Assembly: GCF_900168015.1 (NCBI RefSeq)
Contig: NZ_FUYR01000001.1
Location: 804,943 to 868,942, forward strand
DNA: 64,000 bases
Direction of reading: 5' to 3'
Source: Daejeonella lutea
Lineage (GTDB): Bacteria > Bacteroidota > Bacteroidia > Sphingobacteriales > Sphingobacteriaceae
Notes under the pieces: generated by a model
Database searches by the model: none
The model's input: only the letters and a program-made list of their open reading frames with translations
What the model was told of the DNA's origin: nothing
Made by a program: the position numbers and the translations under genes
Part shown: piece by piece, positions 1-64,000 of the stretch
Numbering within the stretch: the stretch's first letter is position 1
Layout: the number at the start of each line of letters is the position of its first letter

Positions 1-938
1 GGATCTATCTTAGACTTAACATCTCCAGGCAAAAAACCAATATCCTTGTTACTCAAAGGGACAATTGGTCTGGTCACGAATATCTGTCTATAATTCTTTC
101 TTTGTTCAAGCGCACTGGCTATAGCAAGAAGTGTCTTTCCGGTACCAGCGTTGCCCTGAATTGTTACTAATTTAATATCCGGGTTCATCAATGCATGAAT
201 AGCGAAAGCCTGTTCCGGATTTTTCGGCTCTATATTATAAACCGACTGATGAGGGATATACTCCAGTTCGAACCTTTTAGGATTGTAATATGCTGACGCT
301 GTTTTATTCTTGCTGTTTAAAGTAAAAAAATGATTTTCGTGAATTATACTAACACCTGTTTTTTCTATGGGCAGAGTTTTTTTACTGATAAGCTCGTCTA
401 TTACCTTATTTGTTAAATTGCTGACGACTGTCTTTCCGGTATATAGTTCTTCAACATTTTTGACCTTTCCAGTTTCATAATCCTCAGCAAATAGATTGAG
501 AGCTTTTGCTTTAAGTCTTAAACAAATATCTTTTGAAACAAGCGTGATCCGTTTGGACGGGTATTTTTCCTGGAGACTAAGGGCGGCATTCAAAATTCGA
601 TGATCAAATTTCCCTTCTCCGAAAATTTTTTCTGCATTGACTTTCTCGGGCACCTCATCCATTACTACTTTAAAGCTCCCTCTCCCCTTCCCTTTTAATG
701 GGATCCACTCATTTAGGAGCGCACTTCTGGAAATATTATCCATCAACCGGATAAAGCTTCTGGCTTCGTAATTCCTTGTGTCATTTCCAGTCTTGAAGTT
801 ATCAAGTTCTTCAAGCACCTGAATTGGAACCGCTACATCATGTTCTTGAAAGTTTTGGAATGCATCGTGATCGTATAATATGACCGAAGTGTCCAGAACA
901 AATATCTTACCCTGTGCCGTAGAATTATCTTTTCCCAT
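1..938 (-). CDS. PIN-domain PhoH family protein (3' end outside window)
   Basis: Read by hand from an ATG at 938-936; 312 codons run in frame to base 1 with no stop, so the C-terminus lies outside the window. The N-terminus carries a PIN nuclease fold, with VLDTSVILYD around residues 14-23 supplying the first catalytic Asp (D16) and LEELDNFK following. A PhoH-type ATPase comes after, with Walker A GNAGTGKT at residues 262-269 and the family motif RPIVPLSNKDIGFLPGD near the truncated end. PIN-PhoH fusions are known as RNA-unwinding RNases (PhoH2/YlaK type). A second, PIN-less PhoH protein is encoded at 37149-38111. The start lies only about 55 nt downstream of the terminator of noncoding unit A on the same strand, so read-through could feed this gene. 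Family call is firm; cellular role is inferred. Confidence 0.93.
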   Translation of the reverse strand, partial: MGKDNSTAQGKIFVLDTSVILYDHDAFQNFQEHDVAVPIQVLEELDNFKTGNDTRNYEARSFIRLMDNISRSALLNEWIPLKGKGRGSFKVVMDEVPEKVNAEKIFGEGKFDHRILNAALSLQEKYPSKRITLVSKDICLRLKAKALNLFAEDYETGKVKNVEELYTGKTVVSNLTNKVIDELISKKTLPIEKTGVSIIHENHFFTLNSKNKTASAYYNPKRFELEYIPHQSVYNIEPKNPEQAFAIHALMNPDIKLVTIQGNAGTGKTLLAIASALEQRKNYRQIFVTRPIVPLSNKDIGFLPGDVKSKID

Positions 939-992
939 TTAATCAAAAATAAGAAAAACGCAAGAAGGTTTGAGGGGAATTGGATTTTGTGC

Positions 993-1038
993 AAAAGAAA
1001 AACGGAAACCTTGGTCTTTCGATTGGGGTTTCCGTTTT
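993..1038 (-). terminator. Intrinsic terminator of noncoding unit A
   Basis: A perfect 12-bp inverted repeat (AAAACGGAAACC at 999-1010, GGTTTCCGTTTT at 1027-1038) is followed on the minus strand by TTTCTTTT. The A-rich flank on the other side means it may also stop plus-strand transcription. The same hairpin ends unit B. Confidence 0.8.
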
Positions 1039-1331
1039 AACTTTTTCGCAACCATAGTCGCTCAAAGTATTAATTCTTCTTTACTTTGCCTGGTTCGTTC
1101 CTGCCGGTCTTTTCAAACCTTTAGTATCCGTTGACCCTTACTTTATCATCGCAACCCTTCCATAGAATGTTTGCAAAATAGGTAATGCCTGTCCTTAGGA
1201 GCTATCATCTCCAGCCTTTATCTCACAATGCCGGTCTGAATTGAAGCTTAAATTATCCAAAATCTGTTGAAGCCCGAGAGCTTCGGATTTTTGTGGATAT
1301 TGTTTCAGGCTGTCAAAGTACGTCCGTTTTA
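993..1331 (-). ncRNA. Structured noncoding RNA unit A (unknown family)
   Basis: A predicted ~339-nt transcript running from a promoter at 1338-1367 to a rho-independent terminator at 993-1038. It is clearly homologous along its length to unit B (1676-2013) but has diverged. The 5' module folds as stacked helices: TATCC/GGATA, AATC/GATT, then GAAGCT-CTCG-GGCTTC. Unit B keeps all three with different paired bases. Further shared helices are TTGCAA/TTGCGA and CGAC-TATG-GTTG near the 3' end. I saw no conserved reading frame. It lacks the tRNA-like ends of tmRNA, the conserved core of RNase P RNA and the SRP domain IV motif, and it is too long for a normal 6S RNA. The family is unknown to me. An alternative is a long 5' leader of the PIN-PhoH gene downstream. 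Confidence 0.72.
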
Positions 1332-1337
1332 ATAATA

Positions 1338-1367
1338 CTAATATAGTGCATCCTTGGCTTTTGTCAA
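1338..1367 (-). promoter_or_regulatory. Promoter of noncoding unit A
   Basis: On the minus strand TTG (1367-1365) is followed after 19 nt by TATATTAG (1345-1338), one mismatch from the Bacteroidota -7 consensus TAnnTTTG. The start is predicted about 7 nt further, near 1331. The region just upstream is also conserved with unit B. Unit B has the same arrangement. Confidence 0.65.
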
Positions 1368-1675
1368 GGGAAAAATGAAGCTATTTAATAACAAGGTTAC
1401 TAACAAAATTAACTGTCTTTTCAACCTAATTCTATTCGTAATATAATTGGTATAGTGAAACTTAACTACATTTTAAACCGGTTGTTAACATCTCATCGAT
1501 TTCCAAATTATTAACATTAGCAGTGAACTATTGCTAAGTAAATTATCGAGATTGGCGTGTGAAGTTGTTGTATCTTGTTCTGATGATTCCCGACCGCCAG
1601 GTATTCAATTCCCACTCAGTGAGCTTCTTGGTATTTAAAATTGAAAACTGGGAAAAATACAATATAGAATTCATT

Positions 1676-1723
1676 TAAAACGAAAAACGGAAACCATCCT
1701 CTTGCGATTCCAGTTTCCGTTTT
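1676..1723 (-). terminator. Intrinsic terminator of noncoding unit B
   Basis: An 11-bp inverted repeat (AAAACGGAAAC at 1684-1694, GTTTCCGTTTT at 1713-1723) is followed on the minus strand by a T-rich stretch (TCGTTTT). The stem is the same as in the unit A terminator, but the loop sequence differs. Confidence 0.78.
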
Positions 1724-2013
1724 AACTTTTTTCACAACCGTAGTTGATCAAAAGCATAAGCTTTATGGCACTTAACCGGTTCGTAGAATCAATGATCTTT
1801 CAAGCAAGATTCCCGTGGCCCTTTATCCTAATTGCATTCATTCCTTAGATTGTTTGCAATTTTTAATAACGTCTGTCATTTCGATCCTGATCTTTTCAAA
1901 CAAATCTTGCGATCTGTTCTGAATCAAGTTTAAATAATCCCGGATCTGATGAAACCCGAAGGCTTCGGATCTTTTGGGATTTTATTTCAGACTGTCAATG
2001 TACCTCGTTCTTA
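1676..2013 (-). ncRNA. Structured noncoding RNA unit B (paralogue of unit A)
   Basis: The second copy of the ~338-nt unit lies about 683 nt from unit A in the same orientation. Its 5' module pairs as AATCC/GGATT, GATC/GATC and GAAGCC-TTCG-GGTTTC. Each helix differs from unit A by compensatory or G-U-preserving changes, which is the signature of selection on RNA structure. The 3' part keeps CAAC-TACG-GTTG followed by the shared GAAAAA-AGTT run-in to the terminator. Total length almost equals that of unit A. The middle (about 1760-1900) is less conserved. No protein is supported. Function is unknown; duplication with independent promoters suggests dose control or differently regulated variants. 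Confidence 0.72.
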
Positions 2014-2019
2014 TTAATA

Positions 2020-2050
2020 CTAAGGTAGGCTAAACGTGGACCTGTGTCAA
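2020..2050 (-). promoter_or_regulatory. Promoter of noncoding unit B
   Basis: On the minus strand TTG (2050-2048), a 20-nt spacer, then TACCTTAG (2027-2020), one mismatch from TAnnTTTG. This is the same geometry and the same deviation (TTAG) as the unit A promoter, so the promoter was duplicated with the RNA body. The start is predicted near 2013. Confidence 0.65.
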
Positions 2051-2320
2051 GAGAAAAATCATAGTTTTTATAAACAGGTTGCTCACAAAAAAGCTGAACT
2101 TATAAACATAGAAAAAGACCTTATTCAATTGATAATAAGTTGATTAGCATGTATATATCTTCAACAATCAACATCCTCAAAACTTTGGCTTATTCACATT
2201 TCTTTAATTTTAGAACCAAGCTTTTATTTTAAGGCTGCCCGTACACAAAGAATATTTATTATTAAATGCATTAATACTTTTAGTGGGAACAGTTTTTGCT
2301 CCATTCAATTAAACAAAATC

Positions 2321-2731
2321 ATGGAAAAAATATATACGGCAGTAGTTACTGCAAAAGGTGGTCGTAATGGACATATTAAGTCTTCAGATGGAATATTAGA
2401 AATGGATCTTCATAAACCTCACGAAATGGGCGGCCAGGGTGGTGCTACCAATCCCGAGCAACTGTTTGCCGGTGCATGGGGTGCTTGTTACCTGGGTGCC
2501 TTAGGGACAATAGCTGAACATGAGGGCGTCGATTCTTCTGAGGCAAGCGTCGATGTCCACGTTTCTTTTAATAAAGATGGTAATGCGTTTGCACTGTCTG
2601 CTGAACTCGATGTTCACATTCCTGGAATTCCAGCCGAGGAAGCACAAAAACTTGCAGATAAGGCCCACCGTGTGTGCCCCTACTCTAAGGCAACTCGCGG
2701 TAATATAGAAACCCGCGTAACAGCAGTATAA
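2321..2731 (+). CDS. ohr: Organic hydroperoxide resistance protein (Ohr/OsmC family)
   Basis: At 136 aa this has the typical Ohr length. It reduces organic hydroperoxides in the cytoplasm using a Cys pair. Both Cys are present: C56 in GACYLGAL and C119 in RVCPYSKATRGN. The Ohr-type N-terminus (YTAVVTAKGGRNG) and GGATNPEQLFAGAWGACY separate it from the OsmC branch. It stands alone between the noncoding units and its own strong terminator (2737-2780), so it is probably monocistronic. No ohrR regulator is nearby in the window. Lipoyl-dependent recycling is known for the family and is not visible here. Confidence 0.95.
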   Translation: MEKIYTAVVTAKGGRNGHIKSSDGILEMDLHKPHEMGGQGGATNPEQLFAGAWGACYLGALGTIAEHEGVDSSEASVDVHVSFNKDGNAFALSAELDVHIPGIPAEEAQKLADKAHRVCPYSKATRGNIETRVTAV

Positions 2732-2736
2732 ATTAT

Positions 2737-2780
2737 CCCTTATCTGAATTGATAATCAGTTCAGATAAGGGTATTTTTGT
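2737..2780 (+). terminator. Terminator of ohr
   Basis: A perfect 12-bp stem (CCCTTATCTGAA 2737-2748, TTCAGATAAGGG 2760-2771) is followed by TATTTTTGTT. It overlaps a possible upstream TTG start (2749) of the next gene and so argues for that gene starting at 2785. Confidence 0.88.
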
Positions 2781-2784
2781 TATA

Positions 2785-4908
2785 ATGAATCAATCGAGGG
2801 AAATTAAGTCGTTCATTTTCAGCCAATATTTTTCCGATGGATTGCGAATAACTTTTGGGGTGCTACTCCCCTCTCTTGTCTTCTATAATCTGAACCTTCT
2901 TTCAACCGGCCTAACTATCTCTCTTGGTGCACTGTGCATTAGCATAGCTGACAATCCCGGCCCAGTGGTTCATAAGAGAAATGGAATGCTTTTCTGCAAT
3001 CTTTTTGTATTTCTCACCGCTGTATTGACCAGTCTCGTCAACTGGAATCCTATCCTTATTGGAATAGAGATAGTTGCCCTGTGTTTCTTCTTTTCCATGT
3101 TTTCCATTTACGGCAATCGAGCTTCGTCTGTGGGAACAGCTGCCCTAATCATCATGATCCTCACCATTGATGAGAATGTTGTTGCACACTCGGGGATTTG
3201 GATGCACGCGATATATATTCTTGCCGGCGGAGCATGGTACACCCTCCTTAGCTTATCCTTAACTCAAATTCGCCCCTACCGACTGGCGCAGCAGGCTTTA
3301 GGAGAATGTATTCGGGAGGTGGCCACCTTCGTTAGAATAAAGTCGGAATTTTATGACCTTGCAACAGATCATGATGAGAATTACAAGAAACTTGTTGAAC
3401 AACAGATTATAGTGAATCAACATCAGGATATTGTTAGGGAACTTTTATTTAAAAGCCGGCTGATGGTCAAGGAATCAACGAGTTCCGGGCGCTTGCTAAT
3501 TCTAGTGTTCGTGGACATTGTCGATTTGTTCGAGCAAACCATGGCAACGCATTATGATTACCAGGCGATACGGTCGAAGTTTGGCAAGACTGATGCTTTG
3601 AAAGGTTTTAAAGCGGTCATACTGAAGTTTAGCGAGGAATTGGATAATCTAAGCTATTTCATCGTCAGCAATGATAAACCTGTACGCTTGCATCACTATA
3701 AAGCTGCACTTGACGCTCTCAAAATTGACATTGATAAGGTAGAGGAACAAAATATAAGCAATCTGGTGCTCAAGAAGATCCTTATAAATGTCCGTAATAT
3801 GGCGAGCAGAGTAAGGAAGATTTACAGCTATTTTGATAATCCACAGCTATCAGGAGCAAATATCCGCAGTACTGAAGATCTTAAAAAATTTGTTTCACAC
3901 CAGGACTTCGATATAAAGCTTCTTAAGGATAACCTCACTTTTAAGTCGTCAATGTTCAGACATTCAATACGAGTCGCGTTGATGTGTTTAATTGGATATC
4001 TGGTTTCTAAATTATTCCCATTTGGTCACCACAGTTACTGGATCCTTCTGACAATATTGGTGATCCTGAAACCTGCCTTCAGCCTAACAAAACAAAGAAA
4101 TGTTCAGCGCTTAATAGGTACACTTTGTGGTGGCGTTGCTGGCGCTTTAATACTCATTTTTGTTAAAGATCAATTTACGCTCTTTATTTTACTGATGGTT
4201 TTTATGGTCGGGATGTTTAGCTTCCAAAGGCTGAATTATGTAGTCAGTGTTTTGTTCATGACCCCATATACGCTCATTTTGTTTAGTTTTCTTGGTGAGA
4301 ATAATATTAGCATAGCTCAGGAAAGGATTATTGATACGTTTATAGGTTCTTTCATCGCCTTAGCTGCAAGTTTTATAATCCTTCCAAACTGGGAGTACCG
4401 CAACCTTAGGAATTTCATGCGTGAAGCACTAATAGCTAACTACCATTATTTAGTGAATGTGGCCAACGAACTTGCCGAAAGACCTTTTGATATCACATCA
4501 TATAAACTCTCACGGAAAGATGTATTTGTAAGCTCTGCAAACCTTGGAAGTGCTTTTCAGCGGATGCAGTCTGAACCAAAAAGTAAGCAACAGAATAATA
4601 AAGAGGTCCATAAATTTGTGGTCTTGAATCATATACTTTCTTCTTACATCGCGACGTTGATCACGAACCTGCAGAATGCTGATAAACCAGAAACAAATGA
4701 AAGTCACATCAAACTAATACGCAAATCATTATATACTTTGGGTGAAATAATAAGGAAATTGGGAGCAAAAGATTTTAATGAGGCAGAACTCCGGTTTCCT
4801 GAGGCCGCACCAGATTCTCCCGCTACAAAAGATCAGTATTTACTCTACGAGCAGTTGGATTACATTAACAAACTAATCCAGGATATCCAAAAACTGATAC
4901 CGAACTAA
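2785..4908 (+). CDS. FUSC family (YccS-like) inner-membrane protein
   Basis: About 707 aa counted from ATG 2785; an in-frame TTG at 2749 is rejected because it sits inside the ohr terminator. Architecture: an N-terminal cluster of hydrophobic helices (about residues 15-170), a long polar, helical cytoplasmic region (about 190-390), a second membrane cluster (about 395-530, starting FRHSIRVALMCLIGY) and a C-terminal soluble tail. This duplicated layout is that of the YccS/FUSC transporters related to aromatic-acid efflux pumps. The substrate cannot be read from sequence. Its TAA and the TAG of the convergent DsbA-like gene share the bases CTAA at 4905-4908. Confidence 0.85.
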   Translation: MNQSREIKSFIFSQYFSDGLRITFGVLLPSLVFYNLNLLSTGLTISLGALCISIADNPGPVVHKRNGMLFCNLFVFLTAVLTSLVNWNPILIGIEIVALCFFFSMFSIYGNRASSVGTAALIIMILTIDENVVAHSGIWMHAIYILAGGAWYTLLSLSLTQIRPYRLAQQALGECIREVATFVRIKSEFYDLATDHDENYKKLVEQQIIVNQHQDIVRELLFKSRLMVKESTSSGRLLILVFVDIVDLFEQTMATHYDYQAIRSKFGKTDALKGFKAVILKFSEELDNLSYFIVSNDKPVRLHHYKAALDALKIDIDKVEEQNISNLVLKKILINVRNMASRVRKIYSYFDNPQLSGANIRSTEDLKKFVSHQDFDIKLLKDNLTFKSSMFRHSIRVALMCLIGYLVSKLFPFGHHSYWILLTILVILKPAFSLTKQRNVQRLIGTLCGGVAGALILIFVKDQFTLFILLMVFMVGMFSFQRLNYVVSVLFMTPYTLILFSFLGENNISIAQERIIDTFIGSFIALAASFIILPNWEYRNLRNFMREALIANYHYLVNVANELAERPFDITSYKLSRKDVFVSSANLGSAFQRMQSEPKSKQQNNKEVHKFVVLNHILSSYIATLITNLQNADKPETNESHIKLIRKSLYTLGEIIRKLGAKDFNEAELRFPEAAPDSPATKDQYLLYEQLDYINKLIQDIQKLIPN

Positions 4909-5555
4909 CTCGCCTGGATTTCGCTCAGAACATTCTGCAGACGGAGTTCAAGTGTATCAAGATCTGTATATCCTTTTGCAATGAGGTAAAAACCGGTTTC
5001 TCCTGACTGAACTAATACAGCTGGAAATCCTGTTACTTGTATCTGCTTTGCCAGTGAGAATTCGTAGAATGCGGCAGTTTTAAATGATTCTTCCTGAAGT
5101 TTTACTTCAAAATCGTCAGGGTCAATTCCGAAATTAACGGCAAGGTAACGATACAATTCGTTCTCATTTGGATCTTGTCCTTCAAAGTAGATAGCATCTT
5201 GCAGATCGTGCGTAAACGCCACAGCTTTTTCAGGTAAGTATGATTTAAATACGGAGAGTGCTATTGCTGGCTTTTCCGAGTTCAGGATCATTGTACCCTC
5301 TTCCAGATGTTTAAGGTATGGCTCTCCAAATTTAATCCCCGTAGTATCCTCAACAGTCTTATAAGCACTTTTGATGAATGGGGCAATGTCATTTATTGAC
5401 CCCACTCGTTCGCCAGTCATCATACCTCCGCTAAGAACCTCAAATGGGAATATGGATCCGTGGCTTTCATAAAAGGCGTGGATCACCTTACTAAAACCAT
5501 AACACCACCCGCAAAGGGCATCGTATACGTAGATGATCCTGATATACTTTTGCAT
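4905..5555 (-). CDS. DsbA/FrnE-like thioredoxin-fold oxidoreductase
   Basis: 216 aa with the redox motif CGWC at residues 15-18 near the N-terminus, preceded by the beta strand IRIIYVYDAL, and a cis-Pro loop TGFPAVLV around residues 176-183. No signal peptide, so it is predicted cytoplasmic, like FrnE and the 2-hydroxychromene-2-carboxylate isomerase branch rather than periplasmic DsbA. It is the last gene of a minus-strand series (wbqC-corA-mgtE-bioB-this gene), 22 nt after bioB. The partner or substrate is unknown; a thiol-disulfide role is inferred from the CxxC. Confidence 0.85.
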   Translation of the reverse strand: MQKYIRIIYVYDALCGWCYGFSKVIHAFYESHGSIFPFEVLSGGMMTGERVGSINDIAPFIKSAYKTVEDTTGIKFGEPYLKHLEEGTMILNSEKPAIALSVFKSYLPEKAVAFTHDLQDAIYFEGQDPNENELYRYLAVNFGIDPDDFEVKLQEESFKTAAFYEFSLAKQIQVTGFPAVLVQSGETGFYLIAKGYTDLDTLELRLQNVLSEIQAS

Positions 5556-5577
5556 TTAAAATATAAAAATTCAAATA

Positions 5578-6576
5578 TTATAAAGCCTCTTCCTCAACCC
5601 TAACCCTTGGTCTGCCATTTTTAAATGCTTCACGAGGCTTCAAACCCAATAATGAAAACATTTCCATATCCTCATTAAACGCCGGGTTAGGCGTCGTTAA
5701 TAATTTATCGCCCGCGAATATAGAATTGGCCCCTGCCATAAAGCAGAATGCCTGGTCAGTTAAACTCATTTCAGTCCGGCCTGCAGATAAACGAACAACT
5801 GTTTTAGGCATAATAATTCGTGCTGTTGCTATCATCCGGATCATATCCCAAATTGGAACTCTTGGCTGATCGGCCAAAGGAGTTCCTTTAACTGGAACAA
5901 GGGCATTGATAGGAACCGATTCTGGATGTTTAACCATATTAGACAGGGTTTTCAGCATTGAAATTCGATCTTCGACCGTTTCACCTAATCCTATTATACC
6001 ACCGCTGCATACTGTTAATTTAGCCTTCCTGGCATTATCAATTGTTTTGAGGCGGTCATCGTAAGTTCGTGTAGTGATGATTCTTTTGTAGTCATCTTCG
6101 GATGTATCAAGGTTATGGTTATATGCATATAGGCCGGCATCCGCTAAACGTTGTGCTTGTGACTCAGTAAGCATGCCCAGAGTACAGCATACTTCCATAT
6201 CTAGAGAATTTACTGATTTGACCATTTCAATAACCCGATCAAAATCGCGGTTATCCCTGACTTCTCTCCAGGCGGCACCCATACATAATCGGGATGCTCC
6301 GGCATTTTTCGCTTTTTGAGCAGCATCTGTAACCTGGTCAACAGACATCAGCGCCTGCACCTCCAAATCGGTATGAAAACGTGCTGCCTGCGGACAATAA
6401 GCACAATCTTCTGGACAACCACCTGTCTTTATTGATAGTAAACTGCTAATTTGAACCTCAGAATAATCTTTATTTTCTCTGTGCACAGTTGCCGCACGAT
6501 AAATAAGATCCAGCAATGGGCTGTGATAGATTTCTGATATCTCTTCTTTTGTCCAGTTGTTTTTGATCTCAGTCAT
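5578..6576 (-). CDS. bioB: Biotin synthase
   Basis: 332 aa. A radical-SAM enzyme that inserts sulfur into dethiobiotin in the last step of biotin synthesis. The CxxxCxxC cluster is C54, C58 and C61 in [13 protein letters not shown], one residue off the E. coli numbering. Other hallmarks are YNHNLDTS and the late Arg region RLSAGRTEM that binds the [2Fe-2S] cluster. No other bio gene is in this window, so biotin synthesis is dispersed here. It lies 83 nt downstream of mgtE on the same strand; whether they share a transcript is uncertain. Confidence 0.97.
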
Positions 6577-6659
6577 ATGGTAAGTGGTACATTTTGCCGG
6601 TAAGCAAATTTAGAATAAAAACCCAAGCCTTAAAAAGGATATTGTATAAGTTATTAGGG

Positions 6660-8009
6660 CTACAATAACAGCTTGCTAGCCAAACCAAGCAAGAGAAGAA
6701 AGCCAAAAACATCTGTGAATGTTGTGATGATAATGGACGAAGCGATAGCAGGGTCGATACCAACCCTTTTTAACATCAGCGGAATTGAAGAACCAGCCAT
6801 TCCCGCAATAATTAAGTTTCCTGTCATTGCCACAAAGATTACAAGCCCAAGCATTGGATTACCATCGTAAAACACGGCAAAAAGAAAGATGACAAATCCG
6901 ATACTTGCGCCGTTTATAAGTCCGACAGTAAATTCTTTCAAAACCGTGCGATAGGCTTGATTGTCTGTCAGGTCATTTAAAGAAATACGTCTTACGGTCA
7001 CGGCGAGTGCTTGGGTTGCGGCATTCCCTCCCATGCCTGCAATCATAACCATATAGCCCGCCAATATTCCCATTCGGGCTATTGAACTGTCGAAATATCT
7101 GATAACCGAAGCAGCCAGGAATGCTGTACCTAAATTCAATATAAGCCAGGGTAAACGGCTTTTTACCGCCTCCTTCCAGTTACCAGCCAACTCTTCATCC
7201 TCCGAAACCCCGGAAATTTTCAAAATATCTTCAGTATTTTCTTCTTCCATCACGTCGATGACGTCGTCGAAGGTTATCCGGCCCAGAAGGTGCATATTGT
7301 CATCAACTACGGGTATACTGGTTAAATTATATTGTGATATTAAGCGGGCGACTTCTTCCTGATCTGTATCTGCTTTCACGAACACAAAATCTGTCTTAAT
7401 GATCTCTTCAATCCTGACATTATTTCGGGCTTTTATTATATCTTTCAAAGAAACGATACCCCTTAGGACATTTTTATCATCGATAACGTTGATAGTATAG
7501 AACTCCTCCATTTCTTCAGATTGTTGAATCACGAGCTCAAGTGCATCCTTTTTCATCAATTTCATACTGATCTTGATCACCTGGGTGTTCATTAAACCAC
7601 CTGCGGTGTCGTCGTCGTACTTTAAAAGTGATCGAATATTAGATGCATCTTCTTCATCCAGCTCTTCAAGAATCTCCTGTTGTTGTTCCTCCGGAAGCTG
7701 GCTGATGATATCCGTTGCGTCATCGTAATCAAGCTCTTCGACAATTTCCGATCTACGTTCCGGATGAAGATTTTCCAGTAATTTTTCAGGATGGAACTCG
7801 GCATCCATCTCGGAAATAACCTCAGAAGCGACCTCAGCAGGAAGAATGCTGATAATCCTCTCACGCGATTCCTGTGGTAATCCTTCGAAAAGGATCGCAA
7901 TCTCTGATGGATGATACTCGGCGACAAGTGCCTTCAATGCAGAATCATCCTCTTCGAGGGCTTTTCTGATCTTCAGGATATCCGATTTGTCCAGTTCGAA
8001 AGATTGCAT
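6660..8009 (-). CDS. mgtE: Magnesium transporter MgtE
   Basis: 449 aa in the standard MgtE order: an acidic N-terminal superhelical domain (about 1-130) with the repeated ILPAEVASEVISEMD type pattern, two CBS domains (about 135-255), then a membrane domain of five helices (about 285-449) with the pore-region GMGGNAATQALAVTVR. CBS and N domains gate the channel by sensing cytosolic Mg2+. It is transcribed after corA with a 68-nt gap, so two unrelated Mg2+ systems sit side by side. Confidence 0.96.
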   Translation of the reverse strand: MQSFELDKSDILKIRKALEEDDSALKALVAEYHPSEIAILFEGLPQESRERIISILPAEVASEVISEMDAEFHPEKLLENLHPERRSEIVEELDYDDATDIISQLPEEQQQEILEELDEEDASNIRSLLKYDDDTAGGLMNTQVIKISMKLMKKDALELVIQQSEEMEEFYTINVIDDKNVLRGIVSLKDIIKARNNVRIEEIIKTDFVFVKADTDQEEVARLISQYNLTSIPVVDDNMHLLGRITFDDVIDVMEEENTEDILKISGVSEDEELAGNWKEAVKSRLPWLILNLGTAFLAASVIRYFDSSIARMGILAGYMVMIAGMGGNAATQALAVTVRRISLNDLTDNQAYRTVLKEFTVGLINGASIGFVIFLFAVFYDGNPMLGLVIFVAMTGNLIIAGMAGSSIPLMLKRVGIDPAIASSIIITTFTDVFGFLLLLGLASKLLL

Positions 8010-8077
8010 GGTTAAAAGTAGCGATTACGGATGAGAAACGGCAGGATAAACTACTTTACTCTGACCAGAAGTGTCTC

Positions 8078-9202
8078 TTATTTGTTGCTCAGCCAGCCTT
8101 TGCGCCAGAAGTATATCATCTGCATGATAGCGATGACCAACATCACTCCCATAGTATACAGATAACCGTTTTCTGAATAAAGTTCCGGCATATTGTGTTT
8201 TAAGATCTTCCCCGTCTCTGGATCCTGATAAGCGAAATTCATTCCATAAACGCCAGCGATGAACGTAAGGGGAATAAAAATGGAGGAAATGATCGTCAAA
8301 ACTTTCATAATCTCATTCATTCTATTACTAATGAACGATAAGTTCATATCAATAAGACTGGTCGTCACATCTTTATAGCTTTCAACCAGGTCAATTACCT
8401 GCATACAATGATCATAGGTGTCTTTAAGGAAAGGCTTTGTCTGTTTATGAATCAGTTTACTTTCACTTCGGATCATGTCGTTCATCTTATCCCTTTCGGG
8501 CCAGGCTGCTCGTCTGATCATTATCATGGCCCTCTTTATGGATTGAGTTTGATACATCAGGGTCTTATCAGGTTTGCGATACAACAGTTCCTCAATAGTT
8601 TCGAGTTCATCCCCAAGTTTATAAATAAGGGTGAAGTAATTATCTACAATGATATCCATCAATGAATAAAGCATGTAAGATGTTCCGCTGATTCGAATGT
8701 TGCCCTTCCCCTGCTCTAGTCTGTGAATAACTGGCTCGACCGTATCTGTGTAATTTTCCTGAAAACTGAAAAGCACCTTTGGGAAAAGCAAAAATGACAT
8801 TTGTTCGTTCTCAATTTCCAGTTCAGCGTCTACATAAAGCATTCGGCTTACCGCAAAGAGGTAGTCGTCATACTCATCGATCTTGGGGCGCTGCTGAATA
8901 TTAGCAATATCTTCGAGTACGAGTTTGTGAACTTTAAATTTTTTTTCAAAATAATCATAGAGCCCGAGATCCCCAATTCCCCGGATGTCGATCCAGTGTG
9001 TTAATGTTGGATGTTTCTTAAAATGTTGGTCAAGTTCATCCAGAGATTCCAGATTCTCGCAGTGATAAGCTGACACTCCATAAGAATACGCTGTTATTTT
9101 AGGTTGTAATGATCCTTCATACAGTTGTATAGAACCAGGGCTTACTCCGGGAACGGGAATGTATTTTTTAGACTTAAGGTGGATGCGCCGGATCTTAGCC
9201 AT
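8078..9202 (-). CDS. corA: CorA family Mg2+/Co2+ transporter
   Basis: 374 aa with a large cytoplasmic N-domain and two C-terminal membrane helices. The selectivity motif GMN is at residues 320-322 (AGVYGMNFAY) and the periplasmic loop carries MPEL, as expected for CorA. It starts 2 nt after the wbqC stop and so is probably co-transcribed with it. The family moves Mg2+ (also Co2+ or Ni2+); the ion preference here is not proven by sequence. Confidence 0.95.
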   Translation of the reverse strand: MAKIRRIHLKSKKYIPVPGVSPGSIQLYEGSLQPKITAYSYGVSAYHCENLESLDELDQHFKKHPTLTHWIDIRGIGDLGLYDYFEKKFKVHKLVLEDIANIQQRPKIDEYDDYLFAVSRMLYVDAELEIENEQMSFLLFPKVLFSFQENYTDTVEPVIHRLEQGKGNIRISGTSYMLYSLMDIIVDNYFTLIYKLGDELETIEELLYRKPDKTLMYQTQSIKRAMIMIRRAAWPERDKMNDMIRSESKLIHKQTKPFLKDTYDHCMQVIDLVESYKDVTTSLIDMNLSFISNRMNEIMKVLTIISSIFIPLTFIAGVYGMNFAYQDPETGKILKHNMPELYSENGYLYTMGVMLVIAIMQMIYFWRKGWLSNK

Positions 9203-9204
9203 TT

Positions 9205-9813
9205 CTAAAGGTACTTATTACTCTGCGGACCCTGATTAAATAAAAGATCAACAATACTTAAATTTGGTATAAATCCATTTCTTTCCTCAAAGACCTGGAA
9301 ATAGGGACGACCATCATTTAAAATTGACCGTTTCGGATGAATACTGCTCCTGAAATCCGGACTGGCAAAGTGTTCTTTTTCAAAATTGTTTGTGTATTCG
9401 TACTGTATGTTTAGCTTCAGGAAGCGCAAAAGCAAGGCCAGAAGATCTTCATTATAATCAAAAAGGAAATCCCACCGTTTTTCATAGAAAGGCATTAGAT
9501 CATCCTCGTAAAACTCGAAGTACGCTGAACTTCTATAACTTGTTTGTAGACTCAATAAATGGAGACGCTGCCAGTTGAAGTCGTAGCTGATCTTCACATC
9601 TTTAACCTTTGTATGATTTTTGGAGCCTTTGATGACAGGAACTATTAGATCAAGTTTACCATTCGGCGAATGTATAGAAGCGCGGTTTCGGAAACTTTGC
9701 TTCTCAAAATGCTCCGCATTTTCAATTACAACTTGATTTCTGTTTTCTTGCAACTTGCTGAAATAGTCGATTGGAGGCAGATAAAATAAAGGGAAAATTG
9801 CGCCTTTTACCAT
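9205..9813 (-). CDS. WbqC-like family protein
   Basis: 202 aa with the WbqC hallmarks LFYLPPIDYF near the N-terminus, FEKQSFRNRASIHSPNGKL, and TSYRSSAYFEFY around residues 90-102. WbqC-like proteins are found near O-antigen and lipid genes, but a firm reaction is not known to me. It is the first gene of the wbqC-corA-mgtE series and is divergent from the lipid A acyltransferase at 9936, which fits an envelope role. Confidence 0.85.
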   Translation of the reverse strand: MVKGAIFPLFYLPPIDYFSKLQENRNQVVIENAEHFEKQSFRNRASIHSPNGKLDLIVPVIKGSKNHTKVKDVKISYDFNWQRLHLLSLQTSYRSSAYFEFYEDDLMPFYEKRWDFLFDYNEDLLALLLRFLKLNIQYEYTNNFEKEHFASPDFRSSIHPKRSILNDGRPYFQVFEERNGFIPNLSIVDLLFNQGPQSNKYL

Positions 9814-9935
9814 TGTATGAGTTAAGTTTGTGATCCGGATGCCGAAATTAGTAAATTAAACAAGCCAGCGATAAGGAATGTTCGCAATCGTCGAGAGATT
9901 AATTATAGCAACTTTGAGTAATTAGAATTTTCAGA

Positions 9936-10817
9936 ATGAACAAAGTTTTATTCGGACTAGTATCTATTCTTCTTAAGCTCATCTCACTTCTTCCCTTTTG
10001 GCTGCTTTATCTCATTTCTGATCTATTGTTTATTTTACTTTATCATGTTTTTAAATACCGCCGTAAAGTTGTTCATAATAACCTGGCGAATTCCTTTCCT
10101 AATAGATCAGCCGCTGAACGCGCGGGAATTGAAAAGAGATTTTATAAATTTCTGGCTGATATGATCATGGAATCAACAAAAAGCATCTCAATAACAAAAA
10201 AAGAGTTGCAACAACGCTACCAGTTCGAAAATCTGGAAGCAATCAGCAGGCATCTTGAGGCTGGAAGATCGGTAATAGCGGTCTCAGGGCACTACGGAAA
10301 CTGGGAATGGGGACCACTTGGAATTCCGTCTGAGCTAGATCGTGATGTGCTTGTTGTCTATAAACCATTGTCTGATACCAAATTCGATCAGCTAATTACA
10401 AAAGTTCGTGCCCGGTTCGGTACGATAATGGTTCCGATGAAACAAACTTTGAGAAAGATTACTGAATATAAGAATACCCCGCATGTGCTGGTGCTCGTGG
10501 GTGATCAAACACCTGTACGCGAAGAGTCCCAATACTTTACTGATTTTTTGAATCAACCTACAGCCGTTTTTTTGGGAGTTGAAAAGATTGCTTCCAAAAC
10601 GAATAGTCCAGTTGTATATTTCAGTATAAAGCGCATAAAAAGAGGACACTATAAAAGTGTAGTTGAACCGTTGATAGAGAATCCGAACGATTGTTCTGAA
10701 TATGAAATAACTACAGCCCACACGAAAAAACTGGAAGATCTCATAGAAAAGCAACCGGACTATTGGCTTTGGTCGCACAAGAGATGGAAGTTCAAACCTG
10801 AGGATATCAAGAAATGA
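9936..10817 (+). CDS. Lipid A biosynthesis lauroyl/myristoyl acyltransferase family (LpxL/HtrB-like)
   Basis: 293 aa. An N-terminal membrane anchor (residues 5-37) is followed by the acyltransferase core with the catalytic H-x4-E motif in SGHYGNWEWG and the conserved VGDQTP block. It adds secondary acyl chains to the lipid A precursor at the inner membrane. ATGA overlap (10814-10817) couples it to the glycosyltransferase downstream. Bacteroidota often carry several paralogues, so the exact acyl chain and position are not assigned. Confidence 0.9.
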   Translation: MNKVLFGLVSILLKLISLLPFWLLYLISDLLFILLYHVFKYRRKVVHNNLANSFPNRSAAERAGIEKRFYKFLADMIMESTKSISITKKELQQRYQFENLEAISRHLEAGRSVIAVSGHYGNWEWGPLGIPSELDRDVLVVYKPLSDTKFDQLITKVRARFGTIMVPMKQTLRKITEYKNTPHVLVLVGDQTPVREESQYFTDFLNQPTAVFLGVEKIASKTNSPVVYFSIKRIKRGHYKSVVEPLIENPNDCSEYEITTAHTKKLEDLIEKQPDYWLWSHKRWKFKPEDIKK

Positions 10818-11830
10818 GTAAAGTGCCCAGCGTTAGCGTTGTAATACTGAATTGGAATGGATTGGTTCATTTGCAACAATTTCTTCCTTCGGTCTGCGCC
10901 AGCACTTTTTCTAATCTTCAGATTATCGTCGGTGATAACGCCTCCACGGATAGTTCGCTGGAATTTATAAGGAAGAACTATCCTCAGATCAAGATAATTT
11001 CTAACGAAATTAACTACGGGTTTGCCGGTGGATACAACAAAGTTCTCGAACAAGTAAAAAGTGATTACTACGTCTTGCTTAATTCGGACGTGGAGGTTCA
11101 GGCAGACTGGATTCAACCAGTTATTGAACAAATGGAGCGCGACGACCGTATCGCAGCTGCCCAACCTAAGATTTTATCTCAAACGGATAAGAAAAAGTTT
11201 GAGTACGCAGGAGCAGCAGGTGGTTACATTGATATCCTGGGCTATCCTTTCTGCAGGGGCCGCATTTTTGATTCTGTTGAGTTGGATAATGGTCAATATG
11301 ATCGCGAAACTGAGATATTTTGGGCTTCGGGGGCAGCACTGTTTATCAAACGGGAAAAATGGGAGGAAGCGGGCGGACTTGATGAAGATTTTTTCGCTCA
11401 TATGGAAGAAATAGATCTATGCTGGCGATTGAAAAATAAGGGTTATAGAATTATGTACTGTCCGGACTCCGTTGTTTATCACGTTGGCGGAGGTACACTA
11501 AATGCTGAAAGTCCCTTCAAGACATACCTCAACTTCAGAAATAATCTGGTTCTTATACAAAAGAATTTATCGTTTTTCAATGCCAGTATCATCATCTTCG
11601 CAAGATTATGGCTTGATCTGGTTTCTTTAATGAAGTTTTTGGTTGATGGGCGGCCAAAACATGCAATGGCCATCAACAAAGCCCATATTGCATTCTTTAA
11701 AGCGATCTTTAAGAATGGAAAAAAAGCCGCCAGGATAAATAAATCACATTATAACAGAACAGGTATGATGAGAATAAGTATTGTTTGGCAGTACTTCGTT
11801 CTAAAGAAGAAAACGTTTGATCGTTTATAA
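10814..11830 (+). CDS. Glycosyltransferase family 2
   Basis: 338 aa. A GT-A fold with the opening VSVVILNWNG, the nucleotide-sugar motif GDNASTDSSLE, the metal-binding LLNSDVEV (DxD-like) and a later acceptor-side motif WASGAALFIKRE. The C-terminal 80 residues are hydrophobic/basic, suggesting membrane association. It is translationally coupled to the LpxL-like gene, so envelope polysaccharide or LPS core synthesis is the likely setting; sugar donor and acceptor are unknown. The 3' end overlaps the convergent aroQ by 6 nt. Confidence 0.92.
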   Translation: MSKVPSVSVVILNWNGLVHLQQFLPSVCASTFSNLQIIVGDNASTDSSLEFIRKNYPQIKIISNEINYGFAGGYNKVLEQVKSDYYVLLNSDVEVQADWIQPVIEQMERDDRIAAAQPKILSQTDKKKFEYAGAAGGYIDILGYPFCRGRIFDSVELDNGQYDRETEIFWASGAALFIKREKWEEAGGLDEDFFAHMEEIDLCWRLKNKGYRIMYCPDSVVYHVGGGTLNAESPFKTYLNFRNNLVLIQKNLSFFNASIIIFARLWLDLVSLMKFLVDGRPKHAMAINKAHIAFFKAIFKNGKKAARINKSHYNRTGMMRISIVWQYFVLKKKTFDRL

Positions 11831-12238
11831 AAAACTTTCGAGCGCGAGGCGATATCCATCCAGGCCAAAACCAGTCAAGACACCTTTACAATTCTTGCCA
11901 GTAAGGGATGTATGACGGAATTCTTCCCGGGCATAAATGTTTGAAATATGAACTTCCACCACTGTTGTATTTATACCAGCTATGGCATCCGCTATTCCAA
12001 TTGATGTGTGTGTGTAAGCGCCACCGTTAAGGATTATCCCATCATAACTGAATCCAACTTCATGCAGTTTATTGATAATTTCGCCCTCAACATTACTTTG
12101 AAAGTATTCTATCTCAATTATGGAATATTTATCTCTGAGTGTTTTTAGATAATCTTCGAAACTGCTATCGCCATAAATAGATTTCTCCCGTACTCCAAGT
12201 AAATTTAAATTTGGTCCGTTAATGATCTGTATCTTCAT
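11825..12238 (-). CDS. aroQ: 3-dehydroquinate dehydratase, type II
   Basis: 137 aa, slightly short but complete. It dehydrates 3-dehydroquinate in the shikimate pathway. Signatures are IINGPNLNLLGVREKSIYG with the catalytic Arg/Tyr lid, the ILNGGAYTHTSIGIADAI substrate loop and the catalytic His in VEVHISNIYAREEFR. Single gene, divergent from xerD with a 33-nt gap and overlapping the convergent glycosyltransferase stop. Confidence 0.96.
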   Translation of the reverse strand: MKIQIINGPNLNLLGVREKSIYGDSSFEDYLKTLRDKYSIIEIEYFQSNVEGEIINKLHEVGFSYDGIILNGGAYTHTSIGIADAIAGINTTVVEVHISNIYAREEFRHTSLTGKNCKGVLTGFGLDGYRLALESFL

Positions 12239-12271
12239 CAGAAATAATTTTAATCAAACTTAGAAAATAAT

Positions 12272-13171
12272 TTGGACTGGCAATCAAGCCGCCGCGGCTT
12301 TAAGGCTTATTTAAAACTTGAACGATCCTTGTCAGCAAATACCATAGAGGCCTATTTGCATGATGTGGACAAGTTGTGGCAATTTTTCATGTCCAAAGGC
12401 GAAGAAAAAAGCCCGGTAAAAGTCACGAAAACCGACCTTAAAGATTTCCTCGTGTGGGTAAATGAACTAGGCATGATCCCTCCCACTCAAGCACGTGTAC
12501 TCTCAGGTCTGAAATCGTTTTTCAAATTTCTGGTACTTGAAAATAAGATGGAAAACGACCCATCCTCTTTGCTGGAAAGCCCGAAAATGACCCGTAAATT
12601 GCCCGATACCCTCAATATCGTCGAAATCAATAGCATCATGGACGTTATTGACCTCTCAAAACCAGAAGGTCAGCGGAATAAAGCGATGCTTGAAACTTTA
12701 TATGGTAGCGGCCTGCGTGTTTCGGAATTAACGGGACTGAAGATTTCAAATCTTCATCTCGACATTGAATTTATCAAAATTTTAGGCAAGGGGAATAAAG
12801 AAAGGCTGGTTCCCATTGGATCTGAAGCGATTAAATTTCTTAGAATTTATTTGAACGAAGTTCGAATCCATGTTCCGGTAAAACCAGGAAAGGAAGACTT
12901 TGTGTTTTTGAACAGAAGGGGTAACCCGCTTTCCCGGATTATGGTATTTTTAATTATAAAAGACCTTGCGAAGGCGGCAGGAATTACAAAAAATATCAGT
13001 CCGCATACATTCAGGCATTCGTTTGCAACTCATTTAATTGAGGGTGGTGCTGACCTGCGTGCTGTGCAGGAAATGCTTGGGCATGAAAGTATTACGACCA
13101 CCGAGATTTATACTCACCTTGACCGGGATTATCTGAGAGAGACGATTGTTCATTTCCACCCAAGGAGCTAA
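12272..13171 (+). CDS. xerD: Site-specific tyrosine recombinase XerD-like
   Basis: 299 aa from a TTG start; an in-frame TAA lies 18 nt upstream and no ATG lies between. N-terminal SAM-like core-binding domain (about 5-92), then the catalytic domain with R149, K173, H245, R248, H271 and Tyr nucleophile Y280. That is exactly one residue off the E. coli XerD catalytic set. It resolves chromosome dimers at dif with XerC and FtsK. No integrase-like cargo, att site or dif site was recognised nearby, so this is a housekeeping copy. Confidence 0.94.
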   Translation: MDWQSSRRGFKAYLKLERSLSANTIEAYLHDVDKLWQFFMSKGEEKSPVKVTKTDLKDFLVWVNELGMIPPTQARVLSGLKSFFKFLVLENKMENDPSSLLESPKMTRKLPDTLNIVEINSIMDVIDLSKPEGQRNKAMLETLYGSGLRVSELTGLKISNLHLDIEFIKILGKGNKERLVPIGSEAIKFLRIYLNEVRIHVPVKPGKEDFVFLNRRGNPLSRIMVFLIIKDLAKAAGITKNISPHTFRHSFATHLIEGGADLRAVQEMLGHESITTTEIYTHLDRDYLRETIVHFHPRS

Positions 13172-13225
13172 AAGGCATTCGAAATTAGGCAATCGCAATG
13201 ATCCTAAGGCCCTATCCCAAAAACC

Positions 13226-14278
13226 TTATTGTTCTTCTTTGAAGTACACTTTGTAGAAATTCATCGATTTATCTTCATCGAAGCCTTTTTCAATAAGCTC
13301 TTTGTTGCCGTGGATATATATGTGAAAGTTCTTATCCAGTTTTAATATACTTTTAAAAACCCGCGCCTGCTTTTTTACAGCTGCGGTGGAAATATCAAAC
13401 GAGCCCTCAAGTCCGGCATCAAATTCATTGTTATAATCTTGAGCGAAGTTTTTGAATGATTTTATTGCTTTCTCATTCCCTATAACATCTTCTGCAAATT
13501 CATCGATGTCAAAACTGTCTTTTTCTTTGAAATATTTTAACGATTTGTTTAAAAGATCGATTTTATCGGCTTTGGAGATGTCAAAATCTTCCTCAATTTT
13601 ATTAGAGAAAAAATCCTTGCAAACGTTAAGTGTATTGCTTGTTTTATTGAAGTTATCATTCCTGATCCTCAGCTTAAGAAATTCATCCTTCCAATAAGCT
13701 GCATCGTTACGGTTAGTCTGATCTATAACCATCACCTTATACCCTTCCGACTTATCCGAATTAAATATTAAACAACCCTTATCGAGTTTATGGATATTTA
13801 TTCCCTGCTCTTCGTAACTCAGATCAAAACCACCTTGAGCGGAATTTATCTTTAAAAAAGGTTCTTTAGTTTCTGACTTAAAGATGCCAATAGCATCAAC
13901 AAGTTGTCCTTCCAACTGCAGGTCTTTAAACCTGGCGATATACAGCTCTCCTGATTTGATTTTTGGATGGTTTGAGATATCAAACAGGTGTTTAGTGATC
14001 TGCCCGCTTAGTTCATGAAATCTACTTTCATCAGCGAAAATATGTGAACTAAAGTGAAATAATTCATTTAAATTCAGATCACTGCTGGAATGCATAAAGC
14101 GGTAAACCTCATTCTCTTTTTCAAAAGGGATAAGGAAATATTGCATCAGCAACCGTCCAAGCATTTCATCAGTTATTTCAAGGGGTTGATCGGATAAGTT
14201 GTAAAATTCGTTCTGAGCTTTATTACCAATTCTGTGGACTGACAGTTCCTCTAAAGAGGCTTCATATGATGATACCAT
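13226..14278 (-). CDS. Nucleoid-associated protein (NdpA/YejK family)
   Basis: 350 aa. The start (VSSYEASLEELSVHRIGNK), the LHHFSS-type segment (LNLNELFHFSSHIF) and the C-terminal half with KSFKNFAQDYN match the 37-kDa nucleoid-associated protein family. No membrane segments. It stands alone between xerD and prmC, convergent with xerD. DNA binding is known for the family; the role in Bacteroidota is not established to my knowledge. Confidence 0.85.
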   Translation of the reverse strand: MVSSYEASLEELSVHRIGNKAQNEFYNLSDQPLEITDEMLGRLLMQYFLIPFEKENEVYRFMHSSSDLNLNELFHFSSHIFADESRFHELSGQITKHLFDISNHPKIKSGELYIARFKDLQLEGQLVDAIGIFKSETKEPFLKINSAQGGFDLSYEEQGINIHKLDKGCLIFNSDKSEGYKVMVIDQTNRNDAAYWKDEFLKLRIRNDNFNKTSNTLNVCKDFFSNKIEEDFDISKADKIDLLNKSLKYFKEKDSFDIDEFAEDVIGNEKAIKSFKNFAQDYNNEFDAGLEGSFDISTAAVKKQARVFKSILKLDKNFHIYIHGNKELIEKGFDEDKSMNFYKVYFKEEQ

Positions 14279-14334
14279 TTCTTAGATTTATAAATTGTAA
14301 GTAGTACCTGTTACGTTGCAAACGTTTCCTGAGA

Positions 14335-15192
14335 TTACATTTGTGCTCTTATCATTCTATCCCGGTCGCGCAGGTCCTGGCGTAGCTGAATATTTCTAAA
14401 ACCCTTTCTACTGAGTAGTGAAACAGTTTCCTGCCCCAGATTTTCATTTATTTCCAGATAAATAAATCCCCCTTTTTCAAGATGTTGGCTCGCAAACCGG
14501 GCAATTGCTTCATAAAAGACTAGGGGATCGTCCTCGGGCACAAATAAGGCCAGGTGCGGTTCATGTTCCAGTACGTTCACATGCATGTGATTCTTTTCAG
14601 CAAGTGTGACATAAGGTGGATTACTGGTGATGACCGAAAAAGTCTGCCAATCGGCGGTAGGATTTAAAATATCATCCAGAGTAAAGTGTATATCAGTGTG
14701 GTTTAATTTAGCATTTTCTTTAGCGACTTCTAATGCATCATTTGATACTTCCAGAGCCGCCACTCCCAGGTTCGGCAAATATTTCTTGATACTGATTGGG
14801 ATACAACCGCTTCCGGTTCCAATATCCAATAACGTTGGTTCTTGCAGCTCAGCAATTCTTATTTTAAGATCTTTCAAAACCCAATCTACTAGTTCTTCAG
14901 TTTCAGGCCGGGGGATCAGAACTGAGGAGTTTACCTTAAATATGGAACCATAAAACTCGGTTTCTCCAAGGAGGTATTGGACAGGTACGCCTTTCTTCAG
15001 ATCGCTTAGGATTCTATGAAAGGTCGTCACCTCACGCCCACTAAGATCATCATTTTTATTATTGAGGTATTGCGTGCGATTAATCTTACAGACGAAACCA
15101 ATAACCAGCCAGGCAATACTCCCTGCTTCTTCAGGGCCATATAAGCCTGTAAGGTCTTCGATAAAGATCTTTTCAATGCTGGCAATTGTCAT
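14335..15192 (-). CDS. prmC: Release factor glutamine methyltransferase
   Basis: 285 aa. Methylates the Gln of the GGQ motif in RF1/RF2. A helical N-domain is followed by a class I methyltransferase with LLDIGTGSGCIPI (SAM loop) and the substrate-Gln motif NPPY in SNPPYVTLAEK. A further catalytic-side block is VPEDDPLVFYEAI. Divergent from ribD, with a 92-nt shared upstream region. Confidence 0.96.
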   Translation of the reverse strand: MTIASIEKIFIEDLTGLYGPEEAGSIAWLVIGFVCKINRTQYLNNKNDDLSGREVTTFHRILSDLKKGVPVQYLLGETEFYGSIFKVNSSVLIPRPETEELVDWVLKDLKIRIAELQEPTLLDIGTGSGCIPISIKKYLPNLGVAALEVSNDALEVAKENAKLNHTDIHFTLDDILNPTADWQTFSVITSNPPYVTLAEKNHMHVNVLEHEPHLALFVPEDDPLVFYEAIARFASQHLEKGGFIYLEINENLGQETVSLLSRKGFRNIQLRQDLRDRDRMIRAQM

Positions 15193-15284
15193 GGCGCAAA
15201 GTAAAGTATTTGAATCTATAAACAGGGACTGTGTTTCGACAATGTTTATTAAAATAATACTGTTATCCTCCTTACTTTTACCGC

Positions 15285-16334
15285 ATGATAAACCATGAGA
15301 TGTTTATGCGCCGTTGTATTGAACTCGCTGCTTTAGGCATAGAGTCAGTTAGCCCGAATCCTTTGGTTGGCGCGCTTGTAGTATCTGATGGTAAAATTGT
15401 TGGCGAGGGTTACCATATGAAATTTGGCGAAGCTCATGCCGAGGTAAACGCAATTAAAAATGTTCTTGAATCAAATGCTGATGGTCCAGCGCTGCTTAAG
15501 AGATCGACAATGTATGTCAGTTTAGAGCCCTGCTCCCATTTTGGCAAAACCCCTCCCTGCGCTGATCTCATCATAAACAGCAATATTCCGAGAATTGTGA
15601 TTGGCTGCCGTGACCCATTTCCACATGTGAACGGAAACGGAATTACGAGACTGAGAGATGCTGGTGTAGAGGTTATTGAAGGAATTCTTGAAAATGAATG
15701 CTACACCTTAAACAAACGTTTTTTCACCAGGATACAAAAGCAGCGCCCTTATATAATTCTTAAATGGGCGCAAACTAAAGATGGATTTTTTGCTCCCGAA
15801 AACAGAAGTCAGAAATGGATCACTTCGTCAAATTCCAGACAACTAGTCCACCGATGGAGGAGCGAGGAAGATGCCGTTTTGATCGGGAAAAACACTGCGT
15901 TAGCGGATAATCCAAGGTTAAATGTGCGAGAATGGAAAGGGAAATCGCCGATACGCATCATCGTTGACAGAAATCTGGAACTTTCTTCAAGCTTAAATAT
16001 CTTTGACCAGAGCCAGGACACTATCATCTTCAATGCATTAAGAACAGAATTAATCGGGAGAACTAAATATCTTGAGCTTGAGGATTTTGACAATCTTCTG
16101 CCCCAGTTAATCTGTTACCAGTTATATTTAATGGATATCCAATCTGTGATCGTTGAAGGCGGAGCAACCGTACTTAATCTTTTTATCAATGCCGGTTTAT
16201 GGGACGAAGCCAGGGTATTTACAGGAAAAGAGGAATGGGAAAGTGGTATTATTGCGCCTGTATTGGAGGGCAAACCTTTACACACCATCACCGTAGGATC
16301 TGACGAACTGAATACATGGCAAAACGAATCATAA
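15285..16334 (+). CDS. ribD: Bifunctional riboflavin deaminase/reductase
   Basis: 349 aa. The N-terminal zinc deaminase has H51/E53 in HAEVNAI with C83 and C92 in PCSHFGKTPPC. The C-terminal HTP reductase (about 155-345) includes KWAQTKDGF and VEGGATVLNLF. It performs the second and third steps from GTP to riboflavin. No FMN riboswitch was seen upstream. A second in-frame ATG at 15300 is possible, but the longer start gives the usual N-terminus. Followed 1 nt later by the DMT transporter. Confidence 0.96.
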   Translation: MINHEMFMRRCIELAALGIESVSPNPLVGALVVSDGKIVGEGYHMKFGEAHAEVNAIKNVLESNADGPALLKRSTMYVSLEPCSHFGKTPPCADLIINSNIPRIVIGCRDPFPHVNGNGITRLRDAGVEVIEGILENECYTLNKRFFTRIQKQRPYIILKWAQTKDGFFAPENRSQKWITSSNSRQLVHRWRSEEDAVLIGKNTALADNPRLNVREWKGKSPIRIIVDRNLELSSSLNIFDQSQDTIIFNALRTELIGRTKYLELEDFDNLLPQLICYQLYLMDIQSVIVEGGATVLNLFINAGLWDEARVFTGKEEWESGIIAPVLEGKPLHTITVGSDELNTWQNES

Positions 16335-16335
16335 G

Positions 16336-17184
16336 ATGATCTATATTATACTGAGCATCTGCTGCAGCGTATTCGTTTCTGTCCTTTTGAAACTGGCAAA
16401 AAGATACGCTATAGATACCCGACAGGCAATTCTATGGAATTATTCTATCGCGGCTGGTTTGACCTATATCATCTATGATCCAGTTATGCCCCCATTGGGA
16501 GGAAGCCTATTGCCTGCATATGTGATTCTGGGTATATTGCTCCCGTCACTTTTTGTGATCCTCGCTCTCTCCATAAGGTATACGGGTATCGTTAAAACCG
16601 ATGTAGCTCAGCGTTTGTCGCTTTTTATTCCGGTTTTAGCTGCATTTTTGTTCTTTGGAGAGCAGCATTCAACACTAAAGATTGCAGGCATTGTTTTAGC
16701 TTTTGTGGCTATTATATGTTCAGTTCCATGGCAAAAGAATGAAGGCGGCACAACATCATACTGGGTGTACCCTCTGGCGGTGTTTATTGGAATGGGTGTG
16801 ATAGACGTTCTTTTTAAACAGATCGCTAAAACAGTTGCAGTTCCATTTACATCTTCGTTACTAGTCGTTTTCATTATGGCATTCACTATTTCCGCCATCT
16901 ACTTATCTACATTATATATTGCCGGAAAGATCAAGTTTGCACTCATCAATGTTCTTTGCGGCTGGATTCTGGGAATTGCTAATTTTGGAAACATTCTCTT
17001 CTACCTCAAGGCGCATCAAGCCCTGGCAAGCCAGCCCTCACTGGTTTTTTCAGCGATGAACATTGGAGTAATTGTTCTGGGATCGCTGGTAGGCGTTTTG
17101 ATCTTTCATGAAAAGCTAAGCAAGATAAATTACCTGGGGGTATTACTAGCCCTTATCTCGATCGTCTTAATATCCCGCGCCTAA
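16336..17184 (+). CDS. EamA/DMT-superfamily transporter
   Basis: 282 aa of almost continuous hydrophobic helices, about ten, in two EamA-like halves (residues 1-128 and 145-280). Starts immediately after the ribD stop and ends 4 nt before the IMPACT-family gene, so the three form an operon. Substrate unknown; the ribD link alone does not establish flavin transport. Confidence 0.85.
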   Translation: MIYIILSICCSVFVSVLLKLAKRYAIDTRQAILWNYSIAAGLTYIIYDPVMPPLGGSLLPAYVILGILLPSLFVILALSIRYTGIVKTDVAQRLSLFIPVLAAFLFFGEQHSTLKIAGIVLAFVAIICSVPWQKNEGGTTSYWVYPLAVFIGMGVIDVLFKQIAKTVAVPFTSSLLVVFIMAFTISAIYLSTLYIAGKIKFALINVLCGWILGIANFGNILFYLKAHQALASQPSLVFSAMNIGVIVLGSLVGVLIFHEKLSKINYLGVLLALISIVLISRA

Positions 17185-17188
17185 AAAT

Positions 17189-17803
17189 ATGCTCTTCGAC
17201 GATACCTATAAAACTGTAAAAACTACCTCTGAAGGCACTTTCCGTGACAAAGGCAGTAAATTTATTGCTTACATCTTCCCTCTCCAAAATGAATCTGAGG
17301 TAAAGGTTATGTTAACCTCTCTGAGAGCTGAGCATCCCAAAGCTAACCATTATTGCTGGGCCTTCCGCCTGACACCCGACCAGTCTGTCTTCCGCCTTAG
17401 TGATGATGGTGAACCATCTGGGACAGCAGGCCGGCCAATCCTGAATACCCTCCTTTCGTATGATCTCACGAATGTGCTGGTGGTTGTAGTTAGATACTTT
17501 GGCGGAACGCTCTTGGGAGTACCAGGACTTATCAATGCGTATAAAAAAGCTACGGTAGAAGCAATAAGCAGCGCAAAAGTTGTTGAAGTAAGTATAAGTT
17601 CTGCATATGAGATCAGGTTCGGGCATGCACAGATGAACGAAGTAATGAAGATAATCAAAGATGAAAATCTTAAAATAATGGAGCAAGCATCAGACACAAT
17701 TTGCCTCATCAAACTCGAAATACGTCAATCAGGCCAAGAGCGTATAATAGGGCGATTTAAAAAGATAAGCACCATAAATCTCAAATTTATTAACACCCTT
17801 TAA
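17189..17803 (+). CDS. IMPACT (YigZ) family protein
   Basis: 204 aa. N-terminal IMPACT domain with KGSKFIAYIFPL, HYCWAFRL and the DDGEPSGTAGRPIL signature, followed by a short C-terminal ferredoxin-like extension (about 140-204) as in YigZ. The family is linked to translation or proline-peptide processing, but no reaction is settled. Third gene of the ribD-EamA-IMPACT run. Confidence 0.92.
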   Translation: MLFDDTYKTVKTTSEGTFRDKGSKFIAYIFPLQNESEVKVMLTSLRAEHPKANHYCWAFRLTPDQSVFRLSDDGEPSGTAGRPILNTLLSYDLTNVLVVVVRYFGGTLLGVPGLINAYKKATVEAISSAKVVEVSISSAYEIRFGHAQMNEVMKIIKDENLKIMEQASDTICLIKLEIRQSGQERIIGRFKKISTINLKFINTL

Positions 17804-17812
17804 GATTAGATA

Positions 17813-17820
17813 TAGCTTTG
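17813..17820 (+). promoter_or_regulatory. Possible -7 promoter element for the nucleoside phosphorylase
   Basis: TAGCTTTG fits TAnnTTTG; 20 nt upstream lies TTA instead of TTG. The predicted start lies just a few nt before the ATG at 17839. Weak -33, so tentative. Confidence 0.35.
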
Positions 17821-17838
17821 CCTAATCAATTGCTTTGA

Positions 17839-18705
17839 ATGAAAAATATATCAGATACAGATCTAATAATAAATCCTGACGGCAGCGTTTACCATCTGAA
17901 CCTCTTGCCCGAGGATATCGCCGATACTGTTATAACAGTCGGTGATCCTGACAGGGTTAGCGAGGTTAGCCAGCATTTTGACCGGATCGAACTAAAAAAA
18001 GGCAAGCGCGAATTTATTACCCATACTGGTTATTTGGGATCAAGACGCATCACTGTTATATCCACCGGTATCGGTACAGACAATATAGATATTGTTTTAA
18101 ACGAGCTCGATGCGCTAGTTAACATCGATTTTCATACACGGACAGTGAATGATAAATTAAAAAACCTAAGCATCATTCGCATCGGTACATCCGGAGCAAT
18201 TCAAAATGATATTCCTATGGATACCATTTTAGTTTCTGAGTTTGGATTAGGGCTGGATGCCTTGATGAATTATTACCTACCTAACCTATCAGGCGATGAG
18301 CATCAATTGCTCGACTCAATAAGATCACATTTCAAACATATTCAAGGTATTTCACCATATCTTACAGCGGCAGATAAAAGTCTCATGGATACCATTGGGA
18401 AAGACTTGGAAAAAGGGATTACAGTTACCGCACCTGGATTTTATGCACCTCAGGGACGAGAAGTTCGCGCAAAAACTGCTGTCTCTAATCTTATTTCCTT
18501 ATTCAGTTCCTTTAGGTCAGGAAATTATCGCTTGACCAATCTGGAAATGGAAACCGCCGGGATTTATGCATTAGCGTCTGTATTAGGACACAAAGCAATC
18601 TCTGTTAATGCTATCCTAGCAAGTAGGACCAATAGGGAATTCTCAGCAAATCCGGGGATAGTTATTGATAAGGCTATTAAACTAGTTTTAGACCGACTCC
18701 ATTGA
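17839..18705 (+). CDS. Nucleoside phosphorylase (PNP/UDP family)
   Basis: 288 aa. Phosphorylase superfamily core with ITVGDPDRV (phosphate site), STGIGTDNIDIVLNEL, IRIGTSGA and the late TNLEMETAGIYALA ribose-binding Glu/Met block. This resembles uridine phosphorylase more than MTA/SAH nucleosidases. It converges on mqnA with 5 nt between the stops. It could serve pyrimidine salvage. Because the futalosine pathway needs a related hydrolase (MqnB), the neighbourhood is suggestive, but the GDPDR phosphate-site signature argues for a phosphorylase. Confidence 0.88.
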   Translation: MKNISDTDLIINPDGSVYHLNLLPEDIADTVITVGDPDRVSEVSQHFDRIELKKGKREFITHTGYLGSRRITVISTGIGTDNIDIVLNELDALVNIDFHTRTVNDKLKNLSIIRIGTSGAIQNDIPMDTILVSEFGLGLDALMNYYLPNLSGDEHQLLDSIRSHFKHIQGISPYLTAADKSLMDTIGKDLEKGITVTAPGFYAPQGREVRAKTAVSNLISLFSSFRSGNYRLTNLEMETAGIYALASVLGHKAISVNAILASRTNREFSANPGIVIDKAIKLVLDRLH

Positions 18706-18710
18706 GGCCA

Positions 18711-19430
18711 TCACAATTCACGTATGAATTGATGGAATGTGCTAAGCGCTTCAAGTTTTTTATGATCGAGCCGATAATCGATTTTGTTGGTTAAATAATC
18801 TCCAAAATCAAAGTTTTCCCGGGAAGGGAGTTGTTCTATCACAACATTACGGTGATCAAGGCCATACTTTAATGCCGCGTTGAAGTCCAGTAAGAAATTA
18901 TCATGAATCACTTTATTAGCAGCCCATACAGCAAACACAAAGGGTAAGCCATTAAACTTTTGCCATTCCTCCGCGAGATCGTACCTGTAGGCGTATTCAT
19001 TCTTTTTGCCAAAAGTCCGGTCACCAATCTGTACAAATGCATCAGCGGGCCCGTCATCGACTATTTTCGGACTAAGATTCCAATAGTTTTTTAGCAACAC
19101 TTTTGCCAGGTTATTTGAAGTTCTTGATTGTTCATCGAGTTTAATTGTGTTAACTTCTCCGATAGGCTTGTTGCTAAATATAAATACTGAATCGACAGGG
19201 CCTGTTGCTCCAATGCAATAGCTCGATATGATTTTATAATCTGGAATTTCAAGCAAAGCAGCTACAGGTACCAATCCTATATCTACTTGATTACTAATCA
19301 ATTTATGGGCACATTCTGAAGGAATATCTAAGCTTAAATCAATCTGATTCAATATTCCGGAATGCATTAAACCGAATACAAATGGTTTGGAATTAGTATA
19401 GGAAACAGCGGATATTTTAATCTTATTCAA
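18711..19430 (-). CDS. mqnA: Chorismate dehydratase, futalosine menaquinone pathway
   Basis: 239 aa. A periplasmic-binding-protein-like fold acting as a cytoplasmic lyase that makes 3-enolpyruvyl-benzoate from chorismate. Hallmarks are ISAVSYTNSKPF at the N-terminus, the QVDIGLVPVAALLEI segment and FAVWAANK. No signal peptide. Its start overlaps the stop of the phosphatase gene by 8 nt. With mqnE two genes upstream, it shows that this organism uses the futalosine route. Confidence 0.95.
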   Translation of the reverse strand: MNKIKISAVSYTNSKPFVFGLMHSGILNQIDLSLDIPSECAHKLISNQVDIGLVPVAALLEIPDYKIISSYCIGATGPVDSVFIFSNKPIGEVNTIKLDEQSRTSNNLAKVLLKNYWNLSPKIVDDGPADAFVQIGDRTFGKKNEYAYRYDLAEEWQKFNGLPFVFAVWAANKVIHDNFLLDFNAALKYGLDHRNVVIEQLPSRENFDFGDYLTNKIDYRLDHKKLEALSTFHQFIREL

Positions 19431-20055
19431 AACGAATCGGAAGGGATTTTAAATGATCGGTATTGTTGAAGTCAACGATATGGAAATCCTTCCCGTCGAA
19501 TTCGACTTTGTACAAAGTAGTGTTGAGATGAGGGAAAGAGTCCATTTCAGTAAGGGGCTTGTTAGTTAAAAGGCAGAGGAATAATCGAAGCGCGCGTCCA
19601 TGCATACAAATAAGGATATTCTTATCATCGTTAACCTCTATAAGCTTCTCCAGAACAGTCAGCTGTCTTTCCTTAACTTCCAGTGGGCTTTCTCCTTTAT
19701 CGAATTTATGATGAAGCTCTCCAGCACTCCATTTACCAAGAATATTTACAAATTCGTTTTTAATCTGATCGTTGCTTTCCAACCCTTCATAAATGCCCCA
19801 GCCAAGCTCATCGAGACCAGGATATTGCGTCCATGGGATATTAGAATCAATAAATTGTTTAACGGTTTGATGTGTCCGCTTGAGCGTAGAGGTATAAATT
19901 TTATCAAAAGGGACGTCCTTATATGCCTGGTAAAAGGCCTCCGCCTGCGCTCTGCCGTGATCATTCAGGTTTGTGTCCATTCCGCGGCCTTGAACAACAC
20001 CTCTCTTATTCAGATCTGTTTCGCCATGGCGGATTATAAATAGTGTTTTCTTCAA
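19423..20055 (-). CDS. Histidine phosphatase family protein
   Basis: 210 aa. The phosphohistidine motif RHGETDLN (residues 9-16) opens the protein, followed by RGVVQGRGMDTNLNDHG, the second Arg in STLKRTHQT and the late catalytic His in CMHGRALRLFL. This is the phosphoglycerate mutase-like superfamily. The gene is tightly embedded between mqnE (4-nt ATGA overlap) and mqnA (8-nt overlap), so all three are translationally coupled. No phosphatase step is part of the known futalosine pathway; the substrate is unknown. Confidence 0.92.
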   Translation of the reverse strand: MKKTLFIIRHGETDLNKRGVVQGRGMDTNLNDHGRAQAEAFYQAYKDVPFDKIYTSTLKRTHQTVKQFIDSNIPWTQYPGLDELGWGIYEGLESNDQIKNEFVNILGKWSAGELHHKFDKGESPLEVKERQLTVLEKLIEVNDDKNILICMHGRALRLFLCLLTNKPLTEMDSFPHLNTTLYKVEFDGKDFHIVDFNNTDHLKSLPIRFE

Positions 20056-21245
20056 TTCAGCACTGGTAATTTGTAAAATTTAGGTTTTTCTTCCTGAGGA
20101 AATTCATGATTTTGATAATCCGTGATTACATTATAAAGAGTATCACGTTCTATCGGGTGCCGTCCAGCATTTTTGATGAGTTCAACCAATTCCTGGGTAG
20201 TCATTGCTGGGTGCTGCTCCTCAGCTCCTGCCATAGAGTATATTTTAGTCGTATCATCAAGAGTGCCGTCGATATCATCAACACCGAAATTCAGCGATAA
20301 TTGGGCGGTACTGCGGCTTATCATTGCCCAATATGCCTTTATGTGCTCAAAATTATCCAAATAGATGCGAGCTATAGCGTAATTTCTCAGATCTTCTATT
20401 ACTGAAACTTCCGGAATATCTGACATTTGATTGTCCTGATTTCGGAATTTCAAGGGTATAAATGTTTGAAAGCCGCCGGTTTTATCCTGCAGAGATCTCA
20501 GCTTTTCCATATGATCCACCCTATGCCAGTATTCTTCGATATGTCCGTAAAGCATTGTGGCATTAGATCTCATTCCCAGTTTGTGCCATTCCTCATGAAT
20601 CTCCAGCCATTGATCACCGGTACATTTATCCTTTGCGATCTGGACCCGAATGTCCGGGTGAAATATTTCAGCACCACCACCAGGAATAGACTCCAGTCCC
20701 GCATCCTTCATCATTTTCATACCCGTAGCATAATCAATTTTTGCCTTCTTGAAAATGTAATGATATTCAACCGGTGTTAATGCTTTAATATGCAAGTCAG
20801 GGCGGTGCTTCCGGATGGACGTAAACAATTCCGAATAGAATGCTACATCATATTGTGGAAGAACTCCGCCAACAATATGAACTTCCGTAACAGGTTGGCC
20901 ATCATATTTTTTTACAATATCCAGCATTTCCTGCATCGTATACTCCCACCCGTCCGAACGTTCTTTTATTAATACCGAATACGAACAGAATTTACAATCG
21001 TAAACACAAAGATTAGTAGGCTCAATATGAAAATTACGATTGAAGTAGGTTTTGTCGCCATGTCGCTTTTCGCGGATGGAATTGGCTAGTATTCCAAGGT
21101 ATCCCAGCTCAGCCTTTTCATATAATAAAACACATTCATCGAAAGAAATACGATCTCCCGATCTCACCTTCTCTGCAATTGCACGAAGATCTGCGGAAAG
21201 GCTTTGATCAGCAAGAAGCAGATTGAAACTTAATTCAGAATTCAT
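20052..21245 (-). CDS. mqnE: Aminofutalosine synthase (radical SAM)
   Basis: 397 aa. The radical-SAM cluster is C80, C84, C87 in CVYDCKFC. The ESIPGGGAEIF motif and LKALTPVEYHYI-like segment (residues about 155-166) assign it to MqnE rather than MqnC or CofH, although these are close relatives. It joins the MqnA product with SAM to give aminofutalosine. First gene of the operon; a good -7 box (TATTTTTG, 21268-21261) lies upstream, but I could not find its TTG partner. Confidence 0.92.
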   Translation of the reverse strand: MNSELSFNLLLADQSLSADLRAIAEKVRSGDRISFDECVLLYEKAELGYLGILANSIREKRHGDKTYFNRNFHIEPTNLCVYDCKFCSYSVLIKERSDGWEYTMQEMLDIVKKYDGQPVTEVHIVGGVLPQYDVAFYSELFTSIRKHRPDLHIKALTPVEYHYIFKKAKIDYATGMKMMKDAGLESIPGGGAEIFHPDIRVQIAKDKCTGDQWLEIHEEWHKLGMRSNATMLYGHIEEYWHRVDHMEKLRSLQDKTGGFQTFIPLKFRNQDNQMSDIPEVSVIEDLRNYAIARIYLDNFEHIKAYWAMISRSTAQLSLNFGVDDIDGTLDDTTKIYSMAGAEEQHPAMTTQELVELIKNAGRHPIERDTLYNVITDYQNHEFPQEEKPKFYKLPVLN

Positions 21246-21433
21246 TCAGATTACTTTGTGCAAAAATACGATTAGTGTACCGAACCCGTATCATTTGCTT
21301 GTAAAAGCGCGTAAAAAATATCCTTTAGACAACGTTCTTAATAATATCAATAGGTAGTTGTAAATTAAGCCCGATTAAAAGCACAAATATAGCTACTCAT
21401 TAAGGCCTGGCAGCCTGTTAGACAAAATACCAG

Positions 21434-22558
21434 ATGAAAATCGAAACCATTGCCATTCACGCCGGAAATAAAATTGACGAACATTCTAAGGCGGTTATTC
21501 AGCCAATTTCTTTATCTACTACTTACCAGCGAGCCGCTGATGGAAGCTATCCCGAAGGATTTATCTATTCCAGGATAGATAATCCTAACAGGAAATCACT
21601 CGAAAATGTAATAGCAAGATTAGAACAGGGTCCGGATGCATGCGCATTTTCATCAGGTAATGCGGCCGCTGCCGCACTTTTCCAGTCACTGCCCCGTGGT
21701 TCACATATTATTGCACCAGATGATATGTATCATGGATTGCGAACGCAATTGCTTCAGGTTTTTGAAGGTGTGTTGGAGGTCGACTTTGTAGATATGTCTG
21801 ACATCGCTAAAGTCCGGCAGCTGATTCGACCGGAAACCAAATTGATCTGGATCGAAACCCCTTCCAATCCTTTGTTAAAAGTCTGTGACGTTCTGTCTCT
21901 GGTTGTCCTGGCAAAATCCCGGGGAATTCTTACTGCTTGCGACAATACGTTCAGTACTCCTATTTTCCAGCTTCCTTTAAATCTCGGATGTGATTTTGTT
22001 ATGCATTCAACCACAAAGTATCTCAGCGGACACAGCGATGTTCTTGGAGGTGTCCTGGTGACTGCAGTGAAAGATTCGATGTGGGATAAAATCCGGGCAA
22101 TTCAGGTTCTTGGTGGCGCTGTGCCAGCACCATTTGATTGTTATATGACCGTTAGGGGGATAAAAACGCTGCCCTATCGTATGCGAGGGCATTACGAAAA
22201 TGCTGTTCTTATAGCGCGTTTCCTGGAAAAAAGTTCGTTCGTTGAAAAGGTATACTATCCTGGACTTGAAACCCATCCCGGGCATGACATAGCCAAAAAT
22301 CAAATGAGTTCTTTCGGGGGTATGCTGTCATTTTTAGTGAGAGGCGGAGCGGACGAAGCAATTAAAGTAGTAAATGCCTTTAAAGTTTTTACTCAGGCAA
22401 CTAGTTTAGGAGGGGTAGAAAGCCTGGTTGAGCACCGTGCATCCGTCGAAGGACCAGCCACGAAAACCCCGCAAAATTTAATCAGAGTGTCGGTCGGACT
22501 TGAAAATATCTCAGATCTTATAGAAGACCTGGAAAATGCTTTTAAGGCAATTGATTGA
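21434..22558 (+). CDS. Cys/Met metabolism PLP-dependent enzyme (cystathionine gamma-synthase/lyase type)
   Basis: 374 aa. PLP lysine K195 in STTKYLSGHSD; the phosphate-binding SSGNAAAAA loop and SRIDNPNR (Tyr/Arg from the neighbouring subunit) are present; the C-terminal specificity region reads SLGGVESLVEHRAS. These place it in the CGS/CGL branch. Sequence alone does not separate gamma-synthase from gamma-lyase. The position just upstream of the SAM-riboswitch metY-metX-hom operon supports a sulfur amino-acid role, but it has its own upstream region with no visible riboswitch. Confidence 0.9.
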   Translation: MKIETIAIHAGNKIDEHSKAVIQPISLSTTYQRAADGSYPEGFIYSRIDNPNRKSLENVIARLEQGPDACAFSSGNAAAAALFQSLPRGSHIIAPDDMYHGLRTQLLQVFEGVLEVDFVDMSDIAKVRQLIRPETKLIWIETPSNPLLKVCDVLSLVVLAKSRGILTACDNTFSTPIFQLPLNLGCDFVMHSTTKYLSGHSDVLGGVLVTAVKDSMWDKIRAIQVLGGAVPAPFDCYMTVRGIKTLPYRMRGHYENAVLIARFLEKSSFVEKVYYPGLETHPGHDIAKNQMSSFGGMLSFLVRGGADEAIKVVNAFKVFTQATSLGGVESLVEHRASVEGPATKTPQNLIRVSVGLENISDLIEDLENAFKAID

Positions 22559-22592
22559 TAATCAATGAAATAAAAATTTTTACAAATTAAAT

Positions 22593-22624
22593 TTGGTTTG
22601 ATTATACAGAAGAACCTATATTTG
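22593..22624 (+). promoter_or_regulatory. Promoter of the methionine operon leader
   Basis: TTG (22593-22595), a 21-nt spacer and a perfect TATATTTG (22617-22624). The predicted start near 22631 places a TTGGTA-GCAA-TACCAA hairpin (22634-22649) near the transcript 5' end, ahead of the SAM aptamer. Confidence 0.7.
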
Positions 22625-22678
22625 AAATATTATTTGGTAGCAATACCAATCTGTCTTCAGTAAGCTCTTGGTTTATTG

Positions 22679-22781
22679 ATTTATACAGAAGTGGCGAGAG
22701 ATCAGGCTCTATGACCCACTGACAACCCCCCGGTCAATTCGGGGAAGGTGCCAATTCCTGTCCCGTAAGGGAAATATAAAT
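22679..22781 (+). promoter_or_regulatory. SAM riboswitch (SAM-I clan)
   Basis: P1 is formed by ATTTATA (22679-22685) and TATAAAT (22775-22781). The core reads GCGAGAGATCAGGCTCTATG, then ACCCACTGACAACC, and later AAGGTGCCAATTCCTG, the familiar S-box blocks. A terminal CCCGTAAGGG hairpin follows. It lies upstream of metY-metX-hom, fitting SAM feedback. P1 is followed directly by a U6 run and then by the leader ORF start at 22790, so the expression platform is not a classic GC-rich terminator. Confidence 0.9.
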
Positions 22782-22789
22782 TTTTTAGA

Positions 22790-22897
22790 ATGAAAAGAGA
22801 AAACACCACCCTTGTATTTTCCGAAACGGAAAAAGTAAAGTTTAAATCTGATCAGTGTGATATCAGATTTTGCATGCGCTGGACCTGTCGTTATTAA
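22790..22897 (+). CDS. 35-aa leader peptide between SAM riboswitch and metY
   Basis: ATG at 22790 follows the U-run of the riboswitch P1; the frame stays open for 35 codons and stops at TAA 22895-22897. The peptide is polar and charged at first, then ends CDIRFCMRWTCRY, giving three Cys and one Met in the last 13 residues. A 10-bp hairpin (22901-22925) starts 3 nt after the stop, so a ribosome paused at the end would cover or alter it. This is the geometry of a leader-peptide attenuator. It could equally be a small functional peptide. There is no database support available here. Confidence 0.55.
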   Translation: MKRENTTLVFSETEKVKFKSDQCDIRFCMRWTCRY

Positions 22898-22900
22898 AGT

Positions 22901-22925
22901 CTTATAAGGCTATTAGCCTTATAGG
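22901..22925 (+). promoter_or_regulatory. Hairpin directly after the leader ORF stop
   Basis: CTTATAAGGC pairs with GCCTTATAGG (10 bp, one G-U) around the loop TATTA. No U-tract follows, so it is not an intrinsic terminator as it stands. Its position 3 nt past the leader stop suggests translation-dependent folding or protection of the metY mRNA. Confidence 0.6.
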
Positions 22926-22930
22926 GTTGA

Positions 22931-24301
<1,371 letters not shown>

Positions 24302-24347
24302 ATCATAACTTTCTTATTGGGTATCTGCCCGATGATTTAAAACAAGA

Positions 24348-25409
24348 ATGAACTCTGAAAAATTACATAATCATAAAAAGCCATTCAAGCTTGAAAGTGG
24401 TAAAAAAATAAACGATTTACAGATCGCTTATCACACCTTTGGTTCTTTGAATGAAAAAAAGGATAACGTTATATGGGTTTGTCATGCGCTTACGGCTAAT
24501 TCCGATGTATTTGATTGGTGGAAGGGACTCTTCGGCGATAACTGCTTGTTTAATCCTAAAGAGCATTTTATTGTCTGCGCAAATGTACTCGGCTCCAATT
24601 ATGGGACAACCAACCCGTTAAGCAAAAACAAAGTTACCGGACTGCCCTACTACCTGTCTTTTCCTGAATTTACAGTGAGAGATCTCGCTGCCGCACATCA
24701 GATCCTTGCCGATTATCTGGAATTGCCGGAAATTAGTTTGCTGATCGGCGGGTCGTTAGGTGGTCAGCAAGCAATGGAATGGTCAATCCTCGAACCACAT
24801 AGGATTAAAAAACTTGTCCTTATAGCCGCCAACGCCCAGCATTCGGCATGGGGCATAGCTTTCAATGAGAGCCAGAGGTTAGCTATAACTTCCGACCGTA
24901 CCTTTTACTCTCAATCGCCAAGCGGGGGTAAAAAAGGCTTAAAAGTTGCAAGAAGCATAGCCCTTTTATCATACAGAACTTATGGTACCTATGGAGCTAC
25001 GCAATTAGAAGTTGGTAATGAAAAAGTTAAAGATTTTAAGGCTTCATCATATCAGAATTATCAGGGTGAAAAATTAGTAAATCGTTTCAACGCTTACAGC
25101 TACTGGTATCTGACAAAAGCAATGGACAGCCACAACGTTGGGCGAAAAAGAGCTTCAATAGGAGATGCATTACGGCAGATTAAGGCTAAAACCCTGGTGA
25201 TCGGAATTGTGAATGATGTTTTATTCCCATTGGAAGAGCAACAATTTCTGGCTAAAAACATACCCGGAGCCCGTTTTGCTGAATTAAATTCCTTTTACGG
25301 GCATGATGGTTTTTTGATTGAAACAGAAATATTAACTAAAGAAATTGGGACTTTTATAAACAACGCTGAAACCGAAAATCAGGTGATTAGCTTACATAAG
25401 ATTGCTTAA
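24348..25409 (+). CDS. metX: Homoserine O-acetyltransferase
   Basis: 353 aa. An alpha/beta hydrolase with the nucleophile S136 in LLIGGSLGGQQAMEW, NYGTTNP oxyanion region and the late His in YGHDGFLIE. It supplies O-acetylhomoserine to MetY. Its stop (25407-25409) is followed at once by the hom start at 25410, so expression is coupled. Confidence 0.96.
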   Translation: MNSEKLHNHKKPFKLESGKKINDLQIAYHTFGSLNEKKDNVIWVCHALTANSDVFDWWKGLFGDNCLFNPKEHFIVCANVLGSNYGTTNPLSKNKVTGLPYYLSFPEFTVRDLAAAHQILADYLELPEISLLIGGSLGGQQAMEWSILEPHRIKKLVLIAANAQHSAWGIAFNESQRLAITSDRTFYSQSPSGGKKGLKVARSIALLSYRTYGTYGATQLEVGNEKVKDFKASSYQNYQGEKLVNRFNAYSYWYLTKAMDSHNVGRKRASIGDALRQIKAKTLVIGIVNDVLFPLEEQQFLAKNIPGARFAELNSFYGHDGFLIETEILTKEIGTFINNAETENQVISLHKIA

Positions 25410-26642
25410 ATGAGTAAAAGATTAACTATTGGCCTATTCGGCTTTGGTGTAGTGGGCCAGGGACTTCATGATATAATTAGCACTAAAGACCTTAATATTG
25501 AGATCCGGAAGATCGTAATTAAGGATCCCTCAAAACCCAGGACGCTTCGGGAAAGCTTGTTTTCGGCTGATGCCTCTGATATTTTAGATGATCCGGAAAT
25601 CAATACTATTGTTGAGTTAATTAATGATGCAGATGCAGCTTTTGATATCACTGCAAATGCATTAAAAAATGGGAAAAATGTTGTTTCAGCCAATAAAAAA
25701 ATGATTGCTGAACACCTTAATGAACTTGTTGCCCTCCAAAACACCCATGGAACTTCTCTCCTCTATGAGGGAGCAGTTTGTGGCAGTATTCCAATTATCA
25801 GGAATCTGGAAGAATACTATGATAATGAGCTTTTGCATTCAATCAGTGGTATTTTCAATGGGTCATCAAATTATATTCTTTCAAAAATTGCTAATGAGGG
25901 GCTAGAATATGGTGATGCATTAAAACAAGCTCAGGACCTGGGTTTTGCAGAAACAGATCCTTTGTTGGACGTTGGAGGGTATGACGCGAAATATAAGCTG
26001 GTAATTGCTGCAGCTCATGCTTATGGTGCTTTTGTAAAGCCAGAACAAGTTCTGAATGTAGGTATCCAGAATTTTTCGGGGGCTGATTTACACTTCGCCA
26101 AGGAACATAACCTTAAGATCAAGTTAGTTCCAACGGCGAAAAAATTAAATGAGCAAGAGATCGCGTTATATGTACTCCCGCGCCTGGTGCCGAAGAGCGA
26201 CTTCCTTTACAATGTAGAAAACGAATATAACGCCGTGTCTGTTAAAGCTGCTTTTGCTGATCAGCAATTATTCTACGGAAAAGGTGCAGGTGGTCATCCA
26301 ACCGGGTCCGCTGTTCTTTCTGATATTGCTGCTTTACGCTACGAATACCGTTATGAGTACAAGAAGTTTCTTAATGATTCAAAATTAAAGCTTCAAAATG
26401 ATCATGTAATTCCTGTATACATCAGATATAAAAGTGATGGTCTCATTGGGCAGCTTAATTTTGATTTTATAGCCGAACAACATCAAAGTGTTGAACTCAA
26501 GTACGTTTTAGGTGGAATTAAGATAAGTGAACTAATTTCAAAGAAAGACCTAATCGAAAAAGATGGCGCATTCATCGCCCAGGCTGGAGCGCTAACAGGA
26601 AAATTTGAGGAGCTTACCAGATTGCAATTCGAAACGGCCTAA
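25410..26642 (+). CDS. hom: Homoserine dehydrogenase
   Basis: 410 aa. NAD(P)-binding LFGFGVVGQGL at the N-terminus, SANKKMIAEH, and the catalytic core with YEGAVCGSIPIIRNL, GIFNGSSNYIL and DPLLDVGGYDAKYKL including the catalytic Lys. Monofunctional: no aspartokinase fused. The C-terminal ~80 residues may form an ACT-like regulatory fold. Last gene of the SAM-controlled operon, completing aspartate-semialdehyde to homocysteine. Confidence 0.95.
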   Translation: MSKRLTIGLFGFGVVGQGLHDIISTKDLNIEIRKIVIKDPSKPRTLRESLFSADASDILDDPEINTIVELINDADAAFDITANALKNGKNVVSANKKMIAEHLNELVALQNTHGTSLLYEGAVCGSIPIIRNLEEYYDNELLHSISGIFNGSSNYILSKIANEGLEYGDALKQAQDLGFAETDPLLDVGGYDAKYKLVIAAAHAYGAFVKPEQVLNVGIQNFSGADLHFAKEHNLKIKLVPTAKKLNEQEIALYVLPRLVPKSDFLYNVENEYNAVSVKAAFADQQLFYGKGAGGHPTGSAVLSDIAALRYEYRYEYKKFLNDSKLKLQNDHVIPVYIRYKSDGLIGQLNFDFIAEQHQSVELKYVLGGIKISELISKKDLIEKDGAFIAQAGALTGKFEELTRLQFETA

Positions 26643-26658
26643 TATTGAATTAAGGAAC

Positions 26659-26720
26659 AAGGAGCAAAGAACGAAGACCGTGTGTTGCAAAGTCGTTGCT
26701 CTTTGCTCCTTATTCTATTT
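26659..26720. terminator. Bidirectional terminator between hom and the SGNH hydrolase gene
   Basis: AAGGAGCAAAGA (26659-26670) is complementary to TCTTTGCTCCTT (26700-26711), a 12-bp stem with a long 29-nt loop that may pair further. Both flanking genes converge here. The T-runs are imperfect (ATTCTATTT on the plus side), so efficiency is uncertain. Confidence 0.55.
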
Positions 26721-27383
26721 CTTCAAATATGGTTTTATCGCTTTTTGCCAGATCACATATCCGGCTTCGGTCATGTGCAGCTTATCAGCTTTAAAAATAT
26801 CAGGCATCGGCGTTCCATCTGCAAGGAGCATTTTTGAGTATACGTCCACATAACCTGTGCGACGGTACTGTTTAAGATATTCCTTGATCATAGCATTTGT
26901 TTTGACCATTTCCGGTAGAAACTTCAGTCGACTTGGACTGGGTTTTAAGGAAACAAAAACCACATGTGCTTTAGGAAGGTCCTTTCGTATGATCTCAAAT
27001 AATGTAGTAAACCTATCAAATACGATATCGGCATTTACACCTTCGGCAGTAAAGTCATTTTCACCGCAATAAATCACGACCTGTTTAGGCTGGTATGCAA
27101 TTATTATATCCTGGGCATATCGAATAGCATCAGGCAAACTTGAGCCACCAAATCCCCTGTTAATGATTGTATAACCTGGAAAATAACTTTGAACATTGGT
27201 CCAGCCTCTGAAAGAAGAGCTTCCTACAAAAACAATAGCGTTTTTGGGTGGAGGATTAATCGCATCCTGCTTCTTAAAAGTTTCGATCTCATTAAAAAAT
27301 GGTGGCGACTGTTGGGCGAATCCAGTAAGGCTAAGGCATTGTAGAAAAAGGAAGCAAATCAAAAACCCTCTTATGTGTTTCAT
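26715..27383 (-). CDS. Secreted SGNH/GDSL-family hydrolase
   Basis: 222 aa. Signal peptide (residues 1-23, cleavage after GFA). SGNH blocks: FVGSSSF with the nucleophile Ser, GRGFGG-like NRGFGGSSL, YCGENDFTAEG (Gly/Asn block) and DKLHMTEAGY with the Asp-x-x-His dyad. Probably an envelope or extracellular esterase; the substrate is unknown. Starts 24 nt past the stop of the E2 gene and may be its distal operon partner. Confidence 0.9.
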   Translation of the reverse strand: MKHIRGFLICFLFLQCLSLTGFAQQSPPFFNEIETFKKQDAINPPPKNAIVFVGSSSFRGWTNVQSYFPGYTIINRGFGGSSLPDAIRYAQDIIIAYQPKQVVIYCGENDFTAEGVNADIVFDRFTTLFEIIRKDLPKAHVVFVSLKPSPSRLKFLPEMVKTNAMIKEYLKQYRRTGYVDVYSKMLLADGTPMPDIFKADKLHMTEAGYVIWQKAIKPYLKK

Positions 27384-27406
27384 CTTATTAAATAATTGAG
27401 TTGATA

Positions 27407-28798
27407 TTAGATTTCGCGGTTGATATCCCAGGCTTCAAGATAATCTGCAACTTTCCTGATAAACGATCCACCCAACGATCCATCGACTACCCTATGGTCG
27501 TAAGATAAGGAAAGAAACATCATATGCCGGATCGCGATAACATCGCCGTATTCGGTTTCTATTACAGCTGGCTTTTTCTTTATGGCTCCAACCGCTAAAA
27601 TCGCTGCCTGAGGCTGGTTTATTATTGGAGTGCCCATAACGTTACCGAAAGTACCGACATTGGTTAATGTAAAAGTTCCTCCAGTTGTGTCATCCGGTTT
27701 TAATTGAGAATTTCGAGCCCTTTTGGCCAGGTCGTTAACTGCTTTTGTAAGACCAACAAGATTCAGCTGATCAGCATTCTTAATAACGGGTACAATCAGG
27801 TTACCCGACGGCAAAGCAGCAGCCATACCTATATTTATATCGCGTTTCTTTATGATCTGTGTTCCATTGACAGAAACATTGATCATTGGAAGATCCTTGA
27901 TCGCCTTTGCAACTGCTTCCATGAAGATTGGAGTAAACGTGATCTTTTCACCTTCTCTTTTTTCAAAACCACTTTTAACTTTGTCTCTCCACTGAACAAG
28001 GTTCGTAACGTCGGCCTCAACAAAAGATGTAACGTGGGGGGAAGTATGTTTACTCATCACCATATGTTCAGCTATCAGCTTCCGCATGCGATCCATCTCA
28101 ATTATTTCATCTCCAGCTGACAAGGAGACAACAGGCTGAACTTTAGTTTCGGATACTTTAATCCGCGCCGCTGCCTGAGATTCTGGCTGCACAGGATTGG
28201 TTGCTCCAATAGTAGTTTGAGCTGCCGATCCTGATGAAGCAGAACCGGACCTTTTATTAGAAATATAATCCAGAACATCCTGTTTGGTAACTCTGCCTTC
28301 GGATCCGGAGCCTTGGAGGGCATCGAGTTCCGACAAGCTTATCCCTTCTTCCGCCGCCATGCTTTTCACCAGGGGCGAGTAGAATCTTCCTGCCGTTGCC
28401 GTTCCGGCGACCTGCGCAGGAGCTTCATCGCGCAATGGAATTTGGCTTGGCTTTGCTTGTTCTTGTTCCTCCGCATGAAGTCTTGCAGGATCGGGAACTT
28501 CAGGGGCCTTGGTATTATCCTTCAATGCTTGAGTTCTTTCACTGCTATCAGAGGAACCGCCAGTCTCAATGATAGCGATGGTCGCTCCTACCTGAACTAC
28601 ATCGTCAACATTGTAAAGTGTTTCAACAAGCTTTCCCGCTACCGGTGATGGGACATCAGAATCTACTTTATCAGTTGCTATTTCTAAAACAGACTCATCT
28701 ATATCTATTGAATCACCTGGCTGCTTTGTCCATTTGATGATCGTCGCTTCGGCAACGCTCTCCCCCATTTTAGGTAGCACTAATTCGTATCTGGCCAT
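27407..28798 (-). CDS. 2-oxo acid dehydrogenase E2 component (dihydrolipoamide acyltransferase)
   Basis: 463 aa. One lipoyl domain (1-80) with the lipoylated K44 in EIATDKVDSDV, a Pro/Ala-rich linker, a peripheral-subunit-binding domain (about 140-175, FYSPLVKSMAAEEGISLSEL), a second linker and the catalytic domain ending with HRVVDG (435-440). The sequence type could be pyruvate, 2-oxoglutarate or branched-chain E2. No E1 or E3 gene is adjacent, so I leave the substrate open. Confidence 0.92.
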   Translation of the reverse strand: MARYELVLPKMGESVAEATIIKWTKQPGDSIDIDESVLEIATDKVDSDVPSPVAGKLVETLYNVDDVVQVGATIAIIETGGSSDSSERTQALKDNTKAPEVPDPARLHAEEQEQAKPSQIPLRDEAPAQVAGTATAGRFYSPLVKSMAAEEGISLSELDALQGSGSEGRVTKQDVLDYISNKRSGSASSGSAAQTTIGATNPVQPESQAAARIKVSETKVQPVVSLSAGDEIIEMDRMRKLIAEHMVMSKHTSPHVTSFVEADVTNLVQWRDKVKSGFEKREGEKITFTPIFMEAVAKAIKDLPMINVSVNGTQIIKKRDINIGMAAALPSGNLIVPVIKNADQLNLVGLTKAVNDLAKRARNSQLKPDDTTGGTFTLTNVGTFGNVMGTPIINQPQAAILAVGAIKKKPAVIETEYGDVIAIRHMMFLSLSYDHRVVDGSLGGSFIRKVADYLEAWDINREI

Positions 28799-28854
28799 AT
28801 TAGTTAATGAATTGGTTATTTGATTACAAAACTAAGCTTTTTCGAACATCTTCG

Positions 28855-30102
28855 TTATGCTTGTTCTTCTTTCACCAGCTTGTGCAGAAGAAACAGGGCG
28901 TTGATTGCAGATCGTTCAATGTTCTGTGCTCTCTTGTTCCCAAACTGAAATTTCCGGGATATTGTTTTTGTTTTTCCCGCTATGGCTACCCATACAGTAC
29001 CTACTGGCTTGTCTTCCGTTCCGCCATCCGGGCCAGCAATTCCACTGACAGCGATAGAATAATCGGATTTATAATTTGCCAATGCGCCGTTAGCCATTTC
29101 CAAAACAGTTTCCTCGCTCACAGCCCCATACTCATAAAGTGTTTCTTCAGAAACAGAGAGCATTGTCGTTTTCAGATCGTTTGAATATGACACAGCACCA
29201 CCTAAATAAACCTTACTGCTTCCGGCGTGTTTAGTTAACAAACTGGCAATATATCCGCCGGTACAACTTTCAGCTGTCGACAAGGTCAATCCTTTCGCTG
29301 ACATAGTATCCAAAATCGCCTTCTCAAGGGGAAGGTCAGCTTCAATAACTACGAACTCATCAACAAGCCCTACAATTCGAGAGGCGTAGTGTGCGATCTC
29401 TTTTTTAAGGGATTCGCTATCCGAACCTCTGCCGCTCAGCCTGAGCCTTACAACTCCAAGCTTCGGGAGATATGCCAGTCCAATGTTTTCGGGAAGTGAA
29501 TCTTCGACCGTTGAAATTTTATCAGCAAGCAGCGACTCTCCAATGCCAGCAGTAAGGATGGTATGGTGAACAATGGACTCAAGTTTAAAAGACTCTTTTA
29601 TTTTTGGAATCACCAATTCCTCCATCATGTACATCATCTCAAAAGGAACACCAGGCATTGACACATATATTTTTCCTTTGTTTTCTATCCACATTCCCGG
29701 TGCGGTTCCATTCTGATTAAGAATGGTTGTGCAATTTTCAAGCACCTCTGCCTGACGCAGATTAGTTTCCAGCATTGGAGAGCTGTACTTAGAAAATATT
29801 CGCTTTACATTGTCAAGCGCACCCTGATCCGTTCTGAGTCCGACATTGAAATATTCAGCAAGGGTTTTCTTGGTGATATCGTCTTTAGTAGGTCCCAGGC
29901 CGCCGGTAATTAATATAATATCTGCCCGTTGTGAAGCCTCCCTTAGAGCATTTAAAATATGTTGCCTCTCATCAGACACCGATGAAATCTGTTTTACTTT
30001 AATTCCAGCCAGGTTCAGCTTTTGAGCCATCCAGGCAGAATTTGTGTCAACAATCTGACCAATGAGAATTTCATCACCAATGGTAATAAGTTCGGCTAGC
30101 AT
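28855..30102 (-). CDS. cinA: CinA family nicotinamide-nucleotide amidohydrolase
   Basis: 415 aa with the full two-domain form: an N-terminal MoCF/COG1058 domain (1-170; LAELITIGDEILIGQIVDTNS and ITGGLGPTKDD) and a C-terminal PncC deamidase (about 255-415; STAESCTGGYIASLLT, SGIAGPDGGTEDKPVGTVW). It recycles NMN to nicotinate mononucleotide. Located 3 nt after lptD, so co-transcribed with it. Confidence 0.95.
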   Translation of the reverse strand: MLAELITIGDEILIGQIVDTNSAWMAQKLNLAGIKVKQISSVSDERQHILNALREASQRADIILITGGLGPTKDDITKKTLAEYFNVGLRTDQGALDNVKRIFSKYSSPMLETNLRQAEVLENCTTILNQNGTAPGMWIENKGKIYVSMPGVPFEMMYMMEELVIPKIKESFKLESIVHHTILTAGIGESLLADKISTVEDSLPENIGLAYLPKLGVVRLRLSGRGSDSESLKKEIAHYASRIVGLVDEFVVIEADLPLEKAILDTMSAKGLTLSTAESCTGGYIASLLTKHAGSSKVYLGGAVSYSNDLKTTMLSVSEETLYEYGAVSEETVLEMANGALANYKSDYSIAVSGIAGPDGGTEDKPVGTVWVAIAGKTKTISRKFQFGNKRAQNIERSAINALFLLHKLVKEEQA

Positions 30103-30105
30103 AAA

Positions 30106-32733
30106 TTAGAAATTATTGTAAAAGTCGCGACGCTTGCTCAATTTCAGGTCCTGAAGGATAGATGCTTTCACACGCAGATCCATACTATAGAATTTGTAAG
30201 GACCGATAGGCGACCATCTGAAAGAAAGATCCCAGCAGTGCAGATCCCTGTAAATAGAAAACGTTGTTAAACTTAGGTCGTTTCTCTGGAAGTCATAGCC
30301 AGAAGTGTATTGAACCTTCCATTTTGGAGTGACATTAAAATCACCATAAAAGTTGAGAGTATTAGTGACAACTGCTTTCAGGTCATTTTTTGAGTAGTTA
30401 AAACTATAGGAGGCGCTAATATTCCATGGCACATTGAAATCTACAAAGGCATTTGGATCGCGACTGATAGCATTTAATTCGTCCTGCTGCTGAAGCGTTA
30501 GATTCTGCTTATTGGCTTCCAACTGGTTCAGGTTCTTATTACGGCTTTTTATTGCCGTTGAATTCAGGCTAAAATCTGTGGACAGACCGAAATTAGTAAG
30601 CCTTGCAGGTTTGCCGTTGCTTATTGTAAATTTATCGATCCGCTGTCCTCTCCCATCAAGCTGATAAGGGTCAAGCGTGCCGTAAAAGTTAATGCCCATT
30701 TTCTGTTTGAATAATGCCGTTCGCCCGGAAAAACCAATCGTCGATAGTTTAAACGATTCAGCAGCAAAGTTATATGCCCCGGAAAAAGTCAAACTCTGAA
30801 GGATTGGAATATTTACCGAACTCTTCGTTGAATCTGCAGTTGAACGGACTTTTGCTTCCACGTTGTTATCCAAACTGAAACCTATTCCAGCTACCCGTCC
30901 TACTGAAGGCGCACCGAACAAGGAACCTTCGTATATCGAATAACGTCGTGGAGCAACCGTAGATGTATCATTGGCTACATTCCTAAAAAATCCGTATCGG
31001 GATGCGCCAAAATCTGGCTGGTAGTTGGCTGATATCGATGGGGTCATAACATGGCGTAAAGCCATCAGGTTTCCTTTTTTGAAATTAAACTTACCATATA
31101 GTTTCGTCGAAAAACCACTATTTACACTGTAGTCGTAAACTCGGCTAAATCCGGAAACCATATACGAGGTGTCCCTGAACCCGTCACGGGTGTTGATCAT
31201 ACTCGTCCTCTTAGTCTGGAGATACCATCTCTCACTATAATTAATACTTGAATTGAATTGGAAAAATTTTGCCACATTTAATGACATCGAAATCGGAATA
31301 TCATGTCGTATACCGTTTTGAAACTTCTTTAAAGTTTCTCGGTCAAAAAGCTCACTTTCTGTAGTATTTATTGAATTGCTACCCTGCATGGTATAACCGA
31401 GGCTAATTCTCTGATACCACTTTTGTTCGCCGGCTCTATCTTTAGAATCAAACGGATTGATCGTTGTCATTCCAAGATTAAACTGAGGCAATTGTAGTGC
31501 AACAGTTCCTAATTCAATATCCTGACTGTGACTTAAGCTCGATGTAAAATTAAACAGGCCGTCATAAAACACTTTCCCGTAACTTATACTAGATGAAAGG
31601 GTGTTTCGTGCTATTTCTGTTGGATTGTAAGCAACTGCACCCGGAACATTTTGAAAAAACGATCCTGTCCCAGCGTTTACTGATGCACTAAAGGTGGTGC
31701 CTGGATTTGCAAGCGGGCTTTGTGAATGACTCCAGGTTAAATTAAAGTCCTTGTTTGGATGCTTGAAAGCTTCGGTACCTTCTACCCCATTTCTCGTCGA
31801 AGCAAATCGAAAATTAAGACTGCCATCGTATTTGTAGTTCTTCCTGTAGCGGGCTGCCGAGCTTAGTTCATAGGATCCTTTGGAGTACAGCGTACCACGT
31901 GTTGCAAGATCCCAATAATCATTTAGCCCGATGTAATAACCCAGGTCTCTCATAAAAAATCCTCTGACATCTTCCCCAAACGTTGGGAAAAGAAGTCCAC
32001 CTGAACGCTTATTGGGTTTTGGGAAAAAGCCGAATGGTACACCGAGTGGAAGCGGAACCCCCTCTATATCAAGATATGCCGGGCCTGTTATAATTTGCTT
32101 TTCGGTAACAATACCTTTGGTAATGTTTATTCCAAAATGATTATGCGGATACGGCAAATTACAAGAACTATAAACCCCATGTACAAAATTACCTTCGCCA
32201 TACTCGTTCTTTTTGAACTGCTGTGCCTGCAGGTATCCACCCTCCGCTTCAGTGTAAACTCCGTAGGATTTCCCTTTCTTCGACTTATAATTAAAGAATA
32301 AAGAATCCGTCGTAATCGGCTGTTCCGAACCTTGCTTGAATAGCGGCCTGCCTGTATATCTTTTAGTTTTGGGATTTATTAAACCTTTGGCAAAGAGCGT
32401 ATTATTCTTCTGATCGTACTGGATGTAGTCGGCATCAAGTTCCATGTCCTGATACTTCACCCGAGCCTTACCATACATTTTTACTATATTAGTTTGCCGA
32501 TCCGAAATAATTGAATCCTCTGCAGAGTAAAGTACTTCAGATTCTAGTCCCCCTTTACTTGTCGTTTTTTTTACTGTTGTATCTGGTTTATTAAGGGGCA
32601 ATTGTAATGTAGTATCGCGCTTGGTGCTGTCAGGCCGAAGGATAAGCTGCTGTGCATATGAAGTCGGATGAAAATACCCCATACAAGTCAGCAATATTAA
32701 AAAATGAAGAAAAAGGGGTCTATTTAATTTCAA
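30106..32733 (-). CDS. lptD: LPS-assembly protein LptD, Bacteroidota type
   Basis: 875 aa. Signal peptide (1-27), OstA-like beta domain (about 60-170, with YGKARVKYQDMELDADYI) and a large C-terminal barrel (about 215-875) with YYIGLNDYWDLATRG. It inserts LPS into the outer leaflet. The start is TTG at 32733: an in-frame TAA lies 18 nt upstream and the next ATG is inside the signal peptide, so TTG is needed for export. Divergent from the amidase with a short shared upstream region. Confidence 0.9.
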   Translation of the reverse strand: MKLNRPLFLHFLILLTCMGYFHPTSYAQQLILRPDSTKRDTTLQLPLNKPDTTVKKTTSKGGLESEVLYSAEDSIISDRQTNIVKMYGKARVKYQDMELDADYIQYDQKNNTLFAKGLINPKTKRYTGRPLFKQGSEQPITTDSLFFNYKSKKGKSYGVYTEAEGGYLQAQQFKKNEYGEGNFVHGVYSSCNLPYPHNHFGINITKGIVTEKQIITGPAYLDIEGVPLPLGVPFGFFPKPNKRSGGLLFPTFGEDVRGFFMRDLGYYIGLNDYWDLATRGTLYSKGSYELSSAARYRKNYKYDGSLNFRFASTRNGVEGTEAFKHPNKDFNLTWSHSQSPLANPGTTFSASVNAGTGSFFQNVPGAVAYNPTEIARNTLSSSISYGKVFYDGLFNFTSSLSHSQDIELGTVALQLPQFNLGMTTINPFDSKDRAGEQKWYQRISLGYTMQGSNSINTTESELFDRETLKKFQNGIRHDIPISMSLNVAKFFQFNSSINYSERWYLQTKRTSMINTRDGFRDTSYMVSGFSRVYDYSVNSGFSTKLYGKFNFKKGNLMALRHVMTPSISANYQPDFGASRYGFFRNVANDTSTVAPRRYSIYEGSLFGAPSVGRVAGIGFSLDNNVEAKVRSTADSTKSSVNIPILQSLTFSGAYNFAAESFKLSTIGFSGRTALFKQKMGINFYGTLDPYQLDGRGQRIDKFTISNGKPARLTNFGLSTDFSLNSTAIKSRNKNLNQLEANKQNLTLQQQDELNAISRDPNAFVDFNVPWNISASYSFNYSKNDLKAVVTNTLNFYGDFNVTPKWKVQYTSGYDFQRNDLSLTTFSIYRDLHCWDLSFRWSPIGPYKFYSMDLRVKASILQDLKLSKRRDFYNNF

Positions 32734-32789
32734 ATCCGATGATGAATATTATTTTTGCGATGATAGATAATAATATACGCTCAAAATTA

Positions 32790-33662
32790 ATGAAAAATAT
32801 ACCATTGATTAGATACATTTACGTATTACTGCCTGTCTTACTTTTAATAACCTTAACTTCTTTCTCAACAACTAGTACCGAAGTCCCCTACCGAATTAAA
32901 ACCATTGTGATTGATGCCGGACATGGAGGGCATGATGGAGCAACCCGCGGATTATTCTCAAAGGAAAAAGATATTGCGCTGCAAGTTGCCTTAAAGCTTG
33001 GTAAAGCAATTGAAGCGAATTTAAAAGATGTAAAAGTCGTTCTCACCAGGTCAACTGACGTATTTGTTCCGCTTTATGAACGTATAGGGATAGCTAATAA
33101 TATAAAGGCAGACTTATTTATATCGATTCATTGCAATTCCATGCCGATCAAACGGGTGATCGTAGGCTACGGAAAGGACAGTAGAGGGCGAAAAATCCCC
33201 CGGTATGCGAACCGTCAGAGTACATCGACACGCGGTACCGAGACTTTTGTTTCCGGATTTGGGCGACTTGATGAGCAGGATGTTGTGATTAGGGAGAACG
33301 AGTCCATCTTACTTGAGAAGGATTACAAGAACAATTATGAAGGATACGATCCAAAAGACCCGGAAAGTATTATTATGCTTTCACTGATGAAAAACGCCTT
33401 TCGTGAACAAAGCATAAAGCTGGCATCTTATATGCAGGACGAATATGTTCTCGCAGGTAGAACGGATAGAGGGGTAAAGGAACAAAGTCTTGCGGTCCTG
33501 GCAAAAGCCGGAATGCCTGCTGTACTAACTGAAATAGGTTTTGTTTCAAATCCGGAGGAGGAAGAATATATGAATTCAGAAGCTGGGCAAAACGAAATAG
33601 TGATTAATTTGTTAAAAGCAATCCAGACCTATAAGAAGCAAGCAGAACTCAGTGATAAATAA
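32790..33662 (+). CDS. N-acetylmuramoyl-L-alanine amidase (Amidase_3)
   Basis: 290 aa from ATG 32790. A longer in-frame start at 32652 would run backward across the lptD 5' end and add a polar stretch before the signal, so it is rejected. Signal/anchor residues 5-24, then the zinc amidase: IDAGHGGHDGATRG (His), the Glu after the second block, ISIHCNS (His) and TEIGFVSNPEE (catalytic Glu). It cleaves the stem peptide from MurNAc in the periplasm. Adjacent to lptD and an MCE protein, an envelope cluster. Confidence 0.94.
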   Translation: MKNIPLIRYIYVLLPVLLLITLTSFSTTSTEVPYRIKTIVIDAGHGGHDGATRGLFSKEKDIALQVALKLGKAIEANLKDVKVVLTRSTDVFVPLYERIGIANNIKADLFISIHCNSMPIKRVIVGYGKDSRGRKIPRYANRQSTSTRGTETFVSGFGRLDEQDVVIRENESILLEKDYKNNYEGYDPKDPESIIMLSLMKNAFREQSIKLASYMQDEYVLAGRTDRGVKEQSLAVLAKAGMPAVLTEIGFVSNPEEEEYMNSEAGQNEIVINLLKAIQTYKKQAELSDK

Positions 33663-33750
33663 TATTATTGTAATAAGAAATCCAAAAGTGGGTTTATAAC
33701 ATTATTTAAAATACCTTGGGCCCTGATAAGTTCTTGATAAACAAGTTTAA

Positions 33751-34695
33751 ATGAAGATAACAAACGAAACCAAAGTTGGTGTATTAGCTGCAGTTGCAAT
33801 TGCAATATTGATTATAGGATACAGTTTTTTGAAGGGCAATGACGTATTTTCAAGCGAAAACGAATTTTACGCCCGATATGACCGGGTCGACGGGCTGGCA
33901 ATTTCCAAACCTGTTTTAGTTAACGGTTATCAAATAGGCCGGGTTTCCGACCTCACACTCCAACCAAATGGCCAGATTCTAGCTCAGTTCAAAATAGATC
34001 CTGAATACGCTATTCCTAAAAATACCATAGCAAAACTCGAAAGCACCGATTTGCTTGGGGGAAAAGCGATAGTTTTCGAGTTAGGGACCGGAAGCGATTT
34101 TGCAAAGGATGGCGACACACTTAATGCTAACATTCAGAAAAATCTGACAGATCAGATCGAGCCAATCCAAAAGAAGGCGGAGCAGATCATTGCAAGAATG
34201 GATTCAGTTCTTACATCAGTAAATGCAACATTAAGTCCTGAATTTCAGCGTAATTTTGACAGAAGCTTTGCAAGCATTGCACGGACTCTGGAAACGATGG
34301 AAGGAACGACCAAAACCGTTGACGGTTTAGTTACTTCGCAAAGTGTTAAAATTGCAGCTATAATGAGTAACCTTGAATCTATAACAGGCAATTTCAAGAA
34401 TAACAACGCAAAAATTACGAATATCATGAGCAACTTTGAGAAGTTGTCTGATGATGTAGCAAAAGCAAATTTCGCTCAAACAATTGCTGAAGCTAATAAA
34501 GCTGTAGCTGATCTTCAAGTTATTGTAAATAAAGTTAATACCGGCCAGGGAACTTTGGGACAATTGATCAACGACGAGAAGATGTACAATAATCTTAACA
34601 ATGCCGCGGCAAATCTGGATAAGCTTATGATCGACCTGAAAGCGAATCCAAAACGATACGTAAGTTTCTCTGTGTTTGGTGGGAAGAAAGATTGA
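33751..34695 (+). CDS. MlaD/MCE family lipid-transport protein
   Basis: 314 aa. An uncleaved membrane helix (residues 8-27) anchors it; the MCE domain (about 38-115) includes YARYDRVDGLAISKPV and STDLLGGKAI. The remaining ~190 residues are helical and Ala/Asn-rich, ending in the Gly-containing GQGTLGQLINDEKMYNN segment common to MCE proteins. It likely shuttles phospholipids across the periplasm with an MlaFE-type ABC pair, which is not in the window. Confidence 0.92.
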   Translation: MKITNETKVGVLAAVAIAILIIGYSFLKGNDVFSSENEFYARYDRVDGLAISKPVLVNGYQIGRVSDLTLQPNGQILAQFKIDPEYAIPKNTIAKLESTDLLGGKAIVFELGTGSDFAKDGDTLNANIQKNLTDQIEPIQKKAEQIIARMDSVLTSVNATLSPEFQRNFDRSFASIARTLETMEGTTKTVDGLVTSQSVKIAAIMSNLESITGNFKNNNAKITNIMSNFEKLSDDVAKANFAQTIAEANKAVADLQVIVNKVNTGQGTLGQLINDEKMYNNLNNAAANLDKLMIDLKANPKRYVSFSVFGGKKD

Positions 34696-34792
34696 TAACG
34701 AGCCTTTAGACAATTATAAAATTCTCTGCGGGAAAGCTTCTTAATGAAACAAGGTTAGAATGAACCTGCAGTTCACCTATTTTATTGTGCCC

Positions 34793-35704
34793 TTAGATCT
34801 CAAAAGTCATCCCCTCTATTGCCAGAAATGTGTTGGGAAACAAAGTTTTTGCCTCTGTAAGTAAAGGGTCAAGTTCGCGATAGCGGGCTGAGAAATGACC
34901 AATTAGTAATTTCCTGGTATTTGATTTAAGCGCAACCTCCGCTGCTTGTAACGCGGTGGTATGGAAAGTCTCTTCTGCCCTCGCCAGCATATCATGAAGG
35001 AAAGTTGCTTCGTGGTACAAGGTATCTGAATCTTTAATAAAATCCAGATATTTCCAGCTGCAGATTGTATCAGAGCAGTATACATATGCCTTTGGACGGT
35101 CAGCATCGGTCGTCAGGTCTTTAGCCAGGTGAACCTTTCCTTTTTTATCTGTGAAACTCGCACCTTTCTTTATTAATTGCACCTGTTCAGTTGGTATGTT
35201 GAGCTCTTCAATTTTTTCTTTTATCATTTTCCGCAACCGTTGCTTTTCCGTAAACCGGAACCCAGTACATGGAATTCTGTGATCCAGTGGGAAACTTTCC
35301 ACGACGATATCGTAGTTTTCAAAAATCTTACTGCTTTTGGATGGATTGGTAACGTTGAAATTCAAAGGGTACCTAAGAAACGTCTGCGAATGTCGGAACT
35401 GTAAATCAATTATTTCCTTTAGTTCTGGCGGACCGAATATATCCATGGGCTTTGTTCGCCCATTTAAATGAAGAGAGGATAATAGCCCAACGAGTCCCAA
35501 ATAATGATCGCCATGGAGGTGGCTGATAAAAATCTGGTCAATCCGATTTGCCTTTAGGCCAAAATGTAATAACTGGTTTTGTGTGGCTTCTCCGCAATCG
35601 ATAAGAATAAACTTTTCGTTAACATTAAGAAGCTGTGCGGTTGGATTTCGGTTAAAAATTGGAGTTGACGAACTGCTACCTAAAATTGTTACCTCGAATT
35701 TCAT
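34793..35704 (-). CDS. rnz: Ribonuclease Z
   Basis: 303 aa. Metallo-beta-lactamase fold with HxHxDH at H62, H64, D66, H67 (SHLHGDHYLG), ILGSSSSTP N-terminus, PLDHRIPCTGFRF and HEATF. It trims tRNA 3' trailers. Directly downstream of the STAS gene (18-nt gap) and probably co-transcribed with it. Confidence 0.95.
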   Translation of the reverse strand: MKFEVTILGSSSSTPIFNRNPTAQLLNVNEKFILIDCGEATQNQLLHFGLKANRIDQIFISHLHGDHYLGLVGLLSSLHLNGRTKPMDIFGPPELKEIIDLQFRHSQTFLRYPLNFNVTNPSKSSKIFENYDIVVESFPLDHRIPCTGFRFTEKQRLRKMIKEKIEELNIPTEQVQLIKKGASFTDKKGKVHLAKDLTTDADRPKAYVYCSDTICSWKYLDFIKDSDTLYHEATFLHDMLARAEETFHTTALQAAEVALKSNTRKLLIGHFSARYRELDPLLTEAKTLFPNTFLAIEGMTFEI

Positions 35705-35722
35705 GCAGTGTGTTCATTATTC

Positions 35723-36100
35723 CTATTTCAATTCTCTTTTAAGCTCCTTTTCAATCTCCTCCATAAAAATAAGATCTATGGCCTCATCAACTGTGGCAAC
35801 AATGGTCAATATGTTTTCCAGCTGTGAAATAGTGATAAGCCTGGCTATATTGTCATTGATCCCTGTAAGAATAAAAGTCCCTTCAGCATTTTTGCAAATA
35901 CGGTGCCCAACTAACAAACTGCTTAAACCCGACGAATCAGAATATTTTACATTCGACAGATCCAGGATGATATTTCGCTGGCCCTCAGTATTAGTAAGGA
36001 TTAACTCAGATTTAAGCTGGGGAGAAATCAAACTATTAAGCTTGTTTTCATTCAGCTTGATTAATACATATTTCTCGTGTTTATCGACTGTAAATTTCAT
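35723..36100 (-). CDS. STAS-domain protein (anti-anti-sigma factor-like)
   Basis: 125 aa from ATG 36100; the frame extends 8 codons further to 36124, but KFTVDKHEKYVLIKL is the usual STAS start. The fold is a single STAS domain with the phosphorylatable-Ser region DLSNVKYSDSSGLSSLL, matching SpoIIAA/RsbV-type proteins. No sigma factor or serine kinase is adjacent. A C-terminal tail of acidic and basic residues follows. Cytoplasmic. Confidence 0.88.
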   Translation of the reverse strand: MKFTVDKHEKYVLIKLNENKLNSLISPQLKSELILTNTEGQRNIILDLSNVKYSDSSGLSSLLVGHRICKNAEGTFILTGINDNIARLITISQLENILTIVATVDEAIDLIFMEEIEKELKRELK

Positions 36101-36177
36101 TGGATGTAGTTTGAAGCAGAACACACCTGAACAGGTTGGTACTAATTTAATTATTTATTCCGGTTTTAAGGTAATTA

Positions 36178-37125
36178 TTAAGAGAGTCTTTTGAGCGCCT
36201 CATTAATATTTTTCTCAACCCGTGCCGCTGGATCAGAATTTTCCTGCCGGATGAACGTATCGCCTGTAATATGTTCGTAAAGTTCAATATAACGATCTGA
36301 TACCGACTTTACAAATTCGGAACTCATCTTCGGGATTGCCTGGTCCTCTTTACCCTGGAAGCCATTCTCAATTAGCCATTTCCGGACAAATTCTTTTGAT
36401 AATTGCCTTTGGGGCTCATTTCGCAGCTGAAGCTCTTCATAACCCTCACTATAAAAGTAACGTGACGAATCGGGTGTATGAATTTCATCTATGAGATATA
36501 TCTTCCCATCAGCTTTCCCAAATTCATACTTGGTATCCACCAATATAAGCCCTCGTTCAGCAACCATCTCTGTTCCTCGCTGGAAAACGGCGCGTGTGTA
36601 CTTTTCCAGTTCTAAATAATCCTCTTCCGAAACTATTCCCCTGCTGATGATCTCTTCTCTCGAAATATCTTCATCATGGCCAACAGATGCCTTCGTTGTC
36701 GGTGTAATTATCGGAACGGGAAGCTTATCATTTTCCCTAAGACCATCCGGTAGTTCCACTCCGCAAACAGAACGTCTACCTGCCTTATACTCCCTCCAGG
36801 CATGACCTGCCAAATAACCTCTTATCACCATCTCTACCTTGAATGGTTCACAAATCTTACCGATCGTCACATTTGGATCAGGAATATCAAGAACCCAGTT
36901 AGGAACGATATCAACAGTAGCCTGGAGAAATTTCGCTGCAATCTGATTTAAAACTTGACCTTTAAAAGGAATTGGTTCTGGTAAAACAACATCAAATGCT
37001 GAAATCCTGTCGGTGACGACCATAGCAAGAAATTTATCGCCGATGGTATATACATCCCTCACCTTCCCCTTGTAGAAGTTCTGTTGACCGGGGAAATTAA
37101 AATGGGTTTCTTTGATGGCACTCAT
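36178..37125 (-). CDS. purC: Phosphoribosylaminoimidazole-succinocarboxamide synthase
   Basis: 315 aa, the longer type (E. coli is about 237 aa). Motifs: [15 protein letters not shown] at the N-terminus, [31 protein letters not shown] and [12 protein letters not shown] followed by [11 protein letters not shown]. It condenses CAIR with aspartate in purine synthesis. Follows phoH by 23 nt on the same strand; no other pur genes here. Confidence 0.96.
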
Positions 37126-37148
37126 GTATTTTATGCTATTATGAATTA

Positions 37149-38111
37149 TTATTGGATATCACCGTAAGCCCTGAGGATATTTTTAACAAGCTTATGACGC
37201 ACTACGTCGTCCCCGTTAAGATATATGATGTCAATCCCTTTGATGTCGCCCAGAATACGTAAGGCTGTATTTAACCCAGACTGCTGCTTTCGTGGCAAGT
37301 CAATCTGAGTTACATCACCGGTTACGATAAACTTTGCTGTAGGACCCATCCTGGTAAGGAACATTTTCAGCTGCATGTCAGTGGAATTCTGAGCCTCATC
37401 AAGAATTACAAAGCAGTTGTCGAGGGTTCGCCCACGCATAAAAGCGAGTGGTGCAATTTCTATGGTTCTGTTTTCTAAAAAAACTTTAAGCTTTTCAGCC
37501 GGGATCATATCATCCAGGGCATCATACAGTGGTCGTAAGTACGGATCAATCTTTTCTTTTAAATCCCCCGGCAGGAAGCCCAGGTTCTCACCAGCCTCAA
37601 CTGCAGGTCGAGTTAATATAATCCTTTTTATTTCCTTGTTTTTCAAGGCTCTAACAGCAAGTGCTACTGCCGTATATGTTTTTCCGGTTCCGGCTGGACC
37701 AATGGCAAAGATGATGTCATTTTTGCTGATGCTGTCCACCATGCGGCGTTGATTAGCCGTACGTGCCTTGACTACAATCCCATTGGGACCGAAGACGATT
37801 GGATCACCACCTCCGCCATTTCTCGGAGAATTTGCCTCGGTTTCTGAAATTGCGGTAATTGGTGCCCCCAAAATCTGCTCAATGTCGTTAATGCTCAGGC
37901 TCTGGAATTTATCCGAATGATTCACTATCTCGGTGAACTTAAGATTGAAGTTATTGATCTCTGCTTCATCTCCCAGAACTTTCAGATCAGTTCCTCTGGC
38001 TACGAGTTTTATCTTCGGAAAATGTTTTTTTATAATCTCAAAGTTTTCATTATTGGCGCCCCAGATCACGACTGGGTTCACATTTTCTAAAGTTAGATTT
38101 AGCTCGTTCAA
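37149..38111 (-). CDS. PhoH family ATPase (PhoL type)
   Basis: 320 aa. N-terminal KH-like region (1-100), then the PhoH ATPase with Walker A GPAGTGKT at 138-145, [18 protein letters not shown] and the DEAQN box in [18 protein letters not shown]. No PIN domain, unlike the protein encoded at 1-938. Linked in other bacteria to rRNA maturation with YbeY; no ybeY is visible here. Divergent from the SAM hydroxide adenosyltransferase gene. Confidence 0.93.
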
Positions 38112-38213
38112 GTTGTGGTTATTTTTAGTTCACGGTGTTTATTTGAGATTAAAATTCAATATTTGTACCAACAATATCTATCGCAAGATTAACAATAAAT
38201 ATTTACATTTTAA

Positions 38214-38993
38214 ATGGCAATAATTACTTTAACGACCGATTTGGGCTATAAAGATTTTTATCAGGCTGCCCTCAAGGGAAGTATCCTGAGCCAGCTGCCA
38301 AATGCAAATATTGTTGATATAAGTCATGATATTTCTGCCTTTAATATTCCTCAGGCAGCCTTCATTCTTAGAAATGCGTTTCACTATTTCCCAAAAGGAA
38401 CTGTCCACTTAATTGGAATTGATTCTGTATTTAACGAACGGACCAGATACCTGGCATTGAAGTACCGGGAACATTATTTTGTTGGGTCCGATAACGGTAT
38501 ATTCTCCCTGTTATTTGAAGAAGAACCTACGGAGATTGTTGAATTAAACATTATGCAGGACTTGAAATACCTGCACTTTCCACTTTCGGATATCTTTCCC
38601 AAAGCGGCCAGTCATTTAGCAAAAGGTGGTAAGTTAAAGGACATTGGTATTCCGGTGTCCGGTGTTGAGGATCGTATGACTCTTCAACCCGTCATAGAGC
38701 GTGACATCATCCGGGGAAGCGTAATTTACATCGATTCATTCCAGAACATTATCACCAACATTACCAAAGAAATATTCACTCGTGTCCAGTTAAATCGCGA
38801 CTTCACACTGTTCTTTAAAAGAAATGAATCCATTTCACAGCTGAGCTGGCACTACAATGAAGTTCCTGAGGGTGAGAAATTATGCTTATTTGGGATCAGC
38901 AATCACCTCGAAATTGCGATTAATAAGGGTAACGCCAGTGGCTTATTGGGTCTTCACCTCGGCGATATTGTCCGAATAGAATTCCAGTCGTGA
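38214..38993 (+). CDS. SAM hydroxide adenosyltransferase (DUF62 family)
   Basis: 259 aa. N-terminal TLTTDLGYKDFYQAALKG with the SAM-binding Asp, VDISHDISAFNIPQAAF, GSDNGIFSLLF and a C-terminal beta barrel with IYIDSFQNIITNI. Relatives of the fluorinase/chlorinase that hydrolyse SAM to adenosine and methionine; the hydroxide-type is inferred from family. Its TGA overlaps the GTG start of the next gene. Confidence 0.92.
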   Translation: MAIITLTTDLGYKDFYQAALKGSILSQLPNANIVDISHDISAFNIPQAAFILRNAFHYFPKGTVHLIGIDSVFNERTRYLALKYREHYFVGSDNGIFSLLFEEEPTEIVELNIMQDLKYLHFPLSDIFPKAASHLAKGGKLKDIGIPVSGVEDRMTLQPVIERDIIRGSVIYIDSFQNIITNITKEIFTRVQLNRDFTLFFKRNESISQLSWHYNEVPEGEKLCLFGISNHLEIAINKGNASGLLGLHLGDIVRIEFQS

Positions 38994-39277
38994 TAACGCG
39001 GATAGTCAAGATGACCTTCCAGTTGGAAAAAGTAAACAGTTTCAAGCAAATTTTTTCACTTACATCCAGCTTAATTAGTTCTTTTGATGGCTGCGGCGGT
39101 GTCGAGCTTTTGCAGGATGCGGGTAATGAGACGATATTTTTTACGTTGAGTAAGTGGGAAAGTGAGGCTCATTTAAATGCCTACAGATCTTCAGTTCTGT
39201 TTCAGACAACGTGGGCGAAGGTAAAACCTTTGTTTTCTGAAAAAGCCGAGGCATGGACCCTGAACTCAACAAACTGA
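38990..39277 (+). CDS. Antibiotic biosynthesis monooxygenase-like (ABM) domain protein
   Basis: 95 aa, a single dimeric alpha-beta barrel domain: ITRIVKMTFQLEKVNSF at the start and NETIFFTLSKWESEAHLNAYRSS in the middle. The GTG start at 38990 overlaps the previous stop (GTGA) and gives the normal family N-terminus; an ATG at 39011 would cut the first strand. The biochemical role of such small ABM proteins is unknown. Confidence 0.82.
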   Translation: MITRIVKMTFQLEKVNSFKQIFSLTSSLISSFDGCGGVELLQDAGNETIFFTLSKWESEAHLNAYRSSVLFQTTWAKVKPLFSEKAEAWTLNSTN

Positions 39278-39281
39278 TACG

Positions 39282-39809
39282 ATGAAACGAATTCTTACGG
39301 CGTTCATATTGGTTATATTCAACCTGAGTCTTTCAGCTCAGACCGACACTTCAGCCTATAATTCACAACGAATTAAAATAAATAAGCTTCTTGAAAACCG
39401 AAGCATGAAATTCAGCCAATATGATAACAGCCTCACGAAACGAACCGGGATTTTCGGTTTAAAAACTAAAAGGGATATGCAGGTTTCGAATGATATCCTG
39501 ACTAAGATTGTGCTAACGGACAATGAAATATTTTCTGAGCTAAAAATACTCCTCGACTACAAAGATTTCGAGAAAAAAGAAGTAGAACACCGTGCTGTGA
39601 CAGTAGAAGGTAGAATAGAAAGATTTCAATCAACTATAACAAAGCTTCAGCAAGAAAATGATAAGCTAAAAGACGAAAACATAAAACACTCAGCCAGCTT
39701 TGACAAGATGAAATTTTATTTAACGACATCATTAATAGCACTGGCGCTTGCTATAATTTATGCAATACGAGGTAAAAAATTACGTAAAGCTGATATCAAG
39801 CGCATCTAA
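39282..39809 (+). CDS. Unknown exported membrane protein with coiled coil
   Basis: 175 aa. N-terminal signal peptide (1-19, SLSAQ), a charged helical middle with a coiled-coil stretch (about 105-140: EGRIERFQSTITKLQQEN and onward), and a C-terminal membrane helix (about 150-166) ending in a basic tail. Likely periplasmic with a C-terminal anchor. Placed 4 nt after the ABM gene and 61 nt before the ABC exporter. I do not recognise the family. Confidence 0.75.
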   Translation: MKRILTAFILVIFNLSLSAQTDTSAYNSQRIKINKLLENRSMKFSQYDNSLTKRTGIFGLKTKRDMQVSNDILTKIVLTDNEIFSELKILLDYKDFEKKEVEHRAVTVEGRIERFQSTITKLQQENDKLKDENIKHSASFDKMKFYLTTSLIALALAIIYAIRGKKLRKADIKRI

Positions 39810-39870
39810 CTTGGCCAAATTAGGCTAATTTTGCCCCGTCATATAACTGACGAATAACTCCAAATTTTAA

Positions 39871-41730
39871 ATGGCACGTGCTCGATTGAACAGCGGTAAC
39901 GCTCAGGCTGAAGAACTACCCAAGGCTAAGATTAATAAGGAAAGTATCAGGCAGGTAATGAAGTTATTATCTTACCTTAAGCCATATCGTACAAAATTTT
40001 TTCTAGGTCTTATTTGTCTTATAGTATCCAGCGGAAGTTCATTTTTATTCCCGCTCCTGATGGGCAGGTTAATTGGCACTGGCGCACCGGCAAAGCCTAC
40101 TGGTGCAATAATGCCAAGGGAAATACTTGACTCCTTCCCTACTGATATTAACACCGTAGCTCTGACACTTCTTGGAGTATTATTCGTTCAGTCAATATTC
40201 TCGTATTTCAGAATTAATTGGTTTGTAGAGGTTGCCGAAAAAGGTCTGGCAGACATTCGTCGTGACACTTATCATAAGCTTATTACCTTACCCATGAACT
40301 TCTTTTCGCAAAGGAGAGTTGGTGAATTAAATAGCAGGCTATCAGCCGATCTTTCCCAGATTCAGGACGCCATAACAACTACCCTGGCTGAGATGATCAG
40401 ACAAGTGATCATATTTACAGGAGGTATAATTTTTCTTGTGCTCGTATCAGGAAAATTGACACTCATGCTGCTCGCTGTCTTACCCGTTATGGTGGTGATC
40501 GCCGTTGTTTTCGGCCGCTTTATTCGTAAGCTATCCAGAAAGGCACAAGATAAACTTGCAGAATCAAACACCATAGTGGAAGAAACACTTCAGGGAATTT
40601 CAAATGTAAAAGCATTTGTGAATGAAGCCTATGAAGTGGGAAGATACAATACGAGTATCCGGGAAGTAGTAAAAATAGCTATGCGGGGTGCGAAGTTCAG
40701 AGGAATATTTGCATCGTTTATTGTCTTTTGTTTATTTGGAACAATTGTTTCAGTAGTATGGTATGGATCCCATCTTGTTCAAGCTGGAGAAATAAGTCTT
40801 GCAAGCATGTTCACGTTTATCCTGCTTTCTACTTTTGTGGGAGCAGCGATGGGAAGCTTCCCGGAATTGTATGCGACTATGCAAAAAGCTTTCGGCGCAA
40901 GTGAGCGTGTTCTGGAAATACTTGGTGAGCAAAATGAACCAATCTCTATGCACAGAGAAAATAACAAAATCACTCAAAAGATCAACGGGGATTTACAGTT
41001 TAAAAATGTTGTTTTTGCTTATCCATCCAGAAAGGAAATTACCGTCCTGAATGGCGTTTCGTTCGAAGCCAGGCGAGGTGAGAAAGTTGCAATTATAGGT
41101 CCAAGCGGTGCTGGAAAATCAACTATTGCAGGTTTGATATTACGTTTTTACGAAGCTCAGGAAGGTAGCTTATTGTTCGACGGAAGGGAATCATCAGCTT
41201 ATTCGCTGACCGATGTGAGAAACCAGGTTGCAATTGTTCCACAGGACGTTTTATTATTCGGTGGCACCATCCGCGAAAACATAGCATATGGACGTCTAAA
41301 TGCTTCGGAAGAGGAAATTATTATGGCTGCAAAGCGAGCTAATGCTCATGATTTCATAGCAGGCTTCCCGGAAAGCTATAATACATTAGTTGGCGAGCGT
41401 GGGGTTAAACTATCTGGAGGGCAGCGGCAAAGGATAGCAATTGCCCGTGCACTTCTGAAAGATCCTGCCATTTTGATCCTTGACGAGGCAACGTCATCAT
41501 TGGATTCTGAGTCTGAACGCCTGGTACAGGAAGCATTGGAAGAACTTATGAAAAACCGCACGTCGATAATCATTGCCCACCGATTGTCTACAATTCGTGA
41601 AGCGGACAAAATTGTTGTTCTCGAGAAAGGAAAAGTCATTGAGAGCGGCAGCCATGCGGATTTGATGAAAAATAAGGAGGGGCTTTATAGGTATTTGAGT
41701 CAGTTGCAGCTCGAAACTACTGAGAAGTAA
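39871..41730 (+). CDS. ABC exporter (fused permease-ATPase, MsbA-like)
   Basis: 619 aa. Six-helix membrane domain (about 40-345) followed by the nucleotide-binding domain: Walker A GPSGAGKST from residue 410, Q-loop in AIVPQDVLLFGG, signature LSGGQRQR from 514, Walker B ILILDEATSSLD and the H-loop in IIAHRLSTI. A half-transporter working as a homodimer, close to MsbA and lipid/multidrug exporters; the substrate is not decidable. Confidence 0.94.
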   Translation: MARARLNSGNAQAEELPKAKINKESIRQVMKLLSYLKPYRTKFFLGLICLIVSSGSSFLFPLLMGRLIGTGAPAKPTGAIMPREILDSFPTDINTVALTLLGVLFVQSIFSYFRINWFVEVAEKGLADIRRDTYHKLITLPMNFFSQRRVGELNSRLSADLSQIQDAITTTLAEMIRQVIIFTGGIIFLVLVSGKLTLMLLAVLPVMVVIAVVFGRFIRKLSRKAQDKLAESNTIVEETLQGISNVKAFVNEAYEVGRYNTSIREVVKIAMRGAKFRGIFASFIVFCLFGTIVSVVWYGSHLVQAGEISLASMFTFILLSTFVGAAMGSFPELYATMQKAFGASERVLEILGEQNEPISMHRENNKITQKINGDLQFKNVVFAYPSRKEITVLNGVSFEARRGEKVAIIGPSGAGKSTIAGLILRFYEAQEGSLLFDGRESSAYSLTDVRNQVAIVPQDVLLFGGTIRENIAYGRLNASEEEIIMAAKRANAHDFIAGFPESYNTLVGERGVKLSGGQRQRIAIARALLKDPAILILDEATSSLDSESERLVQEALEELMKNRTSIIIAHRLSTIREADKIVVLEKGKVIESGSHADLMKNKEGLYRYLSQLQLETTEK

Positions 41731-41846
41731 TCAGTGATCAGTGCAAAGGTACCGTAAAGTATAAAGAAGATTCTGAATGATTAATACCCGTCACTGTTTA
41801 CTCGGCCTAACCACCGATTACTGTTTATCGATTACTGTCTACTGAT
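41731..41846. repeat. AATCAGT-type intergenic repeat block
   Basis: This gap contains AGTAATCAGTGATCAGTG at its left end and, inverted at its right, CACTGTTTACT, CCGATTACTG and CGATTACTG. The same words flank ddl (53252-53387) and follow the YihY gene (58079-58109). No ORF or terminator was seen within. Confidence 0.6.
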
Positions 41847-43238
41847 ATGAAACTAACCGTCTGGGGTGCTGCGCAACAGGTTACCGGAAGTATGCATCTT
41901 CTGGAAACCGTTAACTACAATATTCTCATTGATTGCGGTTTGGATTATGAGAAAGATACCTGGCTTGAAGAAAATGAACAGTTCCCTTTTCTTCCGTCGG
42001 AAATTGATGTCGTCATCCTCACACATGCTCACATCGATCATTCCGGAAATTTGCCAACACTGGTACGCCATGGCTTTGACGGACAAATCCTCTGCACACC
42101 ACCTACCGCCGACCTTACCGAGCTTCTTTTATTAGACTCAGTGAACATTTTCTTGAACAAGCAGCGCAAGGCGCGTAAAAGCAAACGTGGTTTCAACTCC
42201 GGGCCCAAACCCCTATACCTTCAAAAACACGTGATGGAAACGGTTGATCGTTTCGTCACCATTGGCTTTAACAAGCCTTTTGCGATTACGGGAAATATAA
42301 GCCTTTCATTCGTACCCGTGGGGCATTTGCTGGGAGCGGCAGCAGCCGTATTCACTGTAAATGAAAATGGCAGCATTAAAACTGTTGCTTTTAGCGGCGA
42401 TCTTGGCCGGAAAAATTATCCCGTTTTGAACGATCCGGAAGCATTACCGCAGGTAGATTACCTCGTTTGTGAATCGACCTATGGCGGACGTTGGCACAAA
42501 GCTACCAAAAGCGTTGAAGAACTGCTTACCGAAACAGTTAATGAAGCCTGTATCAAATCACCTGGGCGTTTGATCATTCCCGCATTCAGTGTTGGCCGGA
42601 CCCAGGCACTTGTCTATTCGCTTAATCGCATATTTACCAAAGGATTGCTACCTCGTGTAAAGGTTTTTGTGGATAGCCCGATGGCAACTTATGCTACAGA
42701 TATTTTCAGGAAACATCACCCCCTTTTGAATCAGGAAGCTCAGGATTTTTATAAGAAGCAAGGAGACGAATTTGAATTTGAAAATCTTGAATACATACAG
42801 GATATGAATGCCAGTAAGGCAATTTCAAATTATTACGAACCTTGTATAATCATTTCTTCAGCTGGAATGCTCGAGGGCGGACGTATTCAGGACCATCTAT
42901 ATTACAACATCTCAAATTACTATTGCACCATCCTTTTTATCGGTTATTGTGCAAAGGGTACTCTGGGAAATCGTTTGCTACGTGGAGACCCAATTGTAAA
43001 TATAAGGCACAGGGAGTTATCGGTCTACGCTACAATTAAACAGACTGATTTATTTAGTGGCCATGGTGATCACAATGACCTGATGAACTTCGTGAAGCAC
43101 CAACAACCCTCAAGCTTAAAAAAAGTATTTCTTGTACATGGCGAAATATCTTCTATGGAAAGCTTTAGACAGTCATTACATGAAGAAGGATATTCTGCGG
43201 AAATAGCAGTTAAAGGTGAAACTTACTTACTAGATTAG
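41847..43238 (+). CDS. Metallo-beta-lactamase/beta-CASP family ribonuclease-like protein
   Basis: 463 aa. HxHxDH at H60, H62, D64, H65 (LTHAHIDHSGNLP), zinc His in PVGHLLGAA, Asp in SGDLGRK, beta-CASP insertion (about 225-350) with RLIIPAFSVGRTQ, and the RMMBL C-terminus with SGHGDHNDL and VHGE. Related to CPSF-73/Ysh1-type RNA nucleases; bacterial RNA endonuclease activity is inferred. Its TAG stop overlaps the TAA of the convergent DUF1015 gene. Confidence 0.92.
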   Translation: MKLTVWGAAQQVTGSMHLLETVNYNILIDCGLDYEKDTWLEENEQFPFLPSEIDVVILTHAHIDHSGNLPTLVRHGFDGQILCTPPTADLTELLLLDSVNIFLNKQRKARKSKRGFNSGPKPLYLQKHVMETVDRFVTIGFNKPFAITGNISLSFVPVGHLLGAAAAVFTVNENGSIKTVAFSGDLGRKNYPVLNDPEALPQVDYLVCESTYGGRWHKATKSVEELLTETVNEACIKSPGRLIIPAFSVGRTQALVYSLNRIFTKGLLPRVKVFVDSPMATYATDIFRKHHPLLNQEAQDFYKKQGDEFEFENLEYIQDMNASKAISNYYEPCIIISSAGMLEGGRIQDHLYYNISNYYCTILFIGYCAKGTLGNRLLRGDPIVNIRHRELSVYATIKQTDLFSGHGDHNDLMNFVKHQQPSSLKKVFLVHGEISSMESFRQSLHEEGYSAEIAVKGETYLLD

Positions 43239-44476
43239 ACCTGATTGATCTTGTGTATCAACAAACCTGCCTGGAATTTGGGTTCAAACCAGGTGGATTT
43301 AGGTGGCATCACCCCTCCCTGATCTGCTACCTTTATCAGTTGTTCAATCGAGGTAGCGAATAAAGTAAACGCGACAGCATATTCACCATTATCAACCTGG
43401 GCTTCAATGACATCTGGTGCTACAAGCCCCCCTACGAAACTTATCCTTGGGTCGACCCTTGAGTCTTCAATCTCTAAAATATCGTGGAATACTAATTCCT
43501 GGAGTATGCTAACGTCCAAATCAGAAACAGCATTTGACTGATCGTTCTTTGCAGTCTTTAGTGTTAGTTTGTACCATTGCCGCGAAATGTACATCCCAAA
43601 TTTATGCAGTCTTTCAGGCATGATAGCACAATTACTGCGCTCCAGTTCAAAATGTTTGCCCAGAGTTTCAATAAACTCAGTGCTTGTCAGTCCATTTAAA
43701 TCTTTGCCCATACGGTGAAAGGGATAGATCTTCAACTGGTTTGAAGCCATGTACACTGTTGTAAAGAAATTGAACTCTTCGGTTCGAGAATACCCAGGCT
43801 TAAATTGACGTTGCTTCAGTGCCGAAAGGGATGCTGCTGCCGCCCTGTGATGGCCGTCGGCGATATAAGCTGATGGCAATTTTTTGAATTCATCAACAAT
43901 AGTTTGAATATTGTGACTATCATCGGTCCTCCACAATTCATGAAGGGAATCGTTTTTACTGAAGGAAAGATCAGGAAGACCCTGGCAAATTTGATCGATA
44001 ACACGATCAATTTCCGCAACAGGTTTGTAGGTAATGAGAACTGGATTAGCGTCTATGCCTGTTTGCTGAAGGTAATCAATAAGGACAGCTTCCCGATCAG
44101 GCTTAGTCAGCTCATGTTTCTTTATGGTATTATCCAGACAGTCATCTACCGATGTAATTGTCCAAATGCCGGTCTGAGTTTTCCCATCTTTTGAGATTCG
44201 ATAAACATAGACTGACGGTTTTACATCCTGTATTAATACGCCGTTCTCGATAAATTCCTCGAAATTTTCGTTTATTTTCTTAAAGGCAAGTTCGTTCTTG
44301 GATCCCCTTAAAAAAAGATTATCCAGCTTCGGAACCAACATATTCACGTAAGAATACGGATTCTCCTGCCGGATAATCTTAGCCTCATCAAGGCTTAAAT
44401 TCTCAACATCTAAAACAACCTTTCCTGCATAGTCAGGGTTTGGCCGGATTCCATAAAAGGGTTTGATCGTTGGCAT
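43235..44476 (-). CDS. DUF1015 family protein
   Basis: 413 aa. Family hallmarks: KPFYGIRPNPDY start, RQENPYSYVNMLVPKLD, and the central IADGHHRAAAA motif with YMASNQLKIYPFHR. Function is unproven; the family often sits with serC and serA, as here (35 nt after serA on the same strand), suggesting a role in serine metabolism or control. No membrane segment. Confidence 0.88.
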   Translation of the reverse strand: MPTIKPFYGIRPNPDYAGKVVLDVENLSLDEAKIIRQENPYSYVNMLVPKLDNLFLRGSKNELAFKKINENFEEFIENGVLIQDVKPSVYVYRISKDGKTQTGIWTITSVDDCLDNTIKKHELTKPDREAVLIDYLQQTGIDANPVLITYKPVAEIDRVIDQICQGLPDLSFSKNDSLHELWRTDDSHNIQTIVDEFKKLPSAYIADGHHRAAAASLSALKQRQFKPGYSRTEEFNFFTTVYMASNQLKIYPFHRMGKDLNGLTSTEFIETLGKHFELERSNCAIMPERLHKFGMYISRQWYKLTLKTAKNDQSNAVSDLDVSILQELVFHDILEIEDSRVDPRISFVGGLVAPDVIEAQVDNGEYAVAFTLFATSIEQLIKVADQGGVMPPKSTWFEPKFQAGLLIHKINQV

Positions 44477-44510
44477 TTTATTTCAATGGCTGATTCAAAC
44501 CTACAATGAA

Positions 44511-45470
44511 CTAAACCTTAATGGTTTTGAAAAAATCGATGATCAGGTTAGCCAGTTCGGTACCAATTCTTTCCTGAGCTTCGTTTGTTGATGCGCCAAT
44601 ATGCGGGGTTAAGGAAACTTTAGGATGAGAAAGCAGGTCCTGACGAGGATTAGGTTCATTGTCGAAAACATCCAATCCGGCAAATGCAACCTTTCCTGAA
44701 TTTAAGGCTTCAATTAGAGCTTCTTCGTCTATAGTACCCCCTCGTGAGCAATTCACAATTCCAACACCATCCTTCATGCTATCAAATTCTTCTTTACCTA
44801 GAACAGGCTTCTCACAGAATGGAACATGTAAACTGATAAAATCAGATTCTTTAATAACTTGATCAATATTCAGCGCTTTTATTGGACAGGTTACTGTAAT
44901 GTTTCCTGCAAGCTGAATATCAAGCTCTGCCGGAACTTCAAAGAGATCATAAGCGAGAACCTCCATTCCAAGTCCAAGAGCTACGCGGGCAGTCTCACGA
45001 CCAATTCTGCCAAATCCGATTATACCTATTCTCTTGCCCCGAAGTTCAACACCTTTCGCATAGGCTTTTTTAAGATCATTGAATTTTGAATTTCCTTCAG
45101 CAGGCATTTTACGATTTGCATCCTGCAAAAAGCGTATTCCTGTAAATAAATGTGCAAATACAAGCTCTGCAACCGAAAGTGAAGATGCCGCAGGTGTATT
45201 TACAACTGCAATCCCCTTTCCTTTTGCATAATCGACATCAATATTGTCCATCCCAACTCCACCCCTGCCTATTAACTTTATGTTAGGACATGCGTCAATA
45301 AGATCCTGGCGGAGTTTTGTTGCACTTCGGACAGTAATACCATCATATCTCTTTAAGCCTTCAAATAATTCAGCCTGGGGAATGTGATCAGTGTCTACCT
45401 GAAACCCAGCTTTTTCTAACAATTGTTTACCTATTGGGTCGATGCCATCATTGGCGAGTATTCGAAACAT
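44511..45470 (-). CDS. serA: D-2-hydroxyacid dehydrogenase, probable 3-phosphoglycerate dehydrogenase
   Basis: 319 aa. NAD-binding GIIGFGRIGRETARVALG, catalytic Arg in NCSRGGTIDEEALIEAL, Glu in FDNEPNP and His in LTPHIGASTNEAQ. It lacks a C-terminal ACT domain, so feedback by serine through ACT is not expected. The serA assignment rests on its position between serC (80 nt upstream) and DUF1015. Confidence 0.88.
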   Translation of the reverse strand: MFRILANDGIDPIGKQLLEKAGFQVDTDHIPQAELFEGLKRYDGITVRSATKLRQDLIDACPNIKLIGRGGVGMDNIDVDYAKGKGIAVVNTPAASSLSVAELVFAHLFTGIRFLQDANRKMPAEGNSKFNDLKKAYAKGVELRGKRIGIIGFGRIGRETARVALGLGMEVLAYDLFEVPAELDIQLAGNITVTCPIKALNIDQVIKESDFISLHVPFCEKPVLGKEEFDSMKDGVGIVNCSRGGTIDEEALIEALNSGKVAFAGLDVFDNEPNPRQDLLSHPKVSLTPHIGASTNEAQERIGTELANLIIDFFKTIKV

Positions 45471-45550
45471 AATAATTATAGTAAATTGAAATTATCTAAT
45501 GGTCAATTTGTGCATTTAATACCAAAGGACTGAACATCAGTCCGAACAGC

Positions 45551-46621
45551 TTAATTGCGATGTTTTTCTTCAAAATCCTGCATGGCGTCAATCAAAGCAT
45601 GTACGCTTGTTATTGGCAAGGCATTGTACATCGATGCGCGGAATCCTCCAACACTTCTATGTCCTTTGATTCCAATGATCTCTCTGTCTTCTGCAAATTT
45701 TAGAAATGGTTTTTCAAGCTCAGGATTCTCCATCACGAAACATATATTCATTCGCGATCTGTCCTCAACATTACATGTGCCTTTGAACAATGGATTACGG
45801 TCGATTTCCTTATACAAAGCTTCGGCTTTAGCTAAATTCTCTCTTTCAATATCAGCAATGCCGCCTTTTGATTTTAACCAGCGAAGATTTAACATGGCTA
45901 CATATATTGCGAAAACGGGCGGGGTATTATACATCGACCCGCCTTCTATCTGAACCTGGTAATCAAGCATAGAACCTAACTTGCGGCCCGATTTACCTAA
46001 AATGCTGTCCTTAACAATTACAACTGTCAAACCCGCTGGTCCAATATTTTTTTGTGCACCGGCATAAATGAGTGAAAAGTCCGCTACATTAACAACCCGG
46101 CTCATTATATCTGATGACATATCGCAAACAACCGGAACTTCTGTGTGCGGCGTTTCGAAAAGCTCTGTCCCGTAAATTGTATTATTTGACGTGTAATGAA
46201 AGTAAGCTGAATCAGCGGGGATCGTAAAATCTTTAGGTATATATGTATAGTTGGCTTCTTTAGAGCTAGCAACAATGTTTACGTTTCCAACTATCTTAGC
46301 TTCCTTAAGTGCTTTGCTGGCCCACACGCCAGTATCTAAATAGCTTGCTGTTTGTCCGTCTGCTAGTAAATTCATTGGCACCATTGAAAACTGCATGGAT
46401 GCACCTCCCTGTAATAAAACTACCGAATAACCTTCCGGAACATTCATAAGTTCCTTTATAAGCCGGATCGTCTCGTCAACTACTTGTTCAAACTCAGGTG
46501 TACGGTGGGATATTTCTAAAATAGATAAACCGGTACCATTGAATTCTAGTACGGCTTGAGATGCCTGTTTAAAAACTTCCTGAGGTAAAATGCAGGGACC
46601 TGCACCAAAATTGTGTGTCAT
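45551..46621 (-). CDS. serC: Phosphoserine aminotransferase
   Basis: 356 aa. PLP lysine K191 in [21 protein letters not shown] start, [27 protein letters not shown] and a C-terminal [15 protein letters not shown]. It converts 3-phosphohydroxypyruvate to phosphoserine. First gene of the serC-serA-DUF1015 run. A perfect -7 element TACTTTTG (46648-46641) lies 20 nt upstream, without a clear TTG partner. Confidence 0.96.
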
Positions 46622-46709
46622 GATTTAAGGATTTGTTGCCCAAAAGTAGCAGAATATTTTGACACATTCTACCTTTTCAGGCCCCTATATTGCAAATCGT
46701 GACAATATT

Positions 46710-49181
46710 CTAACGGGTTTTAAGACGTGCGATAATTCGAAAATTAAATTTCCTGAAGGTTAAGTAATTCGGTACAGCATATTGCACTGCGCCGACATCT
46801 TTTAGCCAAAGATAAGATGCCGTATTCTTGTTATTCAGAAGATTAAATATTTCTGCGTGTGCACTCAAAGACTGAAAATATTTTTTAATGAACGGCAGTA
46901 TTTTCCTGCTATCAGGATCAGCAAAATCTTTAGAGAACCCGATATCAGCTCTTTTATAGGGAGGGATCTTGAAGACATCCTCATAGCGCTGTGATCCGGA
47001 CGGACCCGTTGGTAGTGCAGATGCAAATAATAAGTTCAAATGGACCTTATAAGTCGGATTTTGCAGCAATCGATCCTGGAAAAGAATACCCAAGTTAACG
47101 CGTTGATCTGATGGCCTTTTCAAATATCCGGGCCTGACAATGTTATTTGGGAGCCCCGAACCTCCGGTGATAAAATACCAGTCATCCTTGATATCCTCTT
47201 CAGTCTTCATTAACGACAAACGAAATGTCGATTCGAGATCTTTGGCAAAATTGCCACTAAGACTCAGGTCAACACCAGCTGCATAACCCTTCGACTCCTG
47301 ATCTGCAAAATATCTGACTTTTAGGTCCTCAGTTTTATAAGGTGTAAGCCGGGTTAAAAATTTATAATATATTTCCGAACTGAACTTTAATCGTGTGCCT
47401 AAACCATCAAATTTACGATCGATACCACTCAGAAGCTGATAGGACTGTTGCGACAAAGCGTTGGGATTGATACTCCCGTTAAAGTTCCTTAATTCCCGAT
47501 AGTAGGGCGCCTGAGAGTAAGATCCCGCCGAAAACCGCAACAAAAGTCCATCACTGTTATCCGGATAATACATTAATGAGAATCGTGGACTGATTAACAA
47601 TTCACGGGTAAATGAATTGAGGTTTGCTCGTACGCCAACAGCGAAAGTGAGGTAAGGACTGATACTAACCGTGTTCTGAAAAAAACCATTGATTCTCCGA
47701 ATAGTCACGTCATTCTGCTGAGTAATCACATCAGAATAGCGCCAGTTGGCCGAAGGAGGTCTGGAATAAGCTGTCGAATCCAGACCAATATATTCCTCAA
47801 TATCATCATTTATCTGGTCGTGCTGCAGCCTAATTCCCAGTTCCAAGAACGATTTTTTATACTGCTTATAACTTCTCAGCTCCGTATTATAAATTAAAGT
47901 ATTAAGCTTGTTTTTTGCAAAATCGTATTGTGAGCCCCGGCCCAGCAAACTCCCTCCATTACCTGGGCTAAGGCCATCCCTTTCGTCGAATGTGTACCAC
48001 CCTAATAGATCTGTATTCTCATGTTCATCAATACCTGTAATTGAGCTGATCCATTTTATGCTCGCGCTATTTGAAAAGTTATAAGCGAATGTGACGGCGC
48101 CAATGGCCGACTTAAATTCAGTCGTCTCTACTCCATCATAGTTGACAAATAGCTTCAATACCTCATCAGAGGTACCAAACTCGGTTTCCCGCTGTCCGGG
48201 CACAACATTCAGCTCTCCCCTGTTGTAATTACCAAATAGAGAAACATTTAATTTAGGGGTAAAATTCTGACGATACAGTAATTGATAATCCGAAAATTTC
48301 GAACTGTAATTGCCGGCTAAATTTTGTCGTTCCAGGAGATCTTGATTTTTTTTGATCCTGACCCCGGCGAGAATATAGCTGTTTTTGAGAGGTACTTTTA
48401 GTGTTGCTGAGCTCCCTAAAAGGCTTGCCGAAGCTTCTAACGAGAGGGAGTCGGGACGGGAATATCGAACATCGAGCACAGACGAAAGTTTATCCCCGTA
48501 TCGCGCTTCAAATCCACCTGCTGAAAATTTCACGTGTGTTGCCATATCGGGGTTTACAAAACCTAGACTTTCTTGTTGCCCTTTGCTCACAGATAAGGGT
48601 CGAAAAATCTCAATATCATTCAGATAAAGTAGATTCTCATCAAAGTTACCCCCGCGAACTGAGTACTGCGAGCTCAATTCATTATTAGCGGAAACACCGG
48701 GCATATTCTTGATCAGGTTTTCAAAGCTCCCGGATGCACTAGGATAAGCGCTAAACTTATCGGGTTCAATTATTTTAAAATTACTTCCGCTAAATTTCTC
48801 AGTTATATTTATCTCATCAAGCGATTGTACCTCGGGAACTAATTCAACATCCTGGACATTTTCACGCATTGGTAGCAAGCCGAGGTCCAGTGTGAGTGTT
48901 TTATAACCTAAGCGACTGAAAGATAGGGTGATATTTACAGGAACGGGATTTATTAGATATTCGCCATCACGATCCGTTTGTGTGATATATTTTGACCCCT
49001 TGACTTGAACGGTAACGCCACTAAGCAGTTCTCCCTTTGATGAACGTACAATGCCTTTGATAGATGTAACATCCTGGGCGTGAGCAACAGTTGACCACAG
49101 GAAAGTACTGATGAGTAAAAAACAGCAAAGCGCAGCTGTCGGAAAGAAATACCAATGACAGAAATTTCCAGTACGCTTCAA
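46710..49181 (-). CDS. TonB-dependent receptor with carboxypeptidase-regulatory-like N-terminus
   Basis: 823 aa. Long N-terminal signal (1-35, VAHAQ), a carboxypeptidase D regulatory-like domain (about 38-115), plug (about 130-245; PSASGSFENLIKNMPGVS, YSVRGGNFDENLLYLNDIEI) and a 22-strand-type barrel to the C-terminus. No SusD partner is adjacent and no SusC-specific motif is present, so glycan uptake is not supported; the substrate is unknown. Follows rpe with a 6-nt gap, an unusual pairing. Confidence 0.92.
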   Translation of the reverse strand: MKRTGNFCHWYFFPTAALCCFLLISTFLWSTVAHAQDVTSIKGIVRSSKGELLSGVTVQVKGSKYITQTDRDGEYLINPVPVNITLSFSRLGYKTLTLDLGLLPMRENVQDVELVPEVQSLDEINITEKFSGSNFKIIEPDKFSAYPSASGSFENLIKNMPGVSANNELSSQYSVRGGNFDENLLYLNDIEIFRPLSVSKGQQESLGFVNPDMATHVKFSAGGFEARYGDKLSSVLDVRYSRPDSLSLEASASLLGSSATLKVPLKNSYILAGVRIKKNQDLLERQNLAGNYSSKFSDYQLLYRQNFTPKLNVSLFGNYNRGELNVVPGQRETEFGTSDEVLKLFVNYDGVETTEFKSAIGAVTFAYNFSNSASIKWISSITGIDEHENTDLLGWYTFDERDGLSPGNGGSLLGRGSQYDFAKNKLNTLIYNTELRSYKQYKKSFLELGIRLQHDQINDDIEEYIGLDSTAYSRPPSANWRYSDVITQQNDVTIRRINGFFQNTVSISPYLTFAVGVRANLNSFTRELLISPRFSLMYYPDNSDGLLLRFSAGSYSQAPYYRELRNFNGSINPNALSQQSYQLLSGIDRKFDGLGTRLKFSSEIYYKFLTRLTPYKTEDLKVRYFADQESKGYAAGVDLSLSGNFAKDLESTFRLSLMKTEEDIKDDWYFITGGSGLPNNIVRPGYLKRPSDQRVNLGILFQDRLLQNPTYKVHLNLLFASALPTGPSGSQRYEDVFKIPPYKRADIGFSKDFADPDSRKILPFIKKYFQSLSAHAEIFNLLNNKNTASYLWLKDVGAVQYAVPNYLTFRKFNFRIIARLKTR

Positions 49182-49187
49182 ATCAGG

Positions 49188-49859
49188 TTAGGCAGTTAAT
49201 ATATCCGAATTTAATCGTTTTAATTCAGATATTGCCAGCGACGGATCCTCCGCTGCAAATACAGCGTTGCCGGCAACAAGAACATTGGCTCCTGCTTTCA
49301 AAAGCGCAAGGGCATTCTGGGGTCCAACTCCCCCATCAATTTCGATGATGAGCTCATTGTTTCGGCCAGTTGCCAGATATCTAAGAGCCTTAATTTTCTT
49401 ATAGGTATGTTCAATAAACTGCTGGCCACCAAATCCCGGATTAACTGACATCAGGCAAACCAAATCAATATCTTGTATAATATCCTCCAATACATTTATT
49501 GGAGTATGAGGATTTATAGCAACTCCTGCTCTGCATCCAAGATCTTTAATGGCTCTTAAAGTTCGGTGAAGATGGGTGCATGCTTCATAATGCACAGTTA
49601 TATTCGCAGCTCCCGAATTTTTAAAATCCTGAAGGTATCGGTCGGGATCGACGATCATTAAATGTACATCTAAAGGTTTTTTAGCATGTTTATTAATGGC
49701 GTTCAAAACAGGGAAACCGAACGAAATATTGGGAACAAAAACCCCATCCATAATATCGATGTGAAACCAATCAGCTTCACTTTGATTGATCATTATTATA
49801 TCCCTTTCAAGATTAGCAAAATCTGCTGAAAGGACAGATGGGGCGATTAGGTGATTCAT
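49188..49859 (-). CDS. rpe: Ribulose-phosphate 3-epimerase
   Basis: 223 aa TIM barrel. APSVLSADFANLERDI start, HIDIMDGVFVPNISFG (metal-binding His/Asp), DVHLMI, VNPGFGGQQFIEHTYKKI and EIDGGVGPQNA. Interconverts ribulose-5-P and xylulose-5-P. Heads a two-gene run with the TonB receptor and lies downstream of the pnp terminator. Confidence 0.96.
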   Translation of the reverse strand: MNHLIAPSVLSADFANLERDIIMINQSEADWFHIDIMDGVFVPNISFGFPVLNAINKHAKKPLDVHLMIVDPDRYLQDFKNSGAANITVHYEACTHLHRTLRAIKDLGCRAGVAINPHTPINVLEDIIQDIDLVCLMSVNPGFGGQQFIEHTYKKIKALRYLATGRNNELIIEIDGGVGPQNALALLKAGANVLVAGNAVFAAEDPSLAISELKRLNSDILTA

Positions 49860-49930
49860 GGATCAAATTTACAATTTTGAAAGAGATTTTGAGGCGTTTT
49901 GGCGCTGGGAAATATAAAAGCCACCAGCTT

Positions 49931-49972
49931 ATAAAAAAAAAGCCTGACCAGATTGCTCTGGACAGGCTTCTA
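49931..49972 (-). terminator. Terminator of pnp
   Basis: On the minus strand AAGCCTGTCCAGA-GCAA-TCTGGTCAGGCTT is followed by a run of T. A nearly perfect 13-bp stem with a GNRA-type loop and a long U-tract; the strongest terminator in the window. Confidence 0.92.
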
Positions 49973-49987
49973 AATATCACCTTAAAA

Positions 49988-52135
49988 TTATGCTTCAGCA
50001 GGCTTGGTTTCTTCTGGTCTTGGAGGACGAGGAAGCAATGCTTTACGGGAAAGCTTTAATTTTCCTTGTTTGTCCACGTCCAAAAGTTTAACCTGAACTA
50101 TATCACCTACATTGAGAACACCATCCATTGTCTCGTGACGGGTCCAGTCAATCTCCGAAATATGAAGAAGACCGTCTTTACCTGGCATAATCTCAACGAA
50201 TGCACCGAAAGGCATAATGGTTTTAACTTTACCTTCGTATACTTCGCCAACTTCCGGCCTTGCAGCAATGGCTCTGATACGGCTAACTGCCTTATCGATA
50301 GCTTCTTTGTTATCAGCAAAGATCTGTACAATACCTTGATTGTCTTTTTCCTCGATCGCTATCGTTGCGCCTGTTTCACGTTGCATTTCCTGAATGATCT
50401 TACCACCAGGGCCGATAACAGCACCAATAAATTCTTTATCAATTTTCAGGGTAACAATACGCGGTGCATGTGGTTTGTAATCCTCACGAGGAACGGAAAT
50501 AGTTTTCTTCATTTCGTTAAGGATATGAAGGCGTGCTTCACCTGCTTGCTTTAACGCTGCAGTTAATACTTCCCACTTTAAGCCATTGATCTTCAAGTCC
50601 ATCTGACAAGCTACAATACCAGCTTCTGTACCGGTAACCTTGAAGTCCATATCTCCTAAATGATCTTCATCACCCAGAATATCACTTAAGATCGCATACT
50701 TTCCCGTTTTCTCATCAGTGATCAATCCCATAGCGATTCCCGAAACAGGAGCCTTGATCTTTACACCGGCATCCATCAGCGCAAGAGTACCTGCACAAAC
50801 TGTAGCCATTGAAGATGAACCGTTTGATTCAAGAATATCAGAAACGATACGAATAGTATAAGGATTATCATCTACAGGGATAACTTTCTTTAACGAACGC
50901 ATAGCCAGGTTACCATGACCAATTTCACGACGGCCGGCTCCACGGTTTGGACGAACTTCACCGGTTGAGAAACCAGGGAAATTATAGTGTAAAAGGAATT
51001 TTTGATAACCATTGAAGAATGCTCCATCGATCATCTGCTCATCAGATTTAGCACCTAAGGTAACAGTAGTTAATGATTGTGTTTCTCCCCTGGTGAATAC
51101 CGCTGATCCGTGAGCAGATGGCAGGTAGCCGATTTCACTCCAGATCGGACGGACAGTACGGGCATCACGGCCGTCAAGACGAATTCCTTCATCAAGGACA
51201 AGGTTACGGATCGCATCATATTGAACATCGTGGAAATATTTCTTCGCAAGGAATCCGGTTGTATCATCAAGATCTTCACCTAAAGTTCCAATGAATTCCA
51301 TTAGGATGGCACCGAAGGCATCTCCTCTTTCATGCTTTGCAGAATTAGATTTAGCAATTGCATAAACCTTATCATATGTAGCATCGTAAACTTTCTTTTT
51401 CAGCTCCTCATCATGTGACTCATGGCTATACTCGCGTTTTTTAGTTTTTCCAACCATTTCAGCAAGTTCTTTCTGAGCCTGAACCTGGATCACGATCGCT
51501 TTGTGAGCAAATTCAATTGCAGCAACCATATCTTCTTCAGAAATCTCATCAGCCTCGCCTTCCACCATTACGATATCGTGCTCAGTACCTGCTACCAGGA
51601 AATCGATTGTTGCTCTTTCTAAATCACTCAGATAAGGATTTATAACAAATTTACCGTCAATACGTGCAACACGCACTTCTGAGATTGGACCATTAAATGG
51701 AATATCAGATACAGCAATCGCAGCAGAAGCTGCAAGTCCTGCAAGGCAGTCAGGCATAATATTTTTATCGGCTGAGATCAAAGAGATCATTACCTGAGTA
51801 TCAGAATGATAATCATCCGGGAACATCGGACGTAGGGCACGGTCAACTAAACGGGAAATAAGAACTTCATAATCAGAAAGTCTTGCCTCACGGCGTAAAA
51901 AACCGCCTGGTATACGTCCTGTAGACGCATATTTTTCCTGGTAATCAACAGATAATGGTAAAAAATCTGTACCTGGTTTAGCGCCTATTGTCGAAACAAC
52001 AGTTGCAAGGAGCATCGTATCTCCCATTTTCACTACTACTGAACCATCAGCCTGTTTAGCTAACTTACCAGTTTCGATCTCGATCATACGGCCATCGCCC
52101 AGATCAAATGATTTTTTTATCGCGTTATAACTCAT
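49988..52135 (-). CDS. pnp: Polynucleotide phosphorylase
   Basis: 715 aa. Two RNase PH cores (about 10-215 and 310-545), KH domain (about 560-620, [15 protein letters not shown]) and S1 domain (about 625-700, [26 protein letters not shown] split by a few residues). Catalytic residues lie in the second core ([16 protein letters not shown]). Degrades RNA 3'-5'. Follows rpsO on the same strand, the classical rpsO-pnp order, but with a terminator between and a structured leader. Confidence 0.97.
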
Positions 52136-52146
52136 TGGTTTATAGC

Positions 52147-52174
52147 GGTGTACTTTTCCTCTTTAGAGCACACC
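52147..52174 (-). promoter_or_regulatory. Structured leader hairpin upstream of pnp
   Basis: On the minus strand GGTGT pairs with ACACC around an inner CTCT-AA-AGAG helix, ending about 12 nt before the pnp start. E. coli pnp is autoregulated through a leader stem-loop; whether this hairpin does the same is inference. Confidence 0.5.
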
Positions 52175-52204
52175 TTCTTTTATATTGGTTTAATTCTAAT
52201 AAAG

Positions 52205-52238
52205 TAAAAAAGCCATCCCCAAAAAAGGATGGCTTCGC
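52205..52238 (-). terminator. Terminator or attenuator between rpsO and pnp
   Basis: On the minus strand AAGCCATCC and GGATGGCTT enclose a short T-rich loop and are followed by TTTTTAC. It lies 18 nt after the rpsO stop and 70 nt before pnp. I found no separate strong promoter for pnp, so partial read-through is likely. Confidence 0.8.
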
Positions 52239-52253
52239 AATGTTTTGCTAAGA

Positions 52254-52532
52254 TTATTTTATAATATCTCTTAACTCTAATGCTTTGATAATAGCACGAT
52301 ACCTGTTTATATCTTTCTTGTAAAGATATGCCAGCAGGGCGCGGCGTTTACCAACTAATTTCTGAAGAGATAATTGTGTAGAAAAATCCTTCTTGTTTTT
52401 CTTCAAATGCCCGGTTAGGTGAGCAATACGTGAAGTGAATAATGCCACTTGTCCTTCTGCAGAACCAGTGTCTGTAGCACCTTTTCCGTGCTTGGCAAAA
52501 ATTTCTGCCTTGTACTCTGTACTTAAATACAT
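52254..52532 (-). CDS. rpsO: Ribosomal protein S15
   Basis: 92 aa from ATG 52532 (YLSTEYKAEIF); the frame stays open 52 codons further upstream, but that stretch is not S15 and contains the promoter. The S15 core is intact: DTGSAEGQVALFTSRI, LTGHLKKNKKDFST and RRALLAYLYKKDINRY. Binds 16S rRNA in the platform. Its promoter is well defined. Confidence 0.97.
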   Translation of the reverse strand: MYLSTEYKAEIFAKHGKGATDTGSAEGQVALFTSRIAHLTGHLKKNKKDFSTQLSLQKLVGKRRALLAYLYKKDINRYRAIIKALELRDIIK

Positions 52533-52577
52533 TACTTGAATAATATTAAAGCGATTATAAATTTTGTTAATTGGATG

Positions 52578-52608
52578 CAAAGATAGGTTTTGGGGATGGG
52601 ATTTGCAA
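52578..52608 (-). promoter_or_regulatory. rpsO promoter
   Basis: Minus strand: TTG (52608-52606), a 20-nt spacer and a perfect TATCTTTG (52585-52578). The start is predicted near 52571, giving a ~39-nt leader for S15. Confidence 0.8.
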
Positions 52609-52828
52609 GTGTGATTTGAACTGCTTGCCAGCTGCCAGTTATCAGTTACCCGGCTGGATCTATTGCAAGCGACATAGGTGGCAGTCATCAGCTTGAATGT
52701 AAGCTTTAAAATACTACCTCTTTATTAACGGCCCTCTTTTACACCCAACCTGGTAACCGACAATGGGTAACCATTTACCGAAAGCTCACACGTTGGAATT
52801 CCCAATAAATTCCCGATTTTCGTCCTCT

Positions 52829-53251
52829 ATGGAAACTCCCCGCAAATACAGTTCCTTCAAAACCCAATTCAAGGTCCGTCCTGACGATATCGACATGTTT
52901 AACCACGTACATAACAGTACCTATTTCGACTATGTCCTGGCAGCCCGTTACGAACAAATGGAAGTATTCTATAAAATGCCCATGGAAACCTTTCTCGAAC
53001 AGGGTTATGGCTGGGTTGTTCGCACTGCGCATGTCGACTACAAGAGGCCCCTGGGATTGGGAGATATCTTTACTGTAGAAACGGGCATCGAAACAATTAA
53101 TCCCAAAGGCTGCCGGGTTAAATTTGAAATCGTCAACCTTAAAACTGCAAAAGTGTCGTGTGATGGCTGGTTCGATTACGTCATGATCGACACTAATACC
53201 GGAAAGGGCGTTAAGGTGTCTGAAGACATGATCGCACAATATTCCATTTAG
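52829..53251 (+). CDS. Acyl-CoA thioesterase (4HBT family, hotdog fold)
   Basis: 140 aa from ATG 52829, chosen because ETPRKYSSFKTQFKVRPDDID is a normal 4HBT opening; an ATG at 52763 would add 22 residues without family features. Active-site Asp in RPDDIDMFNHVHNSTYFDY, a single hotdog domain ending with WFDYVMID. Substrate acyl group unknown. A second hotdog thioesterase (YbgC type) is at 56668. Confidence 0.88.
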   Translation: METPRKYSSFKTQFKVRPDDIDMFNHVHNSTYFDYVLAARYEQMEVFYKMPMETFLEQGYGWVVRTAHVDYKRPLGLGDIFTVETGIETINPKGCRVKFEIVNLKTAKVSCDGWFDYVMIDTNTGKGVKVSEDMIAQYSI

Positions 53252-53387
53252 TAATCAGTGGCTACGCCAAGTAAGCAATAATCAGTGGCTGCGCCAAGTA
53301 ATCGGTATTAGATATTGATCGATTGAAAACCCTTTACCAGGTACGGTACGTTCGCACTGATTACTGATTACTGATTACTGATTACTT
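53252..53387. repeat. AATCAGT-type repeat block between thioesterase and ddl
   Basis: Two 22-nt direct repeats (53253-53274 and 53280-53301, one mismatch) each hold a small palindrome, GGCTACGCC or GGCTGCGCC. At the far end the heptamer ACTGATT is repeated four times (from 53356), and the last copy supplies the ddl stop codon. CACTGATTACT (from 53355) is the inverse of AGTAATCAGTG (from 53250), so the block is an inverted repeat of about 115 bp. Confidence 0.75.
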
Positions 53388-54371
53388 TTCTAGGGCTTTC
53401 TCAATCAACTCACCATAAAACTCACCAATATTCATCCCTGCCGCTTTCACCTGCTGCGGAATAAAACTTTGTGCGGTCTGCCCTGGTATAGTATTGATCT
53501 CAACGAAGTAAAAATTACTGGTTTCTGCCTGCAGGAAATAGTCAATCCGGACCATACCCCTGCAATTCAACTTGATATAAACATCCTTCACAATCCGTTC
53601 AACATTTGATTTTTCTTCATTTGTCATTCGGCCAGGAGTGATTTCCTCGGTTGCACCGGGAGTGTACTTAGCTTCAAAATCAAAAAAGTCATTCGAAGGT
53701 ATTACTTCAGTAGCGGGAAGAACCGCAATTCCGTCTTTTCCATTGTAAACACCAACTGAAAATTCTCTTCCTTGAATAAACTCCTCCACAAGAACCTGTG
53801 TGTCTTCGTTGAACGCTTTTTCAAGGGCGCCTGGCAATTCTTCAGCGGCTGTAACCTTGCTCATTCCAATACTGCTTCCTCCGCTATTAGGCTTAATAAA
53901 TAAGGGAAGGCTCAAAGAACTCAATAATTGCCCGGAGGTATTTTTAGAATTTCCAAAAAGCTGAACTGATTTGGCCACATGAAGTCCCTGAATTCCATCT
54001 ACTACGGCTTTTGTGTATCCCTTATTCATAGTGATCGATGAGGTTAATGCATCGCAGCTTGTATAAGGAATTCCCAGCAAGTCAAAATATCCCTGCAGCT
54101 TTCCATCCTCACCCGGCGATCCGTGCAGCATTATAAATACAGCATCAAAGGTTATCTTCTTATCTCCTATTTTGATACTAAAATCATTTCGGTCAATCGG
54201 GTGCTTTATCGATTTTTTGTCCTCGTAATACCACTCATCTTTAAGGATTACGATTTTAAAAACGTCATATTTTTTGCTATCTAATTGCGACTCTACGAAT
54301 GCAGAACTCTTAAAGGATACAACGGACTCTCCTGTAAATCCACCAGTTACTAAAGCTATAATCTTGTTCAT
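53382..54371 (-). CDS. ddl: D-alanine-D-alanine ligase
   Basis: 329 aa from ATG 54371 (NKIIALVTGGFTGE); 9 further upstream codons are open but lack the ATP-grasp start. ATP-grasp motifs: MLHGSPGEDGKLQGYFDLL, LFIKPNSGGSSIGMSKV, EEFIQGREFSVGVY and FVEINTIPGQTAQS. Makes the D-Ala-D-Ala dipeptide for peptidoglycan. Divergent from the PASTA-mltG operon, fitting a cell-wall neighbourhood. Its stop lies inside the ACTGATT repeat. Confidence 0.96.
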   Translation of the reverse strand: MNKIIALVTGGFTGESVVSFKSSAFVESQLDSKKYDVFKIVILKDEWYYEDKKSIKHPIDRNDFSIKIGDKKITFDAVFIMLHGSPGEDGKLQGYFDLLGIPYTSCDALTSSITMNKGYTKAVVDGIQGLHVAKSVQLFGNSKNTSGQLLSSLSLPLFIKPNSGGSSIGMSKVTAAEELPGALEKAFNEDTQVLVEEFIQGREFSVGVYNGKDGIAVLPATEVIPSNDFFDFEAKYTPGATEEITPGRMTNEEKSNVERIVKDVYIKLNCRGMVRIDYFLQAETSNFYFVEINTIPGQTAQSFIPQQVKAAGMNIGEFYGELIEKALEK

Positions 54372-54530
54372 TGGCCCAAATATATTGTTAAAAAACAATT
54401 GGACTATAAGCGGGCTTAATTTTTATCTTCGGTAATTGCTGAATTTTGAATTATTTTTGGGTGCTAATTGCTGTTTTGCTAATAGCCTGTTAATCCGAAA
54501 CGAATCAGATTAAATTAAGCCAGCTTATTA

Positions 54531-55298
54531 ATGAGTAAATTTTTAGATTACTTAAAAACTAAAACATTCCGCAAGAATCTGATCATTGCAACGGTATCAA
54601 TCATTTCTTTTTTGTTGGTTATTTTTTACAGTCTCGGGTTTTACACCCATCACGGGGAAGGGATGCCGGTACCAAAACTGAAAGGCTTATCAATTGAACG
54701 CGCAATTGAACTTCTCGAAGCCGAGGGGCTTAGATATCAGATTAATGATTCCGTTTACCTGATTGATAAACAGCCCGGAATTGTTGTGGAACAGGATCCG
54801 GATCCCAATACCAATGTTAAAGCTAACCGGACAATTTACCTTATTATTACGAGGGATGCTCCCAATATTAAATTTCCGGATATCGCGGGTAAAACCTTCC
54901 TCGAAGTCCGGTCAATACTCAATAATTACCAGCTAAAAGTCGGCGATACCACTTATGTGTCTGATGTGGCAAGAGATGTCGTCATTAGTTCATCATTTGG
55001 TGGAAATACGATTACTAGGGGGGCACAAATTCCCAAAGGCTCAAGAGTAGACCTCGTGCTGGGAGACGGATTGGGCGCTAGTGAGGTTGATATTCCAAAT
55101 TTGTTAGGCCTAACATTAAGTGAGATCAAGTTCCCTTTAGGTCAGGCTTCTTTGGTCTTAGGTAGCGTAACGTACGAAGGTACAATCCGGGATTCAACAA
55201 ATGCAAAAGTCATAAAGCAGTTTCCGGCGCTTAGCGATACCCTGAATAAAATAAGCATGGGTACGCCAATAGATGTAGTATTAAGCAACCAGGAATAA
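54531..55298 (+). CDS. Membrane-anchored PASTA-domain protein
   Basis: 255 aa. A short cytoplasmic start, one membrane helix (about 17-37) and three PASTA repeats in the periplasm (about 45-110, 113-180, 183-252), the first with VPKLKGLSIERAIELLEAEGL. No kinase or transpeptidase domain is attached, unlike PrkC or PBPs. Probably binds peptidoglycan or a partner; role unknown. It heads an operon with a rhodanese, mltG, ybgC and YihY genes. Confidence 0.88.
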   Translation: MSKFLDYLKTKTFRKNLIIATVSIISFLLVIFYSLGFYTHHGEGMPVPKLKGLSIERAIELLEAEGLRYQINDSVYLIDKQPGIVVEQDPDPNTNVKANRTIYLIITRDAPNIKFPDIAGKTFLEVRSILNNYQLKVGDTTYVSDVARDVVISSSFGGNTITRGAQIPKGSRVDLVLGDGLGASEVDIPNLLGLTLSEIKFPLGQASLVLGSVTYEGTIRDSTNAKVIKQFPALSDTLNKISMGTPIDVVLSNQE

Positions 55299-55302
55299 TA
55301 CG

Positions 55303-55608
55303 ATGGATATTTCGGCGGCCGAGTTCAACTTACGTTATAAGGATGATGACACGTTAAAAGTTATCGATGTACGTGAACCCCTGGAATTCCAAACCTTTAA
55401 TGTCGGCGGTGAAAATATTCCGCTTGGTAGCCTTATCAGGGATGTTGAGGAACTTGACTTTTACAAAGATGAGGAAATAGTAGTGATCTGTCAGCGCAGA
55501 AGCGAGACTGCAAAAAGGTTATTAGCACAAAATGGATATACAAACGTTAGGAATTTAACTGGAGGTTTACTGGCTATCCAGAAACTCAACTCAAAATCAT
55601 TTACTTAA
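55303..55608 (+). CDS. Rhodanese-like domain protein
   Basis: 101 aa, a single rhodanese domain. Active-site Cys C63 in VVICQRRSETAKRLL, CDC25-like loop CQRRSET, and the N-terminal VIDVREPLEFQTFNVGG. Cytoplasmic. Sits 4 nt after the PASTA gene and 4 nt before mltG. The sulfur acceptor is unknown. Confidence 0.92.
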   Translation: MDISAAEFNLRYKDDDTLKVIDVREPLEFQTFNVGGENIPLGSLIRDVEELDFYKDEEIVVICQRRSETAKRLLAQNGYTNVRNLTGGLLAIQKLNSKSFT

Positions 55609-55612
55609 TAGA

Positions 55613-56668
55613 ATGACTACAAAACAAAATAGCCCATTAAGTTTCAAAACTAAAGTATTCATTGCTTTAGGCATATTGTTCGTGATTATGCTGGCCGGAA
55701 CAGCATTTAACTATTACATGAAGTACTTCGGGCCGAACGTAACCGATAATTCGGAATACCTCTACATTAAAACAGGCTCAAACTTTGATGATGTTTATGA
55801 AACTATCAGAAAAGATGAAATGGTGAAGGATAGTATCTCTTTTCTGAATGCTGCAAATAATATGGATTATCCCGGCACGGTAAAACCAGGAAGATACAGG
55901 CTGAAACAAGGAATGAGCAACCGGGCATTCATAAATATGCTCAAGGCCGGGAATCAGGAGCCCGTCAAAATTTCATTTCAGAACGTGAGGCTTAAACAAA
56001 CCCTGGCTGGGATGGTTGCCAAAAAGCTGGAAACCGATTCTGCATCCATTGGAAGCTTGCTGGATTCTGCATCATTTGTTGAAAAATATGGATTTAATAA
56101 GGATAACGTTTATACAATGTTCATCCCCAACTCGTATGAACTGTATTGGAACACTTCCGCAGAGAAGTTTTTCATAAGAATGCATGATGAGTATCAGAAA
56201 TTTTGGACTGCCGAGCGTAAATCTAAAGCTGATAAAATTGGCCTTACTCCTATCAAAGTCAGCATTCTTGCCTCAATCGTCGACGGTGAGGCATTAAAGG
56301 ATAAAGAAATGCCGATAATTGCCGGACTCTACATGAATAGGTTAAAGAAAGGTATGAAGCTTGAAGCAGATCCTACCGTAATTTTCGCTGCAAACGATTT
56401 TACTATCAGACGGGTGCTCAACAAGCATCTGCGCATCAGTTCACCTTACAATACGTATATGTATACTGGCCTTCCTCCCGGCCCGATAAATATGCCAAGC
56501 ATCAATGCGATTGACGCAGTTTTAAATTATGCTACCCACGACTACATTTATATGTGTGCGAAGGAAGATTTCTCGGGTTATCACAATTTCGCTAAAACTA
56601 TGGCTGAGCATTCAATAAACGCCAGGAAGTTTCAGCAGGCTCTGAATGCACGAAACATCAGGAAGTAA
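55613..56668 (+). CDS. mltG: Endolytic murein transglycosylase MltG
   Basis: 351 aa. One membrane helix (16-36), LysM-like region then the YceG domain ending with GLPPGPINMPS. The region around the catalytic Glu reads SIVDGEALKDKEMPIIAGLY, so the usual SIVE-x-E is SIVD-x-E here: D224 stands where E. coli has E218, and E226 matches the second Glu. Cuts nascent glycan strands. Its stop overlaps the ybgC start (TAATG). Confidence 0.9.
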   Translation: MTTKQNSPLSFKTKVFIALGILFVIMLAGTAFNYYMKYFGPNVTDNSEYLYIKTGSNFDDVYETIRKDEMVKDSISFLNAANNMDYPGTVKPGRYRLKQGMSNRAFINMLKAGNQEPVKISFQNVRLKQTLAGMVAKKLETDSASIGSLLDSASFVEKYGFNKDNVYTMFIPNSYELYWNTSAEKFFIRMHDEYQKFWTAERKSKADKIGLTPIKVSILASIVDGEALKDKEMPIIAGLYMNRLKKGMKLEADPTVIFAANDFTIRRVLNKHLRISSPYNTYMYTGLPPGPINMPSINAIDAVLNYATHDYIYMCAKEDFSGYHNFAKTMAEHSINARKFQQALNARNIRK

Positions 56669-57075
56669 TGTTTGTTCACTCAACTAAGATTCGCGTTCGT
56701 TATGCTGATACAGACCAGATGGGTTATATGTATTATGGCAATTACGCAGAATTTTATGAAGTGGGTCGGGTTGAAATGCTTAGAAGCCTTGGACTGACTT
56801 ACAGATCCATGGAAGAATCCGGAATAATCATGCCCGTAACAGAGTTAAAATGCAAGTATATTAAGCCTGCATTATACGACGAAGAGATCACGGTCAAAGT
56901 AACGATGGAGACTATGCCTTCTGTAAGGATCCATTTTCGTTATGAATTGTTCAATGAAAAGGAAGAATTAATAAATACTGGCGAAACCATGCTTGTATTC
57001 ATCAATCAGGAAAGAAACAGGCCCTGCCTGCCGCCTTCGGATTTCATGGAAAAGCTCAATGTACATTTTAATTAA
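56668..57075 (+). CDS. YbgC-type acyl-CoA thioesterase
   Basis: 135 aa hotdog protein. RVRYADTDQMGYMYYGNY carries the active-site Asp, followed by YRSMEESGIIMPVTEL. YbgC enzymes are linked to the Tol-Pal system elsewhere; here it sits between mltG (1-nt overlap) and a YihY-family gene (5-nt gap). Confidence 0.92.
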   Translation: MFVHSTKIRVRYADTDQMGYMYYGNYAEFYEVGRVEMLRSLGLTYRSMEESGIIMPVTELKCKYIKPALYDEEITVKVTMETMPSVRIHFRYELFNEKEELINTGETMLVFINQERNRPCLPPSDFMEKLNVHFN

Positions 57076-57080
57076 GAACG

Positions 57081-58070
57081 ATGCTCTGGCTGCATAAAAT
57101 CCTTTTAAATTTCAAACCTTATCATCTGCTTATCGAGTGGACAAAGGTTATGATATTACCCGGATTTAGTCCCCTGCCAGTTTATACTGTTGCAAGTTTC
57201 TTTTTCCAGGAGATCGGAAAGGATGAGCTGATAAATAAAGCATCTTCATTGGCTTATAATTTTATGCTGGCGATATTTCCGGCCATCATATTCTTGTTTA
57301 CACTTATTCCATATATCCCGGTAGCTGGCTTCCAGAATTCTTTGATGGAGTTAATAGCTCTTGTGTTACCACTGGAAGCCTATGAAGCGGTCAAAACAAC
57401 CTTATTGGATATCGTAAGTAACCAGAACTCCAAACTCCTCTCCTTCGGTTTTTTTCTGGCCTTATTTTTTGCAACAAATGGTGTAAATACGCTGATGCAA
57501 GCCTTTAACAAATCCTCTCTGCTCATAGAAACCCGTCCATGGTTCAAACAAAGACTTGTAGCACTTTATCTCACGGTTCTCATCTCATTTGCTCTGATCT
57601 TCGGTCTGATCATCATGACGATTGGTGAATATATTTTCGGGATCCTGAAAACTGAGCTCCGTTTTAAGGATTCGTTTTGGCTCTACGTGGTTAATGCGGG
57701 TCGCTGGTTCATTCTTGTCGTAGTATATTTTGTTACCATTTCGCTATTGTATCGCTACGGCCCGGCACATCCTAAGAAATGGAAGTTCTTTAGTGCAGGT
57801 TCCTGGATGGCAACAATCCTGGCCGTCCTCACCTTCTGGGGGTTTTCATTCTACATCAACAACTTTGGTAACTACAATAAACTTTACGGATCAATTGGAA
57901 CACTTATCGTTTTGATGATCTGGCTTTATCTTAACTCACTTATCATATTAGTCGGTTTTGAGCTAAATGCAAGCATCGACCTTTCTAAAAGAAGTATTCG
58001 TATTGTAAAGCCTAAATTCAATACTTTCAAATCTCCTGTGGTTGAGGAGAAACTGGAGAGTAAAAGTTAG
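57081..58070 (+). CDS. YihY/BrkB family inner-membrane protein
   Basis: 329 aa with about six membrane helices (roughly 60-90, 130-150, 165-195, 205-230, 240-265, 275-300). The family signature LINKASSLAYNFMLAIFPAI is present, as is GSIGTLIVLMIWLYLNSLIILVG in the last helix (split by two residues). Often mis-called ribonuclease BN. Function not known. Last gene of the PASTA-rhodanese-mltG-ybgC-YihY operon. Confidence 0.92.
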   Translation: MLWLHKILLNFKPYHLLIEWTKVMILPGFSPLPVYTVASFFFQEIGKDELINKASSLAYNFMLAIFPAIIFLFTLIPYIPVAGFQNSLMELIALVLPLEAYEAVKTTLLDIVSNQNSKLLSFGFFLALFFATNGVNTLMQAFNKSSLLIETRPWFKQRLVALYLTVLISFALIFGLIIMTIGEYIFGILKTELRFKDSFWLYVVNAGRWFILVVVYFVTISLLYRYGPAHPKKWKFFSAGSWMATILAVLTFWGFSFYINNFGNYNKLYGSIGTLIVLMIWLYLNSLIILVGFELNASIDLSKRSIRIVKPKFNTFKSPVVEEKLESKS

Positions 58071-58078
58071 CAAAAGGT

Positions 58079-58109
58079 AATCGGTATCGGTAATCAGTGC
58101 TGGGTGGAT
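58079..58109. repeat. Half-copy of the AATCAGT-type repeat
   Basis: GTAATCGGTATCGGTAATCAGTG lies 9 nt after the YihY stop, using the same words as the blocks at 41731 and 53252. No inverted partner was found before the terminator. Confidence 0.45.
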
Positions 58110-58134
58110 AGGTATTGGGATTATCGTGAAATAG

Positions 58135-58164
58135 AAAAAGCCTGATAAGTTTATCAGGCTTTTT
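58135..58164. terminator. Bidirectional terminator between YihY gene and tRNA-Ser
   Basis: AAAAAGCCTGATAA and TTATCAGGCTTTTT form a long palindrome with A and T runs on both sides, able to stop transcription of the operon (plus) and of tRNA-Ser (minus). Confidence 0.9.
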
Positions 58165-58227
58165 GGCAGGTCTCCTTCGCAACTTAAACGGACTGCGTCC
58201 GATGAAAGTCGCTTGGGCGACTGAAAG

Positions 58228-58314
58228 CGGAGAGCTAGGGATTCGAACCCCAGGAACCTTTAACAGTTCAACAGTTTTCAAGACTGCCGCAATCGACCAC
58301 TCTGCCAGCTCTCC
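58228..58314 (-). tRNA. tRNA-Ser (UGA anticodon)
   Basis: 87 nt. Acceptor stem GGAGAGC/GCTCTCC with discriminator G, D-arm AGAGTGG-containing, anticodon loop CTTGAAA (anticodon TGA), a long class II variable arm and T-loop GTTCGAATC. CCA is not encoded. A perfect promoter lies just upstream. Confidence 0.97.
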
Positions 58315-58319
58315 GGGGG

Positions 58320-58349
58320 CAAAAGTACAAACTCCGGCTTAATCTGCAA
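58320..58349 (-). promoter_or_regulatory. tRNA-Ser promoter
   Basis: Minus strand: TTG (58349-58347), a 19-nt spacer and a perfect TACTTTTG (58327-58320). The predicted start falls at about 58313-58315, almost at the mature tRNA 5' end. Confidence 0.82.
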
Positions 58350-58610
58350 ACAAAAAACTCAGATTTTGGATTTATACCGCTAACTCACAGACAATGAATA
58401 GGAAAAATTATAAACCCACTGGTTTAAAAAGTTTTTTCATCAGCCGATGGACCGTAGATAGAAATAACATAGAGCCTGGGGAAATAGTTTACCAGTTGAA
58501 TTACTCTGGGTCAGCTTTAGCAGGTCACCATCGTGTCATAATGAAATAATCCATAGCTGCTCTAAGACCAGACTGTCGTTTTCTGCGTAAGTAGTCTAAA
58601 CTAAAGCTCT
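58350..58610. other. Gap without recognisable feature
   Basis: Between the tRNA-Ser promoter and msrA I see no ORF, repeat, RNA fold or terminator. It must hold the msrA promoter, but no good TTG/TAnnTTTG pair was found. Confidence 0.5.
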
Positions 58611-59261
58611 ATGAAGAAGCTCATCTTTTATTTGTCTGTTATGGGACTCTTTATCGCCTGGACGTATGATCAAATAGGCGGCGGGTCATTTACGAGCTTT
58701 CCCGCGCCAGCCAAAGGTGAAGATGTCGCCACATTTGCAGGCGGATGTTTTTGGGCCATGGAAGAAGCAATGTCAGAGTTGAATGGCGTTAACCAGGTCG
58801 TTTCAGGATATGCGGGCGGTACTGTCAAAAACCCGACTTACGAGCAGGTTTGTTCCCGTACCACGGGACATGCAGAATCCGTGCAGATTTACTACAATCC
58901 TAAGGTAATAAGTTATGCAACTTTAGTTGAAGCTTTTTTTTATGCACATGATCCGACTACATTAAACCGGCAGGGCCCGGACGTTGGTGACGACTATCGC
59001 TCTGCAGTATTTTACAGGACTCCCACAGAGCGACAGATAGTGGAAGATATAATAAGGAAAGTTACGATATCGGGTCATTACAAAAATGCAATTGTAACTC
59101 AGATCGAACCCTTTAAAGAAATTTATCCCGCAGAGAAATACCATCAGGATTACTTTAAGAATCATCCTGACAAACCATATATCCGCAAGGTATCCTTGCC
59201 TAAAGTGATGAAAATGAGAAAGGAAATGAGTGGTAGACTGAAACCTGAATTCAGGATTTAA
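58611..59261 (+). CDS. msrA: Peptide methionine sulfoxide reductase A, exported
   Basis: 216 aa. N-terminal hydrophobic segment (3-18) suggests export or anchoring. Catalytic GGCFWAMEEA holds the nucleophile Cys and the Glu; GYAGG, TGHAESVQI and HPT-type HDPTTLNRQGPDVG complete the MsrA fold. C-terminal H-x-DY motif KYHQDYF is present. First of three adjacent Msr genes. Confidence 0.95.
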   Translation: MKKLIFYLSVMGLFIAWTYDQIGGGSFTSFPAPAKGEDVATFAGGCFWAMEEAMSELNGVNQVVSGYAGGTVKNPTYEQVCSRTTGHAESVQIYYNPKVISYATLVEAFFYAHDPTTLNRQGPDVGDDYRSAVFYRTPTERQIVEDIIRKVTISGHYKNAIVTQIEPFKEIYPAEKYHQDYFKNHPDKPYIRKVSLPKVMKMRKEMSGRLKPEFRI

Positions 59262-59307
59262 AAAAGCATAATATTGTATTAACTTGTTCAAGGACTAAAT
59301 TTAAATA

Positions 59308-59820
59308 ATGAAAAATATCAAATTAATATTGTACACCCTCGCTATCTTTTCAGTTTTCGCGGTTGCGTGTCAGCAAAAGCAGGTAAATACGAATGCTGTA
59401 CAGGACAGCAATTTTGTGCCGGGTGTCGACAGCAATGGGTACAATAAACTCACTGCCGAACAGGAAGCTGTTATCGTCCATAAAGGAACAGAAAGACCTT
59501 ACAGCGGAGAATACGTTAAAGACATGGGCGAAGGATTATATGTTTGCGCAAGATGTAATGAAGCATTGTATACTTCAAAAACCAAGTTTGACGGACATTG
59601 CGGCTGGCCAAGTTTTGATGAAGAGATTGAAGGTAAAGTAAAACGTCTTCCCGACCCCGATGGTATGCGTACAGAGATCCAGTGTGTAAACTGCGGCGCC
59701 CACCTGGGCCATGTTTTCGTAGGTGAAGGGTTTACCGCAAAAAACACCCGGCATTGTGTTAATTCCATTTCATTAAAATTTATCCCGGCGGCAGAAGTTA
59801 AACGCAAAAATCAATCGTAA
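59308..59820 (+). CDS. msrB: Peptide methionine sulfoxide reductase B, lipoprotein
   Basis: 170 aa. Lipobox FAVAC with lipidated C21. MsrB domain: zinc Cys pairs CARC and CVNC, HCGWPSFDEEIEG, GHVFVGEG and the nucleophile Cys in RHCVNSISLKF. Reduces Met-R-sulfoxide. Anchored in the envelope and overlapping the next msrA by 1 nt (TAATG). Confidence 0.95.
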   Translation: MKNIKLILYTLAIFSVFAVACQQKQVNTNAVQDSNFVPGVDSNGYNKLTAEQEAVIVHKGTERPYSGEYVKDMGEGLYVCARCNEALYTSKTKFDGHCGWPSFDEEIEGKVKRLPDPDGMRTEIQCVNCGAHLGHVFVGEGFTAKNTRHCVNSISLKFIPAAEVKRKNQS

Positions 59821-60428
59821 TGAAAATTAAGAAGATCATATTTGTATTGTGCATAAGCGTAATTAGCACAATGGCTTATTCTCAAAAGAAGCCGGTATTA
59901 AAGAAAGCCACATTCGGCATGGGATGTTTCTGGTGCACAGAGGCCGTGTTTCAGCGTATCAAAGGCGTAACAAAAGTTGAATCAGGGTACATGGGAGGAA
60001 AGGTTAAAAATCCAACTTACGAACAGGTAACAACGGGAAAAACCGGACATGCGGAGGTTTCTCAAATTACTTTTGATCCGGCAAAAATATCATATGCCGA
60101 TCTCCTGGAAGTTTTCTGGAAAATGCACGACCCCACAACCCTTAATCGTCAGGGTGCTGATGTAGGAACTCAATATCGTTCGGCTATTTTTTATCATGAT
60201 GTGCAGCAAAAAGCTGAGGCTGAAAAATACAAGGCCGAAATCGCTAAAGCGAAAGTGTACCCAAATCCAATAGTCACGCAAATCGTTCCGGGGCAGGTTT
60301 TCTACAAAGCCGAAGATTATCACCAAAATTATTATAATCTGAACGGCCGGGAGCCATATTGCCGCTTAGTTATTCTCCCTAAAGTCGAGAAACTTGAAAA
60401 AGTATTTAAGGATAAGCTGAAACCTTAA
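59820..60428 (+). CDS. msrA: Peptide methionine sulfoxide reductase A, second copy
   Basis: 202 aa. Signal peptide (1-22, MAYSQ). Catalytic GMGCFWCTEAVFQRI keeps the extra Cys typical of MsrA, GYMGGKVKNPTYEQ, GADVGTQYRSA and the C-terminal DYHQNYY. Diverged from the copy at 58611 in the residues beside the active site (CTEAVF against AMEEAM). Translation coupled to msrB. Confidence 0.95.
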   Translation: MKIKKIIFVLCISVISTMAYSQKKPVLKKATFGMGCFWCTEAVFQRIKGVTKVESGYMGGKVKNPTYEQVTTGKTGHAEVSQITFDPAKISYADLLEVFWKMHDPTTLNRQGADVGTQYRSAIFYHDVQQKAEAEKYKAEIAKAKVYPNPIVTQIVPGQVFYKAEDYHQNYYNLNGREPYCRLVILPKVEKLEKVFKDKLKP

Positions 60429-60461
60429 CTGCAGTATATTTATGTAATTTAAGTTATTGCC

Positions 60462-60938
60462 ATGTATTTGAAATCACTTTTATTCCTGCTGTTAAGTCCC
60501 TTTTTTATTACGAACCAGTCTGTAATTACTCTGTCTGAAATGGAGAGAAGTATATCTATCGATTCCAAGGAATTTGAAAAAATGGTTCAACCGAAGGGCT
60601 TTAAATTATCCGCGTCGTTCAAAGACCCTATCAGGGAAGATCGAGATATATCTTTTTACGATAAAGGGGAAACTGCAAAGGAATATGCGAGTATTAAAAA
60701 GTCATCTCATAATGGCAGAGTAGTTTCAATTGAATATTCGAGCTATGATCAAAAAGAACATGAAAATCTCATTAAACAAGCACTATCGTCAGGATATCGT
60801 CGTATAAGTGATGTCACACCCACCTACGAACAAGGTCAATTGATCGTGAGTCCCTCATCGTTTGTTGACTTCCAGGGCAATAAAACTTACATAACAGTGG
60901 TTTCGGACCAATTAATATCGACTAAGATTGGCTTGTGA
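60462..60938 (+). CDS. Unknown secreted protein
   Basis: 158 aa with an N-terminal signal (1-18) and a polar, charged remainder rich in Ser, Lys and aromatic residues; no Cys motif or repeat. Begins 33 nt after the second msrA, so perhaps part of that transcript. No family recognised. The protein is followed by a strong terminator. Confidence 0.7.
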   Translation: MYLKSLLFLLLSPFFITNQSVITLSEMERSISIDSKEFEKMVQPKGFKLSASFKDPIREDRDISFYDKGETAKEYASIKKSSHNGRVVSIEYSSYDQKEHENLIKQALSSGYRRISDVTPTYEQGQLIVSPSSFVDFQGNKTYITVVSDQLISTKIGL

Positions 60939-60959
60939 TATCGGACAGAAAGTGATTCC

Positions 60960-61000
60960 AAAAGAAAAAGCCTGTGATTAATTACAGGCTTTTTCTTTTT
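60960..61000. terminator. Bidirectional terminator before tRNA-Arg
   Basis: AAAAAGCCTGT and ACAGGCTTTTT around an 8-nt loop, with A-rich left and T-rich right flanks. Ends the msr transcript and, on the minus strand, the tRNA-Arg transcript. Confidence 0.9.
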
Positions 61001-61008
61001 AAAATTCG

Positions 61009-61082
61009 TACGCCCATTAGGATTCGAACCTAAGACCTACGGTTTAGAAAACCGTTGCTCTATCCAGCTGAGCTATGGGCGC
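61009..61082 (-). tRNA. tRNA-Arg (UCU anticodon)
   Basis: 74 nt. Acceptor stem GCGCCCA/TGGGCGT with one G-U at the end, D-loop AGCTGGATAG, anticodon loop TTTCTAA (anticodon TCT), T-loop GTTCGAATC. CCA not encoded. Confidence 0.97.
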
Positions 61083-61095
61083 CCTTATTATTCGA

Positions 61096-61125
61096 CAAAA
61101 GTAGGAAAATGTAGGAAAAAGACAA
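61096..61125 (-). promoter_or_regulatory. tRNA-Arg promoter
   Basis: Minus strand: TTG (61125-61123), a 19-nt spacer and a perfect TACTTTTG (61103-61096). The start is predicted near 61089, 7 nt before the mature tRNA. Confidence 0.82.
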
Positions 61126-61224
61126 ATTAAAGATGAGAAAAGGGAATTAAGTCATGAGTTCTTTAAAAACATCATAATAGCTAAGTGTCTAATAAGATTT
61201 GTAAGTACTGATAGCCCATAGCTG

Positions 61225-61255
61225 TTAGCTCCTAGCCAAATTTTTCCTATTTTTG
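61225..61255 (+). promoter_or_regulatory. Probable promoter of the HD-domain gene
   Basis: TTA (61225-61227, one mismatch to TTG), a 20-nt spacer and a perfect TATTTTTG (61248-61255). The start is predicted near 61262, 10 nt before the TTG start codon. Confidence 0.5.
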
Positions 61256-61271
61256 ATCAAACTCCAAACCT

Positions 61272-63371
61272 TTGGCAAGACTTAAAAAGCATTTACACTT
61301 AATCTTATACAGGAAGTATAGCTCAAATATCAAGTTTGTGATGATGGGTTTATGTGTTGCCATAATCACGCTTTTCCTTCCTAAACAAGCACGCTTTCGA
61401 TTTGAATATGAAAGAGGAAAGGTCTGGATGCAAAAGGATTTGTTTTCCCCCTACAGCTTTGCGATCAAGAAGACGAATGCGGAGATTGAAAAGGATCGCG
61501 AAGATATCCTGAAATCCGTCCTGCCAATATACCAGAATGATCTGGAGCTGTCACAAAATGCTATCGAAGCGTTAAATTCTGAATTTGAGATCAAGTGGAA
61601 AACATCAGGATTGCCTGCTGCAGATAAGGCAAAATACAATCAGTACGCAAATACGCTTTTAAAAGAGATCTATAGCCGCGGTTTATATGATCAGGTAAAA
61701 AAATACCAACGTTACGGCCCCCATTATAATTTTAGCCTCCTTACCAACAACGTTAGTACCCAATTAAATACGGCTGATGCATTTACGCTGGATGGCGCAT
61801 TGGCGTACATGAAAAAACAACTTCAGCAAAACCCGCAAATCCAAAATAAAGAATGGCTACTTAAACTTGCTAAGAATCATCTCAGGCCAAATTATGTCTA
61901 CGACGAACAGCTAACAGATAAGCAGGAAGAAAACGCATTAAACAGCATTTCCACAACTCGTGGGATGGTTCAAAAAGGTGAGCTTGTTGTGGCAAGGGAT
62001 ACACGTGTGAGTGCGGAAATTTATCAGAAGCTCGAATCCTTAAGAACGGCGTATGAGGACGATGCTAAAGTGGTTGGAAACCGAAATTTAATAATGCTCG
62101 GTCAATTCCTAATTTCGGGTTTGATCATAGCACTATTGGTCGTCTTTCTCTACCTGTTTAGAAAAGATATATATGCGGATAACAGACAGATGTCCTTAAT
62201 CCTCTTGATCATAACAGGAATGCTTCTTACCTTGTCCTGGGCTGTTCGTGTCAAAATTCCTAATATTTATTACATCCCGTTCTGTATCGTTCCTATCATT
62301 ATCAGGATATTGTTTGACACACGCCTGGCCTTGAATATCCATTTATTAGTGGTTCTTATTGCAGGCTTTTTCGTACCAAATAGTTTTGAATTTGCATTTC
62401 TTCAGGTTTCCGCAGGTATGGTTGCCATATATAGCATTAAGAACCTGATAAAAAGAGAGCAGTTCCTTATTTCGGCACTTCTCATCCTGCTTAATTATTT
62501 CATTGCTTTCCTCGGCATTTCGCTCATCCGCGACGGTTCGGTTGCGGACATTGAATGGATGAATTTTGTCCCGTTCATATTTTCAGTACTGCTTTCACTG
62601 CTTGCCTATCCCTTGATTTACGCGTTTGAGCGTGGATTTGGAATTACCTCCGACGTTACACTGATGGAGTTAACCAATACCAATTCAAAACTGCTGCGTG
62701 ACCTCGCCTTTAAGGCTCCCGGAACATTTCAGCACTCGCTTCAGGTCGCTAATCTGGCAGAAGCGGCCATGTTTAAAATTGGCGGAAATGCACTACTTGT
62801 CCGTGCTGGAGCACTTTATCATGACATTGGTAAAATTGTTAATCCGCAATACTTTATTGAAAATCAGAATAGAGGGGCTAATCCGCATGATACCATCTCC
62901 TACGAACAAAGTGCCCAAATCATTATTCAGCATGTGAATAAAGGAGTTGAGATTGCACGCAAAAATCAAATCCCGGAAATGCTCATCGATTTTATCCGGA
63001 CACATCATGGAAATACACGGGTTGATTATTTTTACCAGTCGTTCCTTAAGAACTTTCCTGAGAAATTTGTGGACGAGAACACATTCCGTTATCCCGGGCC
63101 TATCCCCTTTTCCAAGGAGACCGCTGTACTTATGTTAGCCGACTCCGTCGAAGCGGCCTCGCGGAGCCTGAAAGAACCTGACGCCCAAAGTATCAATAAC
63201 CTTGTGGAACGCATTATCGATTACAAGCTCGACCAGGAACAGCTTATAGACAGCAATATCACTTTAAAGGACATTGAAACGATCAAGCTGATCTTTAAGA
63301 CCATGTTAATGGGCATCTATCATGTGAGGATTGACTATGCAGAGGTCGGATCTTTGAAACATGGGGTCTGA
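61272..63371 (+). CDS. 7TM-HD family phosphohydrolase (PgpH-like)
   Basis: 699 aa from TTG 61272; an in-frame TGA lies 18 nt upstream and no ATG occurs before residue 24. Layout: short basic start, one helix (about 22-38), large extracytoplasmic domain (about 40-270), a seven-helix membrane block (about 275-465) and an HD domain with HD at 517-518 (LYHDIGKIVNP) and THHGNTRVDYF. PgpH-type enzymes hydrolyse cyclic di-AMP; that role is inferred from family. Confidence 0.93.
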   Translation: MARLKKHLHLILYRKYSSNIKFVMMGLCVAIITLFLPKQARFRFEYERGKVWMQKDLFSPYSFAIKKTNAEIEKDREDILKSVLPIYQNDLELSQNAIEALNSEFEIKWKTSGLPAADKAKYNQYANTLLKEIYSRGLYDQVKKYQRYGPHYNFSLLTNNVSTQLNTADAFTLDGALAYMKKQLQQNPQIQNKEWLLKLAKNHLRPNYVYDEQLTDKQEENALNSISTTRGMVQKGELVVARDTRVSAEIYQKLESLRTAYEDDAKVVGNRNLIMLGQFLISGLIIALLVVFLYLFRKDIYADNRQMSLILLIITGMLLTLSWAVRVKIPNIYYIPFCIVPIIIRILFDTRLALNIHLLVVLIAGFFVPNSFEFAFLQVSAGMVAIYSIKNLIKREQFLISALLILLNYFIAFLGISLIRDGSVADIEWMNFVPFIFSVLLSLLAYPLIYAFERGFGITSDVTLMELTNTNSKLLRDLAFKAPGTFQHSLQVANLAEAAMFKIGGNALLVRAGALYHDIGKIVNPQYFIENQNRGANPHDTISYEQSAQIIIQHVNKGVEIARKNQIPEMLIDFIRTHHGNTRVDYFYQSFLKNFPEKFVDENTFRYPGPIPFSKETAVLMLADSVEAASRSLKEPDAQSINNLVERIIDYKLDQEQLIDSNITLKDIETIKLIFKTMLMGIYHVRIDYAEVGSLKHGV

Positions 63372-63466
63372 AAAAGGAATTACAAAGACTCATTATTTTG
63401 CCAGCTTATCTTACCTAAAAGTACTGCTATCACCAATTTTTAAAAATCAGGCTCCATTGTAAATCT

Positions 63467-64000
63467 CTAAGCTCCGGCGGTTCCAGTCTTGACATCGCCC
63501 TTACGCCTGTAATTTACCATTATAACACCGCTGGGCGTAACCTGGCTTTCTACTAATTCAAACGCTGCCGGAACAGCCTGGTCGTTAAATAATCTTTTCC
63601 CTTTGCCCAGTACAAGAGGATGAATGTTGAGCCAGAACTCGTCAACTAATTCATGCTTTAACAAGAGCTGGACCAGCTCACTGCTGCCCCAGATTTTAAT
63701 GTCAGGACCATCCGATTTTTTTACCTTTTCAATATCCCCCACCCCGGTTAGAAATACCGAATTACTCCAGTCGGATTTAGTTCTGGTTTTGGACAGTACA
63801 TATTTTGTCACATCATTAACGCCCGGCCATTGATCCTCATGACGGGGCCAGTAATTTTCCCAGATATCAAATGTTTTTCGTCCCAGCATAAGATCAGCCG
63901 GCTCCATCTCCTTTTGCATCACTTTATCAGATACCTCGTCAGAGTTAGGCGCAACCCAGCCCCCATACTTGAAACCATTTGACGGATCTTCATCCGGCGC
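63467..64000 (-). CDS. Dihydrofolate-reductase-like (RibD C-terminal) protein, 5' end outside window
   Basis: The frame runs without a start from base 64000 to the stop at 63467, 177 codons, so the N-terminus lies outside the window. RibD_C/DHFR-like fold: GFKYGGWVAP, LMLGRKTFDIWENYWP, IKIWGSSELVQLLLKHELVDEFWLNIHP split by family gaps, and LGKGKRLF. These are common stand-alone reductase-like proteins of unknown substrate, not RibD itself (the true ribD is at 15285). Confidence 0.9.
   Translation of the reverse strand, partial: APDEDPSNGFKYGGWVAPNSDEVSDKVMQKEMEPADLMLGRKTFDIWENYWPRHEDQWPGVNDVTKYVLSKTRTKSDWSNSVFLTGVGDIEKVKKSDGPDIKIWGSSELVQLLLKHELVDEFWLNIHPLVLGKGKRLFNDQAVPAAFELVESQVTPSGVIMVNYRRKGDVKTGTAGA

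Follow-up and report, generated by a model that had tools for sequence, protein, structure and literature searches.

The window analysed here is a 64,000-nucleotide stretch of the Daejeonella lutea genome, and the features of interest lie close to its start. There, two tandem units on the minus strand, each predicted to be transcribed into a structured non-coding RNA, sit between a phoH gene and a divergently oriented peroxiredoxin gene. In window coordinates, the features are as follows:

1..938, minus strand: phoH, a protein with PIN_4 and PhoH ATPase domains (PhoH2-like; PF13638, PF02562), extending past the window edge
994..1335, minus strand: unit B, the phoH-proximal structured ncRNA, predicted transcript ~335-342 nt
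999..1038, minus strand: predicted intrinsic terminator of unit B, a 12-bp stem with a GNRA inner loop and a T-run to 994
1311..1321, minus strand: boxA-like motif of unit B, GTACTTTGACA
1338..1367, minus strand: predicted promoter of unit B, TTGACA ... TATATTAG, with N19 between TTG and TAnnTTAG
1385..1404, minus strand: upstream DNA element of unit B, an 11-12-bp-phased GTTnATAA-type repeat
1679..2017, minus strand: unit A, the distal paralogue, a structured ncRNA
1684..1723, minus strand: predicted intrinsic terminator of unit A, from sequence and covariation
1993..2003, minus strand: boxA-like motif of unit A, GTACATTGACA
2020..2050, minus strand: predicted promoter of unit A, TTGACA ... 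TACCTTAG, with N20, aligned across the family
2067..2086, minus strand: upstream DNA element of unit A, GTGAGCAACCTGTTTATAAA, with a weaker first half, placed by its aligned position
2321..2731, plus strand: Ohr/OsmC-family peroxiredoxin (TIGR03561, over cut-off), a divergent neighbour outside the RNA

The first-pass annotation had described minus-strand units about 683 nt apart, each with a TTG-N19/20-TAnnTTAG promoter, a body of about 338 nt and a near-identical intrinsic terminator. This description holds: both units are in place with 682 nt between their 5' ends, the promoter spacing is N19 in unit B and N20 in unit A, each body measures ~335-340 nt from predicted start to terminator end, and the two terminator stems are nearly identical. 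The unit B promoter matches at 11 of 12 positions in a promoter scan, and a TTG-N19/20/21-TAnnTT promoter is present in 50 of the 57 family units. The phoH start codon lies ~60 nt past the unit B terminator, with its own -7-like box (TATTTTTG) immediately before the ATG. A relative of this phoH gene at another locus (L070) scored under the cut-off of NCBIfam NF053827. Against a covariance model, R1, built from 18 units, unit A scored 295.4 bits and unit B, itself in the set used to build the model, 335.9 bits across the full 344 positions. Neither R1 nor the nucleotide search matched anything else in their own genome.

No reading frame stays open across homologues, and a coding gene was rejected on this basis. 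Each unit has its own predicted promoter and terminator and no conserved frame. Searches with Rfam 15 returned no match at gathering score in window positions 1-6000 (E up to 10) and nothing over the RNA at 26 divergent loci (E up to 1). Matches near the window to RMST_4, SNORA72, ohsC and other models fell far under gathering score and were set aside as chance, and a guide RNA to rRNA was likewise discarded, with a longest complement of 11 nt, the same as in shuffles. RNase P RNA and tmRNA both lie elsewhere in the genome, above cut-off; the first-pass annotation had seen neither signature in the RNA. The literature was searched for a Sphingobacteriaceae RNA adjoining phoH and no published one was found. 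Neither Rfam nor the searched literature contains this RNA family, and the units very probably represent an independent structured ncRNA gene with its own promoter and terminator.

The consensus fold, obtained with RNAalifold on the alignment, comprises a closing helix P0, in which 5' AUUAAG pairs with CUUAAU, a weak P1, a branched P2-P4 region, P5, P6, P7 and the terminator. The loops of P4 and the terminator are GNRA variants (GAAA, GCAA, GUGA, GCGA), that of P6 is GAAA or GCAA, and those of P5 and P7 are UACG-like. Folded singly, unit A is better than shuffles (z -4.1) and unit B only weakly so (z -1.9), so it is the comparative evidence that carries the structural case. For the body without its terminator in 18 sequences, RNAalifold gave z = -12.6, and none of 60 column shuffles, which preserve conservation and gaps, was as good. 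Two-sided changes were counted across 18 units in a MAFFT alignment that was itself not fitted to structure. Here, 89.7% of cells are paired and 46 pairs show two-sided change, in 119 cells, compared with 83.9%, 26 pairs and 44.6 +/- 5.5 cells in the shuffled control; 0 of 500 shuffles reach the observed two-sided changes. With slid partners, the maxima were 46.8% paired, 23 pairs and 42 two-sided cells.

Because shuffles ignore relatedness, a structure-free simulation along the maximum-likelihood tree was added, with the B sequence as root. In this test, 88.4% of body pairs are kept among the 18 sequences, with 41 two-sided pairs in 104 cells, whereas the maxima over 200 runs were 73.0% paired, 34 pairs and 63 cells, and 0 of 200 runs reach the observed values. 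The shuffle and simulation tests are only partly independent of the structure, which itself comes from these sequences. Covariation exceeds phylogeny in several helices by simulation, shuffles and z score. The comparison of homologues shows that the multi-helix body (P0, P2-P4, P5, P6, P7) is selected for base pairing, far above chance. The terminator stem keeps 99.5% of its cells, with 4 two-sided pairs.

The structural selection first proposed from units A and B is thus borne out in a larger alignment. The paired substitutions quoted between the two units are real, with one exception: the change from CGAC/GTTG to CAAC/GTTG near the 3' end is one-sided, replacing G-U with A-U. The outer P3 pair is U-A in one unit and A-U in the other, and changes in P3a and the terminator recur among homologues.

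Homologues are not limited to this locus. Nucleotide search found them in 11 other genomes of the same genus, in one or two copies each and in the same place between phoH and a YccS/FUSC gene, and the R1 search detected the RNA in 121 of 251 Sphingobacteriaceae genomes, spanning 9 of 25 genera. At the level of the order, 167 of 300 genomes matched, and the matches listed were again all from Sphingobacteriaceae. With homologues beyond the locus, significant covariation and no Rfam match, the initial suggestion of an undescribed structured RNA in tandem copies stands. The boxA-like 5' motif, the DNA element upstream of the promoter, the repeated association with phoH and TIGR03915 and the lengths of up to about 600 nt in other genera are additions to that first description. 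No copy was detectable in 8 of 20 same-genus genomes or in whole genera, suggesting that the RNA is dispensable or divergent there. A scan of named genomes with the 21-base 5' motif matched 93 stretches; the named organisms among the matches listed were Mucilaginibacter, Parapedobacter, Daejeonella and Flavihumibacter soli, and the rest were Bacteroidetes MAGs. The class sample yielded out-of-family matches in three genomes (G390 at E 9e-8 and two borderline). These come from three other Bacteroidia families (L215 6698-6922, L216 6745-6964, L217 6963-7078) and have the P7/GNRA-terminator end in common; L216 and L217 carry their own repeated modules upstream, and next to the L217 match a phoH gene lies in divergent orientation. 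They are best regarded as leads and not as established members. So far, the RNA is confined to Bacteroidota, with hosts in Sphingobacteriaceae, a family of soil bacteria.

In the maximum-likelihood tree, all A copies cluster together with no B copy inside the cluster: the duplication is older than the split of the two-copy species, and both copies have been retained. The window holds two ancient tandem paralogues. In other genera, both ends of the RNA are constant and the middle is variable, and the family alignment runs to 961 columns with long inserts. Some Mucilaginibacter genomes and one genome of genus g14 carry units expanded to ~600 nt by repeated internal modules (L096, L097, L104, L089, L107), that at L107 including a long internal duplication.

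The position of the RNA ahead of phoH raises the question of whether it is a cis-regulatory leader or attenuator, folding within the 5' part of the phoH mRNA so that its terminator gates expression. Among 159 mapped copies, counted as loci and not species since some come from the same genome, 88 precede phoH in the same orientation at a median distance of 90 nt, with the terminator immediately ahead of the gene. Of these 88, 53 are within 150 nt, but 35 lie beyond, some with intervening genes, and unrelated genes separate the RNA from phoH at L078, L079 and L109. In addition, 7 of the 159 copies are divergent from phoH, a layout seen in Parapedobacter, extra copies occur at unrelated loci, and 34 have neither phoH nor TIGR03915 inside 2.5 kb, 18 of them at loci with full flanks. 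The window itself has two complete units with separate promoters, and for most of the genus a -7-like box belonging to phoH itself sits immediately ahead of the ATG. Moreover, 30 of the 159 copies lie directly downstream of TIGR03915, which also adjoins the RNA in D. oryzae (L132). In Mucilaginibacter sp. UR6-11 (L090), the gene order is TIGR03916-TIGR03915-RNA-RNA-phoH, which looks like the ancestral layout. If so, the phoH and TIGR03915 associations can both be inheritance. A regulatory leader of phoH is unlikely. The TIGR03916-TIGR03915 pair (L090 7342-9357) is a radical SAM plus DUF4130 putative DNA repair pair and is the second recurrent neighbour.

A highly diverged 6S-type RNA, binding the RNA polymerase holoenzyme, is another candidate. 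Bacillus has two 6S RNAs, which the two paralogues recall, and neither RF00013 nor RF01685 (6S-Flavo) is detectable in the D. lutea genome, so that the 6S role may be unfilled. This absence is uninformative, however, because the 6S models find almost nothing in the class as a whole: across Bacteroidia, the Rfam 6S models detected 6S RNA in 5 of 159 and 0 of 119 genomes, reflecting either a model gap or real absence. Like 6S and 6S-Flavo RNAs, the present RNA appears to be an independent ncRNA gene for which paralogues are possible. It differs in having no match to either model, in its multi-branched fold as opposed to one long hairpin with a central bubble, and in its length of 340-600 nt, two to five times longer than 6S RNA (about 110-190 nt in the models). 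The initial description had also called the RNA long for 6S. A 6S identity is unlikely. The recurrent order of RNA, terminator and PIN/helicase gene recalls a type III toxin-antitoxin layout, in which the RNA would be the antitoxin or a substrate of the neighbouring PIN-PhoH protein. However, the units are 340 nt long and not short direct repeats, and many copies have no phoH neighbour, making this reading very unlikely. Lower still is the chance of a mobile or phage-borne RNA element: some genomes carry the RNA at more than one locus and some species show internal repeat expansions, but the copies track stable neighbours and species relationships, and searches of viral contigs and of phage and plasmid collections gave no match at the sensitivity applied.

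Pedo-repair (RF01715) was also considered, for the repair-gene neighbours of the present RNA. It is named after neighbouring repair genes and, like the present RNA, is a predicted RNA of the same bacterial family. It is listed as a predicted RNA in PMC2864571. The two are unlike in sequence and locus, and Pedo-repair was rejected as a different RNA at a different locus. For example, genome G190 carries Pedo-repair at C1:3025935 and the present RNA at C1:3849641, and 13 of 14 carriers of the present RNA are without Pedo-repair. The G190 Pedo-repair-like RNA (G190:C1:3025935-3026150, L110) scored 99 bits, under the 150-bit cut-off; the genome is one of genus g15, whose named members are Mucilaginibacter.

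OLE, ROOL, GOLLD and raiA are large orphan structured ncRNAs, and they resemble the present RNA in being stand-alone, hundreds of nucleotides long and elaborately folded with a conserved structure, and in their patchy distribution with more than one copy in some genomes. The present RNA differs in having no match to an Rfam model, in its restriction so far to Bacteroidota and in its boxA-like 5' motif. The OLE ribonucleoprotein is treated in PMC10898510.

The most conserved part of the RNA is its first 35 nt (ATCAAGaACGA-GTACTTTGACAGCCT), which contains the near-invariant 5' motif GUWCUUURACA. The exact 11-mer of unit B, GTACTTTGACA, occurs in 31 of the 57 units and equals the boxA in the ITS of the D. 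lutea rRNA operon (GTTCTTTGACA) in 10 of 11 letters. In D. lutea and related genomes, the rrn leader carries GTTCTTTAAAGA or close forms, and the 16S-23S spacer boxA is GTTCTTTGACATATTGG in all 6 spacers examined. Across six Sphingobacteriaceae genomes (L241-L246), this spacer form is invariant, whereas leaders have GTTCTTTAAA or are more variable. Variants of the RNA motif include GTTCTTTGAA in Parapedobacter and GTTCTTTAACA in genus g12, two genera in which it coincides with the boxA-type signal. Compared with the rRNA boxA of the same host, some members have an exact GTTCTTTGA or GTTCTTTAACA, and most have one mismatch; the commonest form, GTACTTTGACA, has A for T at boxA position 3. The g12 variant GTTCTTTAACA fits the boxA consensus GYTCTTTAANA (PMC5725501), which is a gamma-proteobacterial one. 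Part of the motif is paired in predicted P1, with 80% of cells kept and departures mostly one-sided or broken.

This resemblance to the rRNA boxA of the same genomes is the reason for proposing that NusB-S10 loads on the RNA as it does on pre-rRNA. As in rRNA leaders and spacers, a GTTCTTTRAMA-type motif lies near the 5' end of an untranslated transcript; here, the RNA is non-ribosomal, with its own predicted promoter and terminator, and its commonest motif has A at position 3. A 340-nt RNA might have no need of antitermination, and the chances that the motif works as a boxA are roughly even.

A further conserved feature lies upstream of the promoter. A double GTTnATAA-like element is present in 34 of the 57 units, 27 of them at exactly 11 bp, against an expectation of 0.24 in dinucleotide shuffles, and a single GTTnATAA is found in 40 of 57 against about 1 expected. 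This phased direct repeat may be an activator site, DnaA-like or of the UP type.

The most probable reading, held with moderate confidence, is a structured ncRNA that acts in trans and is protected from Rho during its transcription in the rRNA manner (NusB-S10). Transcription would likely begin shortly before P0, at a strong promoter assisted by the phased element upstream of it. NusB-S10 (NusE) would bind GUWCUUURACA on the emerging transcript in the way that it binds boxA in rRNA, and through this binding the polymerase is proposed to traverse a few hundred bases of untranslated sequence without being stopped by Rho. The RNA would then fold, and transcription would stop at the terminator ahead of phoH. 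More tentatively, the folded RNA may act in trans as a ribonucleoprotein scaffold or regulator and not as the leader of a neighbouring gene. Confidence in any particular cellular role is low. Among such roles, it is conceivable, if improbable, that an abundant and stable boxA-bearing RNA is a competitor of pre-rRNA for NusB-S10 (and possibly SuhB) or moves together with the Nus complex, its level tuning rRNA synthesis or assembly. If true, the target of this regulatory RNA would be the machinery of rRNA antitermination.

Few structured ncRNA families exceed 300 nt, and several of those known proved to be ribonucleoprotein cores. Two large culturable genera, Mucilaginibacter and g14 (probably Pedobacter), carry the present RNA in most of their sampled members, which makes knock-outs and pull-downs feasible. 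Its boxA-like motif leads to a concrete hypothesis on the way in which an untranslated RNA may escape Rho in Bacteroidota. The boxA of ncRNA genes was expressly outside the gamma-proteobacterial survey (PMC5725501), and the hypothesis, if true, would widen the use of boxA from rRNA to an ncRNA gene.
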